A DNA stretch of 64,000 bases, from positions 1,256,644 through 1,320,643 of the forward strand of contig NZ_JAKZFS010000001.1 in NCBI RefSeq assembly GCF_022808915.1, read 5' to 3'. The position numbers were made by a program, and so were the translations under genes. The notes beneath the pieces were generated by a model that had not been told where the DNA came from, did no database searches, and saw nothing but the letters and a program-made list of their open reading frames with translations. Numbering within the stretch: position 1 is the stretch's first letter; every line of letters starts with the position of its first letter. The DNA is from Fundidesulfovibrio terrae. GTDB lineage: Bacteria; Desulfobacterota; Desulfovibrionia; Desulfovibrionales; Desulfovibrionaceae. Below are positions 1-64,000 of the stretch, piece after piece.

Positions 1-109
1 CGGCCGAGAAGTTTTCGGGATCAAGCGATGCGGCGTGCATGCCTATGCACAACTCGGCCAGGATGCAGACGTCCACCGCAATGACCGTCAGTATTTGCCG
101 TGAGTTCAT
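1..109 (-). CDS. Small membrane protein, truncated by window edge
   Basis: Thirty-six codons are visible before the window ends. The start ATG at 109 has an AGGAG box eight bases upstream (complement of 118-122). The visible N-terminus is a single hydrophobic segment rich in Val, Ile, Leu, Ala and Cys, followed by the beginning of a polar part (SLDPENF). It looks like a one-helix inner-membrane protein. It lies downstream of the sigma-54-preceded operon on the same strand but is separated from the lipoprotein gene by 129 bases containing a strong hairpin, so read-through is uncertain. I do not recognise a function. Confidence 0.6.
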   Translation of the reverse strand, partial: MNSRQILTVIAVDVCILAELCIGMHAASLDPENFSA

Positions 110-203
110 GAATCCGTCTCCTGTCTCGCGTCCGGAGGGGAGGGCCCTGGTGGTGGGGGGCCGGATGCCGTGGCCCTCCGCCTCGCGGACGGTATGGCAA
201 ACC

Positions 204-227
204 GGGCCGGGGCGAAAGCCCCGGCCC
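204..227 (-). terminator. Strong GC hairpin after the lipoprotein gene
   Basis: A perfect 10-bp stem (204-213 pairing with 218-227) closes a GAAA tetraloop. It sits 12 bases downstream of the lipoprotein stop codon on the minus strand. The downstream tract has only a short T run, so it may be a partial terminator or an mRNA-stabilising hairpin. Confidence 0.55.
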
Positions 228-238
228 AGGGCGCGCCG

Positions 239-841
239 TTACTTCTTGAAGATGTCGGTCTTGCTGATGTTCATGAACCGCAGGGCCTTGCCCTCTTCCT
301 TGTAGTACACCCGGACCTCGTCCCCGGCGTCCCATGTGGAGTCGGGCCAGGACATGTACTCGTCGGGCACGCTGAAGGTCACCAGCAGCTTCTGGCGTCC
401 CGAGTAGACGGTGATGGTCTTCTTGGCCTTGTCCACCATGGGGAACACCTTGGCCTTGCCGGAATCCTTGTCGAAGACCAGGGGGTGGTCCTTGTCCACG
501 TTCTCCTGGATGTCGTGGATCTTGAAGGCGATGGTCTTGAAGGCCTGGGCCTGGGGATCGTAGATCACGACCTGGCTCTTCTGGGTGTCGAGCTTCATCC
601 TGAGCCCGGCTTTGGGGGCGGGACCCATCTCTTCGGGGTTGGCCGGGAGGGTGTAGGTCACGGGAGGCAGGCCCGAGTAGTCGGGGGTCAAGGGCTCGGC
701 CTTCTTGTCCCGGATGAACGTCACCTTGCCGGACTGCTTGTCGTAGGCCACCACGCGGCCCTGGTCCACCTTGCCGAAGTCGCTGCACCCGAAGAGGAAT
801 GCCAGCGCCAGGGCGGCCACGAGAAGGGATATGCGCTTCAT
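239..841 (-). CDS. Lipoprotein, probably DUF4881-type
   Basis: A 200-residue protein with a short Lys/Arg start, a hydrophobic stretch and a lipobox LFGC ending at about residue 19, so it should be lipidated and leave the cytoplasm. The mature part is hydrophilic, beta-rich by appearance, and has no obvious catalytic motif. From memory it resembles the DUF4881 lipoproteins of Desulfovibrio (not checked). The start at 841 has an AGGAG box nine bases upstream. It is the fourth gene of the run universal stress protein, small membrane protein, TauE/SafE permease, lipoprotein, with a 27-base gap to the permease. A role as a periplasmic accessory of the permease is inference. Confidence 0.75.
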   Translation of the reverse strand: MKRISLLVAALALAFLFGCSDFGKVDQGRVVAYDKQSGKVTFIRDKKAEPLTPDYSGLPPVTYTLPANPEEMGPAPKAGLRMKLDTQKSQVVIYDPQAQAFKTIAFKIHDIQENVDKDHPLVFDKDSGKAKVFPMVDKAKKTITVYSGRQKLLVTFSVPDEYMSWPDSTWDAGDEVRVYYKEEGKALRFMNISKTDIFKK

Positions 842-868
842 TTCGTATTCTCCTAGGCTCTGTGCGGG

Positions 869-1921
869 TTAAGCGGCCTTCTTGTTGGCCAGTTCCTGCT
901 TGGCTCCCTGGATCATCTTCACGAAGATGTAGGCGCTCATGCCGAACACCAGACCCAGGATGAGCACCGTTGAGGCTACGTCCATGGCCTTGTAGAGTTC
1001 CTTGTAGGCGGAGCCGAGCATCTTCATGGCGATGGACACGGCGCAGCCGACGACGGCCAGGCCGAAGGCCACGCGGATGCCGTAGCCCTTGATGTACTTG
1101 GTAGCCACGGTGCCGACCTGGGCGCCGATGGACGCTCCGCAGAGCATGACGATGGCGGCCACCAGCTCGGTGCGGCCCTTGAAGGTGTAGGAAGCCGCGC
1201 CGTATAAGCCGGAAATCATGACCTCGAACAGGTCGGTGCCCACGGCCACGTGGGTGGGACAGCCCACCAGGTAGATCAGGGCGGGCATGCGGATGAGGCC
1301 GCCGCCGATGCCCAGGATGCCGGCCAGCCAACCGGTGAGGAAGCTCACGCCGATGGGCAGCCAGGCGGAACAGGTGATGCCTGCGGCCTGCAGGTGCACC
1401 ATGGGGGGAATCTTGATCTTGTGCAGGGTCTTGTGCCACTCGATGCCGGTGGCCAGCTTGTCCACTTCCTGCCCGGCGGCCCTGGCGGCCTTTTCCTTCT
1501 GCAGGCGCTTGTTGACGTCGTGGAAGACCATCCAGGCGATGAGGAACAGCAGCACCAGATAAATGTAGCGCACGACCTTTTCCACGCTGCCGATGCGTTC
1601 AAGCCACATGACCATTTGCGCGCCGACCTCGAAGCCGCCCACCGTGCCCACGATCATGATGAAGCCCAGCTTGTAGTCCACGTTGCCGAACTTGCCGTGG
1701 CGCAGGGTGGCGATGAGGGACTTGCCCGCCATGTGGGCGATGTCCGTGCCGATGGCGAAGGCCATGGGGAAGCCCAGGATGTTCAGGCCGGGCGTGACCA
1801 TCCACGCGCCGCCCATGCCGAAGAAGCCGCCGATGATGCCGACGCCCACGCCCAGGATGACCAGGCCGGGCCAGAAGATTTTCACGCCCGCAATGGGCAT
1901 CAGGATATAGAGCCATTCCAT
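869..1921 (-). CDS. TauE/SafE-family membrane permease (sulfite/sulfonate exporter-like)
   Basis: A 350-residue integral membrane protein with about eight hydrophobic helices. It shows the internal duplication of the family: a glycine-rich GGFFGMGG segment followed by a VGTD-like turn near residues 30-60, and a second GILGIGGG segment followed by VAVGTDLF near residues 200-230. TauE/SafE proteins are thought to move sulfite, sulfonates or related small anions. A polar loop rich in Lys and Ala lies near residues 125-170. RBS GGAGGAG precedes the ATG. The gap to the upstream small membrane protein gene is 20 bases, so they are cotranscribed. The substrate cannot be read from sequence; sulfur oxyanions fit the sulfate-reducer setting. 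Confidence 0.85.
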   Translation of the reverse strand: MEWLYILMPIAGVKIFWPGLVILGVGVGIIGGFFGMGGAWMVTPGLNILGFPMAFAIGTDIAHMAGKSLIATLRHGKFGNVDYKLGFIMIVGTVGGFEVGAQMVMWLERIGSVEKVVRYIYLVLLFLIAWMVFHDVNKRLQKEKAARAAGQEVDKLATGIEWHKTLHKIKIPPMVHLQAAGITCSAWLPIGVSFLTGWLAGILGIGGGLIRMPALIYLVGCPTHVAVGTDLFEVMISGLYGAASYTFKGRTELVAAIVMLCGASIGAQVGTVATKYIKGYGIRVAFGLAVVGCAVSIAMKMLGSAYKELYKAMDVASTVLILGLVFGMSAYIFVKMIQGAKQELANKKAA

Positions 1922-1941
1922 GGTGTTTCTCCTCCCCCGGC

Positions 1942-2232
1942 TTAGTGTTCAGCGAGGTCGCGGTTCTTCAGGTCCAGCCCGATCCAGTGCATGATGATGT
2001 CCGCCAGGACGCCGAAGATCATGCCGATGGTCGGAATCAGGGCCACTGTCAGGAGCGTGAAGTACAGGTGGCTCTCGTTGTAGAGGCTGGCCCACCAACC
2101 CATGATGCCGTCGAGCTTGCGGGTGTCCGCCACCAGGACGATGGGCGCGCCGCCGCCGCCCGCCGCCAGGGCCAGGCCCGGGACGGTCAGGGCCAGGAAC
2201 AGGGAGATGAACAGTTGCTTGATCCTTTTCAT
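1942..2232 (-). CDS. Small membrane protein of the permease operon (DVU0150-like)
   Basis: A 96-residue protein with a cleavable-looking signal peptide (hydrophobic segment ending ALA near residue 23), a Gly-rich mature start and one strong transmembrane helix near residues 57-82 followed by a short charged tail. It matches my memory of the small DVU0150-family proteins that sit beside TauE/SafE permeases in Desulfovibrio; this was not checked. It lies between the universal stress protein gene (25-base gap) and the permease gene (20-base gap), so it is probably a permease partner or assembly factor. No catalytic motif is visible. Confidence 0.7.
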   Translation of the reverse strand: MKRIKQLFISLFLALTVPGLALAAGGGGAPIVLVADTRKLDGIMGWWASLYNESHLYFTLLTVALIPTIGMIFGVLADIIMHWIGLDLKNRDLAEH

Positions 2233-2257
2233 GGTCTCTCTCCTTGGGAATTCCGGT

Positions 2258-2674
2258 TTAGCGCAGCACCAGCACGGAGCATGGGGCGTGGGCCACGACC
2301 TTGGATGTCACGCTGCCGATCAGGAACCGGTCGAGAGCGCTCTTGCTCTTGCTGCCCATGATGATCAGGTCCATGGCGTTGTCGGCGGCGTAGCGTACGA
2401 TGATGTCTGCTGGGGACACTCCCTGTTCGGTCACGGCCTTGGCGTCCACGCCTTGATCCTTCGCCGCCTTCAGGGCCTCTTCTTGCGCCTTTCGGGCTGC
2501 GGCCAGGAATTTTTCGCTCACGCTGGCCGAATCCATGAAATCCCCAATGTCCTTGAAATCCTCGGCCACGCTGAAGAGGGTCAGTTGCGCCCCTTTTTCC
2601 TTGGCCGTGGCCACGGCTGTCGCGAGAACGTTTTTCGCCGCTTCCGAGAGATCCAGTGCCGCCAGAATGTTCAT
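2258..2674 (-). CDS. Universal stress protein (UspA family), first gene of sigma-54 operon
   Basis: A 138-residue single Usp domain with the typical N-terminal ILAALDLSE strand-turn and C-terminal nucleotide-loop region ending in CSVLVLR. The family ATP signature G-x2-G-x9-G-S/T reads G-x2-S-x9-G-S here, so the second glycine is Ser and nucleotide binding may be altered. The RBS GAAGGAGG is well placed before the ATG. A sigma-54-type promoter lies about 55 bases upstream on the same strand, making this the first gene of the operon running to the permease and lipoprotein. It is divergent from the sigma-54 activator gene. Confidence 0.88.
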   Translation of the reverse strand: MNILAALDLSEAAKNVLATAVATAKEKGAQLTLFSVAEDFKDIGDFMDSASVSEKFLAAARKAQEEALKAAKDQGVDAKAVTEQGVSPADIIVRYAADNAMDLIIMGSKSKSALDRFLIGSVTSKVVAHAPCSVLVLR

Positions 2675-2727
2675 GTTGCCTTCCTCCTTCGCGATGTTGC
2701 GATTGTGCGCGGTTTTGTTCAGAAAAG

Positions 2728-2743
2728 AGCAACCGCTGTGCCA
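2728..2743 (-). promoter_or_regulatory. Sigma-54 (-24/-12) promoter of the Usp-TauE operon
   Basis: Read on the minus strand this is TGGCACAGCGGTTGCT, matching the consensus TGGCAC-N5-TTGCW with the required ten bases between GG and GC. The predicted start of transcription is near 2717, about 42 bases before the Usp ATG. A sigma-54 activator is encoded divergently immediately beyond it, the usual arrangement for a dedicated regulator. Confidence 0.88.
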
Positions 2744-2783
2744 GTAGATTGAACTTGACGGAATGATTGGCGAAACCTATTAC

Positions 2784-2857
2784 CGCGCAAGAGAGTGCTG
2801 GCTAGCTGTAGGCGTTTGCTTGATCGTGTTGCGCGTTTTTGCGCGGCCATCGCGCAA
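2784..2857. promoter_or_regulatory. Candidate activator-binding sites (TTGCGCG/CGCGCAA repeats)
   Basis: Four copies of the 7-mer TTGCGCG or its complement lie at 2784-2790, 2829-2835, 2839-2845 and 2851-2857. The second and fourth copies are opposed, forming an inverted arrangement around GCGCGTTTTTGCGCG. They are about 65-140 bases upstream of the predicted sigma-54 start site, the normal distance for enhancer sites, and also sit just ahead of the activator's own start codon, which would allow autoregulation. Confidence 0.6.
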
Positions 2858-2872
2858 AAAAGGAGCGGAATC

Positions 2873-5398
2873 ATGGGGTTTTTCGTTCCACAGCGCCCCA
2901 TCCGGGGCAGCCTCGTGTCGAGCTTGGGGAGCCCGTCGGGCTGGAGCATCCGCAGGAGGCTCCTGGCCGCCATCCTGCCGCTCATCACCCTCATCCTCCT
3001 GAGCGTGGGCTACGCCACCAAATGGGTGGCGGGCCGCTATCTGAGCATGGCCCTGGAGCGCACCACCAAGGTGCTCACCATGGGGCAGGCCGACGCCGTG
3101 GGGGATCTCTTCGAACAGGCCCGGCAGGACATCCTCCTGCTGGCCCGGGGCGAGAGGACCGGCGAGGCCGGGCATCGCTTCCTCTCCGTCCAGTCGCACA
3201 TCAAGTCCGGAATCTACCGCGAGGTGTCCTACATCTCCGTGGGCGGGGAAACCCAGGAATACTTCGTGGACGGCGGCCGCGAAATATGCCGGGTGGGCAA
3301 GGATTACGTTGGGAGGGTGATCAATTCCGCCGTGCTCGCCCCGTCCAGGATGGCGGAACCCCGGCTGGGAGTGGTGGCGCTCCTGGACATGGCAGAGGTG
3401 ATCTATCCGCCAGGGGTACTCCCCGACGCGGGGGCGGGGGCCACCTTCTCCGTCTTCCGGCTGGTGACGCCCGTGGCCGACCAGCAGGGCAAGATCGCCG
3501 GTTTCTGGGTCCTCTCGGTGGACGGCAGGGCCACCAGGGACATACTCTCGCTCTACAACTCTCCGAAATCCCCCCTGGCCGCCTTTCCCCGCACCGCAGA
3601 GAAACGCTACAGCTTCTTTTTCGACCGCAACGGATGGATTCTCTTCCAGTCCGGCAACATCGAGGAGCGCGAACAGCCCCTCTCCACCGACTTGGCCCGG
3701 TCCGGACTCACCGGCGACCACGGAATGCCCGGTTTCCCGGGGGCGTTCAGGCCCACCGCCGCCAACGAGGCGTACTGGCGCATGGTGGTGGACGTGCAGG
3801 CCGGGCGCACGGACATTGAAAACGTCAGTCCGGTCCTGGACCTGAACGCCGGCGGACACGACAGCTATTCCCTGGGCTTCGCCCCGGTGCTGTTCAAGAC
3901 CTATCCGGACAAGGCTCCGGAAGTCCTTGGCGGGGTTGCCTTCATGGACAAGTCGCGCCTGCTCCTTGCGGCGGACTACCGCATCTACGACGTGCTGCTG
4001 GTGATATTCATCGTGGCCCTGGCCCTGACGGTGGGCATGATCTGTGTGGTATCGCGCGTCATCACCCGGCCCATGCTGGATTTGTCCAGTGCCGTGCGGG
4101 CGATGTCCCAGGACGGGGTGCTCGAACCCATCAAGCTGCCCGATCGCGACCGCGAGACCACCTCGGTCAAGGATTCGGTGAACCATCTTCTGGAGGCCCT
4201 GCTCTTCCAAAGGGAGGAACTGCGGCTCAAGGACGCCCACATCAAGGACAACTTCCTGCGCCAGCCGCTGGACCTGGGCGAAAAGCTCTCCGCGTCCCCG
4301 GACCCGGATCCCATCGAAGGCATCATCGGGACCAGCCAGGCCATGCGCGGCCTCAAGTGGCTCATCCGCAAGGCCGCCTCGGTGGATCCGGACGTGCTCA
4401 TCATCGGCGAGACCGGCACCGGCAAGGAGGTGTCCGCCCAGGCCATCCACAAGCTTTCCCACAGGGCCAAGGGGCCGTTCATCTCCATCAACTGCGGCGC
4501 CTTGGACGAAAACCTCCTCCTGGACGCCCTGTTCGGGCATGTGAAGGGGGCCTTTTCCGAAGCCAAGGGGGAGCGCAAGGGCGCGTTCCTGGCAGCGCAG
4601 GGCGGCACGATCCTTCTCGACGAGATCGGCAACGCCTCCCCGAAGGTGCAGCAGGCGCTGTTGCGCGCCCTGGCCGCCAGGACCATCATCCCCCTGGGCA
4701 GCGACGAGGAAATTCCCTTCGACGCTCGGGTCATGGCCGCCACCAACGTGGACCTGCTGGAGTGCGTCAAGGAGGGCACATTCAGGGAGGACCTTTATTA
4801 CCGGCTGAAGGTCATCACCCTGAACGTCCCGCCCCTGCGCGAGAGGATGGAGGACATCCCCCTGCTGGTGGACGCGTTCCTGAAGGAATCCGCCAGGGTC
4901 ATGAACAAGCCATCCATGACCCTGTCCCGGGGGGCCTGGGAACGCATGACCGCCCACAACTGGCCCGGCAACGTGCGCGAGCTCAAGCACTGCCTCATGC
5001 GGGCCGTGGCCATGGCCGATTCGGACACCATCCTCGTGGAGGACCTGCGGTTCGATGCCCAGACTCCGATCACCCAGTGGAAGGCGCCGAGCGAGCCGGG
5101 CCGGGAGGACGCAGCGTCCTCGGACGAAATCCCGCGCGCCCAGCCGCAGCCGGCCCAGCGGGCGGAGCCGCCTTCCCTCGACGGACTGAGCGAACGCCAA
5201 CGGACGGGGATCGCGTATCTCCAGGAGCATGGGAGCATGTCCCGGGCGAAATACCAGGCCATCGTCGGGGAGAACGTGCCTCCCCGGACCGCGCAATACG
5301 ACTTGCGCGATCTGGTGGAACGAGGTTTGCTCACCGTGAAGGGCAAGGGCCCGGCCACGAAGTACGTGCTGGCCGGAGGGCATTCTCACGCCCGATAG
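2873..5398 (+). CDS. Membrane-bound sigma-54-dependent transcriptional activator with Cache-like sensor
   Basis: An 841-residue regulator. The ATG at 2873 is chosen because AGGAG (2861-2865) lies seven bases upstream; an in-frame GTG at 2795 would add 26 unlikely residues. Order: TM1 near residues 25-47, a large extracytoplasmic sensor of about 320 residues (Cache-like), TM2 near 372-396, a HAMP-like segment, then an AAA+ domain from about 480 with Walker A GETGTGKE, Walker B GGTILLDE and an FREDLYYRL arginine-finger region. The sigma-54 contact loop reads GAFSEA (559-564) rather than GAFTGA. The C-terminal 70 residues look like a winged helix, not the usual Fis-type helix-turn-helix. It probably senses a periplasmic signal and drives the divergent operon. 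From memory it parallels D. vulgaris DVU0151. Confidence 0.88.
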   Translation: MGFFVPQRPIRGSLVSSLGSPSGWSIRRRLLAAILPLITLILLSVGYATKWVAGRYLSMALERTTKVLTMGQADAVGDLFEQARQDILLLARGERTGEAGHRFLSVQSHIKSGIYREVSYISVGGETQEYFVDGGREICRVGKDYVGRVINSAVLAPSRMAEPRLGVVALLDMAEVIYPPGVLPDAGAGATFSVFRLVTPVADQQGKIAGFWVLSVDGRATRDILSLYNSPKSPLAAFPRTAEKRYSFFFDRNGWILFQSGNIEEREQPLSTDLARSGLTGDHGMPGFPGAFRPTAANEAYWRMVVDVQAGRTDIENVSPVLDLNAGGHDSYSLGFAPVLFKTYPDKAPEVLGGVAFMDKSRLLLAADYRIYDVLLVIFIVALALTVGMICVVSRVITRPMLDLSSAVRAMSQDGVLEPIKLPDRDRETTSVKDSVNHLLEALLFQREELRLKDAHIKDNFLRQPLDLGEKLSASPDPDPIEGIIGTSQAMRGLKWLIRKAASVDPDVLIIGETGTGKEVSAQAIHKLSHRAKGPFISINCGALDENLLLDALFGHVKGAFSEAKGERKGAFLAAQGGTILLDEIGNASPKVQQALLRALAARTIIPLGSDEEIPFDARVMAATNVDLLECVKEGTFREDLYYRLKVITLNVPPLRERMEDIPLLVDAFLKESARVMNKPSMTLSRGAWERMTAHNWPGNVRELKHCLMRAVAMADSDTILVEDLRFDAQTPITQWKAPSEPGREDAASSDEIPRAQPQPAQRAEPPSLDGLSERQRTGIAYLQEHGSMSRAKYQAIVGENVPPRTAQYDLRDLVERGLLTVKGKGPATKYVLAGGHSHAR

Positions 5399-5449
5399 CG
5401 GACGTGCCGGAACATCCGTGCCTTCGGGCGCTGGAAAACGGGAGCAGCC

Positions 5450-8104
5450 ATGGCCAACCTGGAGAGTCCCATCCTGGAAAACCTGAAGCGATTCTTCAGG
5501 CCGCTTTTCGGGAAGTCCCCGGCCGGGCGTAAGGACACCCAAGCCCTTTTCCGCTTCAAGTACGTCAATTTCCAGGAACTGCTCGAGTCCAACGCGGAGC
5601 TCCTGCGCGTGATCGCCTCCATGGAGGAGAAGCTGCCGGGCAGGGACGTCTTCGGCATGGCCTTTCTCCACGCCGCAGCCAGCCAGGGGGTGTTCCACTG
5701 CCTGCGCATGATTCGCGGGTATGAAAATCTTTCCGAAACCCCCCAACCGGTTTTGCGTGAGAAAGTCGAGGCGATCCGGGAGGAGATCAAGGCTGCCCTG
5801 TCGGTGGGTGCGAGCGACAACGGTCCATGGTTCAAGGATTTCAGTGAAATCAGCCTGGCTGACGACGATCTTGTCGGCGGGAAATGTTCGCGTCTCGGTG
5901 AATCGCGCAATCGCGCAAGTCTTCCCGTTCCCGAGGGGTTCGCGATAACCACGGCCGCGTTCCGCGCGTTTTTACGCGAGTCGGACCTGGCCTCCGAGAT
6001 CGCCAAGAGGACCATGTCCCTGGACCCCTCCGATGCCGCCTCCATTCAGGAGGCCAGCGAGGACATCCAGCGCCTCATGCTCCTTGCGCCCTTCCCGACG
6101 GGGTTCGAGGACGAACTCCACCACCGCCACGCCACCCTGGCCGAAAGGCTCGGCGTTCCTTCCGAAGAGATCAAGGTGGCCATGCGCTCAAGCGCCTTGG
6201 GGGAGGACGGCGACCTCTCCTTCGCCGGGCAATACCTCTCGGTGCTGGGCGTGGCGTCAACCAAGCTGAGCGAGAGCTACCGCTACGTGGCGGCCAGCCT
6301 CTATACGCCCCGGGCCATGGCTTACCGGCTACAGAAAGGCGTTCCCGACGAGGCAGCGGCCATGGGCGTGGCCTGTCTGGCCATGGTGCAATCCAAGGCC
6401 AGCGGGGTGATGTACACGCGCCATCCCTTCGATCCGGAAGACGCGAACATCCTCATCAACGCGGTCTGGGGCCTGGGGCCCTACGCCGTGGACGGGGTGG
6501 TCTCGCCTGACCGCTACGTGGTCGCCAAGCCCGGGCTGGAAATCCTCGCCGTGGACGTGGCCCGCAAGCCAGTCCAGCTCGCGTGCAGCCCCGGCGGAGG
6601 CGTCGTCCGCTCCGAGGTGGAGGCTCCCCTGGCCGCGCAGCCCTGCCTGAACCCCGCGCTGATACGGGAGCTGGCCGGATGGGGCGTCCGGCTGGAAGCC
6701 CACTACGGCGCCCCCCAGGACGTGGAATGGGCCCTGGACCACGCGGACAGGCTGATCCTCTTGCAGTCCCGGCCCCTGGCCCCGCCCTTGGACGCTAAGG
6801 CGAAGCGCAAGGCGTCGGCGCCGGTGCCGGGCCGCGAGGTCCTTCTGGAAGGAGGAGAGGCCGCCTCGCCCGGAGCCGGATGCGGAGAGGTCTTCCATGT
6901 CCTCCGTGACGACGACCTGGCGGAATTCCCCGACGGCGCGGTGCTGGTGGCCGCGCATTCCTCCCCGAAGTTCATGGTGGTCATGGCCCGGGCCCGGGCC
7001 ATCATCACCGACCACGGCAGCGTCACCGGGCACATGGCCTCCTTGGCCAGGGAGTTCGGCGTTCCGGCCATCCTCGGACTGGAGGGGGCATCCGGGACGC
7101 TTAAGAAGGGGGAAGTGGTCACTGTGGACGCTGACAACCGCCGAGTCTACTCCGGCCGGGTCGAGGAGGTGCTGTCGGCCAGGGAGGAAGCCCGCGCGCC
7201 CATGCTGGGCACTCCGGTGCACGGGCTTCTGCGCGCGGTGCATTCCCTGGTGGGGCCGCTCAACCTGATCGACCCAAAGGCGCCCGAGTTCTCCCCCCGT
7301 CACTGCCGGACCTTGCACGACATCACCCGCTACCTGCATGAGAAGTCCTACTCCGCCATGTTCACGCTCGGGGACAATGCCTCGGGCGAAGGGGGCATGG
7401 CCGTGCGCCTGGATGCGGGCATTGGCCTCGACCTGCACGTGATCGACCTGGGCGGGGGGCTTTCGGGCAATGAGCCCTGCGCGGGCTCGGCCTGCCTGGC
7501 CCAGGTGGCCTCCAGGCCGCTCCAGGCCCTCATGCGCGGCCTGGCGGACGAGGCGTTCGTTGCCAAGGGCCCCCGGCCGGTGCACCTGCGCGGATTCCTG
7601 TCGGTTATGGGCCGGCAGATGGTTGACGGGGCCAGCATGAGCGCCGAGCGCTTCGGGGACAAGAGCTACGCCATCGTCTCGGACAAGTACCTGAATTTCA
7701 GCTCCCGCGTGGGCTATCATTACGGGGTGCTGGACAGCTATTGCGGCAACACCGTGAACAAGAACTACATCACTTTTGCCTTCAAGGGCGGGGCCGCGGG
7801 GGAGGATCGCCGCGAGCGGCGCGCCCGGGCCATCGCGCTCATTCTGGAGCGGCTCGGCTTCACGGTGGCCGTGAGCGCGGACCGGGTGGAGGGGCGCTTC
7901 CAGAAATACCCGGCCGAGCTGATCGAGGCCCGGCTCGTGCAACTGGGCAGGCTTCTGCAGTACACCCGCCAGACCGACATGCTCATGACCAGCGAGGAGG
8001 CTGTCACGGCCATGGCGGAGAGTTTCATGCGAGGGGAGACGGTCTTTGGAACAGGCGGAGGAATGCAGGAAGAGCCTCCGGCGGCCAGAGAGGAAATTTT
8101 TTGA
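5450..8104 (+). CDS. PEP-synthase-related phosphotransferase-like protein lacking the PEP domain
   Basis: An 884-residue protein. Residues 1-130 are a helical unknown region. Residues about 145-450 match the pyruvate-phosphate-dikinase/PEP-synthase ATP-binding domain (VGGKCSRLGE; AMRSSALGEDGDLSFAGQ). A central swivelling domain follows with the phospho-carrier histidine at about 528 (TGHMASLAREFGVPAI). The PEP-binding TIM barrel is absent; instead there is a C-terminal domain of about 280 residues that I do not recognise. It therefore should phosphorylate its own His from ATP and pass the phosphate to an unknown acceptor, somewhat like rifampin phosphotransferase logic; that is inference. It starts 51 bases after the sigma-54 activator gene and is likely cotranscribed. 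The last dozen residues are encoded by a dispersed repeat. D. vulgaris DVU0152 is the analogue I recall. Confidence 0.82.
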   Translation: MANLESPILENLKRFFRPLFGKSPAGRKDTQALFRFKYVNFQELLESNAELLRVIASMEEKLPGRDVFGMAFLHAAASQGVFHCLRMIRGYENLSETPQPVLREKVEAIREEIKAALSVGASDNGPWFKDFSEISLADDDLVGGKCSRLGESRNRASLPVPEGFAITTAAFRAFLRESDLASEIAKRTMSLDPSDAASIQEASEDIQRLMLLAPFPTGFEDELHHRHATLAERLGVPSEEIKVAMRSSALGEDGDLSFAGQYLSVLGVASTKLSESYRYVAASLYTPRAMAYRLQKGVPDEAAAMGVACLAMVQSKASGVMYTRHPFDPEDANILINAVWGLGPYAVDGVVSPDRYVVAKPGLEILAVDVARKPVQLACSPGGGVVRSEVEAPLAAQPCLNPALIRELAGWGVRLEAHYGAPQDVEWALDHADRLILLQSRPLAPPLDAKAKRKASAPVPGREVLLEGGEAASPGAGCGEVFHVLRDDDLAEFPDGAVLVAAHSSPKFMVVMARARAIITDHGSVTGHMASLAREFGVPAILGLEGASGTLKKGEVVTVDADNRRVYSGRVEEVLSAREEARAPMLGTPVHGLLRAVHSLVGPLNLIDPKAPEFSPRHCRTLHDITRYLHEKSYSAMFTLGDNASGEGGMAVRLDAGIGLDLHVIDLGGGLSGNEPCAGSACLAQVASRPLQALMRGLADEAFVAKGPRPVHLRGFLSVMGRQMVDGASMSAERFGDKSYAIVSDKYLNFSSRVGYHYGVLDSYCGNTVNKNYITFAFKGGAAGEDRRERRARAIALILERLGFTVAVSADRVEGRFQKYPAELIEARLVQLGRLLQYTRQTDMLMTSEEAVTAMAESFMRGETVFGTGGGMQEEPPAAREEIF
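5904..5978. promoter_or_regulatory. Intragenic recurrence of the CGCGCAA / GCGCGTTTTTNCGCG motif
   Basis: CGCGCAA occurs twice in tandem (5904-5910 and 5912-5918) and GCGCGTTTTTACGCG occurs at 5964-5978, differing by one base from GCGCGTTTTTGCGCG at 2831-2845 in the upstream control region. The coding here uses codons rare in this genome (TTA for Leu, AGT for Ser). It may be a binding site inside the gene. Confidence 0.35.
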
Positions 8105-8135
8105 AAAAAGTTTCCTCTCTGGACTCTCTTTCAAA
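8073..8135. repeat. Dispersed GCCTCCGGCGGCC repeat with hairpin, overlapping gene end
   Basis: The repeat begins GCCTCCGGCGGCCAGAG and forms a 12-bp perfect stem (8085-8096 with 8111-8122) whose loop is T6-G-A6. It supplies the last codons and the TGA of the upstream PEP-synthase-related gene. An almost identical copy in the opposite orientation lies at 28411-28482. Confidence 0.75.
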
Positions 8136-8170
8136 AACTTTCAGTGGGCTTCGCGTTCATGGGCGCAACG

Positions 8171-9289
8171 CTAGCCTCCCGAACCGACGGTCATGGCGCC
8201 GTCGTCGTGCAGCGTGACGGCGGTCCCGAAGGGCTCTCCCGCACGGTTGAGGATCATGCTCAGCCAGCGCGCCTCGTCGGCGCTCGCTCGCTCCAGGCGC
8301 AGCTGCCGCATGCGCATGGGGATCAGCCGCGTCCGGACCGGTTCAGAGCCTCCGAGGGTGACATCGGCGAAGTACATGAGCGCAAGGTCCGCCCGGAATT
8401 CCTCGTAGCCCCCGATGCCTTCGTAGTCGGTCAGGAAATCCCCGCAACCGTAGATGACGAGCCGGCCCCGGTAGAGTTCCAGCCCCCGCGCATGGTGCGA
8501 GGAGTGGCCGTGTACCACGTCCACGCCGCCGTCCACCAAGGCCCGGGCAAAGCGGACCTGCGCGGGGGCGATGGCAAAGCCCCAGTTTCCGCCCCAATGG
8601 ATGGATGCCACCACCGCATCGCCGGGACGCCTGTCCCGCCCGATGCGCTCAGTGAACGCGTGGGCGGTTTTTTCGGAGATGTCCGGCAGCAGGTTCACTC
8701 CGGAGGCGCGCGGCGTGGCCGCCCAGCCGTCCGGAATGCCGCTGGTGGCGGATCCCAGCGCGTAGACCAGCACGCGCCCCTTGGGGCCGCCGTCCAGCAC
8801 CGCTGGCGCGGATGCTCCGGCATCGTCCAGGCCTGCACCGGCATGGCCTAATCCTGCTGCGTCGAGTGTTTCAAGCGTCTCCCGCAGGCCCTCGCGACCC
8901 CAGTCAAGCACGTGGTTGTTGGCCAGGCAGCAGCAATCGATGCGCGCCGCGCTCAGGGAGCCTATGTTGCGGGGATGCATGCGGTAGTGGACGGCCTTCC
9001 CGGGCCAATACCGGCCGCTGGTCGTGATGCTGGTCTCCAGGTTGATGATCCTGAAGTCCGGCGTGGCCGTTTCCAGTTCGGCCAGGGCGTCGCCCCATAT
9101 GGAGGAAAAATCCACAGGCCGCTCGATGCGCCCGTTGGCCAGTTCGGCCAGGCGCACGTATTCCCGGGCGTCCTTGACGTAGTCTTCGTACAGGGTGGGA
9201 TCGCCCGGATGGGGCAGGATCTGGTCGATGCCCCTGCCGGTCATGACGTCGCCGCACAGAAACAGGCGAAGCGTTGCCCTGTGGTCCAT
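8171..9289 (-). CDS. CapA-family protein (poly-gamma-glutamate capsule-type, calcineurin-like fold)
   Basis: A 372-residue protein with the CapA signature: FLCGDVMTGRG at the start, NLETSITT, a LANNHVLDWG motif with the His-containing turn, IHWGGNW and VHGHSSHHARG. These provide the metal-binding residues of the family. The ATG at 9289 is chosen because AAGGAGG lies just upstream; longer versions read into non-coding-looking sequence. No signal peptide is visible, so it is probably cytoplasmic. It follows a four-gene two-component array on the same strand with a 55-base gap and may be its last gene. CapA proteins are linked to polyglutamate export or cell-surface polymers, but many are of unknown function. 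Confidence 0.82.
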   Translation of the reverse strand: MDHRATLRLFLCGDVMTGRGIDQILPHPGDPTLYEDYVKDAREYVRLAELANGRIERPVDFSSIWGDALAELETATPDFRIINLETSITTSGRYWPGKAVHYRMHPRNIGSLSAARIDCCCLANNHVLDWGREGLRETLETLDAAGLGHAGAGLDDAGASAPAVLDGGPKGRVLVYALGSATSGIPDGWAATPRASGVNLLPDISEKTAHAFTERIGRDRRPGDAVVASIHWGGNWGFAIAPAQVRFARALVDGGVDVVHGHSSHHARGLELYRGRLVIYGCGDFLTDYEGIGGYEEFRADLALMYFADVTLGGSEPVRTRLIPMRMRQLRLERASADEARWLSMILNRAGEPFGTAVTLHDDGAMTVGSGG

Positions 9290-9344
9290 GCGCCGCCTCC
9301 TTCCCGCATGCGCGGGTGCCGGAGCGCCTTTCCCGGATTGCCGC

Positions 9345-9734
9345 TCAGCCCCCCGATCGGGCCGCCCGGCGCTCCATGGCCGAGAGAATCTTCGCCTCGA
9401 CTTCACTGGTGGGGCAGGGCTTGAGCAGGTAGTCCGCGCCGCCCCTGCTCATGATCTCCGCCGCGATGTCCACCGAGGCGTGCCCGGTGAGGATGATCAC
9501 CTCAAGCTGGGGGTCGCGCTTCTTGAGTTCCGTGAGCAGGTCCACCCCGGATATCCCGGGCATCTTCACGTCCACCAGGGCCACGTCGAACTTGCCGGGC
9601 GAGAAGCCCTCCAGGGCCTCTTCACCCGAGAGCGCCGTGGTCACGGCCATGTTCTTAAGCGAAAGCAGCCGGGCCAGGGTGGTCACGAAGCGTTCTTCGT
9701 CGTCCACGCAGAGCAGCTTCACGGGGGCGGTCAT
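9345..9734 (-). CDS. Single-domain response regulator (receiver only)
   Basis: A 129-residue receiver domain with no output domain. It has the acidic pair DDE at 11-13, the phospho-acceptor Asp at about 55 (VDVKMPG), a T/S switch residue in ILTGHAS and the conserved Lys in LLKP. It overlaps the upstream kinase gene by four bases (ATGA), so the two are translationally coupled and form a cognate pair. It probably acts by protein contact or as a phosphate relay with the neighbouring kinases rather than by binding DNA. Confidence 0.9.
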   Translation of the reverse strand: MTAPVKLLCVDDEERFVTTLARLLSLKNMAVTTALSGEEALEGFSPGKFDVALVDVKMPGISGVDLLTELKKRDPQLEVIILTGHASVDIAAEIMSRGGADYLLKPCPTSEVEAKILSAMERRAARSGG

Positions 9735-10627
9735 GATGCGTCCTCCGGTTTGTCGTTGCGAAGGGGCAGGGTGATGGTGAACGCTGCGCCTGCTGGAGGC
9801 TGGTTGGCGGCGCTGATGAATCCGCCCAGCCGGTCCACGATGCGCTGGGTGATGGACAGGCCGAGCCCGGTGCCCTTTCCGGGGGCCTTGGTGGTGAAGA
9901 AGGGGTCGAACACGCGGCCCAGGTGCTCGTGCGGGATGCCCGGCCCGTTGTCGGCCACGCGCACGAAGACCCTGCCCTCCGGAGCCCTGCCCGTGGACAC
10001 CGTGACCATGCCATCCTTGCCCACGGCCTGCACGGCATTGACCAGCAGGTTGAGGACCGCCTGGCGCATGAGCGGCGGGTCCAGCGGCACCTTGGGCAGG
10101 CCCTCGTCGTAGTTGCGGACCAGGGCGATGTTCCGGGGTTTGGCGTCGCGCTCGGCCAGCCGGGCCATGTCCTCCACGCAACGGTTCAGGTCGGCTGGCT
10201 GGCGGATGGGTTTCCAGGTGCGGGCCAGGTTCAGCAGGTTGTGGGTGATGTCCGCGCAGCGGTTCACCTGGGAGCGGATGGTGGCCAGGCTTTCGCGCGC
10301 CTCGTTCACGGGAGGCCCGGGCTGGTCGAGCAGGTGGGCCAGCCATTCGGATTCCTGGGTGATGACCGCCAGGGGGTTGTTGATCTCGTGGGCGATGCCC
10401 GAGGCGACCTCGCCGATGGCTGCGAGCTTCTGGGACTGGAAGAGCTGTTCGTCCAGGGCGCACTTCTGCGACTCCGAACGGTTCAGGCAGGCGTTCAGGT
10501 GGCGGTAGGCCCTGAAGGCGCACCATCCGGCCGCGAGCCCTGGCGCAAGCGACCACGGGAAGGGGAGGGCGGCGGCCGCCAGGGCCAACGCGGCCGTGGC
10601 GGCGGTGAGGATTTTCGGGTCAGGCAT
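9731..10627 (-). CDS. Sensor histidine kinase, short N-terminal membrane region
   Basis: A 298-residue kinase. Residues 5-40 are hydrophobic and form one or two membrane helices with almost no external loop, so it has no large periplasmic sensor. The dimerisation and phosphoacceptor helix carries His80 in GIAHEINNPLA, and the ATPase domain shows NLLVNAVQA, ADNGPGIP and GTGLGLSI. The start overlaps the end of the upstream receiver gene by eight bases. With such a poor sensor it may respond to a membrane state or receive input from the upstream kinase-receiver pair. Confidence 0.9.
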   Translation of the reverse strand: MPDPKILTAATAALALAAAALPFPWSLAPGLAAGWCAFRAYRHLNACLNRSESQKCALDEQLFQSQKLAAIGEVASGIAHEINNPLAVITQESEWLAHLLDQPGPPVNEARESLATIRSQVNRCADITHNLLNLARTWKPIRQPADLNRCVEDMARLAERDAKPRNIALVRNYDEGLPKVPLDPPLMRQAVLNLLVNAVQAVGKDGMVTVSTGRAPEGRVFVRVADNGPGIPHEHLGRVFDPFFTTKAPGKGTGLGLSITQRIVDRLGGFISAANQPPAGAAFTITLPLRNDKPEDAS

Positions 10628-11009
10628 TTTCCGCGCCGAGGAGCTTGCGCTCGTGGGCCTGGGCGATGGCTCCCAACAGCTCCTCGAAATCCACGGGCTT
10701 GAGGAGATAGGCGTTGGCGCCCATGGACATGCCCTGCACGCCGGACTCCACCGAGGCGTGCCCGGTGAGCAGGATGACCTCCAGGCCGGGATGGCGTTTC
10801 TTCATCTCGCGCAGCACTTCGATGCCGTCCATGCCGGGCATCATGATGTCCAGCAGGGCCACGTCGAATTCGCGCTTTTCGAGAATCCCCAGCGCCTCGG
10901 GGCCGGAGAGGGCCGTCTCCGCCTGGAAGCCGCGCCTGTTCAGGCGCTTCACCACGGTTTCGTTGAAGTCCTTCTCGTCGTCGACGACCAGAATCCTCGC
11001 CTTGTCCAT
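10620..11009 (-). CDS. Single-domain response regulator (receiver only)
   Basis: A 129-residue receiver with VVDDE, phospho-acceptor Asp at about 54 (LLDIMMPGMDG), LLTGHAS and LLKPVD. It has no DNA-binding or enzymatic output. It follows the larger kinase gene by 14 bases and overlaps the next kinase gene. It is a clear paralogue of the receiver at 9345-9734, which suggests this array arose by duplication of a kinase-receiver pair. Confidence 0.9.
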   Translation of the reverse strand: MDKARILVVDDEKDFNETVVKRLNRRGFQAETALSGPEALGILEKREFDVALLDIMMPGMDGIEVLREMKKRHPGLEVILLTGHASVESGVQGMSMGANAYLLKPVDFEELLGAIAQAHERKLLGAENA

Positions 11010-11023
11010 GCATTTCCCCCGCT

Positions 11024-12679
11024 TCAGCTGACCGGGATGAAAACCGTGAAGGTGGTGCCCTGGCCCACGGTGCTGGCCACGGTGATGCGTCCGCCGAGTT
11101 TTTCGATGATCCCGAAGGCGATGGACAGGCCCAGGCCCGTGCCTTCCCCGGGTTTCTTGGTGGTGAAGAAGGGATCGAATATCTTGTCCAGCTTGTCCGG
11201 CGCGATGCCGCAGCCGGTGTCCGCGAACTCGGCGGCGATCTCGTGATGGACGGGATCGTAGCGCGTGGTGAGGGTCAGCTCGCCGTTCTTGCCGATGGCG
11301 TCGATGGCGTTGTCGATGAGGTTCAGAAACACCTGCTGCAGCTGGGTGGAGTCCGAGTGCGTGGGGGGCATGCCTTCGGCCAGGCTCATGCGGATGTCGA
11401 TGTTGCGCAGCAGGGCCTCGGTCTTGAGGAACTGCACCGTTTCGGTGAGCTGCTTGTTGACGTCCACCTCCTGCATGACTGGCTCCATGCGCCTGGCGAA
11501 GCCGAGCATACGGTGGGTGACGTTCTTAGCCCGCTCCACGTGGTGCTCGATGCGGTGCACCGAGTCGGCTATCTCCTTGAACTGGGGGATGGCCTTGACC
11601 TCCGGCTCTTCCATGAGGTCCTTGATCCACCCGGCCTGCTCGCGGATGATGGCCAGCGGGTTGTTGATCTCGTGGGCCACGCCCGCGGCCATCTTACCCA
11701 GGGCGGCCATCTTGCCGGACTGGGTGAGGTTGGCGTCCAGTGTGGCCTTCTCGCGTTCGGCGTGCTCCAGCCTGCGCACCATGGTGTTGGTGACGAACAC
11801 CGTGCCCGCGATAATCACGGCCACGCCGCCTGCCAGCAGCCACCAGATGAGGTATTCGGCCTCGAAGAGCGGGCGCAGTTCGTCCTCGGGATCCTCGCGG
11901 ATGACCAGCAGCCAGTCCTTGTTCTCGATCCAGGTCCATCCGTAGAGGTAGTGGCGGAAATTCACCGTCAGGTCCTGCACGCGGGTGCCGGGGAAGCGGG
12001 TGTCCGCCCGGAAGGGCAGCTCCATGTCCTCCATGACGTTGCCGCCGAAGCGCGGCTTGGTCTGGAGCATGAGATGGCTGTTGACCAGGAAGGCGTCGCC
12101 CTTGCGCCCCATCTGCACCCGCTTGACGAAGGACTCGAACACGTCGGAGTCGATGGTGGCCCGCAGTATCCAGGACTTGTTGCCCTCGCGCCTGAGCACC
12201 GCGATGATGATGTGCGGATACTTGCGGAATCCCAGGAACACGTCCGAGATGTGCACGCCCTTGGCCATCACCTTGGCAAACCACTCTTCGTTCTTATAGT
12301 TCACATCTCCCAGGTCGTAAGGGCCGGCGTAGGCCAGGTGCCTGCCGTCCATACCGATGACCCCGAGGTCGATATAGTAGCGGGAGGTGCTCTGCAGCTG
12401 GCTGAACACGCGCCCGAGGTTCTCCGGGTCGGACGCCTCCTCGTAGGTGAGGGCGCTGGCCAGGGTGGAGAGCTGAGCGAGGCGTTCGGTCAGGAAGAGG
12501 TCGATGGCGTTGCGCTTGCTGTCCACCAGGGTGCGCAGGCTGCCCTGGAGGGCGTCCTGGTAGGCGCTGGAGAAGCGTTGCTTCACGGCCAGGCCGAGCA
12601 CAAGAAGCGGCAGGAGCGAAAAGCCCAGCGTGAAGAGGATAATGATGAGACGCAGGCGTTTGAAGTCGAGTGTTTTCAT
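11024..12679 (-). CDS. Sensor histidine kinase with large extracytoplasmic sensor
   Basis: About 551 residues from the Met at 12679. TM1 lies near residues 10-32 and TM2 near 283-305; between them is about 250 residues of Cache-like sensor (FRKYPHIIIAV, WTWIENKDWLLVI). The kinase core has AAGVAHEINNPLA and the N, G1 and G2 boxes (NLIDNAIDA, DTGCGIA, GTGLGLSI). An in-frame ATG at 12733 would add 18 polar residues; neither start has a strong ribosome site, so the N-terminus is uncertain. It heads the kinase-receiver-kinase-receiver array. It is divergent from the metallophosphoesterase gene, and the two share a control region of about 110 bases. Confidence 0.88.
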   Translation of the reverse strand: MKTLDFKRLRLIIILFTLGFSLLPLLVLGLAVKQRFSSAYQDALQGSLRTLVDSKRNAIDLFLTERLAQLSTLASALTYEEASDPENLGRVFSQLQSTSRYYIDLGVIGMDGRHLAYAGPYDLGDVNYKNEEWFAKVMAKGVHISDVFLGFRKYPHIIIAVLRREGNKSWILRATIDSDVFESFVKRVQMGRKGDAFLVNSHLMLQTKPRFGGNVMEDMELPFRADTRFPGTRVQDLTVNFRHYLYGWTWIENKDWLLVIREDPEDELRPLFEAEYLIWWLLAGGVAVIIAGTVFVTNTMVRRLEHAEREKATLDANLTQSGKMAALGKMAAGVAHEINNPLAIIREQAGWIKDLMEEPEVKAIPQFKEIADSVHRIEHHVERAKNVTHRMLGFARRMEPVMQEVDVNKQLTETVQFLKTEALLRNIDIRMSLAEGMPPTHSDSTQLQQVFLNLIDNAIDAIGKNGELTLTTRYDPVHHEIAAEFADTGCGIAPDKLDKIFDPFFTTKKPGEGTGLGLSIAFGIIEKLGGRITVASTVGQGTTFTVFIPVS

Positions 12680-12789
12680 CGCGTTCCCATGGGCGGTCGT
12701 CTCCTGCTCTTCGTTCACATACCCTATCCCCATGGACAGAGGCGGGCAAGTCTGTCAATGCTCGGACTCTCGCTGATCGAGGTTTTTTC

Positions 12790-13923
12790 ATGACCCTGCT
12801 CGGATTCAGGGGCGTAAGCCCCGTCATGCTGCTCTTTTTCCCCATGGCCCTGGCGGCCGTCTTCGGCGGGTTTCTGCTGCTCAAGAGGCGCGGTGCGAGG
12901 ATTTCCCCGCGCGTGCGCCGGGCGTATCTGTGGGCCTGGTCGCTTACGGCCCTGGCCGCGCTCTGCGCCTTTCCCATCGTGCGGATGCACGGCAAATACC
13001 TGATCATGTTCTGGCTTACGGTCCTGGCCTGCTTCGGCGCGTCCGCCCTCGGGCTTCTGGCGGCGGCATACGGCCCGGCGGGAGCCGCCTCGTGTCCGCA
13101 CGCGGCTTCCAGGCGGCGTTTCCTGGCGGGAGGCGTGGCCGCAGCGGCGGGCACCCTGGTCACCTTCGCCGGGGTGGACGCGGCCACTGGGCAGAGCTTG
13201 GACGTGGCCGAGCGGCGCATCGACCTCAAGCGCCGCCCGGGCTCGGTCCCCGGGCGCGAGCTGCGGGTGAGCTTCATCTCCGACCTGCACGCGGGCTTCT
13301 TCCTGCCCCAGGGATACCTGTCCCAGGCCACCGGGATCATCGAAGCCTTCAGGCCCGACGTGGTCCTCTTCGGGGGCGACACGGTGGAGTACGAGCTTTC
13401 CGCCCTGGACGAGGTCCAAGGATTTTTCCGCCACCTTGCCGGAATTGCCCCGGTTTACGCGGTGCTCGGCAACCACGACGGATACATCGACCCGGACGCC
13501 ATGGCCGCCTTCCACAGGCTGAACGGAGTCACCCCGCTGCGGGGCGAGGCTACGGAGCTGACCGGTCCCTGGGGGCGGTTCACCCTGCTCGGGCTGCGCG
13601 ACATGACCGAAGAGCGGCCCGACGGGCGCAGGCTGCTCGCACAGGACCCGGATCATACCCTTCTGCTGGTCCACAACCCCCAGGCGGTCCTGAACATCCC
13701 CGCCCACAACGCGCCCCTGGTCTGCCTGTGCGGACACACCCACGGCGGGCAGATGCGCATCCCAGGCGCTGGGGCCATGGTGAACCAGGCCGACCGGCGG
13801 ATCGTGGCCGGGCTCAACGAGATCGACGGCAAACGCATCGCCGTCACCGCCGGGCTCGGCTATTCGGGCCTGCCCGTGCGCCTGCTCTGCCCGCCGGACG
13901 TGACCAACCTCGTGATCGCATGA
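12790..13923 (+). CDS. Membrane-anchored metallophosphoesterase (YaeI/YkuE-like)
   Basis: A 377-residue protein. The ATG at 12790 is preceded by GAGG (12779-12782). Residues 1-95 contain about three hydrophobic helices; a twin-arginine-like RRRFLAGG segment followed by another hydrophobic run lies near residues 110-130, so the catalytic part may be exported. The calcineurin-like phosphoesterase motifs are complete: SDLHAG, GGDTVEYE, GNHDGY and CGHTHGGQ. Related enzymes hydrolyse phosphodiesters or pyrophosphates of lipids. It overlaps the next gene by four bases (ATGA), so it forms an operon with the unknown protein and the PqqD-like protein. Confidence 0.88.
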   Translation: MTLLGFRGVSPVMLLFFPMALAAVFGGFLLLKRRGARISPRVRRAYLWAWSLTALAALCAFPIVRMHGKYLIMFWLTVLACFGASALGLLAAAYGPAGAASCPHAASRRRFLAGGVAAAAGTLVTFAGVDAATGQSLDVAERRIDLKRRPGSVPGRELRVSFISDLHAGFFLPQGYLSQATGIIEAFRPDVVLFGGDTVEYELSALDEVQGFFRHLAGIAPVYAVLGNHDGYIDPDAMAAFHRLNGVTPLRGEATELTGPWGRFTLLGLRDMTEERPDGRRLLAQDPDHTLLLVHNPQAVLNIPAHNAPLVCLCGHTHGGQMRIPGAGAMVNQADRRIVAGLNEIDGKRIAVTAGLGYSGLPVRLLCPPDVTNLVIA

Positions 13924-14837
13924 GCCAAAGCCTGACCGGAGTATCCCAACCGGCCGCCCTAACCGCCCGGACCATCTGGGACGGCCTGGCCGTGGACCTG
14001 CCCCCCTCGTGGGAGCCGGCCCGCCTGGGCCTGGGATACGCCCGGTTCGAGGACGCCTCCGGCCCGCGGCTCACCCTGCGCTGGCAGCGCGTGAAAAGGC
14101 CCGCCGCGCCGCACAAGGTTCTCAAACGCCTTTCCAGGCGCAAGCAGCTTGGCCCCTCAGACAAGCCCCGGGGAGCGGTGGCCGCCATGCTTTCGGCCCT
14201 GCCGCCCGAGTGCGGGGCGCTGCCCTGCGCGGACGTCTCCGGCCAAGGCGCTGACGCCGTGCTCTTCGTGCTGCCGGGCGCGCAGACGGCCGTGCTGGCC
14301 GCTCCCCACGCCAAGCCGGACGAGAAGGCCACACCGTGGGTGCGGGCCGCAGCCTCGCTCGCTCCGGCCGACCCCGGCTCTTTCAGCCTGTTCGACGTCT
14401 CGGGCGAGGCTCCGCCCGGGTTCTCCCTGGCCGCCTTCAGCGTCCAACTGGGGCATTTCCACTTCCGCTACCGCCTGGGGAGCGAAACCCTGGACTACTA
14501 CCGCTTCGCCCCGGCCGAGGTCATCCTGCGCCGGAAGGCCCTCGAGGACTGGGCGGGAAACGTGTTCGTTCAGACCCTGGGCAAGGCCCCCAGGTTCGCG
14601 TCCGGAGAATTCGACGGCTTCCCCGCCGCCCGCCACGAGTCCGGAACGCCCGGCGGACTGGCCCGGAGCCTGCGTTCGCTCGCGGCCCGCATGTTCGCCG
14701 GGGCGCGCTTCACCAGGGCTTTGGCCTGGCGTCCGGATGCCCACAAGATTCTCGCCGCCGTGGCCTTCCACAGGGGGGGGCTGTCCGGGGATAATTTCGA
14801 GGAGGTCTGCCGCCGCTATGTTCTTCGCACGCCGTAA
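13920..14837 (+). CDS. Conserved-looking hypothetical protein coupled to PqqD-like protein
   Basis: A 305-residue soluble protein, translationally coupled to the metallophosphoesterase (ATGA overlap) and overlapping the PqqD-like gene by 20 bases. It is rich in Ala, Arg and Leu, with no signal peptide or membrane helix. A segment FRYRLGSETLDYYRFAP and repeated LxxFxV strands suggest a mixed alpha/beta fold. I see no catalytic signature. The tight coupling on both sides argues that it acts together with the PqqD-like protein. Confidence 0.7.
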   Translation: MSQSLTGVSQPAALTARTIWDGLAVDLPPSWEPARLGLGYARFEDASGPRLTLRWQRVKRPAAPHKVLKRLSRRKQLGPSDKPRGAVAAMLSALPPECGALPCADVSGQGADAVLFVLPGAQTAVLAAPHAKPDEKATPWVRAAASLAPADPGSFSLFDVSGEAPPGFSLAAFSVQLGHFHFRYRLGSETLDYYRFAPAEVILRRKALEDWAGNVFVQTLGKAPRFASGEFDGFPAARHESGTPGGLARSLRSLAARMFAGARFTRALAWRPDAHKILAAVAFHRGGLSGDNFEEVCRRYVLRTP

Positions 14838-15237
14838 ACGCGAAAAAGCCGCCCCCCGCCGCGAGGCGGAGGAGGCGATGGGCCGCGAACGCAGCTTGGC
14901 CATGCTCCCGGCCCGCAGCAAGCTCGTGCGCGAGGAGATCCTTGACGGCGGCGTGGTGCGCCTGACCTACCTGTCGGCCTACAAGCCGTGGTTCGCGGGG
15001 TTGGCTCGGCGCATGGGGGCCTGGGACGGCAGGCCGCTGGAGAGAAAGCTTGATCTGGACGAACTGGGCACGTTCTGCTGGAACCTGATAGACGGCGCGC
15101 GCCCGGTAAAGGACATGGCGGAGGTGCTGGCGGAGAAATACGGCCTGCCCGCCCGCGAGGCCGAACTCTCGGTGGCGGCGTTTCTGAGGGAACTGGGGAA
15201 GAGGGGGATTATAGGGTTTAGGGAGGACGAGAGCTAA
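14818..15237 (+). CDS. PqqD-family (peptide-chaperone-like) protein
   Basis: A 139-residue protein. The ATG at 14818 follows a GGAGG box about a dozen bases upstream, inside the previous gene. The N-terminal 60 residues are basic; residues about 70-135 fit the PqqD fold: a strand, then LDELGTFCWNLIDGARPV and a helical part ending in ELGKRGIIGF. PqqD domains bind precursor peptides for radical-SAM maturases, but no such maturase or small precursor gene is visible nearby. It ends the metallophosphoesterase operon. Assignment to PqqD is by pattern only. Confidence 0.72.
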   Translation: MFFARRKREKAAPRREAEEAMGRERSLAMLPARSKLVREEILDGGVVRLTYLSAYKPWFAGLARRMGAWDGRPLERKLDLDELGTFCWNLIDGARPVKDMAEVLAEKYGLPAREAELSVAAFLRELGKRGIIGFREDES

Positions 15238-15277
15238 CGCTGACACGCGATAGTGTGTTCTTTTATTTGTATATTCT

Positions 15278-16027
15278 TCATGGATTTTGGTCCATCAGTT
15301 CATTCTTTGAAATGCCTTGCGGTGTTAATATCGCTTCAAATTTGTCTCCATTTCCATGGGCACATGTAATGTCAAAATTAATTTTCACATATCTTGTGGA
15401 GTTGTAGTTATCAATATCATTGTAATTAATTGTGCAATACAACGGTCTAATGTTTGATAGTTGTTCAAAGTGCTTTGAGATGGATGACGCATATATGAAT
15501 GATGATGTTGCCAGTATGTATGCTGGAGGTATTATAATCTTGATTGCTTTTGAGTCTCTGCCGACGGGCAATAAAAAGTCAATTTTTTGATTTTTTTGAT
15601 TTCTCCATAGGGACATGCTGTGTGAGTGTTCATGGTTTATGCAGAGTGATCCGTTTTCATAGTGTAATATTTTGTTTTCGGAGTGTTGTTCGAGGATGAA
15701 ATTTGTCTCGTATGCAACTTCGCCGATGGGGAAAGACCAGGATATTTCGATATCTTTAGCTGCTCCTGATCCGATGTTATGCAGGTATAGGAATGGAAAG
15801 TTGCCGCAGCTATGTTGTTCGTCAGGATTGTTTTTCCATATATTCGGTATTTCTCCGCTTTGTTTTGTGTCTGTTGTTCCTATGATGTTAGTTCTAAAGA
15901 AAGCAATTTCTGGTTTGTGAGATGATTTTCTTTGTTTTGATATCTCTCTGACTGTGAGAAGGGTGGCAATTGCAGATACACATGTGCCAATGCTTGCGCT
16001 TATTGCGATTATTTCAGAGGTTTCCAT
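15278..16027 (-). CDS. AT-rich orphan membrane-anchored protein (foreign gene)
   Basis: A 249-residue protein with one N-terminal membrane helix (about residues 5-26) and a soluble remainder of mixed strands with many Asn, Ile, Lys and Tyr. Codon use is strongly AT-biased, unlike every flanking gene, so it was probably acquired recently. RBS AAAGGA precedes the ATG. It begins 33 bases after the purine nucleoside phosphorylase stop codon on the same strand, so it may ride on that promoter. I recognise no domain; single-helix proteins of this shape are common in mobile DNA. Confidence 0.75.
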   Translation of the reverse strand: METSEIIAISASIGTCVSAIATLLTVREISKQRKSSHKPEIAFFRTNIIGTTDTKQSGEIPNIWKNNPDEQHSCGNFPFLYLHNIGSGAAKDIEISWSFPIGEVAYETNFILEQHSENKILHYENGSLCINHEHSHSMSLWRNQKNQKIDFLLPVGRDSKAIKIIIPPAYILATSSFIYASSISKHFEQLSNIRPLYCTINYNDIDNYNSTRYVKINFDITCAHGNGDKFEAILTPQGISKNELMDQNP

Positions 16028-16060
16028 CCCGCGTCCTTTGGCCGTGCATGCCTTGGTTGT

Positions 16061-16885
16061 CTATAAATCGCGAATGACCGCCGCAACCAGCCGTCCCAGT
16101 TTCTCTCCGGCCTTCCCCGCGACTTCCAGCACTTCCTCCAGCGTCACCTCGGCCATGCAGTCCGGCAGGTTCTTGTTCACCAGGCAGGAGAGCCCCAGTA
16201 CCTCCATCCCCATGTGCTTAGCCGCGATGACCTCCATCACCGTGGACATCCCCACTGCGTCCGCGCCCAGCATCCGAAGCATCCGCGTCTCCGCGGGCGT
16301 CTCCAACTGCGGCCCCCGCACACCCGCATACACGCCTTTCTCCAGCCGGATGCCCAGCTTCATGGCGTTTTCGTCCGCGATTTCCAGCAAACGCGGCGAA
16401 TAAACCCGGCTCATGTCCGGAAAACGGGGCCCCCAGGCGTCCACATTGGGTCCCGCGAGCGGACTTTCGCCGGTGAGATTGACATGGTCCGATATGGCCA
16501 GTAGTTCTCCAGGGCTGTGGAGCGGGTTGAGCGCTCCGGCCGCGTTGGTGGCCACGAGGACCTTCGCGCCCAGAAGCGCCGAAGCCCGCACTCCCATGCA
16601 GACCTCCGCCGGGGTGTAGCCCTCGTAGAGGTGGAAACGGCCTCGCCAGACCAGGACCTGCGTCCCGGACAGGACGCCCGCCGCAAGGCTCCCGGCATGC
16701 CCCGGCACCGTGGAGCGCGGAAATCCCGGGATGTCCCTGTAGGCGATCACGGTTTCGCCAGTCAGGTTCCAGTCCGCCTGCCCGAGCCCCGTGCCGAGAA
16801 TCACGGCCGCTTTGGGGCGAAAGCCGCCGGGCAGGGCGTTTCTGAGCCAGTCCGTGGCCCGGCTGGCCGTTTCGGCGTTTTGCAT
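16061..16885 (-). CDS. punA: Purine nucleoside phosphorylase (family 2, trimeric type)
   Basis: A 274-residue enzyme splitting purine nucleosides with phosphate into base and ribose-1-phosphate for salvage. Motifs of the trimeric PNP/MTAP family are present: VILGTGLGQ (phosphate loop), GRFHLYEGY, NAAGALNP, GVYAGVRGPQLETPAE (base site) and VGMSTVMEVIAAKH. The ATG at 16885 is preceded by AAGGA. It is divergent from motA with only 42 bases between. Its length matches the family. The gene symbol follows function; whether the enzyme prefers inosine/guanosine or other purines is not readable. Confidence 0.9.
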   Translation of the reverse strand: MQNAETASRATDWLRNALPGGFRPKAAVILGTGLGQADWNLTGETVIAYRDIPGFPRSTVPGHAGSLAAGVLSGTQVLVWRGRFHLYEGYTPAEVCMGVRASALLGAKVLVATNAAGALNPLHSPGELLAISDHVNLTGESPLAGPNVDAWGPRFPDMSRVYSPRLLEIADENAMKLGIRLEKGVYAGVRGPQLETPAETRMLRMLGADAVGMSTVMEVIAAKHMGMEVLGLSCLVNKNLPDCMAEVTLEEVLEVAGKAGEKLGRLVAAVIRDL

Positions 16886-16927
16886 GTCCTTGGCCTTCCG
16901 ATTTCGTTGACGTAAGGTGAGGTGCCG

Positions 16928-17683
16928 ATGGATTTCGCGACTCTGCTCGGGCTTGTCACAGGCATCGGCCTGATCATCACCGCCATCCTGATCGATGGAT
17001 CGCTCCTGCAATACATGGACGGCCCGGGCGCCATGATCGTCTTCGGCGGCACGCTTGCGGCCATCTGCGTCAGCCACCCGGTGGAAGAGGTGATACAGGC
17101 CTTCAACGCGGGCTTCAAGATATTCGCATCCCGCAAGGTCACGGCCCAGGAAGTGGTGAACGTGATGGTGCGCATTGCCGAGATATCGCGGAGGGAGGGC
17201 CTGCTCGCCCTGGAGAACATCCGCACCGACAACGTGGTGCTCAAAAAGGCCTGCAAGCTCATCGCCGACAACGCAGGCCCCCAGCTCATCCAAGACACCC
17301 TGCGCATCGAAATCCACTCCCTCAAGCGCCGCCACCAGATCGGCGAGACCGTTTTCCGGTCCCTTGGCACCTTCGCCCCCGCCTTCGGGCTCATCGGCAC
17401 GCTCATCGGCCTGGTGCAGATGCTGGCGCGCTTAAATAACCCCAAGGCCCTGGGCGGGGCCATGGCCATCGCCCTGCTGGCAACCTTCTACGGGGCGCTC
17501 TCGGCCAACCTGCTGTTCCTGCCGGTGGCGGGCAAGCTTCGGGCGCGCACCCAGCAGGAGGTGCTCAACCTGGAGATCATCTTCGAGGGCGCGCGCTGCA
17601 TTCTGCAGAACAACAACCCCCTTTTGGTGCGCGACAAGCTCATGAGCTTCGTCCCGCCCAAGGAGCGCACGGTTGGACGCTAG
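16928..17683 (+). CDS. motA: Flagellar motor stator protein MotA
   Basis: A 251-residue membrane protein of the stator ring that couples ion flow to rotation. The ATG at 16928 gives the family-typical start MDFATLLGL; AAGGTGAGG lies just upstream, and a GTG at 16922 is the only nearby alternative. Four membrane helices are visible: about 3-22, 29-50, 150-172 and 182-203. The cytoplasmic loop between helices 2 and 3 carries charged residues for rotor contact. It overlaps motB by 11 bases. Confidence 0.95.
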   Translation: MDFATLLGLVTGIGLIITAILIDGSLLQYMDGPGAMIVFGGTLAAICVSHPVEEVIQAFNAGFKIFASRKVTAQEVVNVMVRIAEISRREGLLALENIRTDNVVLKKACKLIADNAGPQLIQDTLRIEIHSLKRRHQIGETVFRSLGTFAPAFGLIGTLIGLVQMLARLNNPKALGGAMAIALLATFYGALSANLLFLPVAGKLRARTQQEVLNLEIIFEGARCILQNNNPLLVRDKLMSFVPPKERTVGR

Positions 17684-18410
17684 CCAGGACGCCGTCGGCG
17701 AAGAACTGGACGCCCCTCCGGCGGGGCCGCCCATGGTGTGGCTCATCAGCCTGGCCGACCTGTCCATGCTGATGATGAGCTTCTTCATCTTTTTGTTTTC
17801 TCTCTCGACCAACAATCCGGACGGTGTCACCGAAACGCTGGAGAGCGTGCGCGACCGCCTGCGCACCGAATCCGCCGTCCCCAAGACCCCCGGCGCGCCC
17901 AGCAACAAGAAGATAATGGAGCAGGTCTCCATGCGCGAGCAGCTCATCCTGCGCCAGCGCCAGACCCACGAGGACCTCACCGCCTATTTCCTGGGGCGCG
18001 GCGAATCCATCATGCGCACCAAGCTGGACGGGCCGCGCCTGACCATCTCCATGCCCACCGAGGGCATGTTCTCCAAGACCGACGTCACCCAGCTCACCGA
18101 CGCGGGCAAGGCAAGGCTCAAAACCGTGGCCGATTTTTTGGCCAAGCACCCGGACCAGCGCGTGCACATCAAGGGATTCACCGACGACACCCCCCCTCCG
18201 CCCGACTCGCGCTTCAAGAACAACTGGGAGGTGTCCTCCCTGCAGGCCGTGTCAGCCCTGCGTTTCCTGATGTCCCAGGGAGTGCCCGCGAACCGGTTGA
18301 CATCCACCGGGTTAGCTGATTTAGAACCGCTTTTCCCCAACACGAGCGATGAAAACCGGGCGCGGAACCGCCGCCTGGATTTCGTCCTGGAAGTGCAGGT
18401 TGAGGGATGA
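17673..18410 (+). CDS. motB: Flagellar motor stator protein MotB
   Basis: A 245-residue protein. Translation starts at TTG (17673), supported by AAGGAG at 17660-17665 and overlap with motA. A single membrane helix near residues 21-42 carries the ion-coupling Asp29 (SLADLSMLMM). Residues about 110-240 form the OmpA-like peptidoglycan-binding domain (HIKGFTDDTP; NRARNRRLDF) that anchors the stator to the cell wall. It overlaps the PilZ gene by four bases (ATGA). Confidence 0.94.
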   Translation: MDASQDAVGEELDAPPAGPPMVWLISLADLSMLMMSFFIFLFSLSTNNPDGVTETLESVRDRLRTESAVPKTPGAPSNKKIMEQVSMREQLILRQRQTHEDLTAYFLGRGESIMRTKLDGPRLTISMPTEGMFSKTDVTQLTDAGKARLKTVADFLAKHPDQRVHIKGFTDDTPPPPDSRFKNNWEVSSLQAVSALRFLMSQGVPANRLTSTGLADLEPLFPNTSDENRARNRRLDFVLEVQVEG

Positions 18411-18808
18411 AGAATAAACCGCTTTTTACGTACGAGCAGTCTCCCGGAGCGCCCCGCAAGGCATACCGCGCCAGGGTTCCGGGGCTTGTAGCTCGGGACT
18501 GCGCCACCCAGACGGTGTTCCCGGTCAACGACATCAGCGCCACCGGGATATCCCTCGAGGACGAGGCGGCGGCCCTGAAAGTGGGAGACGTGCTGAACAT
18601 CGATGTCCTTCTCAGGGACCACGTCATCATCACGGGGCTTCTGGCCGAGGTGGCCAGACGCCAGGACCAGGTGGCGGGGCTTAAGTTTACGGACCTGACG
18701 CAGCGCCAGGAGGAACGGCTGGACAAGCTGGTGCTCGAGGTCCAAAAATACACCATCTCCAAGACCAAATTGTACGGGAGCCACATTGACGACGAGCACA
18801 CGACATAA
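18407..18808 (+). CDS. PilZ-domain protein (cyclic-di-GMP receptor)
   Basis: A 133-residue protein with the PilZ c-di-GMP signature: an RxxxR box (RKAYR, residues 17-21) followed by a [D/N]xSxxG box (DISATG, near 42-47). The rest forms the expected beta-barrel and a C-terminal helix. It is translationally coupled to motB, so it is well placed to brake or modulate the stator in response to c-di-GMP, as YcgR-type proteins do. It overlaps the next biotin carboxylase gene by 23 bases. Confidence 0.85.
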   Translation: MKNKPLFTYEQSPGAPRKAYRARVPGLVARDCATQTVFPVNDISATGISLEDEAAALKVGDVLNIDVLLRDHVIITGLLAEVARRQDQVAGLKFTDLTQRQEERLDKLVLEVQKYTISKTKLYGSHIDDEHTT

Positions 18809-20198
18809 GGTATTGGTGGCCAACCGGGGCGAGATCGCCATGCGAATCATCCAGGCCTGCCGAAAGCTGGGCCTGGATTTTGTTTGCGTCCACACCAGGG
18901 AGGACGAGGCCTCCGGGCATCTCACCCTGGCGCGCGAGCTCGGCGGGCAGGTGCTGCGCATCAGCTCCTACCACGACGCCAACGAGATCATGGCCGCGGC
19001 CGACCACGCCGGAGCCACGGCGATCCATCCCGGCTACGGCTACTTCGCCGAAGACTACCGCTTCGCCCGGCGCGTCAGCGAACGCACCCGTCCCATGGTC
19101 TGGATCGGCCCCAGCTGGCGCGTCATCCGCACCCTGGGCGACAAGATCAACACCAAGCGCCTGGCCCGGTCGCTGGGCGTGCCCACCGTGCCCGGCTCCG
19201 ACCGCCCGGTCTACGACGAGCTCGAGGCCGAGGAGATCGCCGATTCCCTCTTCCGCTTCCAGGCCGAGCAGGGCATCGACCAGCCTCGCGTGCTGGTGAA
19301 GGCCTCGGCGGGCGGCGGCGGCATGGGCATTGAAGAGGTCCAGAACATCGACCACTTCAAGACCGTGTACCGGCGCATCCGCAACTACGCCAAGCGCCAG
19401 TTCCACGACGAGGGCGTGCTCATCGAGCAGCGCATCCTGGACTTCAACCACCTGGAAGTGCAGATCGCGGCCGACCGCCACGGCTCCATCGCCCACTTCG
19501 GCACCCGCAACTGCACCATCCAGTCCACGGGCCGCCAGAAGCGCGTGGAGATCGCCCCCGGCTTCGCCCCGGACCAGATCAAGTACGCCTTCGACGCGGC
19601 CAAGGTGATCGACGACATCACCAAGCACTCCCTGGCCATCGCCAAGGAGGTCGGCTACGACAACGTGGGCACCTGGGAATGGATCGTCACCCCGGCGGGA
19701 CAGCCCTTCCTCATGGAGGTCAACACCCGCATCCAGGTGGAGAACGGCGTGTCCGCGGCCATCTCGCGCCTCAAGGGCCAGGCGGGCGTGGACATCATCC
19801 GGGAGCAGATCCGCATGGGCCTGGGCGAGCCCATGGGCTTCACCCAGGAGGACATCACCTTCGAGGGCATCGGCATTGAATACCGCATCATCGCCGAGGA
19901 CCCGGCCAACCGCTTCACCCCCTGGGTGGGGCGCATCGACCGCTTCACTCCGCCCTCGGCCCCCTGGGCGTCGCTGCACTCCCAGATTCCCCAGGACAAG
20001 CCCTACGTCATCCCCACGGAGTTCGACCCCAACCTGGCCCTGGCCATCATCTGGGGCAAGGACCTGGCCGAGGCCAAGGCCCGTGGCGTGGAATACCTGG
20101 ACCGGCTCGTGCTCGAGGGCCAGGATCAGGAGGGCAACCCCATGAAGTCCAACATCGCGTTCCTGCGCGAAAAGACCGCGGACATCCTGGTTTTCTAA
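18786..20198 (+). CDS. accC: Biotin carboxylase subunit of acyl-CoA carboxylase
   Basis: A 470-residue ATP-grasp enzyme that carboxylates biotin with bicarbonate and ATP. The start is taken as TTG at 18786 with GGGAG five bases upstream, because the family needs residues before VLVANRGEIA. Other motifs: HPGYGYFAED, KASAGGGGMG (ATP loop), FLMEVNTRIQVEN and EYRI. The family usually has EH after the QV of that motif; here it is EN, a substitution near the active site. It overlaps the PilZ gene and is followed by the fused carboxyltransferase and the biotinyl protein, a complete carboxylase. Whether acetyl-CoA or another acyl-CoA is the substrate is unclear. Confidence 0.9.
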   Translation: MTTSTRHKVLVANRGEIAMRIIQACRKLGLDFVCVHTREDEASGHLTLARELGGQVLRISSYHDANEIMAAADHAGATAIHPGYGYFAEDYRFARRVSERTRPMVWIGPSWRVIRTLGDKINTKRLARSLGVPTVPGSDRPVYDELEAEEIADSLFRFQAEQGIDQPRVLVKASAGGGGMGIEEVQNIDHFKTVYRRIRNYAKRQFHDEGVLIEQRILDFNHLEVQIAADRHGSIAHFGTRNCTIQSTGRQKRVEIAPGFAPDQIKYAFDAAKVIDDITKHSLAIAKEVGYDNVGTWEWIVTPAGQPFLMEVNTRIQVENGVSAAISRLKGQAGVDIIREQIRMGLGEPMGFTQEDITFEGIGIEYRIIAEDPANRFTPWVGRIDRFTPPSAPWASLHSQIPQDKPYVIPTEFDPNLALAIIWGKDLAEAKARGVEYLDRLVLEGQDQEGNPMKSNIAFLREKTADILVF

Positions 20199-20231
20199 CC
20201 GGACGCCCGACACTCGAAGCCAACCACCCCT

Positions 20232-22481
20232 ATGGATATAGAAAAAAGCATTCAGGAGCTTGCCGACAGGCTCCAGTACATCCGGGACATTTTCGGATCA
20301 CGCAAGTCCGATGACGTGGCGCTGCTCTCCTCGAAGCTCGAGGAGTTCCGCTCCCGCGAGGCCGGGGCGTCCATGGCCCAGAAGGTGAAACTGCTCTCCC
20401 AGCTGGAAGACCTCTTCGTCTTCGTGGAAAAGAAGCTGGACCCCGAGCTCACCCCCATGGACAGGGTGCGCATCGTGCGCCACCCCCAGCGGATCACGCT
20501 CAAGGACATCCTGGAGTTCTGCTACGACAACTACACCGAGATCGGCGGCCAGGACGAGTACTCCATCGACCCGTCCATGCTCATCGCGCGCGCCTACATC
20601 ACCCGCAGGCAGGGCGACAAGGTCCACAACCAGCCGGTCATGGTCATCGGCCAGGAAAAGGGCCACGGCCAGGAGTTCCGCAACGGCGGCTCCGTCAAGC
20701 CCTGGGGCAACGCCAAGGCGCTTCAGTACATGAAGGTCGCCGAGACCGAGAACATCCCCATCCATACCTACGTCTTCACGCCCGGAGCCTTCCCCGTGGA
20801 GGACTACCCCGGAGCGGCCCAGCAGATCGCGCGCAACCTCTACGAGATGGCCGCGCTGCGCGTGCCCGTGATCGCCTGCTTCTCCGAGGGCGGCTCCGGC
20901 GGCGCCGAGGCCATCGCCCTGGCCGACACGCGCCTCATGCTCTCCCACGGCTACTACTCGGTCATCTCCCCCGAGGGCGCGGGCGCCATCGAATCGGGCA
21001 TCCGCCAGGGCCAGCGCGCCCCGGTCGAGCTCATCGAGGAGTGCGCCGCCCGGCTCAACATCACCGCCGAAGACAACCTGCGCATGGGCTACGTCGACCG
21101 CGTGGTGCAGGAACCGCCCCTGGGGGCCAGGCCGCACCACTACGACTTCTTCAAGCGCCTGCGCCAGGAAATGATGATGGCCACCGACGAGGCCATGCTC
21201 TCGGTCAAGGGCATGAACTTCATCCGGGCCAAGGCCATCAAGCGCCGCAAGCAGGCCGCCCTGGCCGACGCCGAGTCCTTCTTCGTGCGCTGGTCCCTGG
21301 ACGAGCGCGCCGCCGAGCGCCTGGTCTGGAAGCGCTACAGCAAGTTCCGCAACATGGCCAAGCACGCCTGCATGGACAAGACCTCCGTGTCGCGCCGGGT
21401 CAAGGACACGCTGCAGCAGATGTCCTGGTCCACCTATTCCTACCTGCGCTACGAGTTCCTGCGCACCTACGGGCAGAAGCTCTCGCACTTGGCCGAGGAG
21501 GCCGAGGCCGAGGTGCGCGTGGTGGCCCAGCGCCTGCTGCGCCCCTTCAAGCGCACCGGCGCCAGGAAGGTGGACACCGAGACCATCCAGAAGCTCACAG
21601 AGCTCTCCTGCGCCGAGGACGGCATCTGCCTGGACGGCGAATGGGAAGGGGCCTACCTGAGCCCCAAGGCCCGCGAGGACAAGGCCGTCACCTGTCCCAA
21701 CGCCGCCACCCACGGCTGCCTGGACCTTTGGGCTCCGGACCTCTTCGGCGATTTCGCCGGCGTCTGCCAGTACTGCGGCCACCACTTCCCCATGGAATAC
21801 CAGTGGGTCATGAACAACGTCCTGGACAAGGATTCCGTCATGGAGTTCAACCAGGATGTCGAGGCGGCCAACCCCCTCAACTATCCCGGCTTCGACCAGA
21901 AGCTCGAGGACGCCAAGAAGAAGCTCAAGCTCAAAAGCTCCTGCGTCACCTACGAAGCCTCCATCGAGGGCATGAAGGTGGTGGTGGGCATGCTGGTGGC
22001 CCCCTTCCGGGGCGGCACCGTGGGCGCGGCCGAGGGCGAGAAGTTCATCCGCGCCCTGGCCCGGGCCCGCAAGAAGCACTACCCCTTCCTGGCCTACGTG
22101 CACGGCACCGCGGGCATCCGCATCCAGGAGGGCACCAACGGCGTCATCCAGATGCCGCGCGTCACCATGGCCGTGCGCCGCTACATCGAGGCGGGCGGGC
22201 TCTACCTGGTGCTCTACGACACCAACTCCTACGCGGGCCCCGTGGCCAGCTTCCTGGGCTGCTCGCCCTACCAGTTCTCCGTGCGCTCGGCCAACATCGG
22301 CTTCGCCGGTCCCGGCGTCATCAAGGAGACCACCGGCGTGGACATCCCGCCCGACTACCATCTGGCGTACAACGCGCTGGCGCGCGGCCACATCCAGGGC
22401 ATCTGGGACCGCCGCGAGATCAGAAACAACCTGGTGCAGGCCTTCCAGACCATCGGCGGCCGCAACCTCTACTACCGCTAA
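20232..22481 (+). CDS. Fused acyl-CoA carboxyltransferase (alpha-beta order)
   Basis: A 749-residue protein carrying both carboxyltransferase halves. Residues about 90-330 resemble AccA (IGQEKGHGQEFRNGG, FSEGGSGGAEAIA, SPEGAGAIE). Residues about 485-745 resemble AccD, including a C-x7-C plus C-x2-C zinc-ribbon start (first Cys about 488) and AGPVASFLG. The order alpha then beta is the reverse of the AccDA reading common in other fusions. It transfers carboxyl from biotin to an acyl-CoA. The start ATG at 20232 has no strong ribosome site; the gene follows accC by 33 bases. Confidence 0.9.
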   Translation: MDIEKSIQELADRLQYIRDIFGSRKSDDVALLSSKLEEFRSREAGASMAQKVKLLSQLEDLFVFVEKKLDPELTPMDRVRIVRHPQRITLKDILEFCYDNYTEIGGQDEYSIDPSMLIARAYITRRQGDKVHNQPVMVIGQEKGHGQEFRNGGSVKPWGNAKALQYMKVAETENIPIHTYVFTPGAFPVEDYPGAAQQIARNLYEMAALRVPVIACFSEGGSGGAEAIALADTRLMLSHGYYSVISPEGAGAIESGIRQGQRAPVELIEECAARLNITAEDNLRMGYVDRVVQEPPLGARPHHYDFFKRLRQEMMMATDEAMLSVKGMNFIRAKAIKRRKQAALADAESFFVRWSLDERAAERLVWKRYSKFRNMAKHACMDKTSVSRRVKDTLQQMSWSTYSYLRYEFLRTYGQKLSHLAEEAEAEVRVVAQRLLRPFKRTGARKVDTETIQKLTELSCAEDGICLDGEWEGAYLSPKAREDKAVTCPNAATHGCLDLWAPDLFGDFAGVCQYCGHHFPMEYQWVMNNVLDKDSVMEFNQDVEAANPLNYPGFDQKLEDAKKKLKLKSSCVTYEASIEGMKVVVGMLVAPFRGGTVGAAEGEKFIRALARARKKHYPFLAYVHGTAGIRIQEGTNGVIQMPRVTMAVRRYIEAGGLYLVLYDTNSYAGPVASFLGCSPYQFSVRSANIGFAGPGVIKETTGVDIPPDYHLAYNALARGHIQGIWDRREIRNNLVQAFQTIGGRNLYYR

Positions 22482-22491
22482 GGGGTCAGCC

Positions 22492-23142
22492 GTGCAGGAC
22501 GTGAAAGCCATACTCGAAGAGATCAAAGCCTCCCCCTACGAGGAGGTCGAGGTGCTCGCCCCCCACACCGGGGTTGTGGAATTCAAGGTCTCCGGACAGG
22601 GCGCCAAGGTGCTGGCCGCCAGCGGCACCTGGAAGGAAAAGCCGGGAACGCTCCTGGCCACCCTGGTGCGCGAGCGCAACGCCCGCAACATCCACTGCAC
22701 CCGCAAGGGCGAGGTGCAGACCGTGCACGCCCACCTGAACGGGAAGTTCGTGGAGGCCGGCACGCCGCTCATGGTGCTGCGCCACTTCTTCACCAAGGAC
22801 GAAGTCACCCAACTCATCCTCAAGAAGGTGCTTTTCCTGTTCAACGCCCCGGAGCGCGCCAAGTATTACTTCGCCGCCGAGACCGACAAGAAGGTCAAGG
22901 TGTCGGGCTGCCAGTCCATCAAGGTCAAGGACGGCATGGACCTGTTCATCGTCTCGCGCATGAAGCGCGAAAAGGGCCTCAGCTACTCCGGGCCGGAAGG
23001 CATCATCTACGCCACGTACTTCTCCCACGACCAGAACGTGGACGCGGGGCAGCCCCTCATCAGCGTCTGCCCCGAAAGCCAGATGGACGTGATCCGCGAC
23101 GTGGTGAACCGGGTGCAGTCCGACTGGGAAGAGCGGGACTAG
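22492..23142 (+). CDS. Biotin-carrier protein with two biotinyl-like domains
   Basis: A 216-residue protein started by GTG at 22492 with AAGGGG six bases upstream. It contains two lipoyl/biotinyl-like folds: residues 20-97, which lacks a lysine at the hairpin tip, and residues 135-193, whose tip reads S-R-M-K-R so that Lys158 is the likely biotin site. The usual A-M-K-M motif is absent. The end of each fold has the typical VxAGxPL pattern (VEAGTPLMV and VDAGQPLIS). Directly downstream of the carboxyltransferase gene, it completes the carboxylase operon. Confidence 0.8.
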   Translation: MQDVKAILEEIKASPYEEVEVLAPHTGVVEFKVSGQGAKVLAASGTWKEKPGTLLATLVRERNARNIHCTRKGEVQTVHAHLNGKFVEAGTPLMVLRHFFTKDEVTQLILKKVLFLFNAPERAKYYFAAETDKKVKVSGCQSIKVKDGMDLFIVSRMKREKGLSYSGPEGIIYATYFSHDQNVDAGQPLISVCPESQMDVIRDVVNRVQSDWEERD

Positions 23143-23158
23143 CGCCGCGGGAGGGAAA

Positions 23159-23199
23159 GCCTCCGGCGGCCAGAGGGCGAAGCCCTCTGGACAGTCTCT
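23159..23199 (+). repeat. Dispersed GCCTCCGGCGGCC repeat copy
   Basis: Begins GCCTCCGGCGGCCAGAG and continues with a hairpin AGAGGGC-gaa-GCCCTCT followed by GGACAGTCTC. It lies 17 bases after the biotin-carrier stop and may serve as that operon's terminator. Shares its head with the copies at 8073 and 52408. Confidence 0.7.
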
Positions 23200-23274
23200 C
23201 CGCTTCGCGTAGGATTGCAGGATACTCCGGGACTGGGCTTATTCCGTCCCGGGCTCTCCCCCAGGAGGATCATC

Positions 23275-23622
23275 ATGGGCAAGCTCCTGCAGGTGCGCGT
23301 CAGCGCCGCAACCATCGATCCCGGCAAGGTAGAGGATGCCTGGCCCATCCTCTCGCACCTGGCGTATCCTCCGGGCCACGGCTACGCCCCTGCCCAGCGC
23401 GGGGTGCTGGAGCTTGTGGACACCCTCCACGCGCGGCTCACCGCCGGGGATGTGCCCCAGGCCGTGGCCGGGCGCATCCGCCCCGGGGTCGAGGCGCTCA
23501 CGCGGCAGGTGGAGAGCCTGCGGGAGGCCCTGGCTTCCTGGCAGGCGGAAAAGGCCCAGCTCCTCACCGAAAAGATCGAGGACGCCCTGGACGACCTTGA
23601 AGGCCAGGCGGGATACCGCTAG
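23275..23622 (+). CDS. Small hypothetical protein with C-terminal coiled coil
   Basis: A 115-residue acidic, soluble protein. The ATG at 23275 has a strong AGGAGG (23263-23268). The first 60 residues mix strands and helices; from about residue 70 to the end it is a Glu/Ala/Leu-rich helix likely to form a coiled coil. No known motif is seen. It lies alone between the carboxylase operon and ssb with its own leader, so it is probably a separate unit. Confidence 0.75.
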
Positions 23623-23740
23623 TATCCGCCAGCGTATTGATTTTCGATCCCCCGCGCCCGCCATGGGCGCGCATCACCCGACACCCGGGCCGCGCGAAAC
23701 GCTCACGAAGCCGCGCGGCCGAACATACAGGAGGCTTCGC

Positions 23741-24271
23741 ATGGCCGGTAGCGTGAACAAGGTTATTCTCGTCGGCAGGCTCGGGCAGGACCCCAAGCTG
23801 ACCTATTTGCCCTCTGGCCAACCCGCCGCCGAATTCACCCTGGCCACGGACGAATCCTTCAAGAACCGCGAGGGGCAGAAGGAAGAGCGCACAGAATGGC
23901 ACCGCATCAAGGTGTACGGCAAACAGGCCGAGGTGTGCGCCAACTACCTGGGCAAGGGCCGCTTGGTGTACATCGAGGGAGGGCTTCGCACCCGCAGTTG
24001 GGAGGACCAGCAGGGCCAGAAGCGCTACATGACGGAAGTGGTGGTCTCGGGGCCCGGCCACACCGTGCAGTTCATGGATTCCAAGGGAGGCGGCGTGGAG
24101 GCCGCGCCCATGGAGGGCGGCTACGGCGGAGGCGAACAGCGCCGTCAGGCCCCGCCCCGGCAGCAGCAGTACCAGCAGAACAACAATCGCCAGCAGCAAC
24201 AGGGCCGCGACGACGACCTGGGGCCCGCGTTTCCCTCGGAAGCCTCGGGCATGGACGACGTGCCTTTTTAG
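23741..24271 (+). CDS. ssb: Single-stranded DNA-binding protein
   Basis: A 176-residue SSB. Residues 1-110 are the OB fold ([39 protein letters not shown]). Residues 115-165 are a flexible linker very rich in Gly and Gln, and the protein ends in the acidic tip DDVPF that recruits replication and repair partners. The ATG at 23741 follows AGGAGG. It functions as a tetramer that coats ssDNA in replication, recombination and repair. A strong terminator follows. Confidence 0.96.
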
Positions 24272-24296
24272 GGCGCATCAGGCCATCTTCGACTTG

Positions 24297-24332
24297 AAAA
24301 ACCCGGCATGCGCGACATGCCGGGTTTTTTCT
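24297..24332 (+). terminator. Rho-independent terminator after ssb
   Basis: CCCGGCATG (24302-24310) pairs perfectly with CATGCCGGG (24316-24324) around a five-base loop and is followed by six T residues. A run of A residues precedes it, so it could also work on the minus strand. Confidence 0.9.
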
Positions 24333-24496
24333 TGAGTATCTTGTCCACGGGATTGCCGGTTTCGACGAACGTGCGCGACGTGATCCGGTTGGCTGCCGGC
24401 TTGTCTCCCACTTTTGTTGCGGATGGCGCGGGACGTCGGTTCACGCCCGGGGATGCGGGTGGTTCCGCGCGGGAGCAGCCCGACTGCGTTCACCGA

Positions 24497-25363
24497 TCAG
24501 TTGGACTGTGCGGCATCCAGCGCGGCCTTCAATCCCCGGGCCAGCTTTTCCGGTTCCCCGACACCCCAGAAGTGCATGAAGAAAAGCCGGGGCGACTCCC
24601 TGAGCATGTGGCCGTGCACGGCGGTGACCTCGATGCCGTGTTTGAGCAGGGCCTTGGCCACGGGGTTTACTTCCTCGGCCAGGAGCACGAAATCACCGGA
24701 TGCCTCGGCCTTGCCGCCCACCATGGCCATGTTGATGGCCGTGGCCATGCCCATGGCCGTGGGGATTTCCATGCCTCCCTCCAGGACGGGCTCTTTGCGG
24801 GGGAAGCTGAACTGGACGAGGACGCCCTTCTTCTGTCCGGCCGTCCCCAGGACTTTCTCCACCTTGTTCCAGTCCGGAGCCGGTTCGACCGGAGCGAAGC
24901 CGGCGTCGCCCAAAGGCGTGGCAGTGGCGGCCAGAGCCGAGCGCAGACCCTGGGCCAGCTTGGCGGGATCGCCCGTGCCGTTGAAGTGCAGGTAGAGGAT
25001 GTTGGGGGTGGTGCCCGTGAGGTGGTTGTGCAGGGCGCTGATCTCGATGCCCGAGGAGAAAAGGGCGGCCATTACCGGTTGGACCTCAGCATCCAGAAGG
25101 GCCATGTCGCCCATCACCATGCACCGGTCCTTGTTCCCGGTGAAAGCCATCCAGGAGGTGAGGGCCACCCCGGGCAGGACGCGCACCTTCCCCCTGGTGA
25201 CCGTGAGGTCCATTCTCGGAAATGCGACCTTGTAGACTCCACCCTGTTCCACTCCTTTCCTGCCGAGCGCGGCCTCCACTTCGTCCCACGGGCCGGATTG
25301 CCCCAGTGCGGCCGGGGCGCAGTTCAAAAGCACCAGTACTGAAAGAATGATACTTTTCATCAT
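24497..25363 (-). CDS. Exported DUF1259 (LppY/LpqO-like) protein
   Basis: A 288-residue protein with a signal peptide (hydrophobic to about residue 21, cleavage near ALG-Q). Two similar halves are visible: each begins W..VE..LG..G and has a Met/Gly-rich strand region followed by a helix with HNHLTG or VHGHML, and ends LARGL. This duplication is typical of DUF1259 proteins, whose function is unknown. GGGAGGAG precedes tandem ATG codons at 25363 and 25360. It is third in a row with a universal stress protein and a small Cys protein. Confidence 0.8.
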   Translation of the reverse strand: MMKSIILSVLVLLNCAPAALGQSGPWDEVEAALGRKGVEQGGVYKVAFPRMDLTVTRGKVRVLPGVALTSWMAFTGNKDRCMVMGDMALLDAEVQPVMAALFSSGIEISALHNHLTGTTPNILYLHFNGTGDPAKLAQGLRSALAATATPLGDAGFAPVEPAPDWNKVEKVLGTAGQKKGVLVQFSFPRKEPVLEGGMEIPTAMGMATAINMAMVGGKAEASGDFVLLAEEVNPVAKALLKHGIEVTAVHGHMLRESPRLFFMHFWGVGEPEKLARGLKAALDAAQSN

Positions 25364-25506
25364 GTCTCCTCCCTTGAGAGGATTCCCGTCTTACGCCCGA
25401 CGAGGCGGGGGCGTGCGTCTCCTGCCCCCACCCGCGAGGCGGGGCGGCCCCCCGGAGCAGGCGCGCGCCTGTTCCGGGAATTATCGCTGCAAGGACCGGC
25501 ACCGGG

Positions 25507-25965
25507 TCAGGGGTACACGATCTGCACCGGCAGCGTGGACTTCTCCAGCACCTGCCGGGCCACCGACCCGAGGCCCGTGGCCTCGGCCGGGCCCTTGTCC
25601 AGGCCTTGACCCCGGCTGGTCATAACCACGAGCCCGGCTTTCTCCTCCCGGGCCGTTTTGAGGATCTCCTCGGCGGCATTGCCCCGTACCAGCTTCACCT
25701 TCAAGTTGGGGCACCCGTGCAACATGCCCTGGCAGATGGTTTCGAGCTTGCGCCGCGCCTCCTCCATCTCCCAGCTTTGGAATTGCTGGATGAGTTCCGG
25801 GCTCGGATAGTTGCCGTAGGCCGGGAAATAGGCGCACAGGTCCACCGCCACGTACAGGGCCACCACTTTTGCGTTATACTTTTCCGCCAGAGATACTACG
25901 TGCCGCACCGACTTGAACGAACCCTCGGAAAGGTCGGTGGGCCATAAGATGGTGTCGATTCCCAT
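25507..25965 (-). CDS. Universal stress protein (UspA family)
   Basis: A 152-residue Usp domain: ILWPTDLSEGS at the start, ALYVAVD after the first repeat, and a C-terminal nucleotide region VVMTSRGQGLDKGP followed later by GSVARQVLEKS and VQIVYP. The glycine pattern G-x2-G is present (SRGQGL), unlike the Usp at 2258. The RBS AGGAGG precedes the ATG. It lies between the DUF1259 gene and the small Cys protein gene, all on the minus strand and probably one operon. Usp proteins are induced by stress; no specific trigger is readable. Confidence 0.88.
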   Translation of the reverse strand: MGIDTILWPTDLSEGSFKSVRHVVSLAEKYNAKVVALYVAVDLCAYFPAYGNYPSPELIQQFQSWEMEEARRKLETICQGMLHGCPNLKVKLVRGNAAEEILKTAREEKAGLVVMTSRGQGLDKGPAEATGLGSVARQVLEKSTLPVQIVYP

Positions 25966-26010
25966 GGTATCCTCCTGTTTGGCGCGTTGCCGTGCCGCAT
26001 GGCCCCTGCG

Positions 26011-26301
26011 TCATTTTTCGCACCAGGGAAGGGCCGTGAGTTCGACATCCCAGCCGAGGCCGCCCAGCTTGGCCCTGGCATCCACATACCGTGAGAACAG
26101 TTCGATCGTGTTTTTCAGTTCCTGCAGCGGAGCGGGTTCGGCGCAGCACGGGCGGGAGGTGATAGTCTTCTGCAAGTGGACGTCGTCCAGGGATACTTCG
26201 AATTTCTTCCCGCAAGTGCACTTGATGGTGATCAGGCTGTGTATGAGCGGGGTGGTGCACACGAAATCGTTCTCTCGAAGCTTGGAAGGGGTGTCGGGCA
26301 T
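26011..26301 (-). CDS. Small cysteine-containing hypothetical protein
   Basis: A 96-residue protein from the ATG at 26301, chosen for its CAGGAGG ribosome site; an in-frame ATG further upstream (26358) has none. Cysteines occur as C-T-C-G in a strand (IKCTCGKKFEV), as a CC pair (SRPCCAEP) and singly near both ends, suggesting a small metal-binding fold similar to zinc ribbons. A helix with ELFSRYVDAR follows. Function unknown. It is the first gene of the Usp-DUF1259 row, 45 bases before the Usp gene. Confidence 0.7.
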   Translation of the reverse strand: MPDTPSKLRENDFVCTTPLIHSLITIKCTCGKKFEVSLDDVHLQKTITSRPCCAEPAPLQELKNTIELFSRYVDARAKLGGLGWDVELTALPWCEK

Positions 26302-26735
26302 GACATCCTCCTGGGTTGCTCCCCCGGTGGCAGGCCGGGGCGGGGTGATGGCTGGCACTACCCGAACAACCTGCGGTCCAACCGCTCCAGCCGGTCAAAT
26401 ATTGTTCTTCTAAATAGATAAAATTACAGGAGATAAAGTTGATATTAACATAGCTGGGCAGCTTGTCAACGCGGTGGGTGAAAAAATGCGGGCAAGCGGA
26501 CGGGGGCGTTCCGGGGCAAGAGGCCGTTTCCCGGGCCTGGGGGACGCGAATCATGCCTTCGGGCAGGCGAATTCCCTAGCGGGGCGAGGGGCAGGCTCGC
26601 CTGGACACAGGCGGATTGGGCCCTATATTCCGGCGGATGTAACCCGGAACAAAGACTCGAACGACTAACAGTCCGGGCGGCCCGTGCAGGGGACGCGGTA
26701 TTTTTCCGTCCGGCCGGTCCGCAAGGAGAATGACC
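26302..26735. other. Intergenic region between divergent units
   Basis: About 430 bases without a convincing gene. The left third is AT-rich around 26395-26450 and carries a sigma-70-like promoter for the minus-strand operon. The right part is GC-rich with no clear promoter, repeat or RNA gene that I can support; a 64-codon open frame at 26474-26668 lacks a ribosome site and coding character. Confidence 0.6.
26442..26469 (-). promoter_or_regulatory. Sigma-70-like promoter of the Cys protein-Usp-DUF1259 operon
   Basis: On the minus strand a perfect TTGACA (complement of 26464-26469) is followed after 16 bases by TAATAT (complement of 26442-26447), four of six matches to the -10 consensus. The leader to the ATG at 26301 would be about 130 bases and AT-rich. 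Confidence 0.55.
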
Positions 26736-26951
26736 ATGGAACGTTTCGCGCTCTGTTTCTGTCTGCTCATGCTGTGCTCCTGCGCGGTGTACAAGGACAA
26801 GGAAGGGCAGACGCACTACGAGTTCCTGCCACCGCCCCCCGCGGTGTACTACGCGCCTGCGCCTCCTCCCGCGTACTACGCGCCTGCGCCGCAGCCGTAC
26901 CCTTACGGCTATTACTATTATCCGCATTATTACTACCGGCGCTACTGGTAG
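26736..26951 (+). CDS. Small Pro/Tyr-rich lipoprotein
   Basis: A 71-residue protein. The ATG at 26736 is preferred because AAGGAG (26723-26728) lies seven bases upstream; the ATG at 26730 is too close. A short signal sequence ends in the lipobox-like LCSC near residue 17. The mature part is almost entirely Pro, Tyr and Ala, with repeats of the type AP-x-P-P-x-YY and a C-terminal Tyr tract ending RRYW. It is probably an outer-membrane-anchored, disordered surface peptide. A bidirectional terminator follows. Confidence 0.72.
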   Translation: MERFALCFCLLMLCSCAVYKDKEGQTHYEFLPPPPAVYYAPAPPPAYYAPAPQPYPYGYYYYPHYYYRRYW

Positions 26952-26975
26952 CGGCGCGCCGGGAGGCGAAGCAAC

Positions 26976-27006
26976 AAAAAGGCCGGTCCTCGAGGACCGG
27001 CCTTTC
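26976..27006. terminator. Bidirectional terminator between convergent genes
   Basis: AAAGGCCGGTCC pairs perfectly with GGACCGGCCTTT around a TCGA loop, with A residues on the left and a short T run on the right. It separates the small lipoprotein gene from the minus-strand glycosyltransferase-like gene. Confidence 0.88.
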
Positions 27007-27040
27007 CGTTTGCGCGCGTGATCGCGGATGAGAGCGGGGC

Positions 27041-27802
27041 TCAGCCCTGGCCGTTCCCTTCGCATCCGGCCTGAAAGTTCTTGAGGAAAGCCGGATAGTC
27101 GCCCGCGTAGTCGCAGTTTCCGGAGTGGATGAAGCGGCTGGCCACATCGGCGTGTATCTCGCCGCCGAGCGCCGTCCAGCGCTTGCAGAAGGCGTAGTCC
27201 TCAGGGAGGTAGTCGCGGTTCCCGGGATCGATGGCGGTATCGAAGAAAGCCCAGTTGTCGTCTTCCTCGTCGCCGGTGTTGACGTATGAGTTCCGGTAGC
27301 GCAGTTCTGGATACGCCTGGGCCATCTTTTCCAGCACTTCGCGCCTGATCATCATGAACCCCGTGGAGCCGTACTCCACGGGCACCAGGCCGTCCTTGTC
27401 CACCACGCATCCGGCCTTCAGCTTCACCGTATAGTTGAGCGAGGCGGCCACAGCGTCCACGGACGCCAGTTCTCCCGGCATCCGACGCAGCTTGTCCACG
27501 TCCAGGTGCTTGACCGGGTAGATGCCGCAGACCACGTCCTTGCCCGACCGGAAGTAACGCAGGGCCGCGTCGGCGGGAAATCCGAGGTCGGCGTCGATGA
27601 AGAGCAGGTGGGTGAACTCTCGCTGGCGTAAAAACTCGTTGGCTATGTAATTGCGGGCGCGGGTGATGAGGCTCTCGTAGGCCAGTGGCTGGAATCCCGT
27701 GCCAACGCCTGCCGCGTTGCAGACATCGAACATCTGGAGCACCGAGCGCATGTAATTGAGGGTCACGGTGCCGTTGTAGCTGGGGGTGCCGATCAGGATC
27801 AT
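27041..27802 (-). CDS. Glycosyltransferase-like protein (GT-A fold)
   Basis: A 253-residue soluble protein. It starts with ILIGTPSYNG, has a helix ending ITRARNYIANEFL, then the metal/nucleotide-sugar motif D70-A-D72 (LLFIDADLGF), a GSTGFMMIRREVLEKM acceptor-side segment and an acidic stretch DEEDDNW. This fits the GT-A fold of many family-2-like glycosyltransferases. It lies near the end of a flagellar block, where such enzymes often glycosylate flagellin or surface sugars, but that role is inference. The start ATG at 27802 lies in a region of weak ribosome signal. Confidence 0.72.
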   Translation of the reverse strand: MILIGTPSYNGTVTLNYMRSVLQMFDVCNAAGVGTGFQPLAYESLITRARNYIANEFLRQREFTHLLFIDADLGFPADAALRYFRSGKDVVCGIYPVKHLDVDKLRRMPGELASVDAVAASLNYTVKLKAGCVVDKDGLVPVEYGSTGFMMIRREVLEKMAQAYPELRYRNSYVNTGDEEDDNWAFFDTAIDPGNRDYLPEDYAFCKRWTALGGEIHADVASRFIHSGNCDYAGDYPAFLKNFQAGCEGNGQG

Positions 27803-27875
27803 CGCTTCGTGGCTCCTTGGGGCGCCGCTTATGGGGCGGGCGTTCCCTTGTTAGACGCTCGCCCGCGCGTCCTGG

Positions 27876-28175
27876 TCACACCATCACGTTCAGGCCGGAC
27901 TCTTTCGCCGTGATTTCCTTGAGGACGATATCGGGATCGAGTCTGACGACCAGGAAGGATCGCTCAAGGCCCAGGGCCAAATTCCTGGCCACCTGCGCCA
28001 GCAGGCGGTGGCCGTCGATCTCCACCCAGGCCAGATCGTCCGACTGCCACTCCAGGATGACGCCCCGGACCTTCTGGCCCGGGCGGTGCGCCTTGCGGAA
28101 GCGCTCGGAGCGCTGCGAGTCGCGTTGTTGGCCGCCGAAGCCGGAGAAAGATGAACCGTGACCGCGTACGCGCAT
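27876..28175 (-). CDS. Small basic hypothetical protein
   Basis: A 99-residue protein with a basic, Ser/Gly/Arg-rich first third and a beta-rich remainder (KVRGVILEWQSDD, WVEIDGHRLLAQV, SFLVVRLDPDIVLKEI) that suggests a small barrel. No known domain is recognised. It is on the same strand as the flagellar genes, between the glycosyltransferase-like gene (73-base gap) and a repeat-rich intergenic stretch. The role is unknown. Confidence 0.65.
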   Translation of the reverse strand: MRVRGHGSSFSGFGGQQRDSQRSERFRKAHRPGQKVRGVILEWQSDDLAWVEIDGHRLLAQVARNLALGLERSFLVVRLDPDIVLKEITAKESGLNVMV

Positions 28176-28185
28176 GATGAACCTG

Positions 28186-28257
28186 CCTGGGGCTCTGCCC
28201 CAGACCCCGCAAGAGCTCTGCCCTTGACCCGCCAGGGGGATGATCCCCTTGGACCCT
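28186..28257. repeat. Two short hairpins (CTGGGGCTCTGCCCCAG type repeat)
   Basis: CTGGGG (28187-28192) pairs with CCCCAG (28198-28203), and CCAGGGG (28232-28238) pairs with CCCCTTGG (28245-28252). Elements of this type are scattered between genes in Desulfovibrio genomes (from memory). They lie in the 313-base gene-free stretch 28176-28488. Confidence 0.6.
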
Positions 28258-28312
28258 CAGTAGCTTCGTGCCCACTGGCGCGCCGTGCCGGTCAGCCTGG
28301 CCCGTCCGTGTC

Positions 28313-28364
28313 CCGGGCGGCGGGCTAGGACCGATTTGAAGACGATCCGTCACCCGCCGCCCGG
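28313..28364. repeat. 12-bp perfect inverted repeat in gene-free stretch
   Basis: CCGGGCGGCGGG (28313-28324) is the exact complement of CCCGCCGCCCGG (28353-28364), separated by 28 bases. The flanks CTAGGACC and CCTAGCCGGTCC also partly pair, giving a compound structure. No ORF overlaps it. Confidence 0.55.
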
Positions 28365-28410
28365 AACCTAGCCGGTCCAGACCGACCGGCCCGGCGCTCC
28401 CATTGCGAAG

Positions 28411-28482
28411 CCCGCTAAAAGTTTTTGAGAGAGTCCAGAGAGAACTTTTTTCAAAAAGTTCTCTCTGGCCGCCGGAGGCATC
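28411..28482 (-). repeat. Dispersed GCCTCCGGCGGCC repeat, inverted copy
   Basis: On the minus strand this reads GCCTCCGGCGGCCAGAGAG and continues with a stem AGAGAACTTTTT/AAAAAAGTTCTCT, then GGACTCTCTC. It matches the copy at 8073-8135 closely, including the T/A-rich loop, and lies seven bases downstream of a flagellar-block gene, where it could act as the block's terminator. Confidence 0.75.
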
Positions 28483-28488
28483 TTACTC

Positions 28489-28908
28489 TTATCCCCGCGC
28501 CTGCGAGATGATCAGCTCCACCTCGTCCTGCGAGAGTCCGGTGGCCTTGGCCAGCTCCCGGGCGGACTGGCCCTTTTTCATCCCGGCGAGCACCACCTGG
28601 CGCAAAAAATCCGGTGAGCGGCTGATTTCCTCGGCCTGCTTGAGCAGCTTGGAGAGTTCGCGTTCGCGGGTGGCCAGCTTGTCCTCCAGGCGGATGAGCT
28701 CCCGTTGGCGGTCTTCAAAGGATTCCAGCAGCTCCTGCTCGAGCTGGGCGCTTTTCTGGAGCTTGCCCATGAGCTCTGCCTGGTTGTTCTGGAGGGCCTG
28801 GAGCATGTCTTCGGAGCGGCGCAGCCGGGCGAAGAAGCCGACCACGAGGATCAGCAGCACCAGCTCGCTGCCGGTGAGGAGCAGAAGAAGCCATTCTTGG
28901 AGGGACAC
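28489..28908 (-). CDS. Membrane-anchored coiled-coil protein, DUF2802-like
   Basis: A 139-residue protein started by GTG (28908) with an AGGTG box. Residues 5-28 are a membrane helix, 32-95 a Glu/Gln/Leu-rich coiled coil, and the C-terminus (about 108-139) is a small helical motif with AKATGLSQDEVELIISQ, like the helix-turn-helix-like end of DUF2802 proteins found in flagellar and chemotaxis clusters (recalled, not checked). It follows the FliL-adjacent small gene by three bases and is the last gene of the flagellar block on this strand. Confidence 0.7.
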   Translation of the reverse strand: MSLQEWLLLLLTGSELVLLILVVGFFARLRRSEDMLQALQNNQAELMGKLQKSAQLEQELLESFEDRQRELIRLEDKLATRERELSKLLKQAEEISRSPDFLRQVVLAGMKKGQSARELAKATGLSQDEVELIISQARG

Positions 28909-28911
28909 CGG

Positions 28912-29244
28912 TCACACCTGCTTGTTGATGAGATGGCCGAGCCAGGGTGAGCCCGGTTGGGCTGGGGATTCCGGCTCTTCGGGGGCGGCCTGTTGGGCCT
29001 GGCGTTTGCGCGGGTGCGGTTCCTGTTCGGCCCCCCTGCGTTTTTCCTTTTCGTCCTTGACGGCCTCGCTGCCTTCTTCTTTCTCGACCTTCTGGACCTG
29101 GTGGCCCTGGTCCTTGAGGGCCTGCTGGGCCATCTGGGCGGCGAAGACCTGTTGCGCTTCGGGATGGGCGAGTTGCGCCCCGGCCACTCCCTGGAGGTTG
29201 GGCAGCTGGGCGACTACGGTGGCGATGTTGATGTCGGACATCAT
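28912..29244 (-). CDS. Small hydrophilic flagellar-cluster protein
   Basis: A 110-residue protein overlapping the fliL-like gene by four bases (ATGA), so translation is coupled. The first 45 residues form an Ala/Gln-rich helix (IATVVAQLPNLQG..); the rest is highly charged (Lys, Glu, Gln, Pro) and probably disordered. No domain is recognised. Its position between fliL and a coiled-coil membrane protein suggests a motility-related accessory role, which is inference. Confidence 0.7.
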   Translation of the reverse strand: MMSDINIATVVAQLPNLQGVAGAQLAHPEAQQVFAAQMAQQALKDQGHQVQKVEKEEGSEAVKDEKEKRRGAEQEPHPRKRQAQQAAPEEPESPAQPGSPWLGHLINKQV

Positions 29245-29984
29245 TTCACCAGAAGTTCCTCGAAGAGCACCTGATCAATCTGGCCGGTGTTCAGGTAGTT
29301 GTTCACCACTCCACGCAGCTCCTCGCGGAGCTTTTCCACGGAATCCTTATCGGTCAGATTCGTGAAAGATTTATTCTTGAGATTATAATACAGGCCGTCG
29401 CGCAACGCAAAACTCTTGGTCTGGATTTCCCGGGCCAGGCGCGGGTCTTCCTTGTAGACGAGCTTGATCTTGAGCGACAGAATTTTGAAGGCCCCCTTGG
29501 TGTCGGTCTTCTCCACCAGGAAGGGCTCCATGGGGACGAAGACGTCCTGGGGCGGCGGCGGTTCGGCCGGCTTGGGCGGCTCCACGGGCGCGGGAGCCGG
29601 TGGCGGCGGCGGAGGGGGTTCCTCGTGGACCTTCACTTCCCGGATGAAGAACCACCAGGCGGCCAGGCCGATAAGCAGGAGCAGTCCGCCCACGCCTCCG
29701 AACAGGACCTTCTTGTTCTTCCAGATGGGGAGCTTGACGGGCTCGCCCAGGTCGTGGGCGGGGGGCGCGGCGGGGATTTCCTCGGCCGGTGGCGGGGGGG
29801 CCTCCTCTTCCTCGAGGAATGGCGCGTCGTCAAGGTCGAGCTCGACCTTCTGGGCGGCGCGGGGGGAGCCGACGTTGAGTTCCGTGTCGTCGAGCTTGGC
29901 TTTGTTCTGGTCCTGCTCGTCGGCGGACAAGGCGTCCGAGCGCGGGCCTCCTGCGGAGCCGGAATCGGAGGAGGACGAAAGCAT
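29241..29984 (-). CDS. fliL: FliL-like flagellar basal-body-associated protein
   Basis: A 247-residue protein. Residues 1-85 are cytoplasmic, acidic and Pro-rich; one membrane helix lies near 93-113; a Pro-rich linker (PPPPPPPAPAP) follows to about 145; the periplasmic part (150-247) fits FliL, ending in the typical helix GQIDQVLFEELLVK. FliL stabilises the stator around MotAB and affects torque and swarming. The long N-terminal extension is unusual, as most FliL proteins have only about 20 residues before the helix. It is 34 bases after cheY. Confidence 0.88.
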   Translation of the reverse strand: MLSSSSDSGSAGGPRSDALSADEQDQNKAKLDDTELNVGSPRAAQKVELDLDDAPFLEEEEAPPPPAEEIPAAPPAHDLGEPVKLPIWKNKKVLFGGVGGLLLLIGLAAWWFFIREVKVHEEPPPPPPPAPAPVEPPKPAEPPPPQDVFVPMEPFLVEKTDTKGAFKILSLKIKLVYKEDPRLAREIQTKSFALRDGLYYNLKNKSFTNLTDKDSVEKLREELRGVVNNYLNTGQIDQVLFEELLVK

Positions 29985-30018
29985 GGCGGGTTGGGGCGGG
30001 GGCTAGCCCCGCCCGCGT

Positions 30019-30402
30019 CTATTTGTCGAAGATCTTGTCGATCTTCTGGCCAAGCGTTTCAGCGGTGAAGGGCTTGACGATGTAGTTGGATACCTTGGCC
30101 TGGACGGCTTCGATGATGTTCTCCTGCTGGGCTTCGGCGGTGACCATGAGGAAGGGCAGGTTGGCGAATTCCTCACTGGAGCGGACTTTGCGCAGAAGTT
30201 CGATGCCGGGCATCTTGGGCATGTTCCAGTCGGAGATGATGAACTCGATGCGGTCCTTGTTGAGGGTCTCCCACGCGGTGGTGCCGTCGTCGGCCTCGAT
30301 GATGTTGGTAAAGCCGAGCTGGCGAAGGATGTTCTTGATGATGCGCCGCATGGTGGAGAAGTCGTCCACCACCAGCACACGCATGTCTTTGTTGTAAGCC
30401 AT
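30019..30402 (-). CDS. cheY: CheY-like chemotaxis response regulator
   Basis: A 127-residue single receiver with VVDDFSTMRRIIKNIL, phospho-acceptor Asp58 (ISDWNMPKMPG), TAEAQ and the conserved Lys in YIVKPF. These are the CheY hallmarks, including the DFSTMRR start and DWNMP loop. Phospho-CheY binds the flagellar switch to change rotation. Its place between fliA and fliL supports that role. RBS AGGAGAT lies upstream. Confidence 0.92.
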   Translation of the reverse strand: MAYNKDMRVLVVDDFSTMRRIIKNILRQLGFTNIIEADDGTTAWETLNKDRIEFIISDWNMPKMPGIELLRKVRSSEEFANLPFLMVTAEAQQENIIEAVQAKVSNYIVKPFTAETLGQKIDKIFDK

Positions 30403-30452
30403 ACCTATCTCCTTTTGCCATGCCCGCTGGGGGCCGGGTTGTACGCTTGGCT

Positions 30453-31247
30453 TTAGGCGTCCACGATGCCGTACTGCGCGTGGAATTTACTGCGCAACTT
30501 GGCCAGAGCCTGGGAATGCAGCTGTGAGACGCGGCCTTCGGTGATTCCCATGACCTCGCTGGTCTCACGCATGTTCAATTCTTCGACGTAATACAGGGAG
30601 AGCACGAGCTGTTCCCTTGGGGTCAGTTCATCAATAAGCAGCGCCAGTTTGTCAACGATTTCTTTGAGTGCGGCGGATTTGTACGGTTCGTTGTCGATCT
30701 GCTGGCGTTTGAAGGATGTCAGATTTTCGGTGATTGCATCCAGGCTCAGGCAGAGCTGGCTCTGCATGGCCTCCATGGCCTGGGAGACTTCCTTCGAGGT
30801 GAGCCCCGTGGCCTCGGAGAGCTTTTCCACCGTAGGCGTTTCGTCCGAAGCGGATTCCAGCTTGCGGATGGCGTCGTCCACAACGCGTACCCGGTGGCGC
30901 TGGCCCCGGCTGAACCAGTCGAGCTTGCGCAGCTCGTCGAGCATGGCTCCCTTGATGCGTGACTCGGCGAAGGTTTCGAACTTGATGCCCAGCTCCGGCT
31001 TGAAGCGTCCCAGGGCTTCCATGAGGCCCAGAGCTCCGGCGCTGATGAGTTCGCCCATCTCCACGCTGGGGGGGAGCTTGGCCTTGAGACGCAGGGCCAG
31101 GAGCTTGATCTTGGGAGAATAGTGCCTGACGATCTCCTGGCGGTCCGGCTGGGAGAAATCCTGCCAGGGCCTTGCTCCGGCTTCGAAGCTAAGCCACGGA
31201 CTGCTCTTGGAAGAGGAGCTTTTTCCAGAAGAACTTGATGTTTCCAT
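30453..31247 (-). CDS. fliA: RNA polymerase sigma-28 factor FliA
   Basis: A 264-residue sigma factor for late flagellar and chemotaxis genes. Region 2 is visible as ELISAGALGLMEAL..F.FETFAESRIKGAMLDELRKLDW, and region 4 as ELTPREQLVLSLYYVEELNMRETSEVMGITEGRVSQLHSQAL. The ATG at 31247 overlaps flhG by 59 bases and lacks a clear ribosome site; no better start exists downstream before region 1.2, so the first 30 Ser/Lys-rich residues are encoded in both frames. Translation is probably coupled to flhG. Confidence 0.93.
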   Translation of the reverse strand: METSSSSGKSSSSKSSPWLSFEAGARPWQDFSQPDRQEIVRHYSPKIKLLALRLKAKLPPSVEMGELISAGALGLMEALGRFKPELGIKFETFAESRIKGAMLDELRKLDWFSRGQRHRVRVVDDAIRKLESASDETPTVEKLSEATGLTSKEVSQAMEAMQSQLCLSLDAITENLTSFKRQQIDNEPYKSAALKEIVDKLALLIDELTPREQLVLSLYYVEELNMRETSEVMGITEGRVSQLHSQALAKLRSKFHAQYGIVDA

Positions 31248-32016
31248 CGAGTTGCGAGCCTGAATCCCAACTTGTAATTTTTCGGGCGATGTCCGCCACT
31301 TTCAAGCTTGCCGGGGCTTCCGGAGCCATGTGGCAAAACGGGATCTGCTTGATCACCGCCTGCCGAACGGTAGCATCTTGCGGGATAAAGTCCACAAAAT
31401 CCAGCGAAATCCCGTCCAGGAAGTGGTCGCAGGCGGCGTAGAGTTTTCCGAATACCTGCTTGGCCGCCTTCTCGCTCGGGGCCATGTTCACCACGACCCG
31501 AAACCGGTTCACCGCATGGTTCAAGTGCATGACTTTGACCAGCGCGTATGCGTCGGTAAGCGAAGTGGGTTCGGTCGTCAACACCAGCAGGCGTTCGCGT
31601 GCGGCAAGGTTGAAGTAGAGTACGTTGTCGCCGATTCCGGCGCCCGTATCCACGATAAGGTAGTCTATCCTGTCCTCGAGGTAGTCCATGGCCTCCAGGA
31701 GGTCGAGCTTCTGGCCGGTGGAGAGCGAGAGCATCTCGGACACGCCCGAGGACGCGGGCAGGATGTGGAACCCGTAGGGCGTCTTGAAGAGCACCTTTTT
31801 CAGGTTCACGCCCTTATGGAACAGGTGGAACAGGTTGAGCTCCGGAGCCATGCCCAGGAGCACGTCAACGTTGGCCAGGCCGAGGTCCGCGTCGAGCAGC
31901 ACCACGCGCTTGCCCATCTTCGTCAGGCTCACGGCCAGGTTCACGGAAATATTGGTCTTGCCCACTCCGCCCTTGCCGGAGGTGACGGAAAACACCAGGG
32001 GAAGATTGCCTTGCAT
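31189..32016 (-). CDS. flhG: MinD/ParA-family ATPase FlhG (FleN)
   Basis: A 275-residue ATPase that limits flagellar number together with FlhF. The Met at 32016 is chosen because the deviant Walker A SVTSGKGGVGKTN begins just after it; the open frame extends upstream without a ribosome site. Other motifs: LLDADLGLANVDVLLG and DYLIVDTGAGIG. The C-terminal helix with Lys/Phe is typical of the membrane-targeting end. It lies 14 bases after flhF and overlaps fliA. Confidence 0.92.
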   Translation of the reverse strand: MQGNLPLVFSVTSGKGGVGKTNISVNLAVSLTKMGKRVVLLDADLGLANVDVLLGMAPELNLFHLFHKGVNLKKVLFKTPYGFHILPASSGVSEMLSLSTGQKLDLLEAMDYLEDRIDYLIVDTGAGIGDNVLYFNLAARERLLVLTTEPTSLTDAYALVKVMHLNHAVNRFRVVVNMAPSEKAAKQVFGKLYAACDHFLDGISLDFVDFIPQDATVRQAVIKQIPFCHMAPEAPASLKVADIARKITSWDSGSQLDGNIKFFWKKLLFQEQSVA

Positions 32017-32030
32017 GGTTTTTGGTCCGT

Positions 32031-33125
32031 TTACGCGGCCTGTTCCACGTTTTGGTTGGGCGCCTGGGAGTTTCCGGGCATCTGATGGGAGAACACCAGC
32101 CTCCACAGCGCCTGGGACTCGGCCGCCGACATGGACCCAACCACCCCAGGGCCGAAGGACAGGGCCGAGGCGGGGAGTCCGGTCATCTGGGCCACGTTTA
32201 TAAGGCTTCCGAAACTACAGGCTTCATCGAGTTTCGTCCAGATGATGCTTTTGACCAGGGGCGAGCGGTAGCGTTCCCACAGGGACCGGTAGTGGGCCGG
32301 AGCCATGAAGGGGGGCAGGGCCAGATGCACGGCGACGTCGTCGCGAAGGGCCAGGCTGCGTTCGGCCAGCCACTGGGCCAGGGTCTGCCCCTGGGTGAGG
32401 GCGGGCAGGTCCACGAAGATCACGTCAAAGTTCCGGCAGGCCAGAAGAACCTTGATGAAGTCCTCGGGTTCGGGAGCCTCGGCGTAAGTGATTCCTGAAA
32501 GTTCCGCGTAGCGCTTGAGAATGGCCTTGCCGCCCGCTCCCCGGCCGTCGCAATTGAGGATGCCGACGCGCTTGTCCGGGGCGGCGCGCTTGGCGGTGAT
32601 GGCCATGCGCACAAGGGCGGTGGTCTTGCCCGAGCCGGTGGGGCCGGCCACCATCTGGAATTTTTCGTGGAACTGGACGTAGGGCTTCACCCGGGCCACG
32701 TGGCCCAGTTCCGCCAGCAGGGAGGCTCCCGCCGCCGACTTGAGCTTGCGGAAGAGCCCCATGAGGATGGGCTCCTCGACGCCTTCGCGCTCCAGGTATT
32801 CCATGGCCATCTTCTGGCGCGGCTGGAGGCTTGCCAGGTCCATGTGCGGCTTGAGCAGGGCCGAGAGGTGGCCCTTCATCTCGCACCATTCGCGCTCCCA
32901 GCCGTCCTGCGGGGCCTTGCGCCCGGGGGCGCCGGGGATGTCCTGGTCGGCGCCGGTCTCGGCCGGGTCCTGGTCAGGCTCCACGGCGGCCATGATCTCG
33001 CAGATGGACTTGCCGTCTTCGCGCTTGGTCTGGTTGGAGAGGATCACGGCCTCGGGGCCGAGTTCCTTCTTGATCTGGGCCATCACCTGGGCGGCGCTGG
33101 AACCTCTGAATGTCTTAACCCGCAT
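32031..33125 (-). CDS. flhF: SRP-type GTPase FlhF with altered GTPase motifs
   Basis: A 364-residue protein that places the flagellum at the pole. An N-terminal B domain (MRVKTFRGSSAAQVMAQIKKELG) and N domain precede the G domain. G1 is intact (GPTGSGKTTA) and G4 reads TKLDEA, but G2 reads NCDGRGAG instead of DTYRIGA and G3 reads DLPALTQ instead of DTAGR. Catalysis may therefore be lost or changed. It overlaps flhA by 11 bases and precedes flhG, the normal order. Confidence 0.9.
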   Translation of the reverse strand: MRVKTFRGSSAAQVMAQIKKELGPEAVILSNQTKREDGKSICEIMAAVEPDQDPAETGADQDIPGAPGRKAPQDGWEREWCEMKGHLSALLKPHMDLASLQPRQKMAMEYLEREGVEEPILMGLFRKLKSAAGASLLAELGHVARVKPYVQFHEKFQMVAGPTGSGKTTALVRMAITAKRAAPDKRVGILNCDGRGAGGKAILKRYAELSGITYAEAPEPEDFIKVLLACRNFDVIFVDLPALTQGQTLAQWLAERSLALRDDVAVHLALPPFMAPAHYRSLWERYRSPLVKSIIWTKLDEACSFGSLINVAQMTGLPASALSFGPGVVGSMSAAESQALWRLVFSHQMPGNSQAPNQNVEQAA

Positions 33126-35211
33126 GGCTCAGTCCTATTGTTGCGAGGGATTGCAGCCTGATCTCCGCCGGAATCTCCGCCTGGGAGATGACCGGCAACG
33201 TCGGGAGGAACCTATTCAAAAGCTGGGCCAAGTGGGGCCTGGTGACCGGCGAAACCAGCAACACCGGTTGGCCTTCGCTGACCACGGCCCGTTCCAGGTG
33301 CTGGTTGATGCTGGCGATCAGGTTCTGGGCCGAGCCCGGGTCCATGGCCAGGAAGGAGCCGTGGTCGGTGTGGCGTATGGATTCCTGCACCATGCCCTCC
33401 ACGGTGGGGGCCAGGGTGAAGATGGGCAGGGTGGCGTCGCCGGTGAGGAACGGCTTCACGATGGAGCGGCCCATGCGCGAGCGCACGTACTCGGTGAGCT
33501 GGTCCGGGTCCTTGGTTGAGATGCCGTAGTCCGCCAATGTTTCGACGATGGTCAGCATGTCGCGCGCGGACACGCCCTCGCGCACCAGGTTCTGCAGCAC
33601 CTTCTGCACCGCGCCCAGGCTCAGGATGCCGGGCACCAGCTCCTCCACGGCCTTGGGGGCGCGCTTGTGGAGGTTGTCCAGCAGGGCCTGCACTTCCTGG
33701 CGGCCCAGGAACTCATGGAGGTTGCGCTTGAAGACCTCGGTCAGGTGCGTGGAGATCACCGTGGCCGGGTCCACCACGGTGTAGCCCGCCAGCATGGCCT
33801 CTTCCTTGGAGACTTCGGGAATCCACAGCGCGGGCAGGTTGAAGGCCGGTTCGCGCGTTTCCACGCCCTGGATGCGGTGCTTGGCGTCGCCCGGGTCCAT
33901 GGCCAGGAAGTGGTCGATCAGAATTTCGGCCGAGGCCACCTCGTTGCCCTTGATGAGCACGGCGTACTGTCCGGGCTTGAGCTGCAGGTTGTCGCGCAGG
34001 TGCAGGGAGGGGATGATCACGCCCATGTCCAGGGCGAACTGGCGCCTGATGGAGCGGATGCGCGCCAGCAGGTTGCCGTTCTGGTCCTCGTCCACCAGGG
34101 GGATCAGGCCGTAGCCCACTTCCAGCTCCAGGGAGTCCAGCGGCAGCAGCTGCTGGACCTCCTCGGGGGTCTCCAGCTCCTGGGGCGCGGCCTTCTCGGC
34201 CTGCGAGCCCTCGGAGACGATGTCCTTCTGCTTCTGGGTCACGCGAGAGAGCACGAACATGAGCACCGAGAGGATGGTGAAGGGCACGAAGGGCATTCCC
34301 GGCACCAAGCCGAAGAGGAAGATGATGCCGCTGACCAGGGTGAGGGCCTTGGGGTGTCCGGTGAGCTGGGCGATGAACTCCTCGCCCATCTTGGCCTCGG
34401 CCGCGGCGCGCGACACGATGAGGCCCGCGGACACCGAGATGATGATGGAGGGGATGATGGACACCAGACCGTCGCCGATGGTCAGGATGGTGTAGGTGGC
34501 GGCCGCCTGCTTCCAGTCCATGCCCTTTTGCAGCACGCCCACCAGGAAGCCGCCCACGATGTTGATGGCGGAGATGAGAATGGTGGCCTGTACGTCACCG
34601 GAAACGAACTTGCTCGCGCCGTCCATGGCGCCGTAGAAGTCGGCTTCCTTGCGGATCAGCTCGCGGCGGCGGGTGGCCTCCTCCTCGGTGAGCAGCCCGG
34701 CGTTCAGGTCCGCCTCGATGGCCATCTGCTTGCCGGGCATGGCATCCAGGGTGAAGCGGGCTGCCACTTCCGCGATGCGCGTGGTGCCCGCCACGATGAC
34801 CGTCTTGTTGAGCGAGAAAAGGATCAGGAAGACCACGATGCCGATGACGTAGTTGCCGCCCACCACGAACTCGCCGAAGGCCTTGATGACCTGTCCGGCG
34901 GCTCCGGTGCCCTCGTCGCCGTGCAGGAGCACCAGGCGGGTGGAGGCCACGTTCAGGGCCAGGCGCATCATGGTGGTGACCAGCAGCAGCGAGGGGTAGA
35001 TGGAGAACTCCAGGGGGGAGCTCATGAACATGGAGGTCACCAGCACCACCATGCTCACCGAGATGGACAGGGTGAGCATGAGGTCGATGATGATGGTGGG
35101 CACGGGCACCAGCATGACGAACAGGATGAGCACCACGCCCCCCGCCAGCATGATGTCGCCCTGCTTGGAGAACTTGGCGTAGTCGAAATTCACCGCCAGC
35201 TGTTTAGCCAT
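33115..35211 (-). CDS. flhA: Flagellar type III export protein FlhA
   Basis: A 698-residue export-gate protein. About eight membrane helices occupy residues 20-310, including the FHIPEP-type conserved loop (FVKGDAMAGL-like region here NKFVSGDVQATILI) and the segment PGMPFVPF. Residues 340-698 form the cytoplasmic domain that receives chaperone-substrate complexes, ending in REVPVLS-like strand LVSPVTRPHLAQLL. It couples ion flow to export with FlhB. It is 22 bases after flhB, and flhF overlaps its end. Confidence 0.95.
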   Translation of the reverse strand: MAKQLAVNFDYAKFSKQGDIMLAGGVVLILFVMLVPVPTIIIDLMLTLSISVSMVVLVTSMFMSSPLEFSIYPSLLLVTTMMRLALNVASTRLVLLHGDEGTGAAGQVIKAFGEFVVGGNYVIGIVVFLILFSLNKTVIVAGTTRIAEVAARFTLDAMPGKQMAIEADLNAGLLTEEEATRRRELIRKEADFYGAMDGASKFVSGDVQATILISAINIVGGFLVGVLQKGMDWKQAAATYTILTIGDGLVSIIPSIIISVSAGLIVSRAAAEAKMGEEFIAQLTGHPKALTLVSGIIFLFGLVPGMPFVPFTILSVLMFVLSRVTQKQKDIVSEGSQAEKAAPQELETPEEVQQLLPLDSLELEVGYGLIPLVDEDQNGNLLARIRSIRRQFALDMGVIIPSLHLRDNLQLKPGQYAVLIKGNEVASAEILIDHFLAMDPGDAKHRIQGVETREPAFNLPALWIPEVSKEEAMLAGYTVVDPATVISTHLTEVFKRNLHEFLGRQEVQALLDNLHKRAPKAVEELVPGILSLGAVQKVLQNLVREGVSARDMLTIVETLADYGISTKDPDQLTEYVRSRMGRSIVKPFLTGDATLPIFTLAPTVEGMVQESIRHTDHGSFLAMDPGSAQNLIASINQHLERAVVSEGQPVLLVSPVTRPHLAQLLNRFLPTLPVISQAEIPAEIRLQSLATIGLSHAG

Positions 35212-35233
35212 ATCTTTGACACCTTTCCCGCTT

Positions 35234-36307
35234 CTAACGCGGCCCGCGGTTCTTGAACTTGTCCAGCTGCGCCAGCACCGTGGCCACCGCCTGGAACAGG
35301 GCTTCGGGGATCATCTCCCCCACGTCAGCATCCTTATACAATGCCCGTGCCAGGGGCTTGTTCTCCCGGATGGGGATGTTGTGCTCCCGGGCCACTTCCT
35401 TGATCTTCTGGGCCATGTTGTCCGCGCCCATGGCCAGCACGATGGGGGCCGGGGCCAGCAGGGGGTTGTACTGCAGGGCCACGGCGATGTGGGTGGGGTT
35501 GGTGATGACCACGTCTGCCTTGGGCACGTTTTTGAGCATGCGCTTGCCCATGACCGCGAACATCTTCTGCTTCTGCTTCTGCTTGATCTCCGGGTCGCCT
35601 TCGACGTTGCGCCGTTCGTCCTTGACCTCGTTCTTGGTCATCTTGAGGTTCTCTTCGTAGTCCCAGCGGGTGTACCAGAGGTCCGCGGCGGCGATGAGGA
35701 CCATGGGGACCATGGTGTACCAGAGCATGGTCATGCAGTTGGCGAGGATATACGAGGCCAGCCCCTGGGCGTTGGTATAGAAGAGGGGCATGAAGTTGCC
35801 GAACTCGTGCTTGAGCACCAGGTAGGGGGCCACGCCGATGGCGGCGGCCTGGGCTATCTGCTTGCCCAGGCGGACGAATGTCTTGGGGTCGATCAGGAGC
35901 TTCTTGATGCCCCCCATGATGTTGAACATCCTGCCCCAGCTGAAGTTGTGCCAGGGCAGCACCCAGAGCTTGCCCACCTGCAGGCGCAGCACCAGCCAGG
36001 ACGTCCCCGCCAGGATGACCAGCGTTGGCAGGAGCATCTTGGCCATGCGCCAGGTTATGTCCGTGAGCAGATTGTTGACGGTGGTGGTGGTGATGCTGAC
36101 GGTCATCCCGGAGCTTAAGAACCAGCGGAAGATTTCGCGCAGCTCCCGGTCGTAGGTGTCGATGGAGTAGCGCACGGCCAGCATGCCCGCCAGCAGGACC
36201 GCCAGCTTGGTCAGTTCACCGCTCTTGGGGACCGACCCCTTCTTGCGCGCGTCGCTGCGCCGTTTGCCGGTGGCTTTTTCTGTTCTTCCCGGTTCCCTCT
36301 CGGCCAT
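35234..36307 (-). CDS. flhB: Flagellar type III export switch protein FlhB
   Basis: A 357-residue protein. Four membrane helices lie near residues 33-52, 90-115, 145-168 and 185-210. The cytoplasmic C-terminal domain has the autocleavage motif NPTH (VVITNPTHIAVAL), which controls the change from rod/hook to filament export. The first 25 residues are basic (KATGKRRSDARKKGSVPKS), typical of the family. It follows fliR by 10 bases. Confidence 0.95.
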   Translation of the reverse strand: MAEREPGRTEKATGKRRSDARKKGSVPKSGELTKLAVLLAGMLAVRYSIDTYDRELREIFRWFLSSGMTVSITTTTVNNLLTDITWRMAKMLLPTLVILAGTSWLVLRLQVGKLWVLPWHNFSWGRMFNIMGGIKKLLIDPKTFVRLGKQIAQAAAIGVAPYLVLKHEFGNFMPLFYTNAQGLASYILANCMTMLWYTMVPMVLIAAADLWYTRWDYEENLKMTKNEVKDERRNVEGDPEIKQKQKQKMFAVMGKRMLKNVPKADVVITNPTHIAVALQYNPLLAPAPIVLAMGADNMAQKIKEVAREHNIPIRENKPLARALYKDADVGEMIPEALFQAVATVLAQLDKFKNRGPR

Positions 36308-36317
36308 GTCCGTCTCC

Positions 36318-37097
36318 TCAGTGGGGCCTGTTCATCACCGCGGTGAACATGGGGCCAAGGTCCGTGATGTAGTCGCCCACGAAGTGGGACAGGGCGGTGA
36401 GGGTGAGGGTCATGAACAGGAACCCGACGCCGACCTTGAAGGGGAAGCCGATCTGGATGACGTTCATCTGCGGGGCCGCGCGGGAGACCAGGGCCAGGGC
36501 CAGGTCCACCATGAAGAGCGAGGCCACCACGGGGGCGCTGATCTTAAGCGCCAGGATGAACATCTCCCCCGAGAACTTGAGCACCGAATCGGCCAGGGCC
36601 GGAGTGATGAAGAGCCCGCCCGGGGGCACCAGCCGGAAGCTCTCGGCCAGTCCCGAGAGCAGGAACAGGTGGCCGTTCATGGAGAGGAACATCAGGATGG
36701 TGCACTGGTACATGAGCTGGGCGGTGACGGATTCGGACGTGCCGGTCATGGGGTCCAGGACGTTCATCATGGCGAACCCCATGGAGAATCCCACCATGTG
36801 CCCGCCGAACATGACCGCCGAGAAGAGGAAGCGGATGATGATGTCCAGCACCAGTCCCAGCACCATCTCCCCGAGAAACATCACGATGAGGCCCAAGACG
36901 TTCATGGGCAGCATGTCCCCGGGGAAGGAGAGCTTGGGCCAGATGGCCAGGGAGAGCACCAGGCAGAACGCGCCCTTGACCGGGTTGGGGATGTTGCCCG
37001 CCCCGAAGAAGGGCAGCAGAAACACCACGATGCTCACCCGCATGAAGGTCAGGAAGAAGCTGAAGAAGTGCGAGGCCTGGATGTTGAAGAGCTCCAT
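36318..37097 (-). CDS. fliR: Flagellar export-gate protein FliR
   Basis: A 259-residue membrane protein with about six helices, one of the helical export-gate subunits with FliP and FliQ (not in this window). The start MELFNIQASHFFSFFLTFMR and the region VKGAFCLVLSLAIWP followed by GEMVLGLVLDII match the family. The ATG at 37097 has no ribosome site but a sigma-54-like sequence lies only 13 bases upstream, so it may be the first gene of a sub-operon with a very short leader. Confidence 0.93.
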   Translation of the reverse strand: MELFNIQASHFFSFFLTFMRVSIVVFLLPFFGAGNIPNPVKGAFCLVLSLAIWPKLSFPGDMLPMNVLGLIVMFLGEMVLGLVLDIIIRFLFSAVMFGGHMVGFSMGFAMMNVLDPMTGTSESVTAQLMYQCTILMFLSMNGHLFLLSGLAESFRLVPPGGLFITPALADSVLKFSGEMFILALKISAPVVASLFMVDLALALVSRAAPQMNVIQIGFPFKVGVGFLFMTLTLTALSHFVGDYITDLGPMFTAVMNRPH

Positions 37098-37109
37098 GCC
37101 GGGCGTGTT

Positions 37110-37125
37110 AGCAAATCCCGGGCCA
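37110..37125 (-). promoter_or_regulatory. Candidate sigma-54 promoter before fliR
   Basis: On the minus strand TGGCCCGGGATTTGCT matches TGGCACG-N4-TTGCW with one mismatch and correct ten-base GG-GC spacing. The predicted start would lie two bases before the fliR ATG, which is unusually short, so chance is possible. Confidence 0.4.
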
Positions 37126-37169
37126 GGCGAGGCGGAGCGCGAACGGAGTCGAATGGCGGAGACAGCCGC

Positions 37170-38054
37170 TTAGGGCAGGTACTTGCGGGGATCGACGGGC
37201 ACGCCGTGCAGGCGCACTTCATAGTGCAGGTGCGGCCCGGTGGAGCGCCCCTCCTGGCCCACCGCGCCGATGGGGTCCCCCCGGTCCAGCCTGTCGCCGG
37301 TCTTGGCGTCCAGGCGCTGCATGTGGGAGAACGTGGTCACGTAGCCGCCGCCGTGGTCCAGCATGGCGGCCTGGCTGCCCTCGGCGTCCACCCCGGCGAA
37401 GAGGATCACCCCGGGGGCGGGGGCGCGCACCGGAGACCCGGCCGGAGCCATGATGTCCACGCCTTTGTGGAATTCCTCCTGGCCCGCGAACGGCGAGAGG
37501 CGCACGCCGAACTCCGACGAGACAACGCCCCGCACCGGCCAGGCGTCCGGAGCCGCCCCCATGGGCGACGGGCCCTGGGCCAGCATGTTCGTCAGCGACT
37601 GCGCATCGGCCATGACCATGCGCACCGGCCGATTCAGCGCCCGGACGTAGGCCGCCCGGATCTCCATCCGCGTGAGCAGGGCCTGCTGGGCGGGCTTCTG
37701 GTCCGCTCCGTCGCCCACGCCCTGGGCCGCGTTCCTGGCTTCCTTGTCCAGGCGGATCATCTCCCTGAGCTGTGCGTCCCCTTGGCGCAGGCGGTCCACG
37801 CCCTCCTCGGCCTCGTGGGTCTTGGCGGCTATGCGCTCCAGGGCCTGGGTGCGCATGGAGGCCGACTTGAGGCTGTCCTCGAGTTCCTCCTCGAGACTTG
37901 GGCGCGCCAGGGTGGCCATGAGCCACCAGACGTTGCCGGCCAGCACCAGGCACATGAGGACCAGCACGGCCCGGACGAGCCGCATCTTGGGACGCACGGG
38001 CTTGTAGATGTTGCCCAGGTCCTTGAAGATTTCGAATCTGGATGAGTCTGGCAT
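37170..38054 (-). CDS. M23-family peptidoglycan endopeptidase, membrane-anchored
   Basis: A 294-residue protein. A membrane helix near residues 24-48 is followed by a coiled-coil stretch (about 52-130) and an M23 LytM domain (about 180-294). Zinc ligands are complete: HKGVD (H-x3-D) and HLHYEV, with the upstream His in TTFSHM. It should cut peptidoglycan cross-bridges from the periplasmic side. Its place just before fliR suggests a role in letting the flagellum or export gate through the wall, but it could act in general cell-wall growth. Confidence 0.88.
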   Translation of the reverse strand: MPDSSRFEIFKDLGNIYKPVRPKMRLVRAVLVLMCLVLAGNVWWLMATLARPSLEEELEDSLKSASMRTQALERIAAKTHEAEEGVDRLRQGDAQLREMIRLDKEARNAAQGVGDGADQKPAQQALLTRMEIRAAYVRALNRPVRMVMADAQSLTNMLAQGPSPMGAAPDAWPVRGVVSSEFGVRLSPFAGQEEFHKGVDIMAPAGSPVRAPAPGVILFAGVDAEGSQAAMLDHGGGYVTTFSHMQRLDAKTGDRLDRGDPIGAVGQEGRSTGPHLHYEVRLHGVPVDPRKYLP

Positions 38055-38099
38055 GGGTTATCCGCCCGGAGCGTCCGCAGGACCAGGGGCGGCGCGAGG

Positions 38100-38861
38100 C
38101 TAGGGCCGGGCCAGCCCGGTGTCAAGCTGCCAGCGGGTGAGCGCCCCGAAGGCGTTGGCCTTGAAGCGCCTGTCCTTGGCGAACATCTCCTTGAGCCAGC
38201 CCTCGAAGTCCGAGCGGCGGGTATTGCCGGCCGACGGACAGGGGTTGGACCAGATGGGCAGCCCCCACTGCCGGGCCGCGCGCTTGATGTGGTCCTTCTC
38301 CACCGTGATGAGCGGGCGGATCATCCGGAGCTTGCCCCCGAAGAAGGGCTCCGAGGCCGAGAGCCCCTGCACCCTGCCCGTCTGGAAGAGGTTCATGAAG
38401 AAGGTGGTCACCAGGTCGTCGGCGTTGTGGCCGATGGCCAGGTGGGTCAGCCCGTACTGTTCGCACAGCTGGAAGAGGCGCGTGCGCCGGAGCATGGCGC
38501 AGTAGAAGCAGGCCGACGCCTTGCGGTTCTCGGGGGAGTGGGCTTTGGGTCCATGGTCCGTCACCTCGGAGTGCAGGGCCACGCCCTTCTCGGCGCACCA
38601 CTCCACCAGCGGGGCGTGGGAGGCGGGATCGAAGCCCGGATTGACGTGCAGGGCCAGCACGTCGAACTTGAAGGGCACGATGCGTTGCCGCAGGCGCAGG
38701 ACGTTCAGCATCACGAAGCTGTCCACTCCGCCGGAAACGGCCACGCCCACCTTGGCCCCGGGAGAGAGCATCTCCAGCTGGCGCATGATCTTGCCTGCCT
38801 GGCCCACGCAGAATTTCTGGGCGTAGCTGGATTTTTCTTCACGGACGCGTTTGAAGGACAT
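38100..38861 (-). CDS. TtcA-like PP-loop tRNA thiolation protein
   Basis: A 253-residue N-type ATP pyrophosphatase. The PP-loop SGGVDS (near residues 43-48) activates a tRNA base; two cysteines in ACFYCAML and a third in NPCPS match the iron-sulfur ligands of TtcA, which makes 2-thiocytidine at tRNA position 32. The motif AIGHNADD is also present. It is shorter than E. coli TtcA (about 310 residues), lacking part of the ends. It lies upstream of the M23 gene on the same strand with a 45-base gap. Confidence 0.85.
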   Translation of the reverse strand: MSFKRVREEKSSYAQKFCVGQAGKIMRQLEMLSPGAKVGVAVSGGVDSFVMLNVLRLRQRIVPFKFDVLALHVNPGFDPASHAPLVEWCAEKGVALHSEVTDHGPKAHSPENRKASACFYCAMLRRTRLFQLCEQYGLTHLAIGHNADDLVTTFFMNLFQTGRVQGLSASEPFFGGKLRMIRPLITVEKDHIKRAARQWGLPIWSNPCPSAGNTRRSDFEGWLKEMFAKDRRFKANAFGALTRWQLDTGLARP

Positions 38862-38930
38862 GGGGGAACCTCGGAGGACGGATATGGCGGGCAGCGCCGT
38901 GTACCCGGCCGGGGGCGCGATGGCAAGCGC

Positions 38931-39410
38931 CTACGAACAGGCCCCGGCCCGCAGCTTGCGCCGGGTGACGGCCTCGGCGTGGCGGCGGTAGTCGTCCTCG
39001 GTCTCCAGCAGCAGCGGCGGGGCGGGGGTGGGGCTGCCGCTGGTGTCCAGGGCCACGAAGGTGAGGTAGGCCGAGGCCGTGTGGCGCACTTGGCCGGAGA
39101 ACAGGTTCTCCGACTCCACCCGCACCCCGATCTCCATGGAGGTTCGCCCGACGAAGTTCACCTGGGCCCTGAACGTCACCAGCTCCCCCACGCGCGAGGG
39201 GGCCAGGAAGCTCACCTGGTCGATGGCCACGGTGACGGCGTTGCAGCGGCAATGGCGCATGGCGGCCATGGCCGCCGCCGCGTCGATGTGCTTGAGGATC
39301 ACCCCGCCGTGGATGGACCCGTAGGGGTTGGCGTCCTGGGGCAGCATGGCCATGGAGAGTTCGGTGCGGCTTGCGGAAGCGCCCTTGCCAAGTCTGATCG
39401 GCTCGTCCAT
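38931..39410 (-). CDS. Acyl-CoA thioesterase (hotdog fold)
   Basis: A 159-residue hotdog-fold protein: TELSMAMLPQDANPYGSIHGGVILKHID (central helix) and strands VTVAIDQVSFLAPSRVGELV with the pattern FVGRTSMEIGV. This is the BACH/YciA type that hydrolyses acyl-CoAs. The catalytic Asn/Asp of the YciA type (DANPYG) is present. The ATG at 39410 has no good ribosome site. It is divergent from the ACT-metallo-beta-lactamase gene and 69 bases upstream of the TtcA-like gene. Confidence 0.82.
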   Translation of the reverse strand: MDEPIRLGKGASASRTELSMAMLPQDANPYGSIHGGVILKHIDAAAAMAAMRHCRCNAVTVAIDQVSFLAPSRVGELVTFRAQVNFVGRTSMEIGVRVESENLFSGQVRHTASAYLTFVALDTSGSPTPAPPLLLETEDDYRRHAEAVTRRKLRAGACS

Positions 39411-39570
39411 ACGGAGGGCTCCGGACGCGTCGCCGGATTTCCGGCAGACGCGCGGTTTGCCGCCGGGCGCTCTCCCACGTCGGGAGCCTCGGCGGAATAT
39501 CGACCCTAATCCAGGCCCGGGGGCGCATGCAATCCCGGCCGGCATCAAATCTTTCGAGGAGGAATGGAGG

Positions 39571-41166
39571 ATGGACCAGGCCGAGAGCTGTCCCGAGTGC
39601 GTCCTTTTCCGCGAGGACGGAGCATGGCGGGCGTCGCTTGCCGTGGACCTGCCCGACCGGCCCGGAACCCTGGCCGACATGGCCGAGCTCACGGCCGAGA
39701 GCGGGGGCAACATCGAGCGCCTGCTCTACGACCGGGGCCGCCATCCCAACCGGGTGGAAGTGTCCTTCACCTGCCTGAGCGCCGCCCGTGCGGGCACGGT
39801 GCTCGACGCCATGGACGCCCGCGGGCTTCTGGCCCCCCCGCCGCAGCAGGGGGCGGAGCCGCAGATCATAACCGACGTGGCCGGGGTCCTGAGCTTCAAG
39901 GTGGCCCTGGAGAACCGCCCTGGGGCGCTGGCCACCCTGGCGGGGCGCTTCAAGGCGTTCGGGGCCAACGTCATCCACATGCGCTACGACATCGCCTCCG
40001 ATCCGGAGATGGCCGAAGTGTCGGTGTCCACCAGCGGGGCGCGCCAGGTATCGGACCTCCTTGGCGACCTCACCCGGGCGGGCTACCACTACCACGTGCT
40101 CTGGCGCGGCGGGGAGGACGCCGACGTGGACGAGGCCCTGGGCCTCTCCGGCGTGGAGGCGTTCCTGTTCAAGCTCAGGCACGTGCTGCCGCCCGAGCGC
40201 ATGAACACCCTGGAGGAACTCTTCAGCACCTCCCAGGCCGTGCGCCAGGCCCTGGACGAGTTCCGCCACGCCTCGGGGGCCACGGGCGAAACTCTGGCCG
40301 CCTCCGAGGTATTCACCAACATCCTGCGGCTGGCGGCCATGGCCGTGGGCACCACGGGCGAGCGCTTCACCTTGCGCCTGACCGGCCCGGTGCGCCTGAC
40401 CCCGGGCGTGGTCATGTACATGCTGGCCTGCCCCGAGGGGGCCAACAGCTACCTCCTCTGCCACGACGACCGGTTCAGCATGCTGGACACCAACTTCGGG
40501 GTCTACTTCGACGACGTGGCCGCCTGGCTGGGAGCGCACGGGTTCGACCCCTCGCGCATCCGCACGGTGCTGGCCACCCATCCTGACGCGGACCACGCGG
40601 GCTGGGCCGGACGCCTGCAGGCCCTGTACGGGGCCAGGGTGCTCATGCACCCGGACGGAGCGCGGGTCTTCGCCGAGGAGGACCGCACCCTGGGCCGGGG
40701 GCCGCTGGCGGGCATCAACCGGCCCTTCACCCGGCTCGTGGGCAGGCTTTCGGGGCTGACCGCGCCGGATCATATCGACGCCTTCGAGCCCGCCACGGGC
40801 GAGTTCGGCGGATTCCCCGTGATCGGCAAGACGGCGGTAGGCGACCTGGAGCTTCTGGCCCTGGAGAGCCTGGGCGGCCACGCCGCCGGGCAGGTGTTCT
40901 ACTTCAACCCCGGGCTCGGGATTCTCTTCTCGGGCGACTACCTGCTGGACGCGGCCAGCCTGTCGCCCCGCGAGCGCGAGGCCCTGTCCGTGCACAAGTC
41001 GCTGCTCACCAGCACCAACGCCGATTCGGCGCTTTTCAGCCAGGAAATGGGCATGCTGCGCGAGCTCATGCTGCACACCGAGGCCGGGATGAAGAAAAAA
41101 GGCGGCCGCGCCAGGGTGTTCCCCGGCCACGGCGACTTCTACGCGGTGGATCAGGCCGGGTGGTGA
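39571..41166 (+). CDS. ACT-domain plus metallo-beta-lactamase-fold fusion protein
   Basis: A 531-residue protein. The ATG at 39571 has GAGGAGG eight bases upstream. Residues 15-90 and about 105-180 are two ACT domains (LPDRPGTLADMAELTAESGGNI; LENRPGALATLAGRFKAFGANV), which normally bind amino acids. Residues about 285-525 fit the metallo-beta-lactamase fold: THPDADHAGW, GGHAAGQVFYF, FSGDYLLD and FPGHGDF. The first motif is HPDADH rather than HxHxDH, so the second metal ligand is Asp. The combination suggests an amino-acid-regulated hydrolase or oxidoreductase of unknown substrate. Confidence 0.82.
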   Translation: MDQAESCPECVLFREDGAWRASLAVDLPDRPGTLADMAELTAESGGNIERLLYDRGRHPNRVEVSFTCLSAARAGTVLDAMDARGLLAPPPQQGAEPQIITDVAGVLSFKVALENRPGALATLAGRFKAFGANVIHMRYDIASDPEMAEVSVSTSGARQVSDLLGDLTRAGYHYHVLWRGGEDADVDEALGLSGVEAFLFKLRHVLPPERMNTLEELFSTSQAVRQALDEFRHASGATGETLAASEVFTNILRLAAMAVGTTGERFTLRLTGPVRLTPGVVMYMLACPEGANSYLLCHDDRFSMLDTNFGVYFDDVAAWLGAHGFDPSRIRTVLATHPDADHAGWAGRLQALYGARVLMHPDGARVFAEEDRTLGRGPLAGINRPFTRLVGRLSGLTAPDHIDAFEPATGEFGGFPVIGKTAVGDLELLALESLGGHAAGQVFYFNPGLGILFSGDYLLDAASLSPREREALSVHKSLLTSTNADSALFSQEMGMLRELMLHTEAGMKKKGGRARVFPGHGDFYAVDQAGW

Positions 41167-41225
41167 CGCCCGATACGAGGGGTGGAATATATGGTGGTAA
41201 GAGTTCCGTGGTGTCGATTTTTCAT

Positions 41226-41254
41226 TTGTTATTTCGTTTTAATTTTGCAATAAT
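41226..41254 (+). promoter_or_regulatory. Sigma-70-like promoter of the AT-rich module
   Basis: TTGTTA (41226-41231) and AATAAT (41249-41254) are separated by 17 bases, giving four and five of six matches to the consensus. It precedes the ribosome site and ATG of the broken first gene by about 40 bases. Confidence 0.5.
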
Positions 41255-41295
41255 CGGTGCATCACTCGAATATTTTGAGAGGTGGAGGGATAGTA

Positions 41296-42249
41296 ATGCT
41301 GGATCAAAAGACAAGGAAGTTATTGTATTTTGATATGACGATCACGTCGTTACCTGAAGATGGAGATTTTGATGCTTTTACCTTTTCCGAGACGCTTGAG
41401 GTTTTATTGAAGTAATTTAAGGATGGTGAAACGTTTAAGTATCTTAAAAAGCGGACTGCAGCTATGCGCATTAGGGATTTTATTGTTGATGAAGATGGTG
41501 GTGCAGTAACGCTCCTAATAAATTATTCTGATAAAAATGTTAGCAATCCTGTCTTTGAAAATCTGGAGACAGGCGACTTGAGAGAAGAGCCTAAGCTTGC
41601 TGGTGAGGGTGTAGCTGTTTCTGTGCACTTGGTCATCTCGATGAGTGATAGTAAGTCTGGAGGGAATCTCGCAGTTTTAGAGTGTATTCCTGGTGTTGGT
41701 CGAGGGTTAATTGGGCCGTTCATTAATTATTTGCTTCGGAAAGGAAGCAATTATACTTTTAAGAATGAAAATGGTGTAGATCAAAAATGCAGGCCGAAAG
41801 TTTATTTTGAAGCTCTTGCGTCACAAGAATTAAAAGACGATTTAGACAACGGTGCTTTAAAGGAATTTCAACTGGTAAAATATAAGAAAGCGATCAAAGA
41901 CTTTGATCAAGATGATGAAATTGAACCTCTGTCCTCGACCGTGGCTTTGTCGGTTAAGAAGGCATTTAAAAGTGATGCAGCGTTTTCATTGATGGATAGA
42001 ATTAGGAAAAAAGGGAAGAAGGAAGGGTATTCAGAGATTCGTGTACGTCTTAAAAATAAGTGGGGGAAAGAGAGGACCATTAGTTTTGGTGTGAGTAAAA
42101 ATGATGCACAAAGCATTGCTTACGGAAAATATGATTTTGTTTCAACAGCTGAGGTGATTAAGCAGTGTACGCATGAAATTCATGGTGAATTGAATAAAAA
42201 GATGAAAAAAATGTTGATGAAGGAAGTTAGTAGGGAAGGTGAGTCATGA
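41296..42249 (+). pseudogene. RexA-like soluble protein gene, interrupted by an in-frame TAA
   Basis: The ATG at 41296 has a strong GGAGG (41284-41288) seven bases upstream. The frame runs 39 codons, meets TAA at 41413-41415, then continues open in the same frame to 42249. Without the stop the product would be 317 residues; from the next ATG (41464, no ribosome site) it is 261. It is a soluble alpha/beta protein with many Lys residues; segments near LAVLECIPGVGRGLIGPFINYLL and the charged C-terminal helices resemble in layout the 279-residue lambda RexA. The stop is either a real inactivating mutation or a sequencing error; a single change such as CAA to TAA would explain it. The homology is a layout-level inference only. 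Confidence 0.6.
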
Positions 42250-42848
42250 AGACCGTGTTTTCAAGATTGTTTAGAGTTGTTGATTATTTGCGTGTGACTC
42301 ACGAATCCAAATATAAATATGATTTTGTCGCTCCGCTAGTGTTGGCAATCGTTATGGTGGCATTATATGTAATATTACCTGCAAAGCCAAAATTGGTAGG
42401 TGCGGACGGGTTGATTGTAAAGATTAATGGTCTCCTTCAAATCTTGCCAGGATTTTATATCGCAGCATTGGCTGCAATTTCTACGTTCAACAAGAGTAAC
42501 ATGGATGAGCCGATGACGGGTACGCCGCCGAGGCTTGTGACGCATTATAGAAACAAGCCTGAGCAATTGTCGAGAAGGCGGTTTTTGTGCTTGATGTTTG
42601 GGTATCTTTCGGCGTTGTCAATTATCATTTGTGGGTTGAGTTCTGTCGTTGATGTAGGCGTTAATAATTTAAAAATTTTCATTCTGGATGAGAATGTTTT
42701 TGCATATGTTAAGTTAGTATTTATGTTTATATTTTCATTTATGATTTCAAATTTGTTTGTTACTACATTTCTTGGGCTGTATTATTTGTCTGATAGAATT
42801 CATAGGGAAAAGCGAGAAAAAACGAATTATAATAACAATGCTGAATAG
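42246..42848 (+). CDS. Four-helix membrane protein of the AT-rich module (RexB-like layout)
   Basis: A 200-residue AT-rich gene overlapping the preceding gene by four bases (ATGA) with GGAAGGTGAG upstream. Four membrane helices are visible, near residues 27-48, 60-80, 111-133 and 153-180, with short loops and basic ends. A small four-helix membrane protein translated from a soluble partner is the organisation of lambda RexAB, in which RexB depolarises the membrane on phage attack. No sequence-level relation to RexB is claimed. If the upstream gene is dead, this gene may be an orphan. Confidence 0.7.
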   Translation: MKTVFSRLFRVVDYLRVTHESKYKYDFVAPLVLAIVMVALYVILPAKPKLVGADGLIVKINGLLQILPGFYIAALAAISTFNKSNMDEPMTGTPPRLVTHYRNKPEQLSRRRFLCLMFGYLSALSIIICGLSSVVDVGVNNLKIFILDENVFAYVKLVFMFIFSFMISNLFVTTFLGLYYLSDRIHREKREKTNYNNNAE

Positions 42849-42865
42849 TTTGGATTGTGCATTTG

Positions 42866-44014
42866 TTATGTGTGTATGATTGGACAAGGTTTGCTTACGC
42901 CTTGAATGGCGGCCAGCGCGTCGCACCGGAGCTGCCTGAGCATCTCCCCTGACGCCTCGCCCAGGTCCTTCTTGTCGTCCGGCAGCCTGACCTTGAGGAT
43001 CACGCGTAGGTCGCGCCGGGCCTGGCGCAGGGTGTCCTCGTCCGCCTGGCGCTTGTCGGCTGCGGCCAGCCGGAACATGCGCGCGGTGAGCTTCTTGGCC
43101 TCCAGGCGCACGAGCAGGTCCACCTTGGTGCCAGGGCGCAGTTCGGCGTAGCGGCCAGCGAGCATGTGCTCGGCCGAGGCGGCCATGCCCGCCTCCATGA
43201 AGACCCGCGGTTGGCGAAGGCGAAGGGCCAACTCCCGGGCAGGCGCGACGCCGGTCCTGTCGTGCCCGTGGTGGGCGGGCCACTCCTCGCGGGGAGTAGT
43301 CGCCTTGCCCAGGTCGTGGGCCAGGGCCATCCAGGCGAGCAGGGCGTCTCCTGCCAGCCGGTCCATCACCTCGCAGGCGTGGTCGAACACGTCCTTGTCG
43401 TGGTAGGCGGGAGGCCCGGCAGGCACCCCCACGCAGGCCGCCAGCTCCTCGAACCAGGGCAGGAGGCAGTCCGCCTTCGCCAAAAGAGTGAAAAAGCGAG
43501 ACGGCACCGGCGCGCAAAGGGCCTTGGACACCTCACGCCCCACGCGTTCGGCCGCGTGGCCGGCCAGAAGCCCCTGTTGGGCTGCGCTGCGCATCTGGTC
43601 CAGAAGCTCTGGGCTAGGAGAAAAGTCCGGGAACTGGGCCGCGAAGCGCGCCGCCCGGAAGACCCGCACCGGGTCGTCGGTGAGCGAGGTGGGCGAACAG
43701 GGGCGCAGGATTTTCGCTTGGAGGTCGTGCAGGGCCTGGGGGTGGGCGCGCAGGAGCCCCTTCTCGTCCAGGGCCATGGCGTTCACGGTCAGGTCGCGCA
43801 GTTCCAGGTCGCGTTCGAGCGAGCCGCCGCGCGGCCAAGCATATTCGCTCCCGTCCAGGATAACCACCGGAAATGACTTGCCGACAAGGCGGGCCGTGGG
43901 ATACCGCCCAAGAAACGAAGCGTGGTCGGCGTGGTCGACGAGGTAATCGCGGTCGGTGACGGTCCTTCCGAGCAGGAGGTCGCGCACCGCGCCGCCAACC
44001 AGGTATATTTCCAT
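42866..44014 (-). CDS. cca: CCA-adding enzyme / tRNA nucleotidyltransferase with HD domain
   Basis: A 382-residue protein with the class II nucleotidyltransferase start YLVGGAVRDLLLG, the DRD metal site, and RDLTVNAMALD and DDPVRVFRAARFAAQF motifs, followed by an HD phosphohydrolase-type domain (AHDLGKAT). It adds or repairs the 3-prime CCA of tRNAs, as E. coli Cca. The ATG at 44014 gives the family start; no good ribosome site is seen. It is divergent from birA with 15 bases between. The last few codons lie in the AT-rich island, so its C-terminus was probably altered by the insertion. Confidence 0.9.
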   Translation of the reverse strand: MEIYLVGGAVRDLLLGRTVTDRDYLVDHADHASFLGRYPTARLVGKSFPVVILDGSEYAWPRGGSLERDLELRDLTVNAMALDEKGLLRAHPQALHDLQAKILRPCSPTSLTDDPVRVFRAARFAAQFPDFSPSPELLDQMRSAAQQGLLAGHAAERVGREVSKALCAPVPSRFFTLLAKADCLLPWFEELAACVGVPAGPPAYHDKDVFDHACEVMDRLAGDALLAWMALAHDLGKATTPREEWPAHHGHDRTGVAPARELALRLRQPRVFMEAGMAASAEHMLAGRYAELRPGTKVDLLVRLEAKKLTARMFRLAAADKRQADEDTLRQARRDLRVILKVRLPDDKKDLGEASGEMLRQLRCDALAAIQGVSKPCPIIHT

Positions 44015-44029
44015 GGAGGGTTCCGATCC

Positions 44030-45001
44030 GTGACGGAGCTTCAGGGTCCCCGTATTCCGGGACCGGGCGTGCTCCTGTGGGCGCAGGGGCGTGAGGAGCT
44101 GGCCGATCCGTTGTTTCCCGAAAAACTGGCGGATTGCCACCCGGGGTGGGCAGAGGATGCGCGTGCTTTCGCGCCTTGGCAAGAGGTTTTGGTTCCGTGG
44201 TGTTCGGCCTGCGCCCAGGAGTCCTGGTGGCTTTCGAGCGAGAAGGTCAGGGGCAGGATAGTCGTGTGCGGGCCATGCTCGTCCTGCCTGGACGTGGCCC
44301 GGCCCATGGCCGAGAACAAGCTTTTGGATCCGTGGGATTCCGTGCTGGCGGTATCACAGTGGTCGGGGCGCGGGCAGCTCCGGCGCGGCTGGGATTCCCC
44401 GCCCGGCAACCTGTACGCGGCCCTGGTGCTGCCGCAGCCTCCCCGCGAATACGACAGCCTGCTGCCCTTGATCCTGGGGTACTGCATGGCCGGATTCCTG
44501 CTCGGCAGGAAGGTTCCCGCGCGCATCAAGTGGCCCAACGACATCCTGGCCGGCGGGGTGAAGGTGGGCGGCATGCTGGTGGAGGAGCGCAGGGGCACTG
44601 TGCTTGCCGGCATCGGGCTCAACCTGGTGAGCTCGCCGCCGCTGGCCATGCTGCGCGAGGACCACGCCGTGCCTGCCGGATACCTCAAGGCCTGCGGATT
44701 GAACGCCACCCCCCTGGGGTTGTGGCGCGATCTTGTGGATTTTGTGAAAATCTGTTACGAAACGACTCTTACCCAAGGCACACCCCACAACGTAACGTCC
44801 TTGATCGAGCCCCATCTTGAATGGCTGGGCCAAGACGTGCTGGTCCGCGAGGGCGGTGAGACCCCCTGGCGGGCCCGGATCATAGGGCTCGCCCCGGACG
44901 GGGCGCTTAGGGTTAAGCCCGCTGGCGTGGCGGGCGAACGGCTTCTCACCTCCGGCAGCATCTGGCGGGCTCCCGAGGGCCCGCTCAAGAATCCAGGTTA
45001 G
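44030..45001 (+). CDS. birA: Biotin--protein ligase with Cys-rich N-terminal extension
   Basis: A 323-residue ligase that joins biotin to the Lys of carboxylases. The GTG at 44030 is preferred (GGAGG at 44015-44019). The catalytic part begins near residue 100: SQWSGRGQLRRGW, IKWPNDI, KVGGMLVE and GIGLNL. Instead of the DNA-binding domain of BirA there is an N-terminal region with C58, C61, C80, C83 and C86 arranged CxxC and CxxCxxC, possibly metal binding. It is followed by pyruvate carboxylase after 10 bases, its obvious substrate. Confidence 0.92.
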   Translation: MTELQGPRIPGPGVLLWAQGREELADPLFPEKLADCHPGWAEDARAFAPWQEVLVPWCSACAQESWWLSSEKVRGRIVVCGPCSSCLDVARPMAENKLLDPWDSVLAVSQWSGRGQLRRGWDSPPGNLYAALVLPQPPREYDSLLPLILGYCMAGFLLGRKVPARIKWPNDILAGGVKVGGMLVEERRGTVLAGIGLNLVSSPPLAMLREDHAVPAGYLKACGLNATPLGLWRDLVDFVKICYETTLTQGTPHNVTSLIEPHLEWLGQDVLVREGGETPWRARIIGLAPDGALRVKPAGVAGERLLTSGSIWRAPEGPLKNPG

Positions 45002-45011
45002 GTACATCCCC

Positions 45012-48000
45012 ATGGGCGTTAAGAGCTTTCAGGACGTTCTCAAGGAAATCCAGGGCAAGAAGATACTTGTCGCCAACCGCGGTATAACCGCCAGGCGCGT
45101 GCTGCGCTCCATCCGCGAGCGCTTCCAGGCCGTGCCGGTTCTCACCGCCACCAAAGTGGACATGACCTCCCCGTCGGTGGCCGGCGCCCACGAGCTGATC
45201 CTGCTCGGCGAGGATCCCAGGGCCTACCTCGACCTGGACCTCATCATCCGCGAGGCCAAGGCCAAGCGCATCGCGGCCATCCACCCGGGCTGGGGCTTCG
45301 CCTCCGAGGACCACACCTTCCCGGCCAAGTGCGCCGAGGCGGGCATCGTTTTCGTCGGCCCCACCTCCGAGGCCATGAACCTGCTGGGCAACAAGGTGGC
45401 CGTGCGCAACGTGGCCAAGGAGCTCGGCATCCCCGTGGTGCCCGGTTCCGAGTCGGCCGTGAGCGTGCCCGAGGCGCGCGAGATCGCAAGCCAGATCACC
45501 TTCCCCATCATGCTCAAGGCCGAGGGCGGCGGCGGCGGACGCGGCATCTACGTGGTGCATGAGCCCAAGCAGCTGGAGGAGGCCTTCTCCAAGGCGTCCG
45601 CCCTGGCCCAGGCCAGCTTCGGCAACCCGCGCCTCTACGTGGAGAAGTACCTGCGCAGCGTGCGCCACATCGAGATTCAGGTCATCGCCGACAAGCACGG
45701 CAACGTCCTGGCCCTGGACGAGCGCGACTGCACCGTGCAGCGCAACCACCAGAAGCTCGTGGAGATCACCCCTTCCCCCTGGAAGGGCATGACCCCCGAA
45801 CTGCGCGAGCAGTTGAAGGATTGGTCGGAGAAGCTCATCAAGCACGTGGGCTACTACTCGCTGGCCACCGTGGAATTCCTGGTGGAGCCCGACGGCACCC
45901 CGTATCTCATCGAGGTGAACACGCGCCTTCAGGTGGAGCACGGCATCACCGAATGCCGCTACGGCATCGACCTGGTCGAGGAGCAGATCGCCGTGGCCTT
46001 CGGGGCCAAGCTGCGCTACACCAAGAACAACACCAAGCCCACCAACTGGGCCCTGCAGGTGCGCATCAACTGCGAGGATCCCCGCCAGGGATTCACGCCC
46101 AACGCCGGGCTCATCACCCGCTACATCTCCCCCGGCGGCCCGGGCGTCCGTCTCGACTCCTGCATCTCCGCCGGCTACGAATTCCCCTCGCAGTACGACT
46201 CGGCCGGCGCGCTGCTCATGACTTACGCCCGCACCTGGGAAAAGGTGGTGGGCATCATGGACCGGGCCCTGCGCGAGTACATCGTGGGCGGGGTCAAGAC
46301 CACCATCCCCTTCCACCTGCAGGTGATGAACAACGCCCGCTTCCGCTCGGGCGACTACGACACCAACTTCATCGCCACCGCGCCCGAACTGCTCGAATAC
46401 CGCGACGTGGAGCCCGAGGCTTTCCGCCTGGCGCGCCTCACCTCGGAAATCTCCGCCAAGGGCTACAACACCCACGTGCAGCTGGGCGAGTACCGGGGAC
46501 GCCAGGACAAGCGTCTGGGCCGCTTCATCCCGGCCATGCCTTTGCTTGACCACAAGTCCTGGAATGCCCCGTATCCGCGGGGCGACCGCCAGGCGCTCCT
46601 GGACCAGATCCGCGACTCGGGCATCGTGCACTTCGTGGACACCACCACCCGCGACATCACCCAGTCCAACTCGGGCAACCGCTTCCGTCTGGCCGAGGAT
46701 GCCCTCATAGGCCCCTACCTGGACAACTGTGGCTTCCTGTCGCTTGAGAACGGCGGGGGCGCGCACTTCCACGTGGCCATGATGGCCAACATGACCTACC
46801 CCTTCACCGAAGGGGAGCAGTGGAACTGCTTCGCCCCCAAGACCTGCAAGCAGATCCTCATCCGTTCCACCAACGTGCTCGGCTACAAGCCCCAGCCCAA
46901 GAACGTCATGCGCCTGACCGGCGAGATGATCTGCGAGCACTACGACATCATCCGCTGCTTCGACTTCCTGAACCATATCGAGAACATGCTGCCCTTCGCC
47001 GAAGTGGCGCTCAACTCCAAGGGCAACATCTTCCAGCCCGCCATCTCGCTCTCCTGGGCCAAGGGCTTCGACGTGCACCACTACATGGGCGTGCTCGAGG
47101 ACATCCTGGAGTGCTGCGGCAAGGTGGCCGGGCTCTCCAAGCGCAAGGTCACCAAGATCATCACCCTGGGCCTCAAGGACATGGCCGGCGTGTGCCCGCC
47201 GCGCTTCATCTCCTCGCTGGTAACGGCCATCCGCGAGAAATACCCGGACTTGGTGGTGGACTACCACCGCCACTACACCGACGGCCTGTTCGTCCCCGCC
47301 GTGGGCGCGGCGGCCAAGGCCGGAGCGCACATCGTGGACACGGCCATCGGGGCCTCCGTGCGCTGGTACGGCCAGGGCGAGGTGCTCTCCACGGCCGCCT
47401 ACCTCGAAGACGAGCTGGGCCTCAAGACCAGCCTCAACAAGGACATGATCCGCACCTGCGGCTTTGTGCTCAAGCAGATCATGCCCTACTACGACAAGTA
47501 CACCGCCCCCTACTTCCAGGGCATCGACTACGACGTGGTGGAGCACGGCATGCCTGGCGGCGCCACCAGCTCCAGCCAGGAGGGCGCGCTCAAGCAGGGC
47601 TACATCCACCTGCTCCCGTACATGCTCAAGTTCCTGGCGGGCACGCGGCGCATCGTGCGCTACCATGACGTGACCCCCGGCTCGCAGATCACCTGGAACA
47701 CGGCCTTCCTGGCCGTCACCGGGGCCTACAAGCGTGGCGGCGAGCGCGCCGTGCGCGACATGCTGGAAGTGCTCGACGCCACCAGCCAGCATCCCGACGA
47801 GTGCATCACCCAGGCCTGCAAGGCCGACCGGCTCATGCTCTACGCCGACGCCAACGACGCCTTCCGCCAGCTGCTGCTGGGCAAGTACGGAAAGCTTCCC
47901 CTGGGCTGGCCGGCCGACTGGGTTTACGAGTCCGCCTTCGGCTCCGACTGGAAGACCGCCATCGAGCAGCGCACCATGGAATCCCCGCTCGTTTCGCTCA

Positions 48001-48713
48001 AGGACGTGGACCTGACCGGCGAGTTCGAAGCCCTGGAGAAACGCCTGCAGCGCCAGCCTTCCGGCGAAGAGTTCGTGATGTACCTGAACCATCCCGGCGA
48101 CGCGCTCAAGACCATCGAGTTCCGCACCAAATACGGCGACCCCAACCGCCTGCCCCTGGATGTGTGGTTCGAGGGCCTGGAGCCCGGCCAGGAGATGTTC
48201 TTCGAGGACTCCCGCGGCAAGCCCCACACATTCACCTTGCTGGACATCTCCGCCCCGGACCACCAGGGCATGAGCGTGGTCCGCTACGTGTTGGACTCGG
48301 AGATCCTGTCCCACCAGGTCAAGGTGGCCGAGGCCCTGGGCGGCCGCGAGGCCCAGGCCGTGGAGATGGCCGACCCGTCCAATCCGTACCATATCGCGGC
48401 CCCGTGCAACGGCGACCTGTGGGTCATGCACGTGAGCCCCGGCGACTTCCTCAAGCCCGGCCAGGAGGTGTTCAACATCTCCGTGATGAAGCAGGAGAAG
48501 TCCGTCTTCTCCCAGGTCGAGGGAGTGGTGAAGCGGGTGATCAAGAACGCCGACTACTTCGAGGACAAGAAGATGGTTCCGGTGAAGGAAGGCGAACTGC
48601 TCGTGGAGCTCATGCCCGTGAGCAAGGTCTGTCCCGGCTGCAAGGCCCCCCTGGCCGCCGAGGACTTCCAGTACTGCCCCTGGTGCGGGCACGGTATGGA
48701 ATACGCGGATTAA
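45012..48713 (+). CDS. pyc: Pyruvate carboxylase (single chain) with C-terminal zinc ribbon
   Basis: A 1233-residue enzyme that makes oxaloacetate from pyruvate, bicarbonate and ATP. Residues 15-470 are biotin carboxylase (AEGGGGGRG, EVNTRLQVEHG). The carboxyltransferase has DTTTRDITQ and an HxH metal pair (YHRHYTDG). The biotin domain ends at Lys1160 in SVMKQEKS, not AMKM. After it there is an extra region with C1207-x2-C1210 and C1222-x2-C1225, a zinc-ribbon pattern not normally found in this enzyme. It follows birA and precedes PEP synthase, a gluconeogenic module. Confidence 0.94.
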   Translation: MGVKSFQDVLKEIQGKKILVANRGITARRVLRSIRERFQAVPVLTATKVDMTSPSVAGAHELILLGEDPRAYLDLDLIIREAKAKRIAAIHPGWGFASEDHTFPAKCAEAGIVFVGPTSEAMNLLGNKVAVRNVAKELGIPVVPGSESAVSVPEAREIASQITFPIMLKAEGGGGGRGIYVVHEPKQLEEAFSKASALAQASFGNPRLYVEKYLRSVRHIEIQVIADKHGNVLALDERDCTVQRNHQKLVEITPSPWKGMTPELREQLKDWSEKLIKHVGYYSLATVEFLVEPDGTPYLIEVNTRLQVEHGITECRYGIDLVEEQIAVAFGAKLRYTKNNTKPTNWALQVRINCEDPRQGFTPNAGLITRYISPGGPGVRLDSCISAGYEFPSQYDSAGALLMTYARTWEKVVGIMDRALREYIVGGVKTTIPFHLQVMNNARFRSGDYDTNFIATAPELLEYRDVEPEAFRLARLTSEISAKGYNTHVQLGEYRGRQDKRLGRFIPAMPLLDHKSWNAPYPRGDRQALLDQIRDSGIVHFVDTTTRDITQSNSGNRFRLAEDALIGPYLDNCGFLSLENGGGAHFHVAMMANMTYPFTEGEQWNCFAPKTCKQILIRSTNVLGYKPQPKNVMRLTGEMICEHYDIIRCFDFLNHIENMLPFAEVALNSKGNIFQPAISLSWAKGFDVHHYMGVLEDILECCGKVAGLSKRKVTKIITLGLKDMAGVCPPRFISSLVTAIREKYPDLVVDYHRHYTDGLFVPAVGAAAKAGAHIVDTAIGASVRWYGQGEVLSTAAYLEDELGLKTSLNKDMIRTCGFVLKQIMPYYDKYTAPYFQGIDYDVVEHGMPGGATSSSQEGALKQGYIHLLPYMLKFLAGTRRIVRYHDVTPGSQITWNTAFLAVTGAYKRGGERAVRDMLEVLDATSQHPDECITQACKADRLMLYADANDAFRQLLLGKYGKLPLGWPADWVYESAFGSDWKTAIEQRTMESPLVSLKDVDLTGEFEALEKRLQRQPSGEEFVMYLNHPGDALKTIEFRTKYGDPNRLPLDVWFEGLEPGQEMFFEDSRGKPHTFTLLDISAPDHQGMSVVRYVLDSEILSHQVKVAEALGGREAQAVEMADPSNPYHIAAPCNGDLWVMHVSPGDFLKPGQEVFNISVMKQEKSVFSQVEGVVKRVIKNADYFEDKKMVPVKEGELLVELMPVSKVCPGCKAPLAAEDFQYCPWCGHGMEYAD

Positions 48714-48812
48714 ACGGGTTTCACTTGCCCGTCCGTCACTCAATCTGATAGCGCGAAGCCCACGAGGCTGGCGTTCCAGGACGTTGTTTGGATATTCCTA
48801 AGGAGGAATCGA

Positions 48813-51800
48813 ATGGCTAAAGCCGCTGCCAAAGCTGCCGCCCCCAAAGCTCCCGCCAAGGAGAAGAAAGAAATGACCAAGAAGCTCATCCTCACCGGCG
48901 CCGACATCGCGGCCATCGGAGAAGAGGCAGAGCTCCTGGTGGGGGGCAAGAACTACAACACCGCCATCATAAGCCAGGTGTCCGGAATCCGCGCCCCGCA
49001 GTTCCGGGCCGTTTCCTCCGTGGCTTTCCATAAGCTCCTCGACGAGACCAAGGTCAACGCGGCGCTCATCCGCCAGACCGTGGACCACGAATATAACCGC
49101 ATCGACTGGGCGGGCGAAGAGGTCAACAAGGACCCCGAGTTCCTCAAGCACTTCGTGCGCACCCTGGCCCAGGAAGTGAAGGCCACCTCCCCCGAGAAGG
49201 CCACGCTCATCAAGCTGCGCACCTTCGTCAACAACGTGGTGGAAGGCTTCGCCACCTCCCCCGAGGGCATCGACCAGCTGCGCAAGAGAAGCGTTCTCGT
49301 GCAGGTGGCCATCCTCTGCGTGGACATGCCCGCCGACGTGGCCGAGGCCGTGCGTAGCGCCTACCAGGACATCTGCAGGGACGCCGGGCTCGAAGACGTG
49401 CCCGTGGCCGTGCGCTCCTCCGCCGCCGGCGAGGACTCGCGCAAGAAAGCCTTCGCGGGCCTGCAGGACACGTATCTCAACATCGTGGGCGACGACCGCG
49501 TGGTCGAAGCCTACCAGTGGGACTGCTCCTCGGCCTACAACCTGCGCTCCATGACCTACCGCCGCGAGGCCATCCTGGACGCCGTGCAGCTGGCCGAACG
49601 CACCGGTGACAACACCATCGCCGAGAAGGCCAAGCAGGAATGGGCCATCGAGAACACCTCGCTCTCGGTGTGCATCATGCGCATGATCAACCCGGTCATC
49701 TCCGGTACGGCCTTCTCCGCCGACACCTCCACCGGCTGCCGGGGAACCGACCGCAAGGACCTGGTCTCCATCGACTGCTCCTACGGCCTGGGTGAGGCGG
49801 TTGTGGGCGGCATGGTCACCCCGGACAAGCTCTACGTGTTCCAGAGCGAGGACTCCCGCGAAGTGGTCATCCGCTTCATGGGATTTAAAGACAAAAAGAT
49901 CATCTACGACGAGCGCGGCGGCACCAAGATCGTGCCCGTGGACGAGCTCGAAGCCTACCGCTGGGCCCTGTCCCTGGCCCAGGCCGAGGAAGTGGCCCGC
50001 GGCGTGCGCGCCATCTCCGTGGCCTACGGCGGCATGATCATGGACACCGAGTTCTGCATCGACCAGTCCGAGCGGCTCTGGTTCGTGCAGGCCCGCCCCG
50101 AGACCCGCTGGAACGAGGAATTCGAACTGCACCCCGACACCATCTTCATGCGCCGCATGGAGGTGGACAAGGCTGCCCTGGCCCGGGCCGAGGTCATCCT
50201 CGAGGGCAACGGCGCCTCGCGCGGAGCAGGGCAGGGCACCGTGAAGTTCCTGCGCTCGGCCCTGGAGCTCAACAAGATCAACAAGGGCGACATCCTGGCC
50301 GCCGAACGCACCGACCCGGACATGGTGCCGGGCATGCGCGTGGCCTCCGCCATCCTGGCCGACGTGGGCGGCGACACCTCCCACGCCGCCATCACCTCCC
50401 GGGAACTTGGCATCCCGGCGGTCATCGGCATCCAGCGCGCGGAGCTCCTGCGCTCCCTGGACGGCCAGGAAGTCACCGTGGACGGCTCGCGCGGCGTGGC
50501 CTACCGGGGCCTTTTGCCCCTGGTGGCCGTGGGCGGCGAGATGGACCTCTCCAAGCTTCCCGCCACCAAGACCAAGGTCGGCCTCATCCTGGCCGACGTG
50601 GGCCAGGCCCTGTTCCTGTCGCGCCTGCGCATGGTGCAGGACTTCGAAGTGGGCCTCCTGCGCGCCGAATTCATGCTGGGCAACATCGGCGTGCACCCCA
50701 TGGCCCTTGAAGCCTACGACCAGGGCATGCTGAACCAGCTGGTGGACAAGAAGCTGCTGGAATACGACCAGCGCCTGACCAAGGTCATCCGCGAGCAGAT
50801 GGCTGCGGGCTACATCCCCATGGACCTGAAGCTCCGCCAGTACGTGGGCCTGGTCACCGGCCTCGCCAAGGAGCTGGAGCAGCTGACCGAGAGGGAAGGA
50901 GCCAGAGGCACCGACGAGGTGCTGGCCATCCACCGCCGCCTGCGCGAGCTGGACAAGAAGCTCGACGAATACCTGGGCAACGCCACCCGCCGCCTGGAGG
51001 TGCTCAAGACCTCCACTAGCCTGGAAGACCACGTGGCCGTCATCATGGGCTACTGGGAGGAGCTGCAGGACACCTCCACCCACGCCGAGGCCGTGAAGCG
51101 CCGCATGGAAGTCAAGGCCCACGTGGCCGAGCGCGCCCAGGCCGTGGCGAATGAGCCCTTCATCATCGAGACCCTGGAGAAGATCTCCCAGATGCGCGCC
51201 GAGATCGCCCGCCAGGTGGGCATCCAGCGCGACATGGAAGAGGTGCGCACCCTGCCCGGACGCATCGGCAAGCAGCTGCGTTCGCGCGGCTACCGCACCG
51301 GCAAGGAGCTCTACGTCCAGACCCTGGCCCAGAACCTGGCGCTCTTCGCCATGGCCTTCTACGGCCGGCCCATCATCTACCGCACCACCGACTTCAAATC
51401 CAACGAGTACCGCAACCTGGTGGGCGGCATGCTCTTCGAGAACTACGAAGACAACCCCATGCTCGGCTACCGGGGCGTCTCCCGCAACATCCACGACTGG
51501 GAGATCGAATCCTTCAAGCTGGCGCGCGGCATCTTCGGCGGCAAGAACCTCCAGATGATGCTGCCCTTCGTGCGCACCCTGGAAGAAGCCCGCTCCATGA
51601 AGCGCTACCTCTCCAAGGTGCACAAGATGCGTTCCGGAGAGGACGGCCTGAAGATCCACATGATGAGCGAGATTCCCTCCAACGCCATCCTGGCCAAGGA
51701 GTTCATCCAGGAGTTCGACGGCTTCTCCATCGGCTCCAACGACATGACCCAGATGGTGCTGGCCACCGACCGCGACAACCCGAGCCTGCAGCACATCTAC

Positions 51801-52376
51801 GACGAGGAGGACCCGGCCGTGGTCTGGGCAATCCTCGCCACCATCTTCACCGGACAGAAGATGGGCAAGAAGGTGGGTTTCTGTGGCCAGGGCGTGTCCA
51901 ACAGCCTCATCCTGCGGGGCCTGGTGTCCATCGCTGGCATCGTGAGCGCCTCGGTGGTGCCCGACACCTACTACCAGACCAAGTTCGACGTGGCCTCCGT
52001 GGAAGGGATGAACATCCCGGTGTCCAGGCTGGGCGGCTGGATCGGCGAGCAGCACCTGAACCGGCTGCACGAGTTGCTGAAATCCCACAAGTACGAGCAC
52101 ATCCTGAAGAAGTACAAGTCCGCCAAGGACCTCTCCGAGTGGTACGAAGGCGAGCTGACCAGGCTTGCCACTCAGCTGCGCGACCACCTGGACACCCCCA
52201 AGGAGGGCTTCTACCGCCAGGAGCTGGAGAAGTACCGGGGAGCCTTCCACAAGCCGGTGATCTACGCCGCCTGGGACTGGGAGAAGACCGTGGCCGACGC
52301 CCTCTACCACGCCGGATTCAGCGACTGGGAGGAGCAGGCCAAGGCCCTGGCAGACCAGAGGAAGAAGAGCTGGTAG
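48813..52376 (+). CDS. ppsA: Phosphoenolpyruvate synthase
   Basis: An 1187-residue enzyme converting pyruvate and ATP to PEP, AMP and phosphate. After an Ala/Lys-rich N-terminus (about 20 residues), the ATP domain (VRSSAAGEDS, FAGLQDTYLN) is followed by phospho-His524 in GGDTSHAAITSRELGIPAV and a complete PEP/pyruvate barrel with IGSNDMTQ and the catalytic Cys in GFCGQGVS. The length exceeds the usual 800 residues, with a roughly 250-residue coiled-coil-like insert between His and PEP domains. RBS AGGAGG. It is 99 bases after pyruvate carboxylase. Confidence 0.94.
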   Translation: MAKAAAKAAAPKAPAKEKKEMTKKLILTGADIAAIGEEAELLVGGKNYNTAIISQVSGIRAPQFRAVSSVAFHKLLDETKVNAALIRQTVDHEYNRIDWAGEEVNKDPEFLKHFVRTLAQEVKATSPEKATLIKLRTFVNNVVEGFATSPEGIDQLRKRSVLVQVAILCVDMPADVAEAVRSAYQDICRDAGLEDVPVAVRSSAAGEDSRKKAFAGLQDTYLNIVGDDRVVEAYQWDCSSAYNLRSMTYRREAILDAVQLAERTGDNTIAEKAKQEWAIENTSLSVCIMRMINPVISGTAFSADTSTGCRGTDRKDLVSIDCSYGLGEAVVGGMVTPDKLYVFQSEDSREVVIRFMGFKDKKIIYDERGGTKIVPVDELEAYRWALSLAQAEEVARGVRAISVAYGGMIMDTEFCIDQSERLWFVQARPETRWNEEFELHPDTIFMRRMEVDKAALARAEVILEGNGASRGAGQGTVKFLRSALELNKINKGDILAAERTDPDMVPGMRVASAILADVGGDTSHAAITSRELGIPAVIGIQRAELLRSLDGQEVTVDGSRGVAYRGLLPLVAVGGEMDLSKLPATKTKVGLILADVGQALFLSRLRMVQDFEVGLLRAEFMLGNIGVHPMALEAYDQGMLNQLVDKKLLEYDQRLTKVIREQMAAGYIPMDLKLRQYVGLVTGLAKELEQLTEREGARGTDEVLAIHRRLRELDKKLDEYLGNATRRLEVLKTSTSLEDHVAVIMGYWEELQDTSTHAEAVKRRMEVKAHVAERAQAVANEPFIIETLEKISQMRAEIARQVGIQRDMEEVRTLPGRIGKQLRSRGYRTGKELYVQTLAQNLALFAMAFYGRPIIYRTTDFKSNEYRNLVGGMLFENYEDNPMLGYRGVSRNIHDWEIESFKLARGIFGGKNLQMMLPFVRTLEEARSMKRYLSKVHKMRSGEDGLKIHMMSEIPSNAILAKEFIQEFDGFSIGSNDMTQMVLATDRDNPSLQHIYDEEDPAVVWAILATIFTGQKMGKKVGFCGQGVSNSLILRGLVSIAGIVSASVVPDTYYQTKFDVASVEGMNIPVSRLGGWIGEQHLNRLHELLKSHKYEHILKKYKSAKDLSEWYEGELTRLATQLRDHLDTPKEGFYRQELEKYRGAFHKPVIYAAWDWEKTVADALYHAGFSDWEEQAKALADQRKKSW

Positions 52377-52407
52377 TCGAGTAAAAGAGAAAAGGCCGGA
52401 GGTTAGA

Positions 52408-52445
52408 GCCTCCGGCGGCCAAAGGGCTACGCCCTTTGGAATCCC
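52408..52445 (+). repeat. Dispersed GCCTCCGGCGGCC repeat copy
   Basis: Begins GCCTCCGGCGGCCAAAGGGC and forms a hairpin with GCCCTTTGG, followed by AATCCC. It lies just after ppsA and shortly before a strong terminator. Confidence 0.72.
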
Positions 52446-52452
52446 GAATAGC

Positions 52453-52480
52453 AAAAAGGCGGCCGCGAGGCCGCCTTTTT
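52453..52480 (+). terminator. Rho-independent terminator after ppsA
   Basis: AAAAAGGCGGCC pairs with GGCCGCCTTTTT around a GCGA loop, giving a perfect 12-bp stem with A and T tracts on both sides. It ends the pyc-ppsA unit. Confidence 0.9.
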
Positions 52481-52536
52481 GCGTGGGACCGGCAAGGCCA
52501 CTGGACGGAAACACTTCCAGTGGCCATACTCACGAA

Positions 52537-54561
52537 ATGCCCCGCACCCCCATCGACCAACCCGCCTTCCTCCCCATGACCCGCGCCGAGATGGACCGCC
52601 TCGGCTGGGACGAACTGGACGTGCTCCTCGTCACCGGCGACGCTTATGTGGACCATCCTTCCTTCGGCGCGCCGCTTCTGGGCCGCTGGCTGGTCAGCCA
52701 CGGCTACAAGACAGGCATTATAGCCCAGCCCCGCTGGGAAGCGCCGGACGACCTGGCCGTCATGGGCCGCCCGCGTCTGTTCGCCGGCGTCACGGCCGGG
52801 TCTTTGGACTCCATGCTGGCCCACTACACGGCCTTCCGCAAAAAACGCTCCGACGACGCCTACACCCCGGGCGGCCAGGCGGGCGCGCGGCCCAACCGGG
52901 CGTCGGTGGTCTACGCCAACCTCGTGCGCCGGGCCTTTCCGGGCATCCCTGTGGCCCTGGGCGGCATCGAGGCCTCGCTTCGGCGCGTGTCCCACTACGA
53001 TTTCTGGTCCGACTCGCTCAGACGATCCATCCTCCTGGACGCCAAGGCCAGCGTGGTGCTCTACGGCATGGCCGAGCACTCGGTGCTGTCCCTGGCCGAG
53101 GGACTGGACCGACTGGAATCCGAGGGAGGGGAACTCGCGGACGTGCTGCAGCGCGTTCCCGGCGCGGTGTACGCGTGCAAGCCAGGCAGTCTTCCCGAAG
53201 GAATGGACGTGCTGGAGCTGCCCTCCCACGAGGACATCCTGGCCGACCCGAGGCTCCTCATAAAGGCCACGCTTACCATGGAGCGCCACGTCCACCAGAA
53301 CCGGCAGACCGCCGTGCAGCGAAGCGGCGACCGGCTGGTGGTGCTGACCCCGCCGGGCGAGGGCCTGGAAGGGGACGCCCTGGACGGGCTCTACGCGCTG
53401 CCCTTCACCAGGCAGGCCCACCCGTCGTACTCCGAGGCCATTCCGGCGGCGGACATGATCCGGGGGAGCCTGAACATCCACCGCGGCTGCGCCGGGGGCT
53501 GCTCCTTCTGCACCCTGGCCCTGCACCAGGGGCGGCGCATCCGCTCCCGCAGCAGGCGCTCGGCCCTGGACGAGGCGGCCCGCCTGGCCCGCACCAAGGG
53601 CTTCACCGGCAGCATAAGCGACGTGGGCGGCCCCAGCGCCAACATGTGGGGAGGCCGTTGCGCCGGGGACATGACCTCCTGCGTGCGGTCAAGCTGCCTG
53701 ACGCCGCGCATCTGCAAGCATTTCCAGGTGGACCAGGACGCCTTCGTGGAGCTTCTTGACGACGTGTCCCGCGTGCCGGGCGTGCGCCACGTGCGGGTGG
53801 CCAGCGGCTGGCGCATGGACCTGGGGCTGGCGGACAAGCCCGCCCTGTCGCGCATGATCCGGGAGTTCACCGGCGGGCAGGCCAAGGTGGCCCCCGAACA
53901 CATGGCCGCCCACGTGCTGCGGCTCATGCGCAAGCCGGGCTTTTCGGTGTTCGAGCAGTTCCTGGGGCTTTTCGAGAACGAATCCGACCGCGCGGGCAAG
54001 GAGCAGTATGTGGTCCCCTACCTCATGAGCGCCTTCCCCGGCTGCACCATGCAGGACATGGAGGACCTCTCGGGCTGGCTCAAGGCCAAGGGCTGGAAGC
54101 CGAGCCAGGTGCAGTGCTTCATCCCGCTTCCCGGAACCGCAGCCGCGGCCATGTATTTCGCCGGGACCGACCTGGAAGGCCAGCCCATCCATGTGGCCCG
54201 AAGCGACGCCGAGCGCCTGGGCCAGCACGCGGCGCTCAGTTCCGGACGCGAGCGGCGCCTGGCCGGAGCAGGGGCGGGCAGGCGCGGCGGCGACAGGAAG
54301 GAACAGGAGCGCAACGGCGCGCCAGGACGCCGGGGCGGCGAGCCGGAAGGCGGCGGAACGCATCCCCGCGCCTCTCGCGGCGGCGCGGGCGGCTCGCATG
54401 CGGGTCCGGCCGCGCAGGCAGCAAAGGACCCTCGCCGAAACGGGGGAGGGAAGAGCCGGGGCACGGCGCAGGGCGGCCCAGCCGGACCCCAGCCTGAGCC
54501 CGGCCGGGGCGGACGCGGCAGGCCCGCCGGAAGGAAGGGCCCCCGGCGTTCGAGAGGATGA
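52537..54561 (+). CDS. ygiQ: YgiQ-family radical SAM protein with long basic tail
   Basis: A 674-residue protein. Start MPRTP at 52537 is chosen for the family-like MPRTPIDQPAFLP beginning; no ribosome site is clear. A B12-binding-like N-terminal part (LVTGDAYVDHPSFGAPLLGRWL) precedes the radical-SAM core with RGCAGGCSFC (C-x3-C-x2-C) and SDVGGPSANMWG. From about residue 565 the family DUF3362 end is replaced by a low-complexity tail of Gly, Arg, Pro and Ala. The reaction of YgiQ is unknown. Confidence 0.86.
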   Translation: MPRTPIDQPAFLPMTRAEMDRLGWDELDVLLVTGDAYVDHPSFGAPLLGRWLVSHGYKTGIIAQPRWEAPDDLAVMGRPRLFAGVTAGSLDSMLAHYTAFRKKRSDDAYTPGGQAGARPNRASVVYANLVRRAFPGIPVALGGIEASLRRVSHYDFWSDSLRRSILLDAKASVVLYGMAEHSVLSLAEGLDRLESEGGELADVLQRVPGAVYACKPGSLPEGMDVLELPSHEDILADPRLLIKATLTMERHVHQNRQTAVQRSGDRLVVLTPPGEGLEGDALDGLYALPFTRQAHPSYSEAIPAADMIRGSLNIHRGCAGGCSFCTLALHQGRRIRSRSRRSALDEAARLARTKGFTGSISDVGGPSANMWGGRCAGDMTSCVRSSCLTPRICKHFQVDQDAFVELLDDVSRVPGVRHVRVASGWRMDLGLADKPALSRMIREFTGGQAKVAPEHMAAHVLRLMRKPGFSVFEQFLGLFENESDRAGKEQYVVPYLMSAFPGCTMQDMEDLSGWLKAKGWKPSQVQCFIPLPGTAAAAMYFAGTDLEGQPIHVARSDAERLGQHAALSSGRERRLAGAGAGRRGGDRKEQERNGAPGRRGGEPEGGGTHPRASRGGAGGSHAGPAAQAAKDPRRNGGGKSRGTAQGGPAGPQPEPGRGGRGRPAGRKGPRRSRG

Positions 54562-54577
54562 GCCGGGAAGGCCTACG

Positions 54578-57172
<2,595 letters not shown>

Positions 57173-57185
57173 CGCCTGGGGAGCC

Positions 57186-58358
57186 TCATTGAGAATCCTG
57201 GGTGAGAATGCTGGTGAAGACTTCCTCCGATTCCGCCAGGACGTCGCTCGGGGGGTTGAATCCGATGCGCTTTGCGGTTTCCAGGTTGACGGCGAGAACC
57301 GGCGGATCCTCGAACACCTGGGGCAGGCTGCCGGGGCTGGCTCCGCGCAGTATCTGGGAAAACGCCCTGGCGTAGAACAGGCCGATGGCCTTGAAGTCGG
57401 TCTGGGAGAGGCTCAGGAGCGCCCCACGGCGGACTGCTCCCGAGCCCATCTGGGCGAAGGTGGGAATCTTGGCGTCCAGAAACGGCTTGAACAGTTCGGG
57501 CATGGTGCTGGGCTTCACGGTCATGGAATGGGTGATGAGCACCGCGTCCGCTTCCTTGGCGAGCCGTTCGTTGCAGGCGCGGAAGCTGGCCACGGCCTGG
57601 GAGAAATCCGGCGAGTTGGTCACGGCGTGGCATTCCACCAGTTCCACGCCCTGTTCACGGCAGACGTCCTTCACGTCGTCGATGGCGGCGTAAATACGTC
57701 CCGTCGGGCTGTCCTCGAAGGTCACGCCCAATTTCCTGAAGTGAACGATGTCGTGGAAAACGGAAACCTGGCGCTTGTAGCGCGCGGGATCGCAGAGGGC
57801 GAAGACATGGGGCCGCCCGGAATACTGGGCGGACTTCACGATGCCCGCCTTCACCGCATCGCTGGACTGGAAGACGATCACCGGGGTGGAGTGCCGGTCG
57901 TTGGCCAGATCCTGCCCGGCCCAGGTGCCCATGGCGATGACCGCGTCGATGTCCCTGCGCTCGCGCAGACGGTTGATGGCTTCGTCCTTGTTCCGCTCCC
58001 GCGCCGTTTCCTCCCAGTTGGCCGACCAGAACGCGTCGGGCACGAATTCCAGGTAGTCGCTTCGGGCGTTTTGCGAAAGCCAGGCCCACATGGCCCGATC
58101 GTCCGGGAAGCTGGTCTTGTGGAAGGTTTCGTCGGCCTGGATCCAGCCGAGCTTCTCGAGACCCCGCACGAACGATTTGAGGACCTTCTGGTAGTTCTCG
58201 TAGGTGCCTCCCTCGACGTAGGCGATGCGCCATTTTCCCTCCTGTCTGGGGGCAGGGGCGGTGTCGGCTGCCTCGAGGGGAAGGGGGAGGAATGCGGCCG
58301 CCAGGACGCTCAGAACGGCTAGAAAGGCTGCCAGGGTGGTGGGGATGCGTGCACCCAT
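57186..58358 (-). CDS. ABC-type substrate-binding protein (PF04392-like), probable sensor partner
   Basis: A 390-residue exported protein. The ATG at 58358 has GGAG eight bases upstream; longer starts read into non-coding sequence. A signal peptide (residues 5-30) precedes two Rossmann-like lobes of the family with WRIAYVEGG, VIAMGTWAGQDLA, VFQSSDA and VLITHSMTVKPS. No permease or ATPase is nearby, so it probably serves the downstream hybrid kinase as a ligand receptor rather than a transporter. Confidence 0.85.
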   Translation of the reverse strand: MGARIPTTLAAFLAVLSVLAAAFLPLPLEAADTAPAPRQEGKWRIAYVEGGTYENYQKVLKSFVRGLEKLGWIQADETFHKTSFPDDRAMWAWLSQNARSDYLEFVPDAFWSANWEETARERNKDEAINRLRERRDIDAVIAMGTWAGQDLANDRHSTPVIVFQSSDAVKAGIVKSAQYSGRPHVFALCDPARYKRQVSVFHDIVHFRKLGVTFEDSPTGRIYAAIDDVKDVCREQGVELVECHAVTNSPDFSQAVASFRACNERLAKEADAVLITHSMTVKPSTMPELFKPFLDAKIPTFAQMGSGAVRRGALLSLSQTDFKAIGLFYARAFSQILRGASPGSLPQVFEDPPVLAVNLETAKRIGFNPPSDVLAESEEVFTSILTQDSQ

Positions 58359-58549
58359 CGAAATCTCCGGAAGTTTTCCGGCAAGGCCATAACAGGACCC
58401 GGACCGGGCGTAAACAGAAGCTTCCGGGGATGTCCCGGGCCGGTGCGGACAGGTAAACGTGCAATGCACCGGCCGCTTTTACGTTGCCTTTCCTGAAAAG
58501 CGTGGTATGTGGCCGATAAGACTCTTAACTTCAACACAGGAGGCACCTC

Positions 58550-58801
58550 ATGCGCGCACTGTTCTCTCTGCCCGTACTTGACGACGCCACCGGCGAGATC
58601 ATCGGAATCATCGCTCCCAGGACGGGGATGATGACCAGCATGGGAGCCATCCTGATGGTGGAGGGGCCGGGAGCTCTCGTCTTTACCGATTCCAACGGCG
58701 TGCGCGCCAGCCACGGGCACGCCAAACCCTGGGTGGAGGAAGCCGAGGCCCGCAGCTGGGGCTTCTCCAAGGACTACGAGACCTGCGCCCTGGCGGTCTG
58801 A
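58550..58801 (+). CDS. Small hypothetical protein before MsrAB
   Basis: An 83-residue soluble protein with AGGAGG before its ATG. It is beta-rich (FSLPVLDDATGEIIGIIAPRTG, GAILMVEGPGALVFTD) with a helix near residue 60 and one Cys near the end. I do not recognise it. It is 33 bases upstream of the MsrAB gene on the same strand and is probably cotranscribed. Confidence 0.7.
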   Translation: MRALFSLPVLDDATGEIIGIIAPRTGMMTSMGAILMVEGPGALVFTDSNGVRASHGHAKPWVEEAEARSWGFSKDYETCALAV

Positions 58802-58834
58802 GCCAGGCACCCAGACGTATCCGAGGGCAATATC

Positions 58835-59959
58835 ATGAGGACGTTTTCACTGACCCTGGGCTGGTTCTTCACCCTGGTGGCGGCGGGCTGCATCTGGCCC
58901 CTGGACGGCGGCGCCCTGGCCGTTACCGCCGAGGAGCTCAAGCCGAGACCCGGCGAATCCGTGGCCACCTTCGCGGGTGGATGCTTCTGGTGCACCGAAT
59001 CCGACTTCGAGAAGGTCCCGGGAGTCACACGGGTGATTTCCGGCTACTGCGGAGGCAAGGAACCGAACCCCACCTATAAGGAAGTTTCCGCCGGGAGCAC
59101 CGGCCATATGGAATCGATCCAGGTGTTCTTCGATCCGGGGAAGGTGAGCTATGCCGAACTGGTGGAATACCTGTGGCATCACATCGACCCCACCGACGCG
59201 GGCGGGCAGTTCGTGGACCGGGGCAAGCAGTACCGCTCGGCCATCTTCTACCACGACGAGGAGCAGAAGCGGATCGCCGAGGAATCCAAGGAGCGCCTGG
59301 CGAAATCCGGCGTATTCGAAGGCAAGCCCATCGTCACGGAGATTCGGCCCTACGAGACCTTCTATCCTGCCGAGGACTACCACCAGGACTACTACAAGAA
59401 CAATCCCGTGCGGTACAACTACTACCGCTGGGGCTCCGGGCGCGACCAGTTCCTGAAGAAGACCTGGGGCGAGCAGCACGAACCAGGGCCGGGGCAGGGC
59501 GGACCCGTTGCCGGTCCCAAGGCGTTCACGAAGCCGAGCGACGCTGAACTGAAAAAGACCCTCACCCCCATGCAGTACAAGGTGACGCAGCACGAAGGCA
59601 CCGAACCGCCCTTCGACAACGAGTACAACGCCAACAAGCGCGCCGGCATCTACGTGGACATCGTCTCGGGCGAGCCGCTGTTTTCTTCCCTCGACAAGTA
59701 CGATTCCGGAACGGGCTGGCCGAGCTTCGTCAGGCCCCTGGAGCCGGGCAACATCGTCACCAAGGAGGATCGCTCGCTCTTTTCCGTGCGCACCGAGGTG
59801 CGCTCCAAGCTGGCTGGTTCGCACCTGGGACACGTCTTCAACGACGGGCCTCCGCCAACGGGGCTGCGCTACTGCATGAATTCGGCTGCGCTGCGCTTCA
59901 TTCCGGCCGAGGATCTGGAAAAAGAAGGGTACGGTCAGTACGCGCCGCTCTTCAAGTAG
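58835..59959 (+). CDS. msrAB: Exported bifunctional methionine sulfoxide reductase MsrAB
   Basis: A 374-residue protein with an N-terminal hydrophobic export sequence (about residues 5-27, ending near AAGC, possibly a lipobox). MsrA follows with catalytic GCFWC (Cys near 50) reducing the S-sulfoxide, then MsrB with RYCMNSAAL near residue 345 reducing the R-sulfoxide. The CxxC zinc pairs of many MsrB proteins are absent. It should repair oxidised envelope proteins, useful for an anaerobe exposed to oxygen. No thiol-disulfide partner is fused. Confidence 0.93.
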
Positions 59960-59968
59960 AGCGGGGGG

Positions 59969-60034
59969 AGCCCAAAGGGCTTGTCCCTGTGGGCTCCGGA
60001 GGCTTCACAAACTGAAGGTACGGTCTCCGGCGGC
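59969..60034 (+). repeat. Degenerate GCCTCCGG-type repeat copy
   Basis: Contains a hairpin GAGCCCAAAGGG/CCCTGTGGGCTC and the remnant CTCCGGCGGCC at 60024-60034. It resembles the repeat family at 8073, 23159, 28411 and 52408 but is more diverged. Confidence 0.45.
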
Positions 60035-60068
60035 CGGTCGAAGCCGCAACGTGAAACCGGGAGGAACC

Positions 60069-60839
60069 ATGACACGCTTTCCGCGCTTCTGGAGCATCGC
60101 CGCGCTCGTGGCCGTCGCCGGGCTTGCGGCCTGGGCTCCCATCGCCGTGGCTGCCGGGACGGACCAGGCCCAGCCGGCTCAAGTGCAGCCGGCTCAGGCC
60201 CAGCCGGCTCAGCCCGCGGCGCCGGGATCGCCGTCAGCAGCCCCCGCCAAGCCTTCGGGGACCACAGCCACGCACGCCGGGCCCGCCCCGGCTGGGGCGG
60301 AGTCCAAGACCGTTGCTCCCGCCCCGGCCTTGAGTTTCGACCCGCCCCACTGCTCGGTGATGTTCTTCGTCAAACATATCCTGGCCAAGGTGCCGGGACG
60401 CTTCGAAAGCTATTCCGGCACGGTGCGCTTCGATCCGCAGAACCTGGAGGGCAGCGTGATCGACGTGAGCGTGGACATGGCCAGCATAAGCACCGGCGTG
60501 CCCAAGCGCGACGAACACCTGAAGAGTCCGGACTTCTTCGACGTGGGCAAGTACCCGGCCATGTGGTTCGTCAGTCAGAAGATAACATCCAAGGGCGGCA
60601 GCGAGTATGTGGCCGAGGGCGACCTGACCATCAAGGACGTGACCAAGCGCATCCAGCTGCCCTTCACCTACCTGGGGACCAAACCCTCGCCCCTGGAGCA
60701 GGGAAAGCAGGTGGTCGGGTTCGAGGCGCGGTTCTCCATCAACCTGCTGGAGTTCCACGTGGGCGATGGCAAGTTCCAGCGCATGGGCGCGCTCGGCGAC
60801 ACGGCCGAGGTGGTGATCAACCTGGAGATGCTGCGCTAG
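60069..60839 (+). CDS. YceI-family periplasmic lipid-binding-type protein
   Basis: A 256-residue protein from the ATG at 60069 with GGGAGG before it. A signal peptide ends near AVAA; a linker of repeated P-A-Q units spans about residues 35-75. The rest is a YceI lipocalin-like barrel: SFDPPHCSVMFFVKHI, FESYSGTVRFDP, GVPKRDEHLKSPDFFDVGKYPAM and FTYLGTK. YceI proteins bind isoprenoid or other lipids and are often periplasmic. A terminator follows. Confidence 0.9.
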   Translation: MTRFPRFWSIAALVAVAGLAAWAPIAVAAGTDQAQPAQVQPAQAQPAQPAAPGSPSAAPAKPSGTTATHAGPAPAGAESKTVAPAPALSFDPPHCSVMFFVKHILAKVPGRFESYSGTVRFDPQNLEGSVIDVSVDMASISTGVPKRDEHLKSPDFFDVGKYPAMWFVSQKITSKGGSEYVAEGDLTIKDVTKRIQLPFTYLGTKPSPLEQGKQVVGFEARFSINLLEFHVGDGKFQRMGALGDTAEVVINLEMLR

Positions 60840-60862
60840 CAAGCTCAGCCGGATGACGGAAA

Positions 60863-60898
60863 CAAAAAGGCCTCCGGGCGTAAACCCGGAGGCCTTTT
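60863..60898. terminator. Bidirectional terminator after YceI gene
   Basis: AAAAGGCCTCCGGG pairs with CCCGGAGGCCTTTT around a CGTAAA loop. It separates the convergent YceI gene and the minus-strand exported protein gene. Confidence 0.92.
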
Positions 60899-60902
60899 GC
60901 GT

Positions 60903-61379
60903 TCATTTCGCCCGTTTGTATTCCACGTATCCGGCCCTGGGACTTACGCCGCCGGGAACCAGATAGTAGAAGGTGAACGCGTCGGGGCCTTCCATCTTGC
61001 CAAGGCGCAGCCCTTCGGTGTGTCCGGCGAGGTAGAAGGTCGTGTTGTCCTTGTCGATGACGCCGGAGAACGAATCCTTGCCGGCGTTTTTGCCTCCCCA
61101 TTCCACCGTGCCATGGAACACCCGGCCCTCCTGCGCGGTCACCACCAGTTTGGCCGTATTGCCCTCGGCCTTAATGAAACCGTGGGTCTTGTGGTGCAGT
61201 TGGAAGTCCCCGGCCTCCCAAGCGCCCACGAGGTTGGGGATGGGGCCTGGGGTTTGGCGGTTCATCATCTGGGATCCCATGGGCTGATTACCCATCATCT
61301 GAGGTCCCATCTGTTGCTGGGCCAGGGCGGGAAGCGCCAGGAACACGGTCAGCAATGCTGCGATGACGGCTTTGAGCAT
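60903..61379 (-). CDS. Exported Gln/Met-rich beta protein
   Basis: A 158-residue protein with a signal peptide (cleavage near ALA-Q, residue 20) and a mature N-terminus rich in Met, Gln, Gly and Pro, such as MMGNQPMGSQMM, which can bind copper-like metals or act as a disordered arm. The rest (LVGAWEAGDFQLHH, GRVFHGTVEWGG, TFYLAGHTEG) suggests a small beta-barrel. I do not recognise a family. GGAGCTC precedes the ATG. Confidence 0.7.
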   Translation of the reverse strand: MLKAVIAALLTVFLALPALAQQQMGPQMMGNQPMGSQMMNRQTPGPIPNLVGAWEAGDFQLHHKTHGFIKAEGNTAKLVVTAQEGRVFHGTVEWGGKNAGKDSFSGVIDKDNTTFYLAGHTEGLRLGKMEGPDAFTFYYLVPGGVSPRAGYVEYKRAK

Positions 61380-61512
61380 ATGGAGCTCCTCTGTCGGGAT
61401 TGGGAATCCTCCATACTCTGCCGCATAGGCGGGGCGGGGTCAACACGGCTAGTGCGCGGGAAAACAGTCCCGGGGAGGCCGTCCACGGGGAAACGCAGGC
61501 TGGAAAGACAAA

Positions 61513-61547
61513 ACCGCGCGCCGGGGCGGAAACCCCAGGCGCGCGGT
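61513..61547 (-). terminator. Terminator after the M23 peptidase gene
   Basis: ACCGCGCGCC-GGGG pairs with CCCC-A-GGCGCGCGGT (one bulge) around CGGAAA. The minus-strand sequence beyond it is T-rich, as expected for a terminator of the peptidase gene. Confidence 0.75.
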
Positions 61548-61585
61548 CCAGTTCGCAATGTTGGGCGCTTATTGAGCGCGAAGGC

Positions 61586-62884
61586 CTATTGGAACTTGCT
61601 GGTGATGTTGTCCTTGATCCAGTGCGGGTCCCACCATTCGATGGGCTGTATCTCGATGCCGCCCAGGATGATGCCGAAGTGCAGGTGGTCTCCGGCGGCC
61701 AGGCCCGTGGCCCCGGTATTGCCGATGATCTCGCCCTTCTTCACGTCGTCGCCCACCTTGGCGCTGATCTGCGACAGGTGCGAGTAGATGGTCTGCAGGC
61801 CCCAGCCGTGGTCGATGACCACCGCGTTGCCGTAGATGCCGAAGAACCCGGTGAAGATGACTTTGCCGCTCTGGGCCGCCGGGACCTGGGCGTTCTCCAG
61901 CGACGCCAGGTCCACGCCCAGGTGGGTCTCCTCGTCGATGCGCTGGTTCTTGTACATGTAGGTGCGCCCGTCGCCGAAGGCGGCGCGCGGCGCGGCGTTG
62001 GGCAGGCGCAGGAAGGGGCCGCCGTCCCAGAGCATCTTGGGCGAGGTGTTCTTGGACAGCTCCACGAGCTTGGCCACGTTCTCCTTGCGCAGGTCCCGGT
62101 TGACCTTGATGTAGAGCTGGGCCGGGTCCTTGATGTCGGGGTAGATGGTTTCGAACTGGGGCATCTTGGACTGCAGGAAATCGTCGCCCACGTTGATGCT
62201 GTCGTGTTTGAACTTGGTGGCCTTGGCCTGGTAGCGGAAGGTGATGGAGCGCTCGTTTCCGGCGGAGTCCTCGGCGTAGAGCCGGGGCTGGAAGCGGGCG
62301 GGGTCCATGTTCCAGGGGAAGGCGAATATGCAGGCGTAGTTGCCGGTATCGAGCTTGTAGCCGGGGAAGAACATGTCGCCCACGATGACGCCGGAGCGCT
62401 CCACGTCCTTGTTCACCTGGTAGACCACGCCGCAGGCGCCGCCCTGCTTGATGATGTGCGCCTGGGAGAGCACGTTGATCACCGGGGCGCGGTTGTCCAG
62501 GGCCATGGTCTTGGAAATGCGGGTGGTGTTGCCCGCGCCGAAGTTGAACACGGACTTGTCCGTGACCACCATGTTCAGGTCGAACTGGCCTTCGCGCAGC
62601 CCGGCCTGCTCCAGGGTGAACTTCTCCACCACCTCGCGCTGTGCGGGCTCGAAGGTCTTGTTGACGATCACGGTCTCTTTCTGGGCCTGGAGCACCGAGA
62701 TCTTGACGGCCTTGACGCCCGAGGCGTCCCTGGCGGTCAGGGTGAATTCGCGCTTGCTGCCGGTGGCCGCCCGATCGGGAGTGAGGGCGGCTTCTGGAGG
62801 GGTCATGTCCCTGGTGAAGAAGTATGCGCCGACGCCCGCGCCGACGAGGACCAGCAGAAAAAGAATCGAGAGGATTTTGCCCAT
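61586..62884 (-). CDS. M23-family metallopeptidase (peptidoglycan hydrolase), membrane-anchored
   Basis: A 432-residue protein with a membrane helix at residues 5-22, then two beta-rich Ig-like/bacterial SH3-like regions, and an M23 LytM domain near residues 310-420. Zinc ligands HLGVD and HLHFGI are present, plus a third His in YSHLSQ. It should cut peptidoglycan in the periplasm. It is larger than the flagellar-block M23 protein at 37170 and has a different N-terminal half, so it is a separate paralogue. Confidence 0.9.
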   Translation of the reverse strand: MGKILSILFLLVLVGAGVGAYFFTRDMTPPEAALTPDRAATGSKREFTLTARDASGVKAVKISVLQAQKETVIVNKTFEPAQREVVEKFTLEQAGLREGQFDLNMVVTDKSVFNFGAGNTTRISKTMALDNRAPVINVLSQAHIIKQGGACGVVYQVNKDVERSGVIVGDMFFPGYKLDTGNYACIFAFPWNMDPARFQPRLYAEDSAGNERSITFRYQAKATKFKHDSINVGDDFLQSKMPQFETIYPDIKDPAQLYIKVNRDLRKENVAKLVELSKNTSPKMLWDGGPFLRLPNAAPRAAFGDGRTYMYKNQRIDEETHLGVDLASLENAQVPAAQSGKVIFTGFFGIYGNAVVIDHGWGLQTIYSHLSQISAKVGDDVKKGEIIGNTGATGLAAGDHLHFGIILGGIEIQPIEWWDPHWIKDNITSKFQ

Positions 62885-63031
62885 GGTGCCGGATGATGTG
62901 GTTTACGTTGCGCGCCGGAAACCGGCCGCTCTTGGGGGCGTGTAGTAACGCGGCGGGTGGCGGGGCGCAAGGGGCGCTCGGGCTTTTCCGGCCGCCATGG
63001 CATGCGCTCTTTTCATTCCTTCAAGGTGGAC

Positions 63032-63064
63032 TTTGCTCGCGAAAATGCTATTTTCGCGAGCAAA
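63032..63064. promoter_or_regulatory. 15-bp perfect inverted repeat, probable operator of the flavoprotein gene
   Basis: TTTGCTCGCGAAAAT (63032-63046) is exactly complementary to ATTTTCGCGAGCAAA (63050-63064), with only GCT between. It is 49 bases upstream of the flavoprotein ATG, and has no T run after it, so it is more likely a repressor or activator site than a terminator. Confidence 0.75.
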
Positions 63065-63112
63065 CCCCGGGCCCGTCCGGCCGGGACGAACCAGCCGTTC
63101 ACGGAGGATTCC

Positions 63113-64000
63113 ATGCGAAGGATCGTGATCATCGGTTCGGGGGCGGGCGGGACCATCGCGGCCAACCAGCTCAGGGGGCAGCTGCCCGAGGACGAATGGG
63201 AGATCCTGGTCATCGACCGCGACGAGCAGCACCACTACCAGCCGGGCTATCTGTTCATCCCCTTCGGGCTCTACTCGCGCGAGGACATCCTCCAGCCCAA
63301 GCGCCTCTTTATTCCGCCGGGGGTGGAGTTCGTGCTGGACGAGGTCACCGGCGTGGACGCGGAAAACCGCACGGTCCGGACCCGGGGCGGTTCCTATCCC
63401 TACGACTGGCTGGTGGTGGCCACGGGCGCGCGCCTGAACACGGGCGAGGTGGAGGGCATGGCCGAGGCCTGGGACACGGACATCCACAATTTCTACACCC
63501 TGGGAGGGGCCGAACGGCTGCGCAAGGCGCTCAAGTATTTCACCTGCGGCAAGATCGTGCTCAACATCGCGGAGCTGCCCTTCAAGTGCCCCATCGCCCC
63601 GCTGGAGTTCCTCTTCATGTGCGACTGGTTCCTCACCGCCTCCGGGGCGCGCCAAAGCGTGGAGCTGGAGCTGGTCACGCCGCTCGGCAGCGTGTTCACC
63701 AAGCCCATCGCGGCCAAGGCCCTGGCTCACATCGCGGAGAAGAAGCGCATAAACGTCACCCCCAACTTCAACATCGCCCGGGTCAACTCGGACGCCAAGA
63801 CCATCGAATCCCACGACGGACGAAGCGTGGGCTACGACCTGCTGGTGTCCATCCCGCCCAACTTCGGGGCGGCCTGCCTGGAAAATTCCGGGCTCACCGA
63901 CCCCATGGGCTACGTGACCGTGGACAAGAACACCCTCAAGTCCGACAAGGCCGAGCGCATCTTCGTGCTGGGCGACGCCTCCAACGTGCCCACGTCCAAG
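63113..64000 (+). CDS. SQR-like NAD(P)/FAD-dependent oxidoreductase, truncated by window edge
   Basis: At least 296 residues are visible; the C-terminus lies beyond the window. The ATG at 63113 has GGAGG upstream. An FAD-binding GSGAGGTIAANQL (GxGxxG) motif, DRDEQHHYQPGYLFIPFG and ATGAR identify a two-Rossmann flavoprotein; a KCPIAPLEF segment matches the Cys-containing region of sulfide:quinone oxidoreductases, and GDASNVP is the second FAD motif. It may oxidise sulfide and pass electrons to quinone, or be a related disulfide/quinone reductase. A strong palindrome lies upstream. Confidence 0.85.
   Translation, partial: MRRIVIIGSGAGGTIAANQLRGQLPEDEWEILVIDRDEQHHYQPGYLFIPFGLYSREDILQPKRLFIPPGVEFVLDEVTGVDAENRTVRTRGGSYPYDWLVVATGARLNTGEVEGMAEAWDTDIHNFYTLGGAERLRKALKYFTCGKIVLNIAELPFKCPIAPLEFLFMCDWFLTASGARQSVELELVTPLGSVFTKPIAAKALAHIAEKKRINVTPNFNIARVNSDAKTIESHDGRSVGYDLLVSIPPNFGAACLENSGLTDPMGYVTVDKNTLKSDKAERIFVLGDASNVPTSK

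What the first reader, a model, noticed from the sequence alone, without database searches (positions are those of the whole stretch)
41167..42865. RexAB-like two-gene module on an AT-rich island, with the first gene broken by a single stop
A soluble Lys-rich protein gene (41296-42249) and a four-helix membrane protein gene (42246-42848) overlap by ATGA behind one promoter-like site. The layout matches the RexAB type of abortive infection. The in-frame TAA at 41413-41415 separates a good ribosome site and 39 codons from the rest, so the module may be freshly inactivated, or the stop may be a sequencing error. If intact in relatives it could be a phage-defence system distantly related to or convergent with RexAB.
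Basis: partly seen in the sequence, partly recalled or inferred. Interest (0 to 1): 0.78.

Follow-up and report, generated by a model that had tools for sequence, protein, structure and literature searches.

The report
RexAB-type phage defence, sensor gene broken
This is a foreign two-gene phage-defence cassette of the same family as a recently tested system in Pseudomonas putida, but its first (sensor) gene carries a premature stop, so this copy is probably switched off.

Summary
Gene A (41296-42249), with an in-frame TAA at 41413-41415, overlaps membrane-protein gene B (42246-42848) by ATGA on a 1.7-kb, 38% GC island. The stop is internal: homology extends upstream of it to the first codon.

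Both genes belong to PADLOC candidate family PDC-M53 (A 122 bits with X at the stop; B E 4e-50). A lies before B in 148 of 157 related loci outside the model (many are near-identical prophages). A viral contig that fits P. putida RexABpp (6 of 7 published residue positions) falls in the same family, and RexABpp is an experimentally shown defence system. So "RexAB-like" is supported.

An AlphaFold model of an intact A homologue matches lambda RexA best (8TWQ, Z 8.3), then kinetochore CENP-N/Iml3 chains and RdgC. By sequence neither gene matches lambda RexA or RexB: RexAB-type, not a lambda RexAB orthologue.

Mechanism (inferred): A senses phage DNA complexes and triggers B, which damages the membrane and stops growth. 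Here A is broken and the assembly holds no second copy, so the module is probably inert; a sequencing error is not excluded. New member of a known kind; the tie RexABpp = PDC-M53 was not found in the papers searched.

The parts
41167..42890 (.). AT-rich island holding only the two genes, inserted between two convergent genes; right edge approximate (the CCA-enzyme tail differs from congeners in about its last 12 residues)
   Evidence: GC 0.378; two congeners have 25 and 69 bases between the coding matches of the same two genes, others carry different DNA there
41226..41254 (+). promoter-like site, TTGTTA-17-AATAAT with TG before the second hexamer
   Evidence: not above shuffled expectation
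41284..41288 (+). ribosome-binding site GGAGG for gene A
   Evidence: sequence
41296..42249 (+). gene A, RexA-type sensor (PDC-M53A), 317 codons before its own stop, broken by one in-frame stop
   Evidence: fold of homologue L032 A:
41413..41415 (+). premature TAA, codon 40 of gene A
41464..41466 (+). first in-frame ATG/GTG/TTG after the stop; no clear ribosome site; a product from here lacks the first 56 residues
   Evidence: elements E6-17, H28-40 and E45-48 of the homologue model would be lost
42246..42848 (+). gene B, RexB-type four-helix membrane effector (PDC-M53B), 200 aa, intact
42486..42572 (+). B residues 81-109, predicted loop between membrane helices 2 and 3; D87 (87 of 93) lies in it, R111 (93 of 93) just after it
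41211..41232 (+). left copy of an imperfect 22-nt direct repeat (82% identical) that brackets the two genes; may be chance
42848..42869 (+). right copy of the same repeat

Best explanation
It is a horizontally acquired two-gene abortive-infection module of the RexABpp type (PADLOC PDC-M53). In intact relatives gene A makes a two-domain protein of the RexA/RdgC/CENP-N fold that clamps DNA and senses a phage replication intermediate or a phage protein on DNA. When activated, A switches on B, a four-helix oligomeric inner-membrane protein, which damages the membrane and halts growth, so the phage fails. Without A, B is mute. In this genome A has a stop at codon 40, so only a 39-residue peptide, or at most a product lacking the first 56 residues, is made. 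B remains intact but without a trigger, so this copy most likely gives no defence. Shown here: family membership, gene order, the internal stop, the predicted fold of an intact homologue, insertion at a variable site, no second copy in the assembly. Shown by others for RexABpp: defence needs both genes, A binds DNA, excess A causes B-dependent growth arrest and leakage of a subpopulation (without measurable depolarisation). Inferred: what A senses, that this member worked the same way, and that it is now off.
For: HMMs: A 122.5 bits to PDLC04696, B E 3.9e-50 to PDLC04699; PHROGs 16499 and 8257. A is detected with B in 156 of 165 loci found by B, 148 of 157 without the model's own members; 142 of 156 pairs lie -14 to +15 bases apart. 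L214 B carries W25, F35, L55, S145, G153, Y181 as published for RexBpp (6 of 7 positions; the T is at 102 instead of 103); of 33,000 shuffled family B proteins one reached 5 and none 6, and no other of 165 family members exceeded 5. L214 A and B score 518.7 and 240.5 bits against PDC-M53A and B; window B is 28% identical to L214 B (E 1e-24) and window A 23% to L214 A (E 3e-8). Fold: 8TWQ Z 8.3, then nine inner-kinetochore entries 6.8-6.1, then RdgC 5.7 and 5.6, the relatives that the RexA structure paper reports (PMC11077077). B: the top viral-structure match is a 165-aa Sbash protein, the length of Sbash gp31, its RexB-like effector. RexABpp biology: PMC12894663. No second A or B in the assembly.
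Against: No experiment on this member. The fold was predicted for a homologue 32% identical to window A, not for window A itself. Foldseek alone gave no PDB match at E <= 0.001, and Z 8.3 is only just above the level (7 to 8) that the tool gives as typical for models without a clear match. The Sbash match of B is weak (E 0.19) and tied to gp31 by length only. Sequence profiles do not link to lambda RexA or RexB. L214 was reached through its similarity to L070, which already had 5 of the 7 positions. The stop could be a base-call error.
Confidence: 0.8

Rival explanations
1. The module is active in this host: the stop is a sequencing error, or a shortened A made from 41464 still works.
For: The rest of A is open, and the four nearly invariant family positions (R7, L72, G103, H109) are kept, read by eye in the alignment. 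One base could do it. There is an in-frame ATG at 41464.
Against: Neighbouring long genes are uninterrupted (1233 and 1187 aa), so the assembly is not generally error-ridden. No clear ribosome site before 41464 (by eye). The lost part holds the first strand and helix of the model. A Halomonas member has the same kind of break.
Confidence: 0.25
2. The roles are reversed, as reported for phage Butters: A is the antiviral effector and B only restrains it.
For: Such a Rex-like system is described in the Discussion of PMC12894663.
Against: In RexABpp, taken as a member of the same family, growth arrest by A needs B: of 38 suppressors 30 lost the prophage, 7 mutated rexB and 1 lost the A cassette; both genes are needed for defence.
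Confidence: 0.07
3. It is an accessory prophage gene pair that tunes the lysis-lysogeny switch rather than defends the host.
For: Many relatives sit in viral contigs (137 matches, 80 kept; SfII between S and Q). Lambda RexA biases the bistable switch (PMC11077077 abstract).
Against: Relatives also sit on plasmid records, though I did not test these for phage genes, and here between chromosomal genes without a repressor beside it; deleting either RexABpp gene lowers phage resistance.
Confidence: 0.08
4. It is an orthologue of lambda RexAB itself.
For: Shared predicted A fold, shared layout.
Against: No hit to Pfam RexA/RexB (A tested as the 261-aa ORF only) or PADLOC RexA/RexB at E <= 1, while lambda RexA and RexB score 326.8 and 305.4 bits in Pfam and 364.3 and 202.4 in PADLOC. 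Profile comparison: RexA 2.4% probability, RexB 0.6%, with shallow target profiles.
Confidence: 0.05

Closest known systems
RexABpp, PP_5643-5644, Pseudomonas putida prophage P1 (PMC12894663)
   Same: Same PADLOC families for both genes, same order, about 28% (B) and 23% (A) identity (locus L214)
   Different: Lies in a prophage downstream of a CI-like repressor; both genes intact and shown to defend
PADLOC PDC-M53 (phage defence candidate)
   Same: Both models matched over nearly their whole length
   Different: A is broken here; the library gives the family no function
Lambda RexAB (Pfam PF15969, PF15968; RexA structure 8TWQ)
   Same: Two-gene layout, RexA-like fold predicted for A, four-helix membrane protein in B
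   Different: No significant sequence relation; family A mostly 306-376 aa against 279, B mostly 182-210 against 144 (starts picked by script); here no cI neighbour
Sbash gp30/gp31 and CarolAnn gp44/gp43 (PMC6426596)
   Same: Overlapping sensor/four-helix pair; the top viral-structure match of B is a 165-aa Sbash protein, the length of gp31; R70 and D73 of gp31, needed for defence, lie in the loop between helices 2 and 3, where B has conserved D87
   Different: No sequence-profile relation; actinobacteriophages
Shigella phage SfII genes 50/49 (L004)
   Same: Intact pair, A then B, 36% identity to window B
   Different: Phage cargo between S and Q; function not annotated

Membership tests
RexABpp type / PADLOC PDC-M53 | Gene A matches the PDC-M53A model over its length | tested here: met
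   PDLC04696 4-318 of 320, 122.5 bits, read with X at the stop
RexABpp type / PADLOC PDC-M53 | Gene B matches the PDC-M53B model | tested here: met
   PDLC04699 2-186 of 188, E 3.9e-50
RexABpp type / PADLOC PDC-M53 | RexABpp itself falls in PDC-M53 | tested here: met
   L214, taken as RexABpp by 6 of 7 published residue positions, scores 518.7 and 240.5 bits. That IMG taxon 637000222 is P. putida KT2440 is recalled, from no call
RexABpp type / PADLOC PDC-M53 | A directly upstream of B on the same strand | tested here: met
   ATGA overlap; A found with B in 148 of 157 loci outside the model, not all independent
RexABpp type / PADLOC PDC-M53 | A has a RexA-like two-domain fold | tested here: met
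   On intact homologue L032 A only: pLDDT 92.2, 8TWQ Z 8.3, rmsd 12.3, 197 aligned; window A itself was not folded
RexABpp type / PADLOC PDC-M53 | B has four membrane helices | tested here: met
   Model segments 22-43, 56-64 plus 67-80, 110-145, 149-198; hydropathy
RexABpp type / PADLOC PDC-M53 | Both genes open | tested here: not met
   TAA at 41413-41415; so a broken member
RexABpp type / PADLOC PDC-M53 | DNA binding, A-triggered B toxicity, phage defence | not testable with these tools
   Wet-lab; known for RexABpp (PMC12894663)
Lambda RexAB | A matches RexA models | tested here: not met
   No hit at E <= 1 in Pfam (ORF from 41464) or PADLOC; profile comparison 2.4%
Lambda RexAB | B matches RexB models | tested here: not met
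   No hit at E <= 1; profile comparison 0.6%
Lambda RexAB | Lies beside a cI-type repressor in an immunity region | tested here: not met
   Flanked by an MBL/ACT-domain gene and a gene that reads by eye as a CCA-adding enzyme
Sbash gp30/gp31 type | Relation of A and B to gp30 and gp31 | tested here: inconclusive
   Profiles not significant; structure match of B to a 165-aa Sbash protein, prob 0.84, E 0.19
SieB (Pfam PF14163) | B matches the SieB model | tested here: not met
   12.9 bits, cut-off 26

The most novel reading that the evidence does not exclude
PDC-M53, lambda RexAB and the actinophage gp30/gp31 pairs are one ancient superfamily: an RdgC/CENP-N-fold DNA clamp that gates a four-helix membrane effector through the loop between its helices 2 and 3. 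RexAB-type defence, of which five systems are counted in PMC12894663, is then widespread (76 loci in bacterial species genomes and 137 matches in viral contigs here), and loss of the clamp gene is a recurrent way to disarm it while the effector persists.
Probability: 0.45. Interest if true: 0.6.

Novelty: new member of a known kind. Interest (0 to 1): 0.42.

Why it matters
The Discussion of PMC12894663 counts five RexAB-like systems. Tying RexABpp to PDC-M53 and PHROGs 16499/8257 gives a candidate function to a broad, uncharacterised family carried by phages, plasmids and chromosomes, and supplies many natural variants for the old question of what RexA senses and how it opens RexB. The window's copy adds a natural case of an effector left without its sensor.

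Tried and rejected
Direct membership in lambda RexAB: rejected at sequence level. Sbash-type by sequence: no support; Pfam finds nothing in Sbash gp30/gp31, nor does PADLOC. SieB: 12.9 bits, below cut-off. 'Homologues start at 41464': rejected. A second copy in the assembly (96.84% complete): none. PDB sequence searches with A or B profiles: no RexA hit. Foldseek on the PDB with the A model: no match at E <= 0.001 and RexA not among the 50 rows shown; RexA appeared only in the VIA-align second look. VIA-align of B against the PDB gave helical-bundle matches up to Z 8.4 (PA28 and others), below the level that the tool calls telling for helical bundles; no meaning drawn. Lambda RexB is not named among the 50 rows of the B search in viral structures. 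Neither RexA nor Sbash gp30 is named among the 50 rows of the A search in viral structures; its four strong hits (E 1.8e-13 to 2.0e-9) are uncharacterised phage proteins that I did not follow. Scan of viral contigs with window B alone: no relative; with L032 A alone: none. A fingerprint search for RexABpp in 398 genomes of one genus group gave six B matches, best 5 of 7 positions. An asymmetry test (A lost more often than B) was not made: all loci were found through B, so intact B is favoured. Of 185 loci A is intact in 170, in pieces in 3 (L107, L116, L167), short in 3 (L010, L029, L055), cut by a contig end in 4, undetected with room upstream in 3 (L031, L050, L062) and undetected without room in 2; B is incomplete in 2 (L035, L167). 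The flanking direct repeat is kept only as a lead. Literature: 'PDC-M53' found in no paper; PP_5643/PP_5644 only in PMC12894663 apart from two unrelated platelet papers; a search combining RexA, RexB, PDC-M and PADLOC gave one paper, on Thermus phages, listing only seen. 'Not found in print' rests on these searches of an open-licence library without preprints. Papers: PMC12894663, abstract, sections 7, 8, 11 and 12, and passages; PMC11077077, abstract, outline and passages; PMC6426596, passages; all others, search listing only.

Full report
Observation. The island has 37.8% GC in surroundings that are mostly 60-72%. The promoter-like site is there, but such sites are not commoner in the region than in shuffles.

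The stop is inside a gene. Reading A with X at the stop raises the PADLOC score from 108 to 122 bits and extends the match from model position 58 to position 4. I gave BLAST 148 A homologues of at least 295 aa: 145 align at E <= 10, 80 of these alignments span the stop, and 23 of the 25 best pair first residue with first residue. Homologue starts were chosen by script, so the residue-1 agreement is partly built in; the homology of the first 56 residues and the PADLOC match are not. The first start codon after the stop is ATG 41464. The rest of A and all of B are open. The assembly has no second copy of either.

Family. Both proteins belong to PDC-M53, a PADLOC phage-defence candidate, and to PHROGs 16499 and 8257 of unknown function. 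Pfam and NCBIfam give nothing above cut-off; there A was given as the 261-aa ORF. tblastn with B finds 6 phage records and 7 plasmid records: Shigella phage SfII (two records), Salmonella phage F1055, two Vibrio elements with a PM2-like capsid protein, Moraxella phage Mcat23, and plasmids of Salmonella, Acinetobacter, Sulfitobacter, Microvirga and uncultured bacteria. An alignment of ten B proteins then found 76 loci in bacterial contigs and 137 in viral contigs, 80 of them kept. An A gene is detected in 156 of 165 loci; without the eight loci used for the A model it is 148 of 157. Many viral loci are near-identical prophages, so these are not independent counts. In 142 of 156 pairs the genes lie -14 to +15 bases apart; the three gaps above 400 bases belong to split A genes. 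In the window's bacterial family 3 of 288 genomes have B, in a sample of its phylum 1 of 395, the window's own, and both other family members, L206 and L207, have an intact A in front of it. SfII-type DNA occurs in 9 of 5426 E. coli genomes at near identity.

Link to a tested system. PMC12894663 shows that P. putida prophage genes PP_5643-5644 (RexABpp) are both needed for defence against phages, that RexApp binds DNA non-specifically, and that excess RexApp causes RexBpp-dependent growth arrest and membrane leakage in a subpopulation, without measurable depolarisation. A and B did not interact in its two-hybrid test. The paper lists RexBpp changes at W25, F35, L55, T103, S145, G153 and Y181. 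Among 165 family B proteins the best, L070, had five of the seven. A scan with L070 B returned viral contig IMGVR_UViG_637000222_000004 (L214), whose B has six of the seven, the T being one place earlier. Of 33,000 shuffled family B proteins one reached five and none six. An open frame upstream reads by eye as a CI/LexA-type repressor, as the paper describes for its locus. I take L214 to be RexABpp. That IMG taxon 637000222 is P. putida KT2440 is recalled. L214 A and B score 518.7 and 240.5 bits against PDC-M53A and B. Window B is 28% identical to L214 B (E 1e-24) and window A 23% to L214 A (E 3e-8).

Fold. AlphaFold2 of the intact homologue L032 A (32% identical to window A) on an 80-sequence alignment gave pLDDT 92.2 and pTM 0.85. 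VIA-align ranks lambda RexA (8TWQ) first of 996 chains: Z 8.3, 197 residues, rmsd 12.3. Then come nine inner-kinetochore entries (Z 6.8 to 6.1; Iml3 and CENP-N are named, chain N of the others is Chl4 or CENP-N from recall) and two RdgC entries (5.7, 5.6). RdgC, IML3 and CHL4 are the relatives that the RexA structure paper reports (PMC11077077), so the list is coherent even though each Z is moderate; that the large rmsd reflects a domain shift is my inference. The P. putida paper found 8TWQ with Z 8.8 for PP_5643. Foldseek by itself did not show RexA. Window B gave pLDDT 93.0. Its top match among viral structures is a 165-aa Sbash protein (prob 0.84, E 0.19), and Sbash gp31, the RexB-like effector, is 165 aa; the identification rests on that length. 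Changing R70 or D73 of gp31, between helices 2 and 3, abolishes defence (PMC6426596). In the window's family D87 (87 of 93) lies in the matching loop and R111 (93 of 93) just after it. The correspondence is suggestive, not shown, and sequence profiles do not support it.

Surroundings. The module lies between two convergent genes, an MBL/ACT-domain gene and a gene that I read as a CCA-adding enzyme. Six congeners have the first gene. Two have the two genes' matches 25 and 69 bases apart (G480, G441). Two carry a 2.3-kb low-GC gene in reverse, reading by eye as a response regulator-PAS-histidine kinase (G491, G502). One has 2.5 kb of normal GC (G463). One has another low-GC insert and no CCA match within the fetched 5 kb (G403). 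Two more distant genomes (G421, G407) also show no CCA match in the fetched stretch. So this is a variable site and the module is an arrival without an integrase of its own. A 22-nt imperfect direct repeat brackets it, which may be chance.

State of this copy. With A stopped at codon 40, RexABpp genetics predicts loss of defence, and B without A is not toxic there. Breaks of A with B intact occur elsewhere: Halomonas L055 has a single in-frame stop, L107 an insertion of about 1.2 kb and L116 a frame break; in L167 both genes are affected. Since loci were found through B, no claim of asymmetry is made. A base-call error cannot be excluded without reads.

Verdict. A new, broken member of a known kind. 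What may be new is the tie between RexABpp and the broad PDC-M53 family, not found in the papers searched.

Noticed in passing
window 15278-16027, minus strand: A second AT-rich island (GC 0.44 in 15001-16000) with one 249-aa protein, hydrophobic at its start by eye, in an intergenic space; no Pfam match at E <= 0.01 and no PADLOC match at E <= 1.
   Followed up: partly
window 41166-42890 and loci L179-L184: The space between the MBL/ACT gene and the CCA-adding enzyme is a variable cargo site in the genus: empty in two congeners, different DNA in four.
   Followed up: partly
L183:1695-2363 (minus): After the same MBL/ACT gene a congener carries a low-GC protein with a weak match to PADLOC PDC-S14 (E 0.0015), so the site may collect defence genes.
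   Followed up: no
L055:4989-5996: Halomonas sp. S3-1-1 has the same kind of break: one in-frame stop at 5214 in gene A, gene B intact.
   Followed up: partly
L107:4377-5557: About 1.2 kb of DNA interrupts gene A of a near-identical prophage copy; probably an insertion sequence.
   Followed up: no
L003:11436-13002 and L006:11753-13298: Two small Vibrio cyclitrophicus elements with a PM2-like capsid protein carry the intact pair near one end, next to a putative integrase in L006.
   Followed up: no
BFVD A0A8S5S8L2, A0A8S5MSR5, A0A6J5Q1Z2, A0A8S5QGP5: Four uncharacterised phage proteins have strong structural matches to the A model (E 1.8e-13 to 2.0e-9) at 10-13% identity: perhaps further RexA-like sensors.
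   Followed up: no
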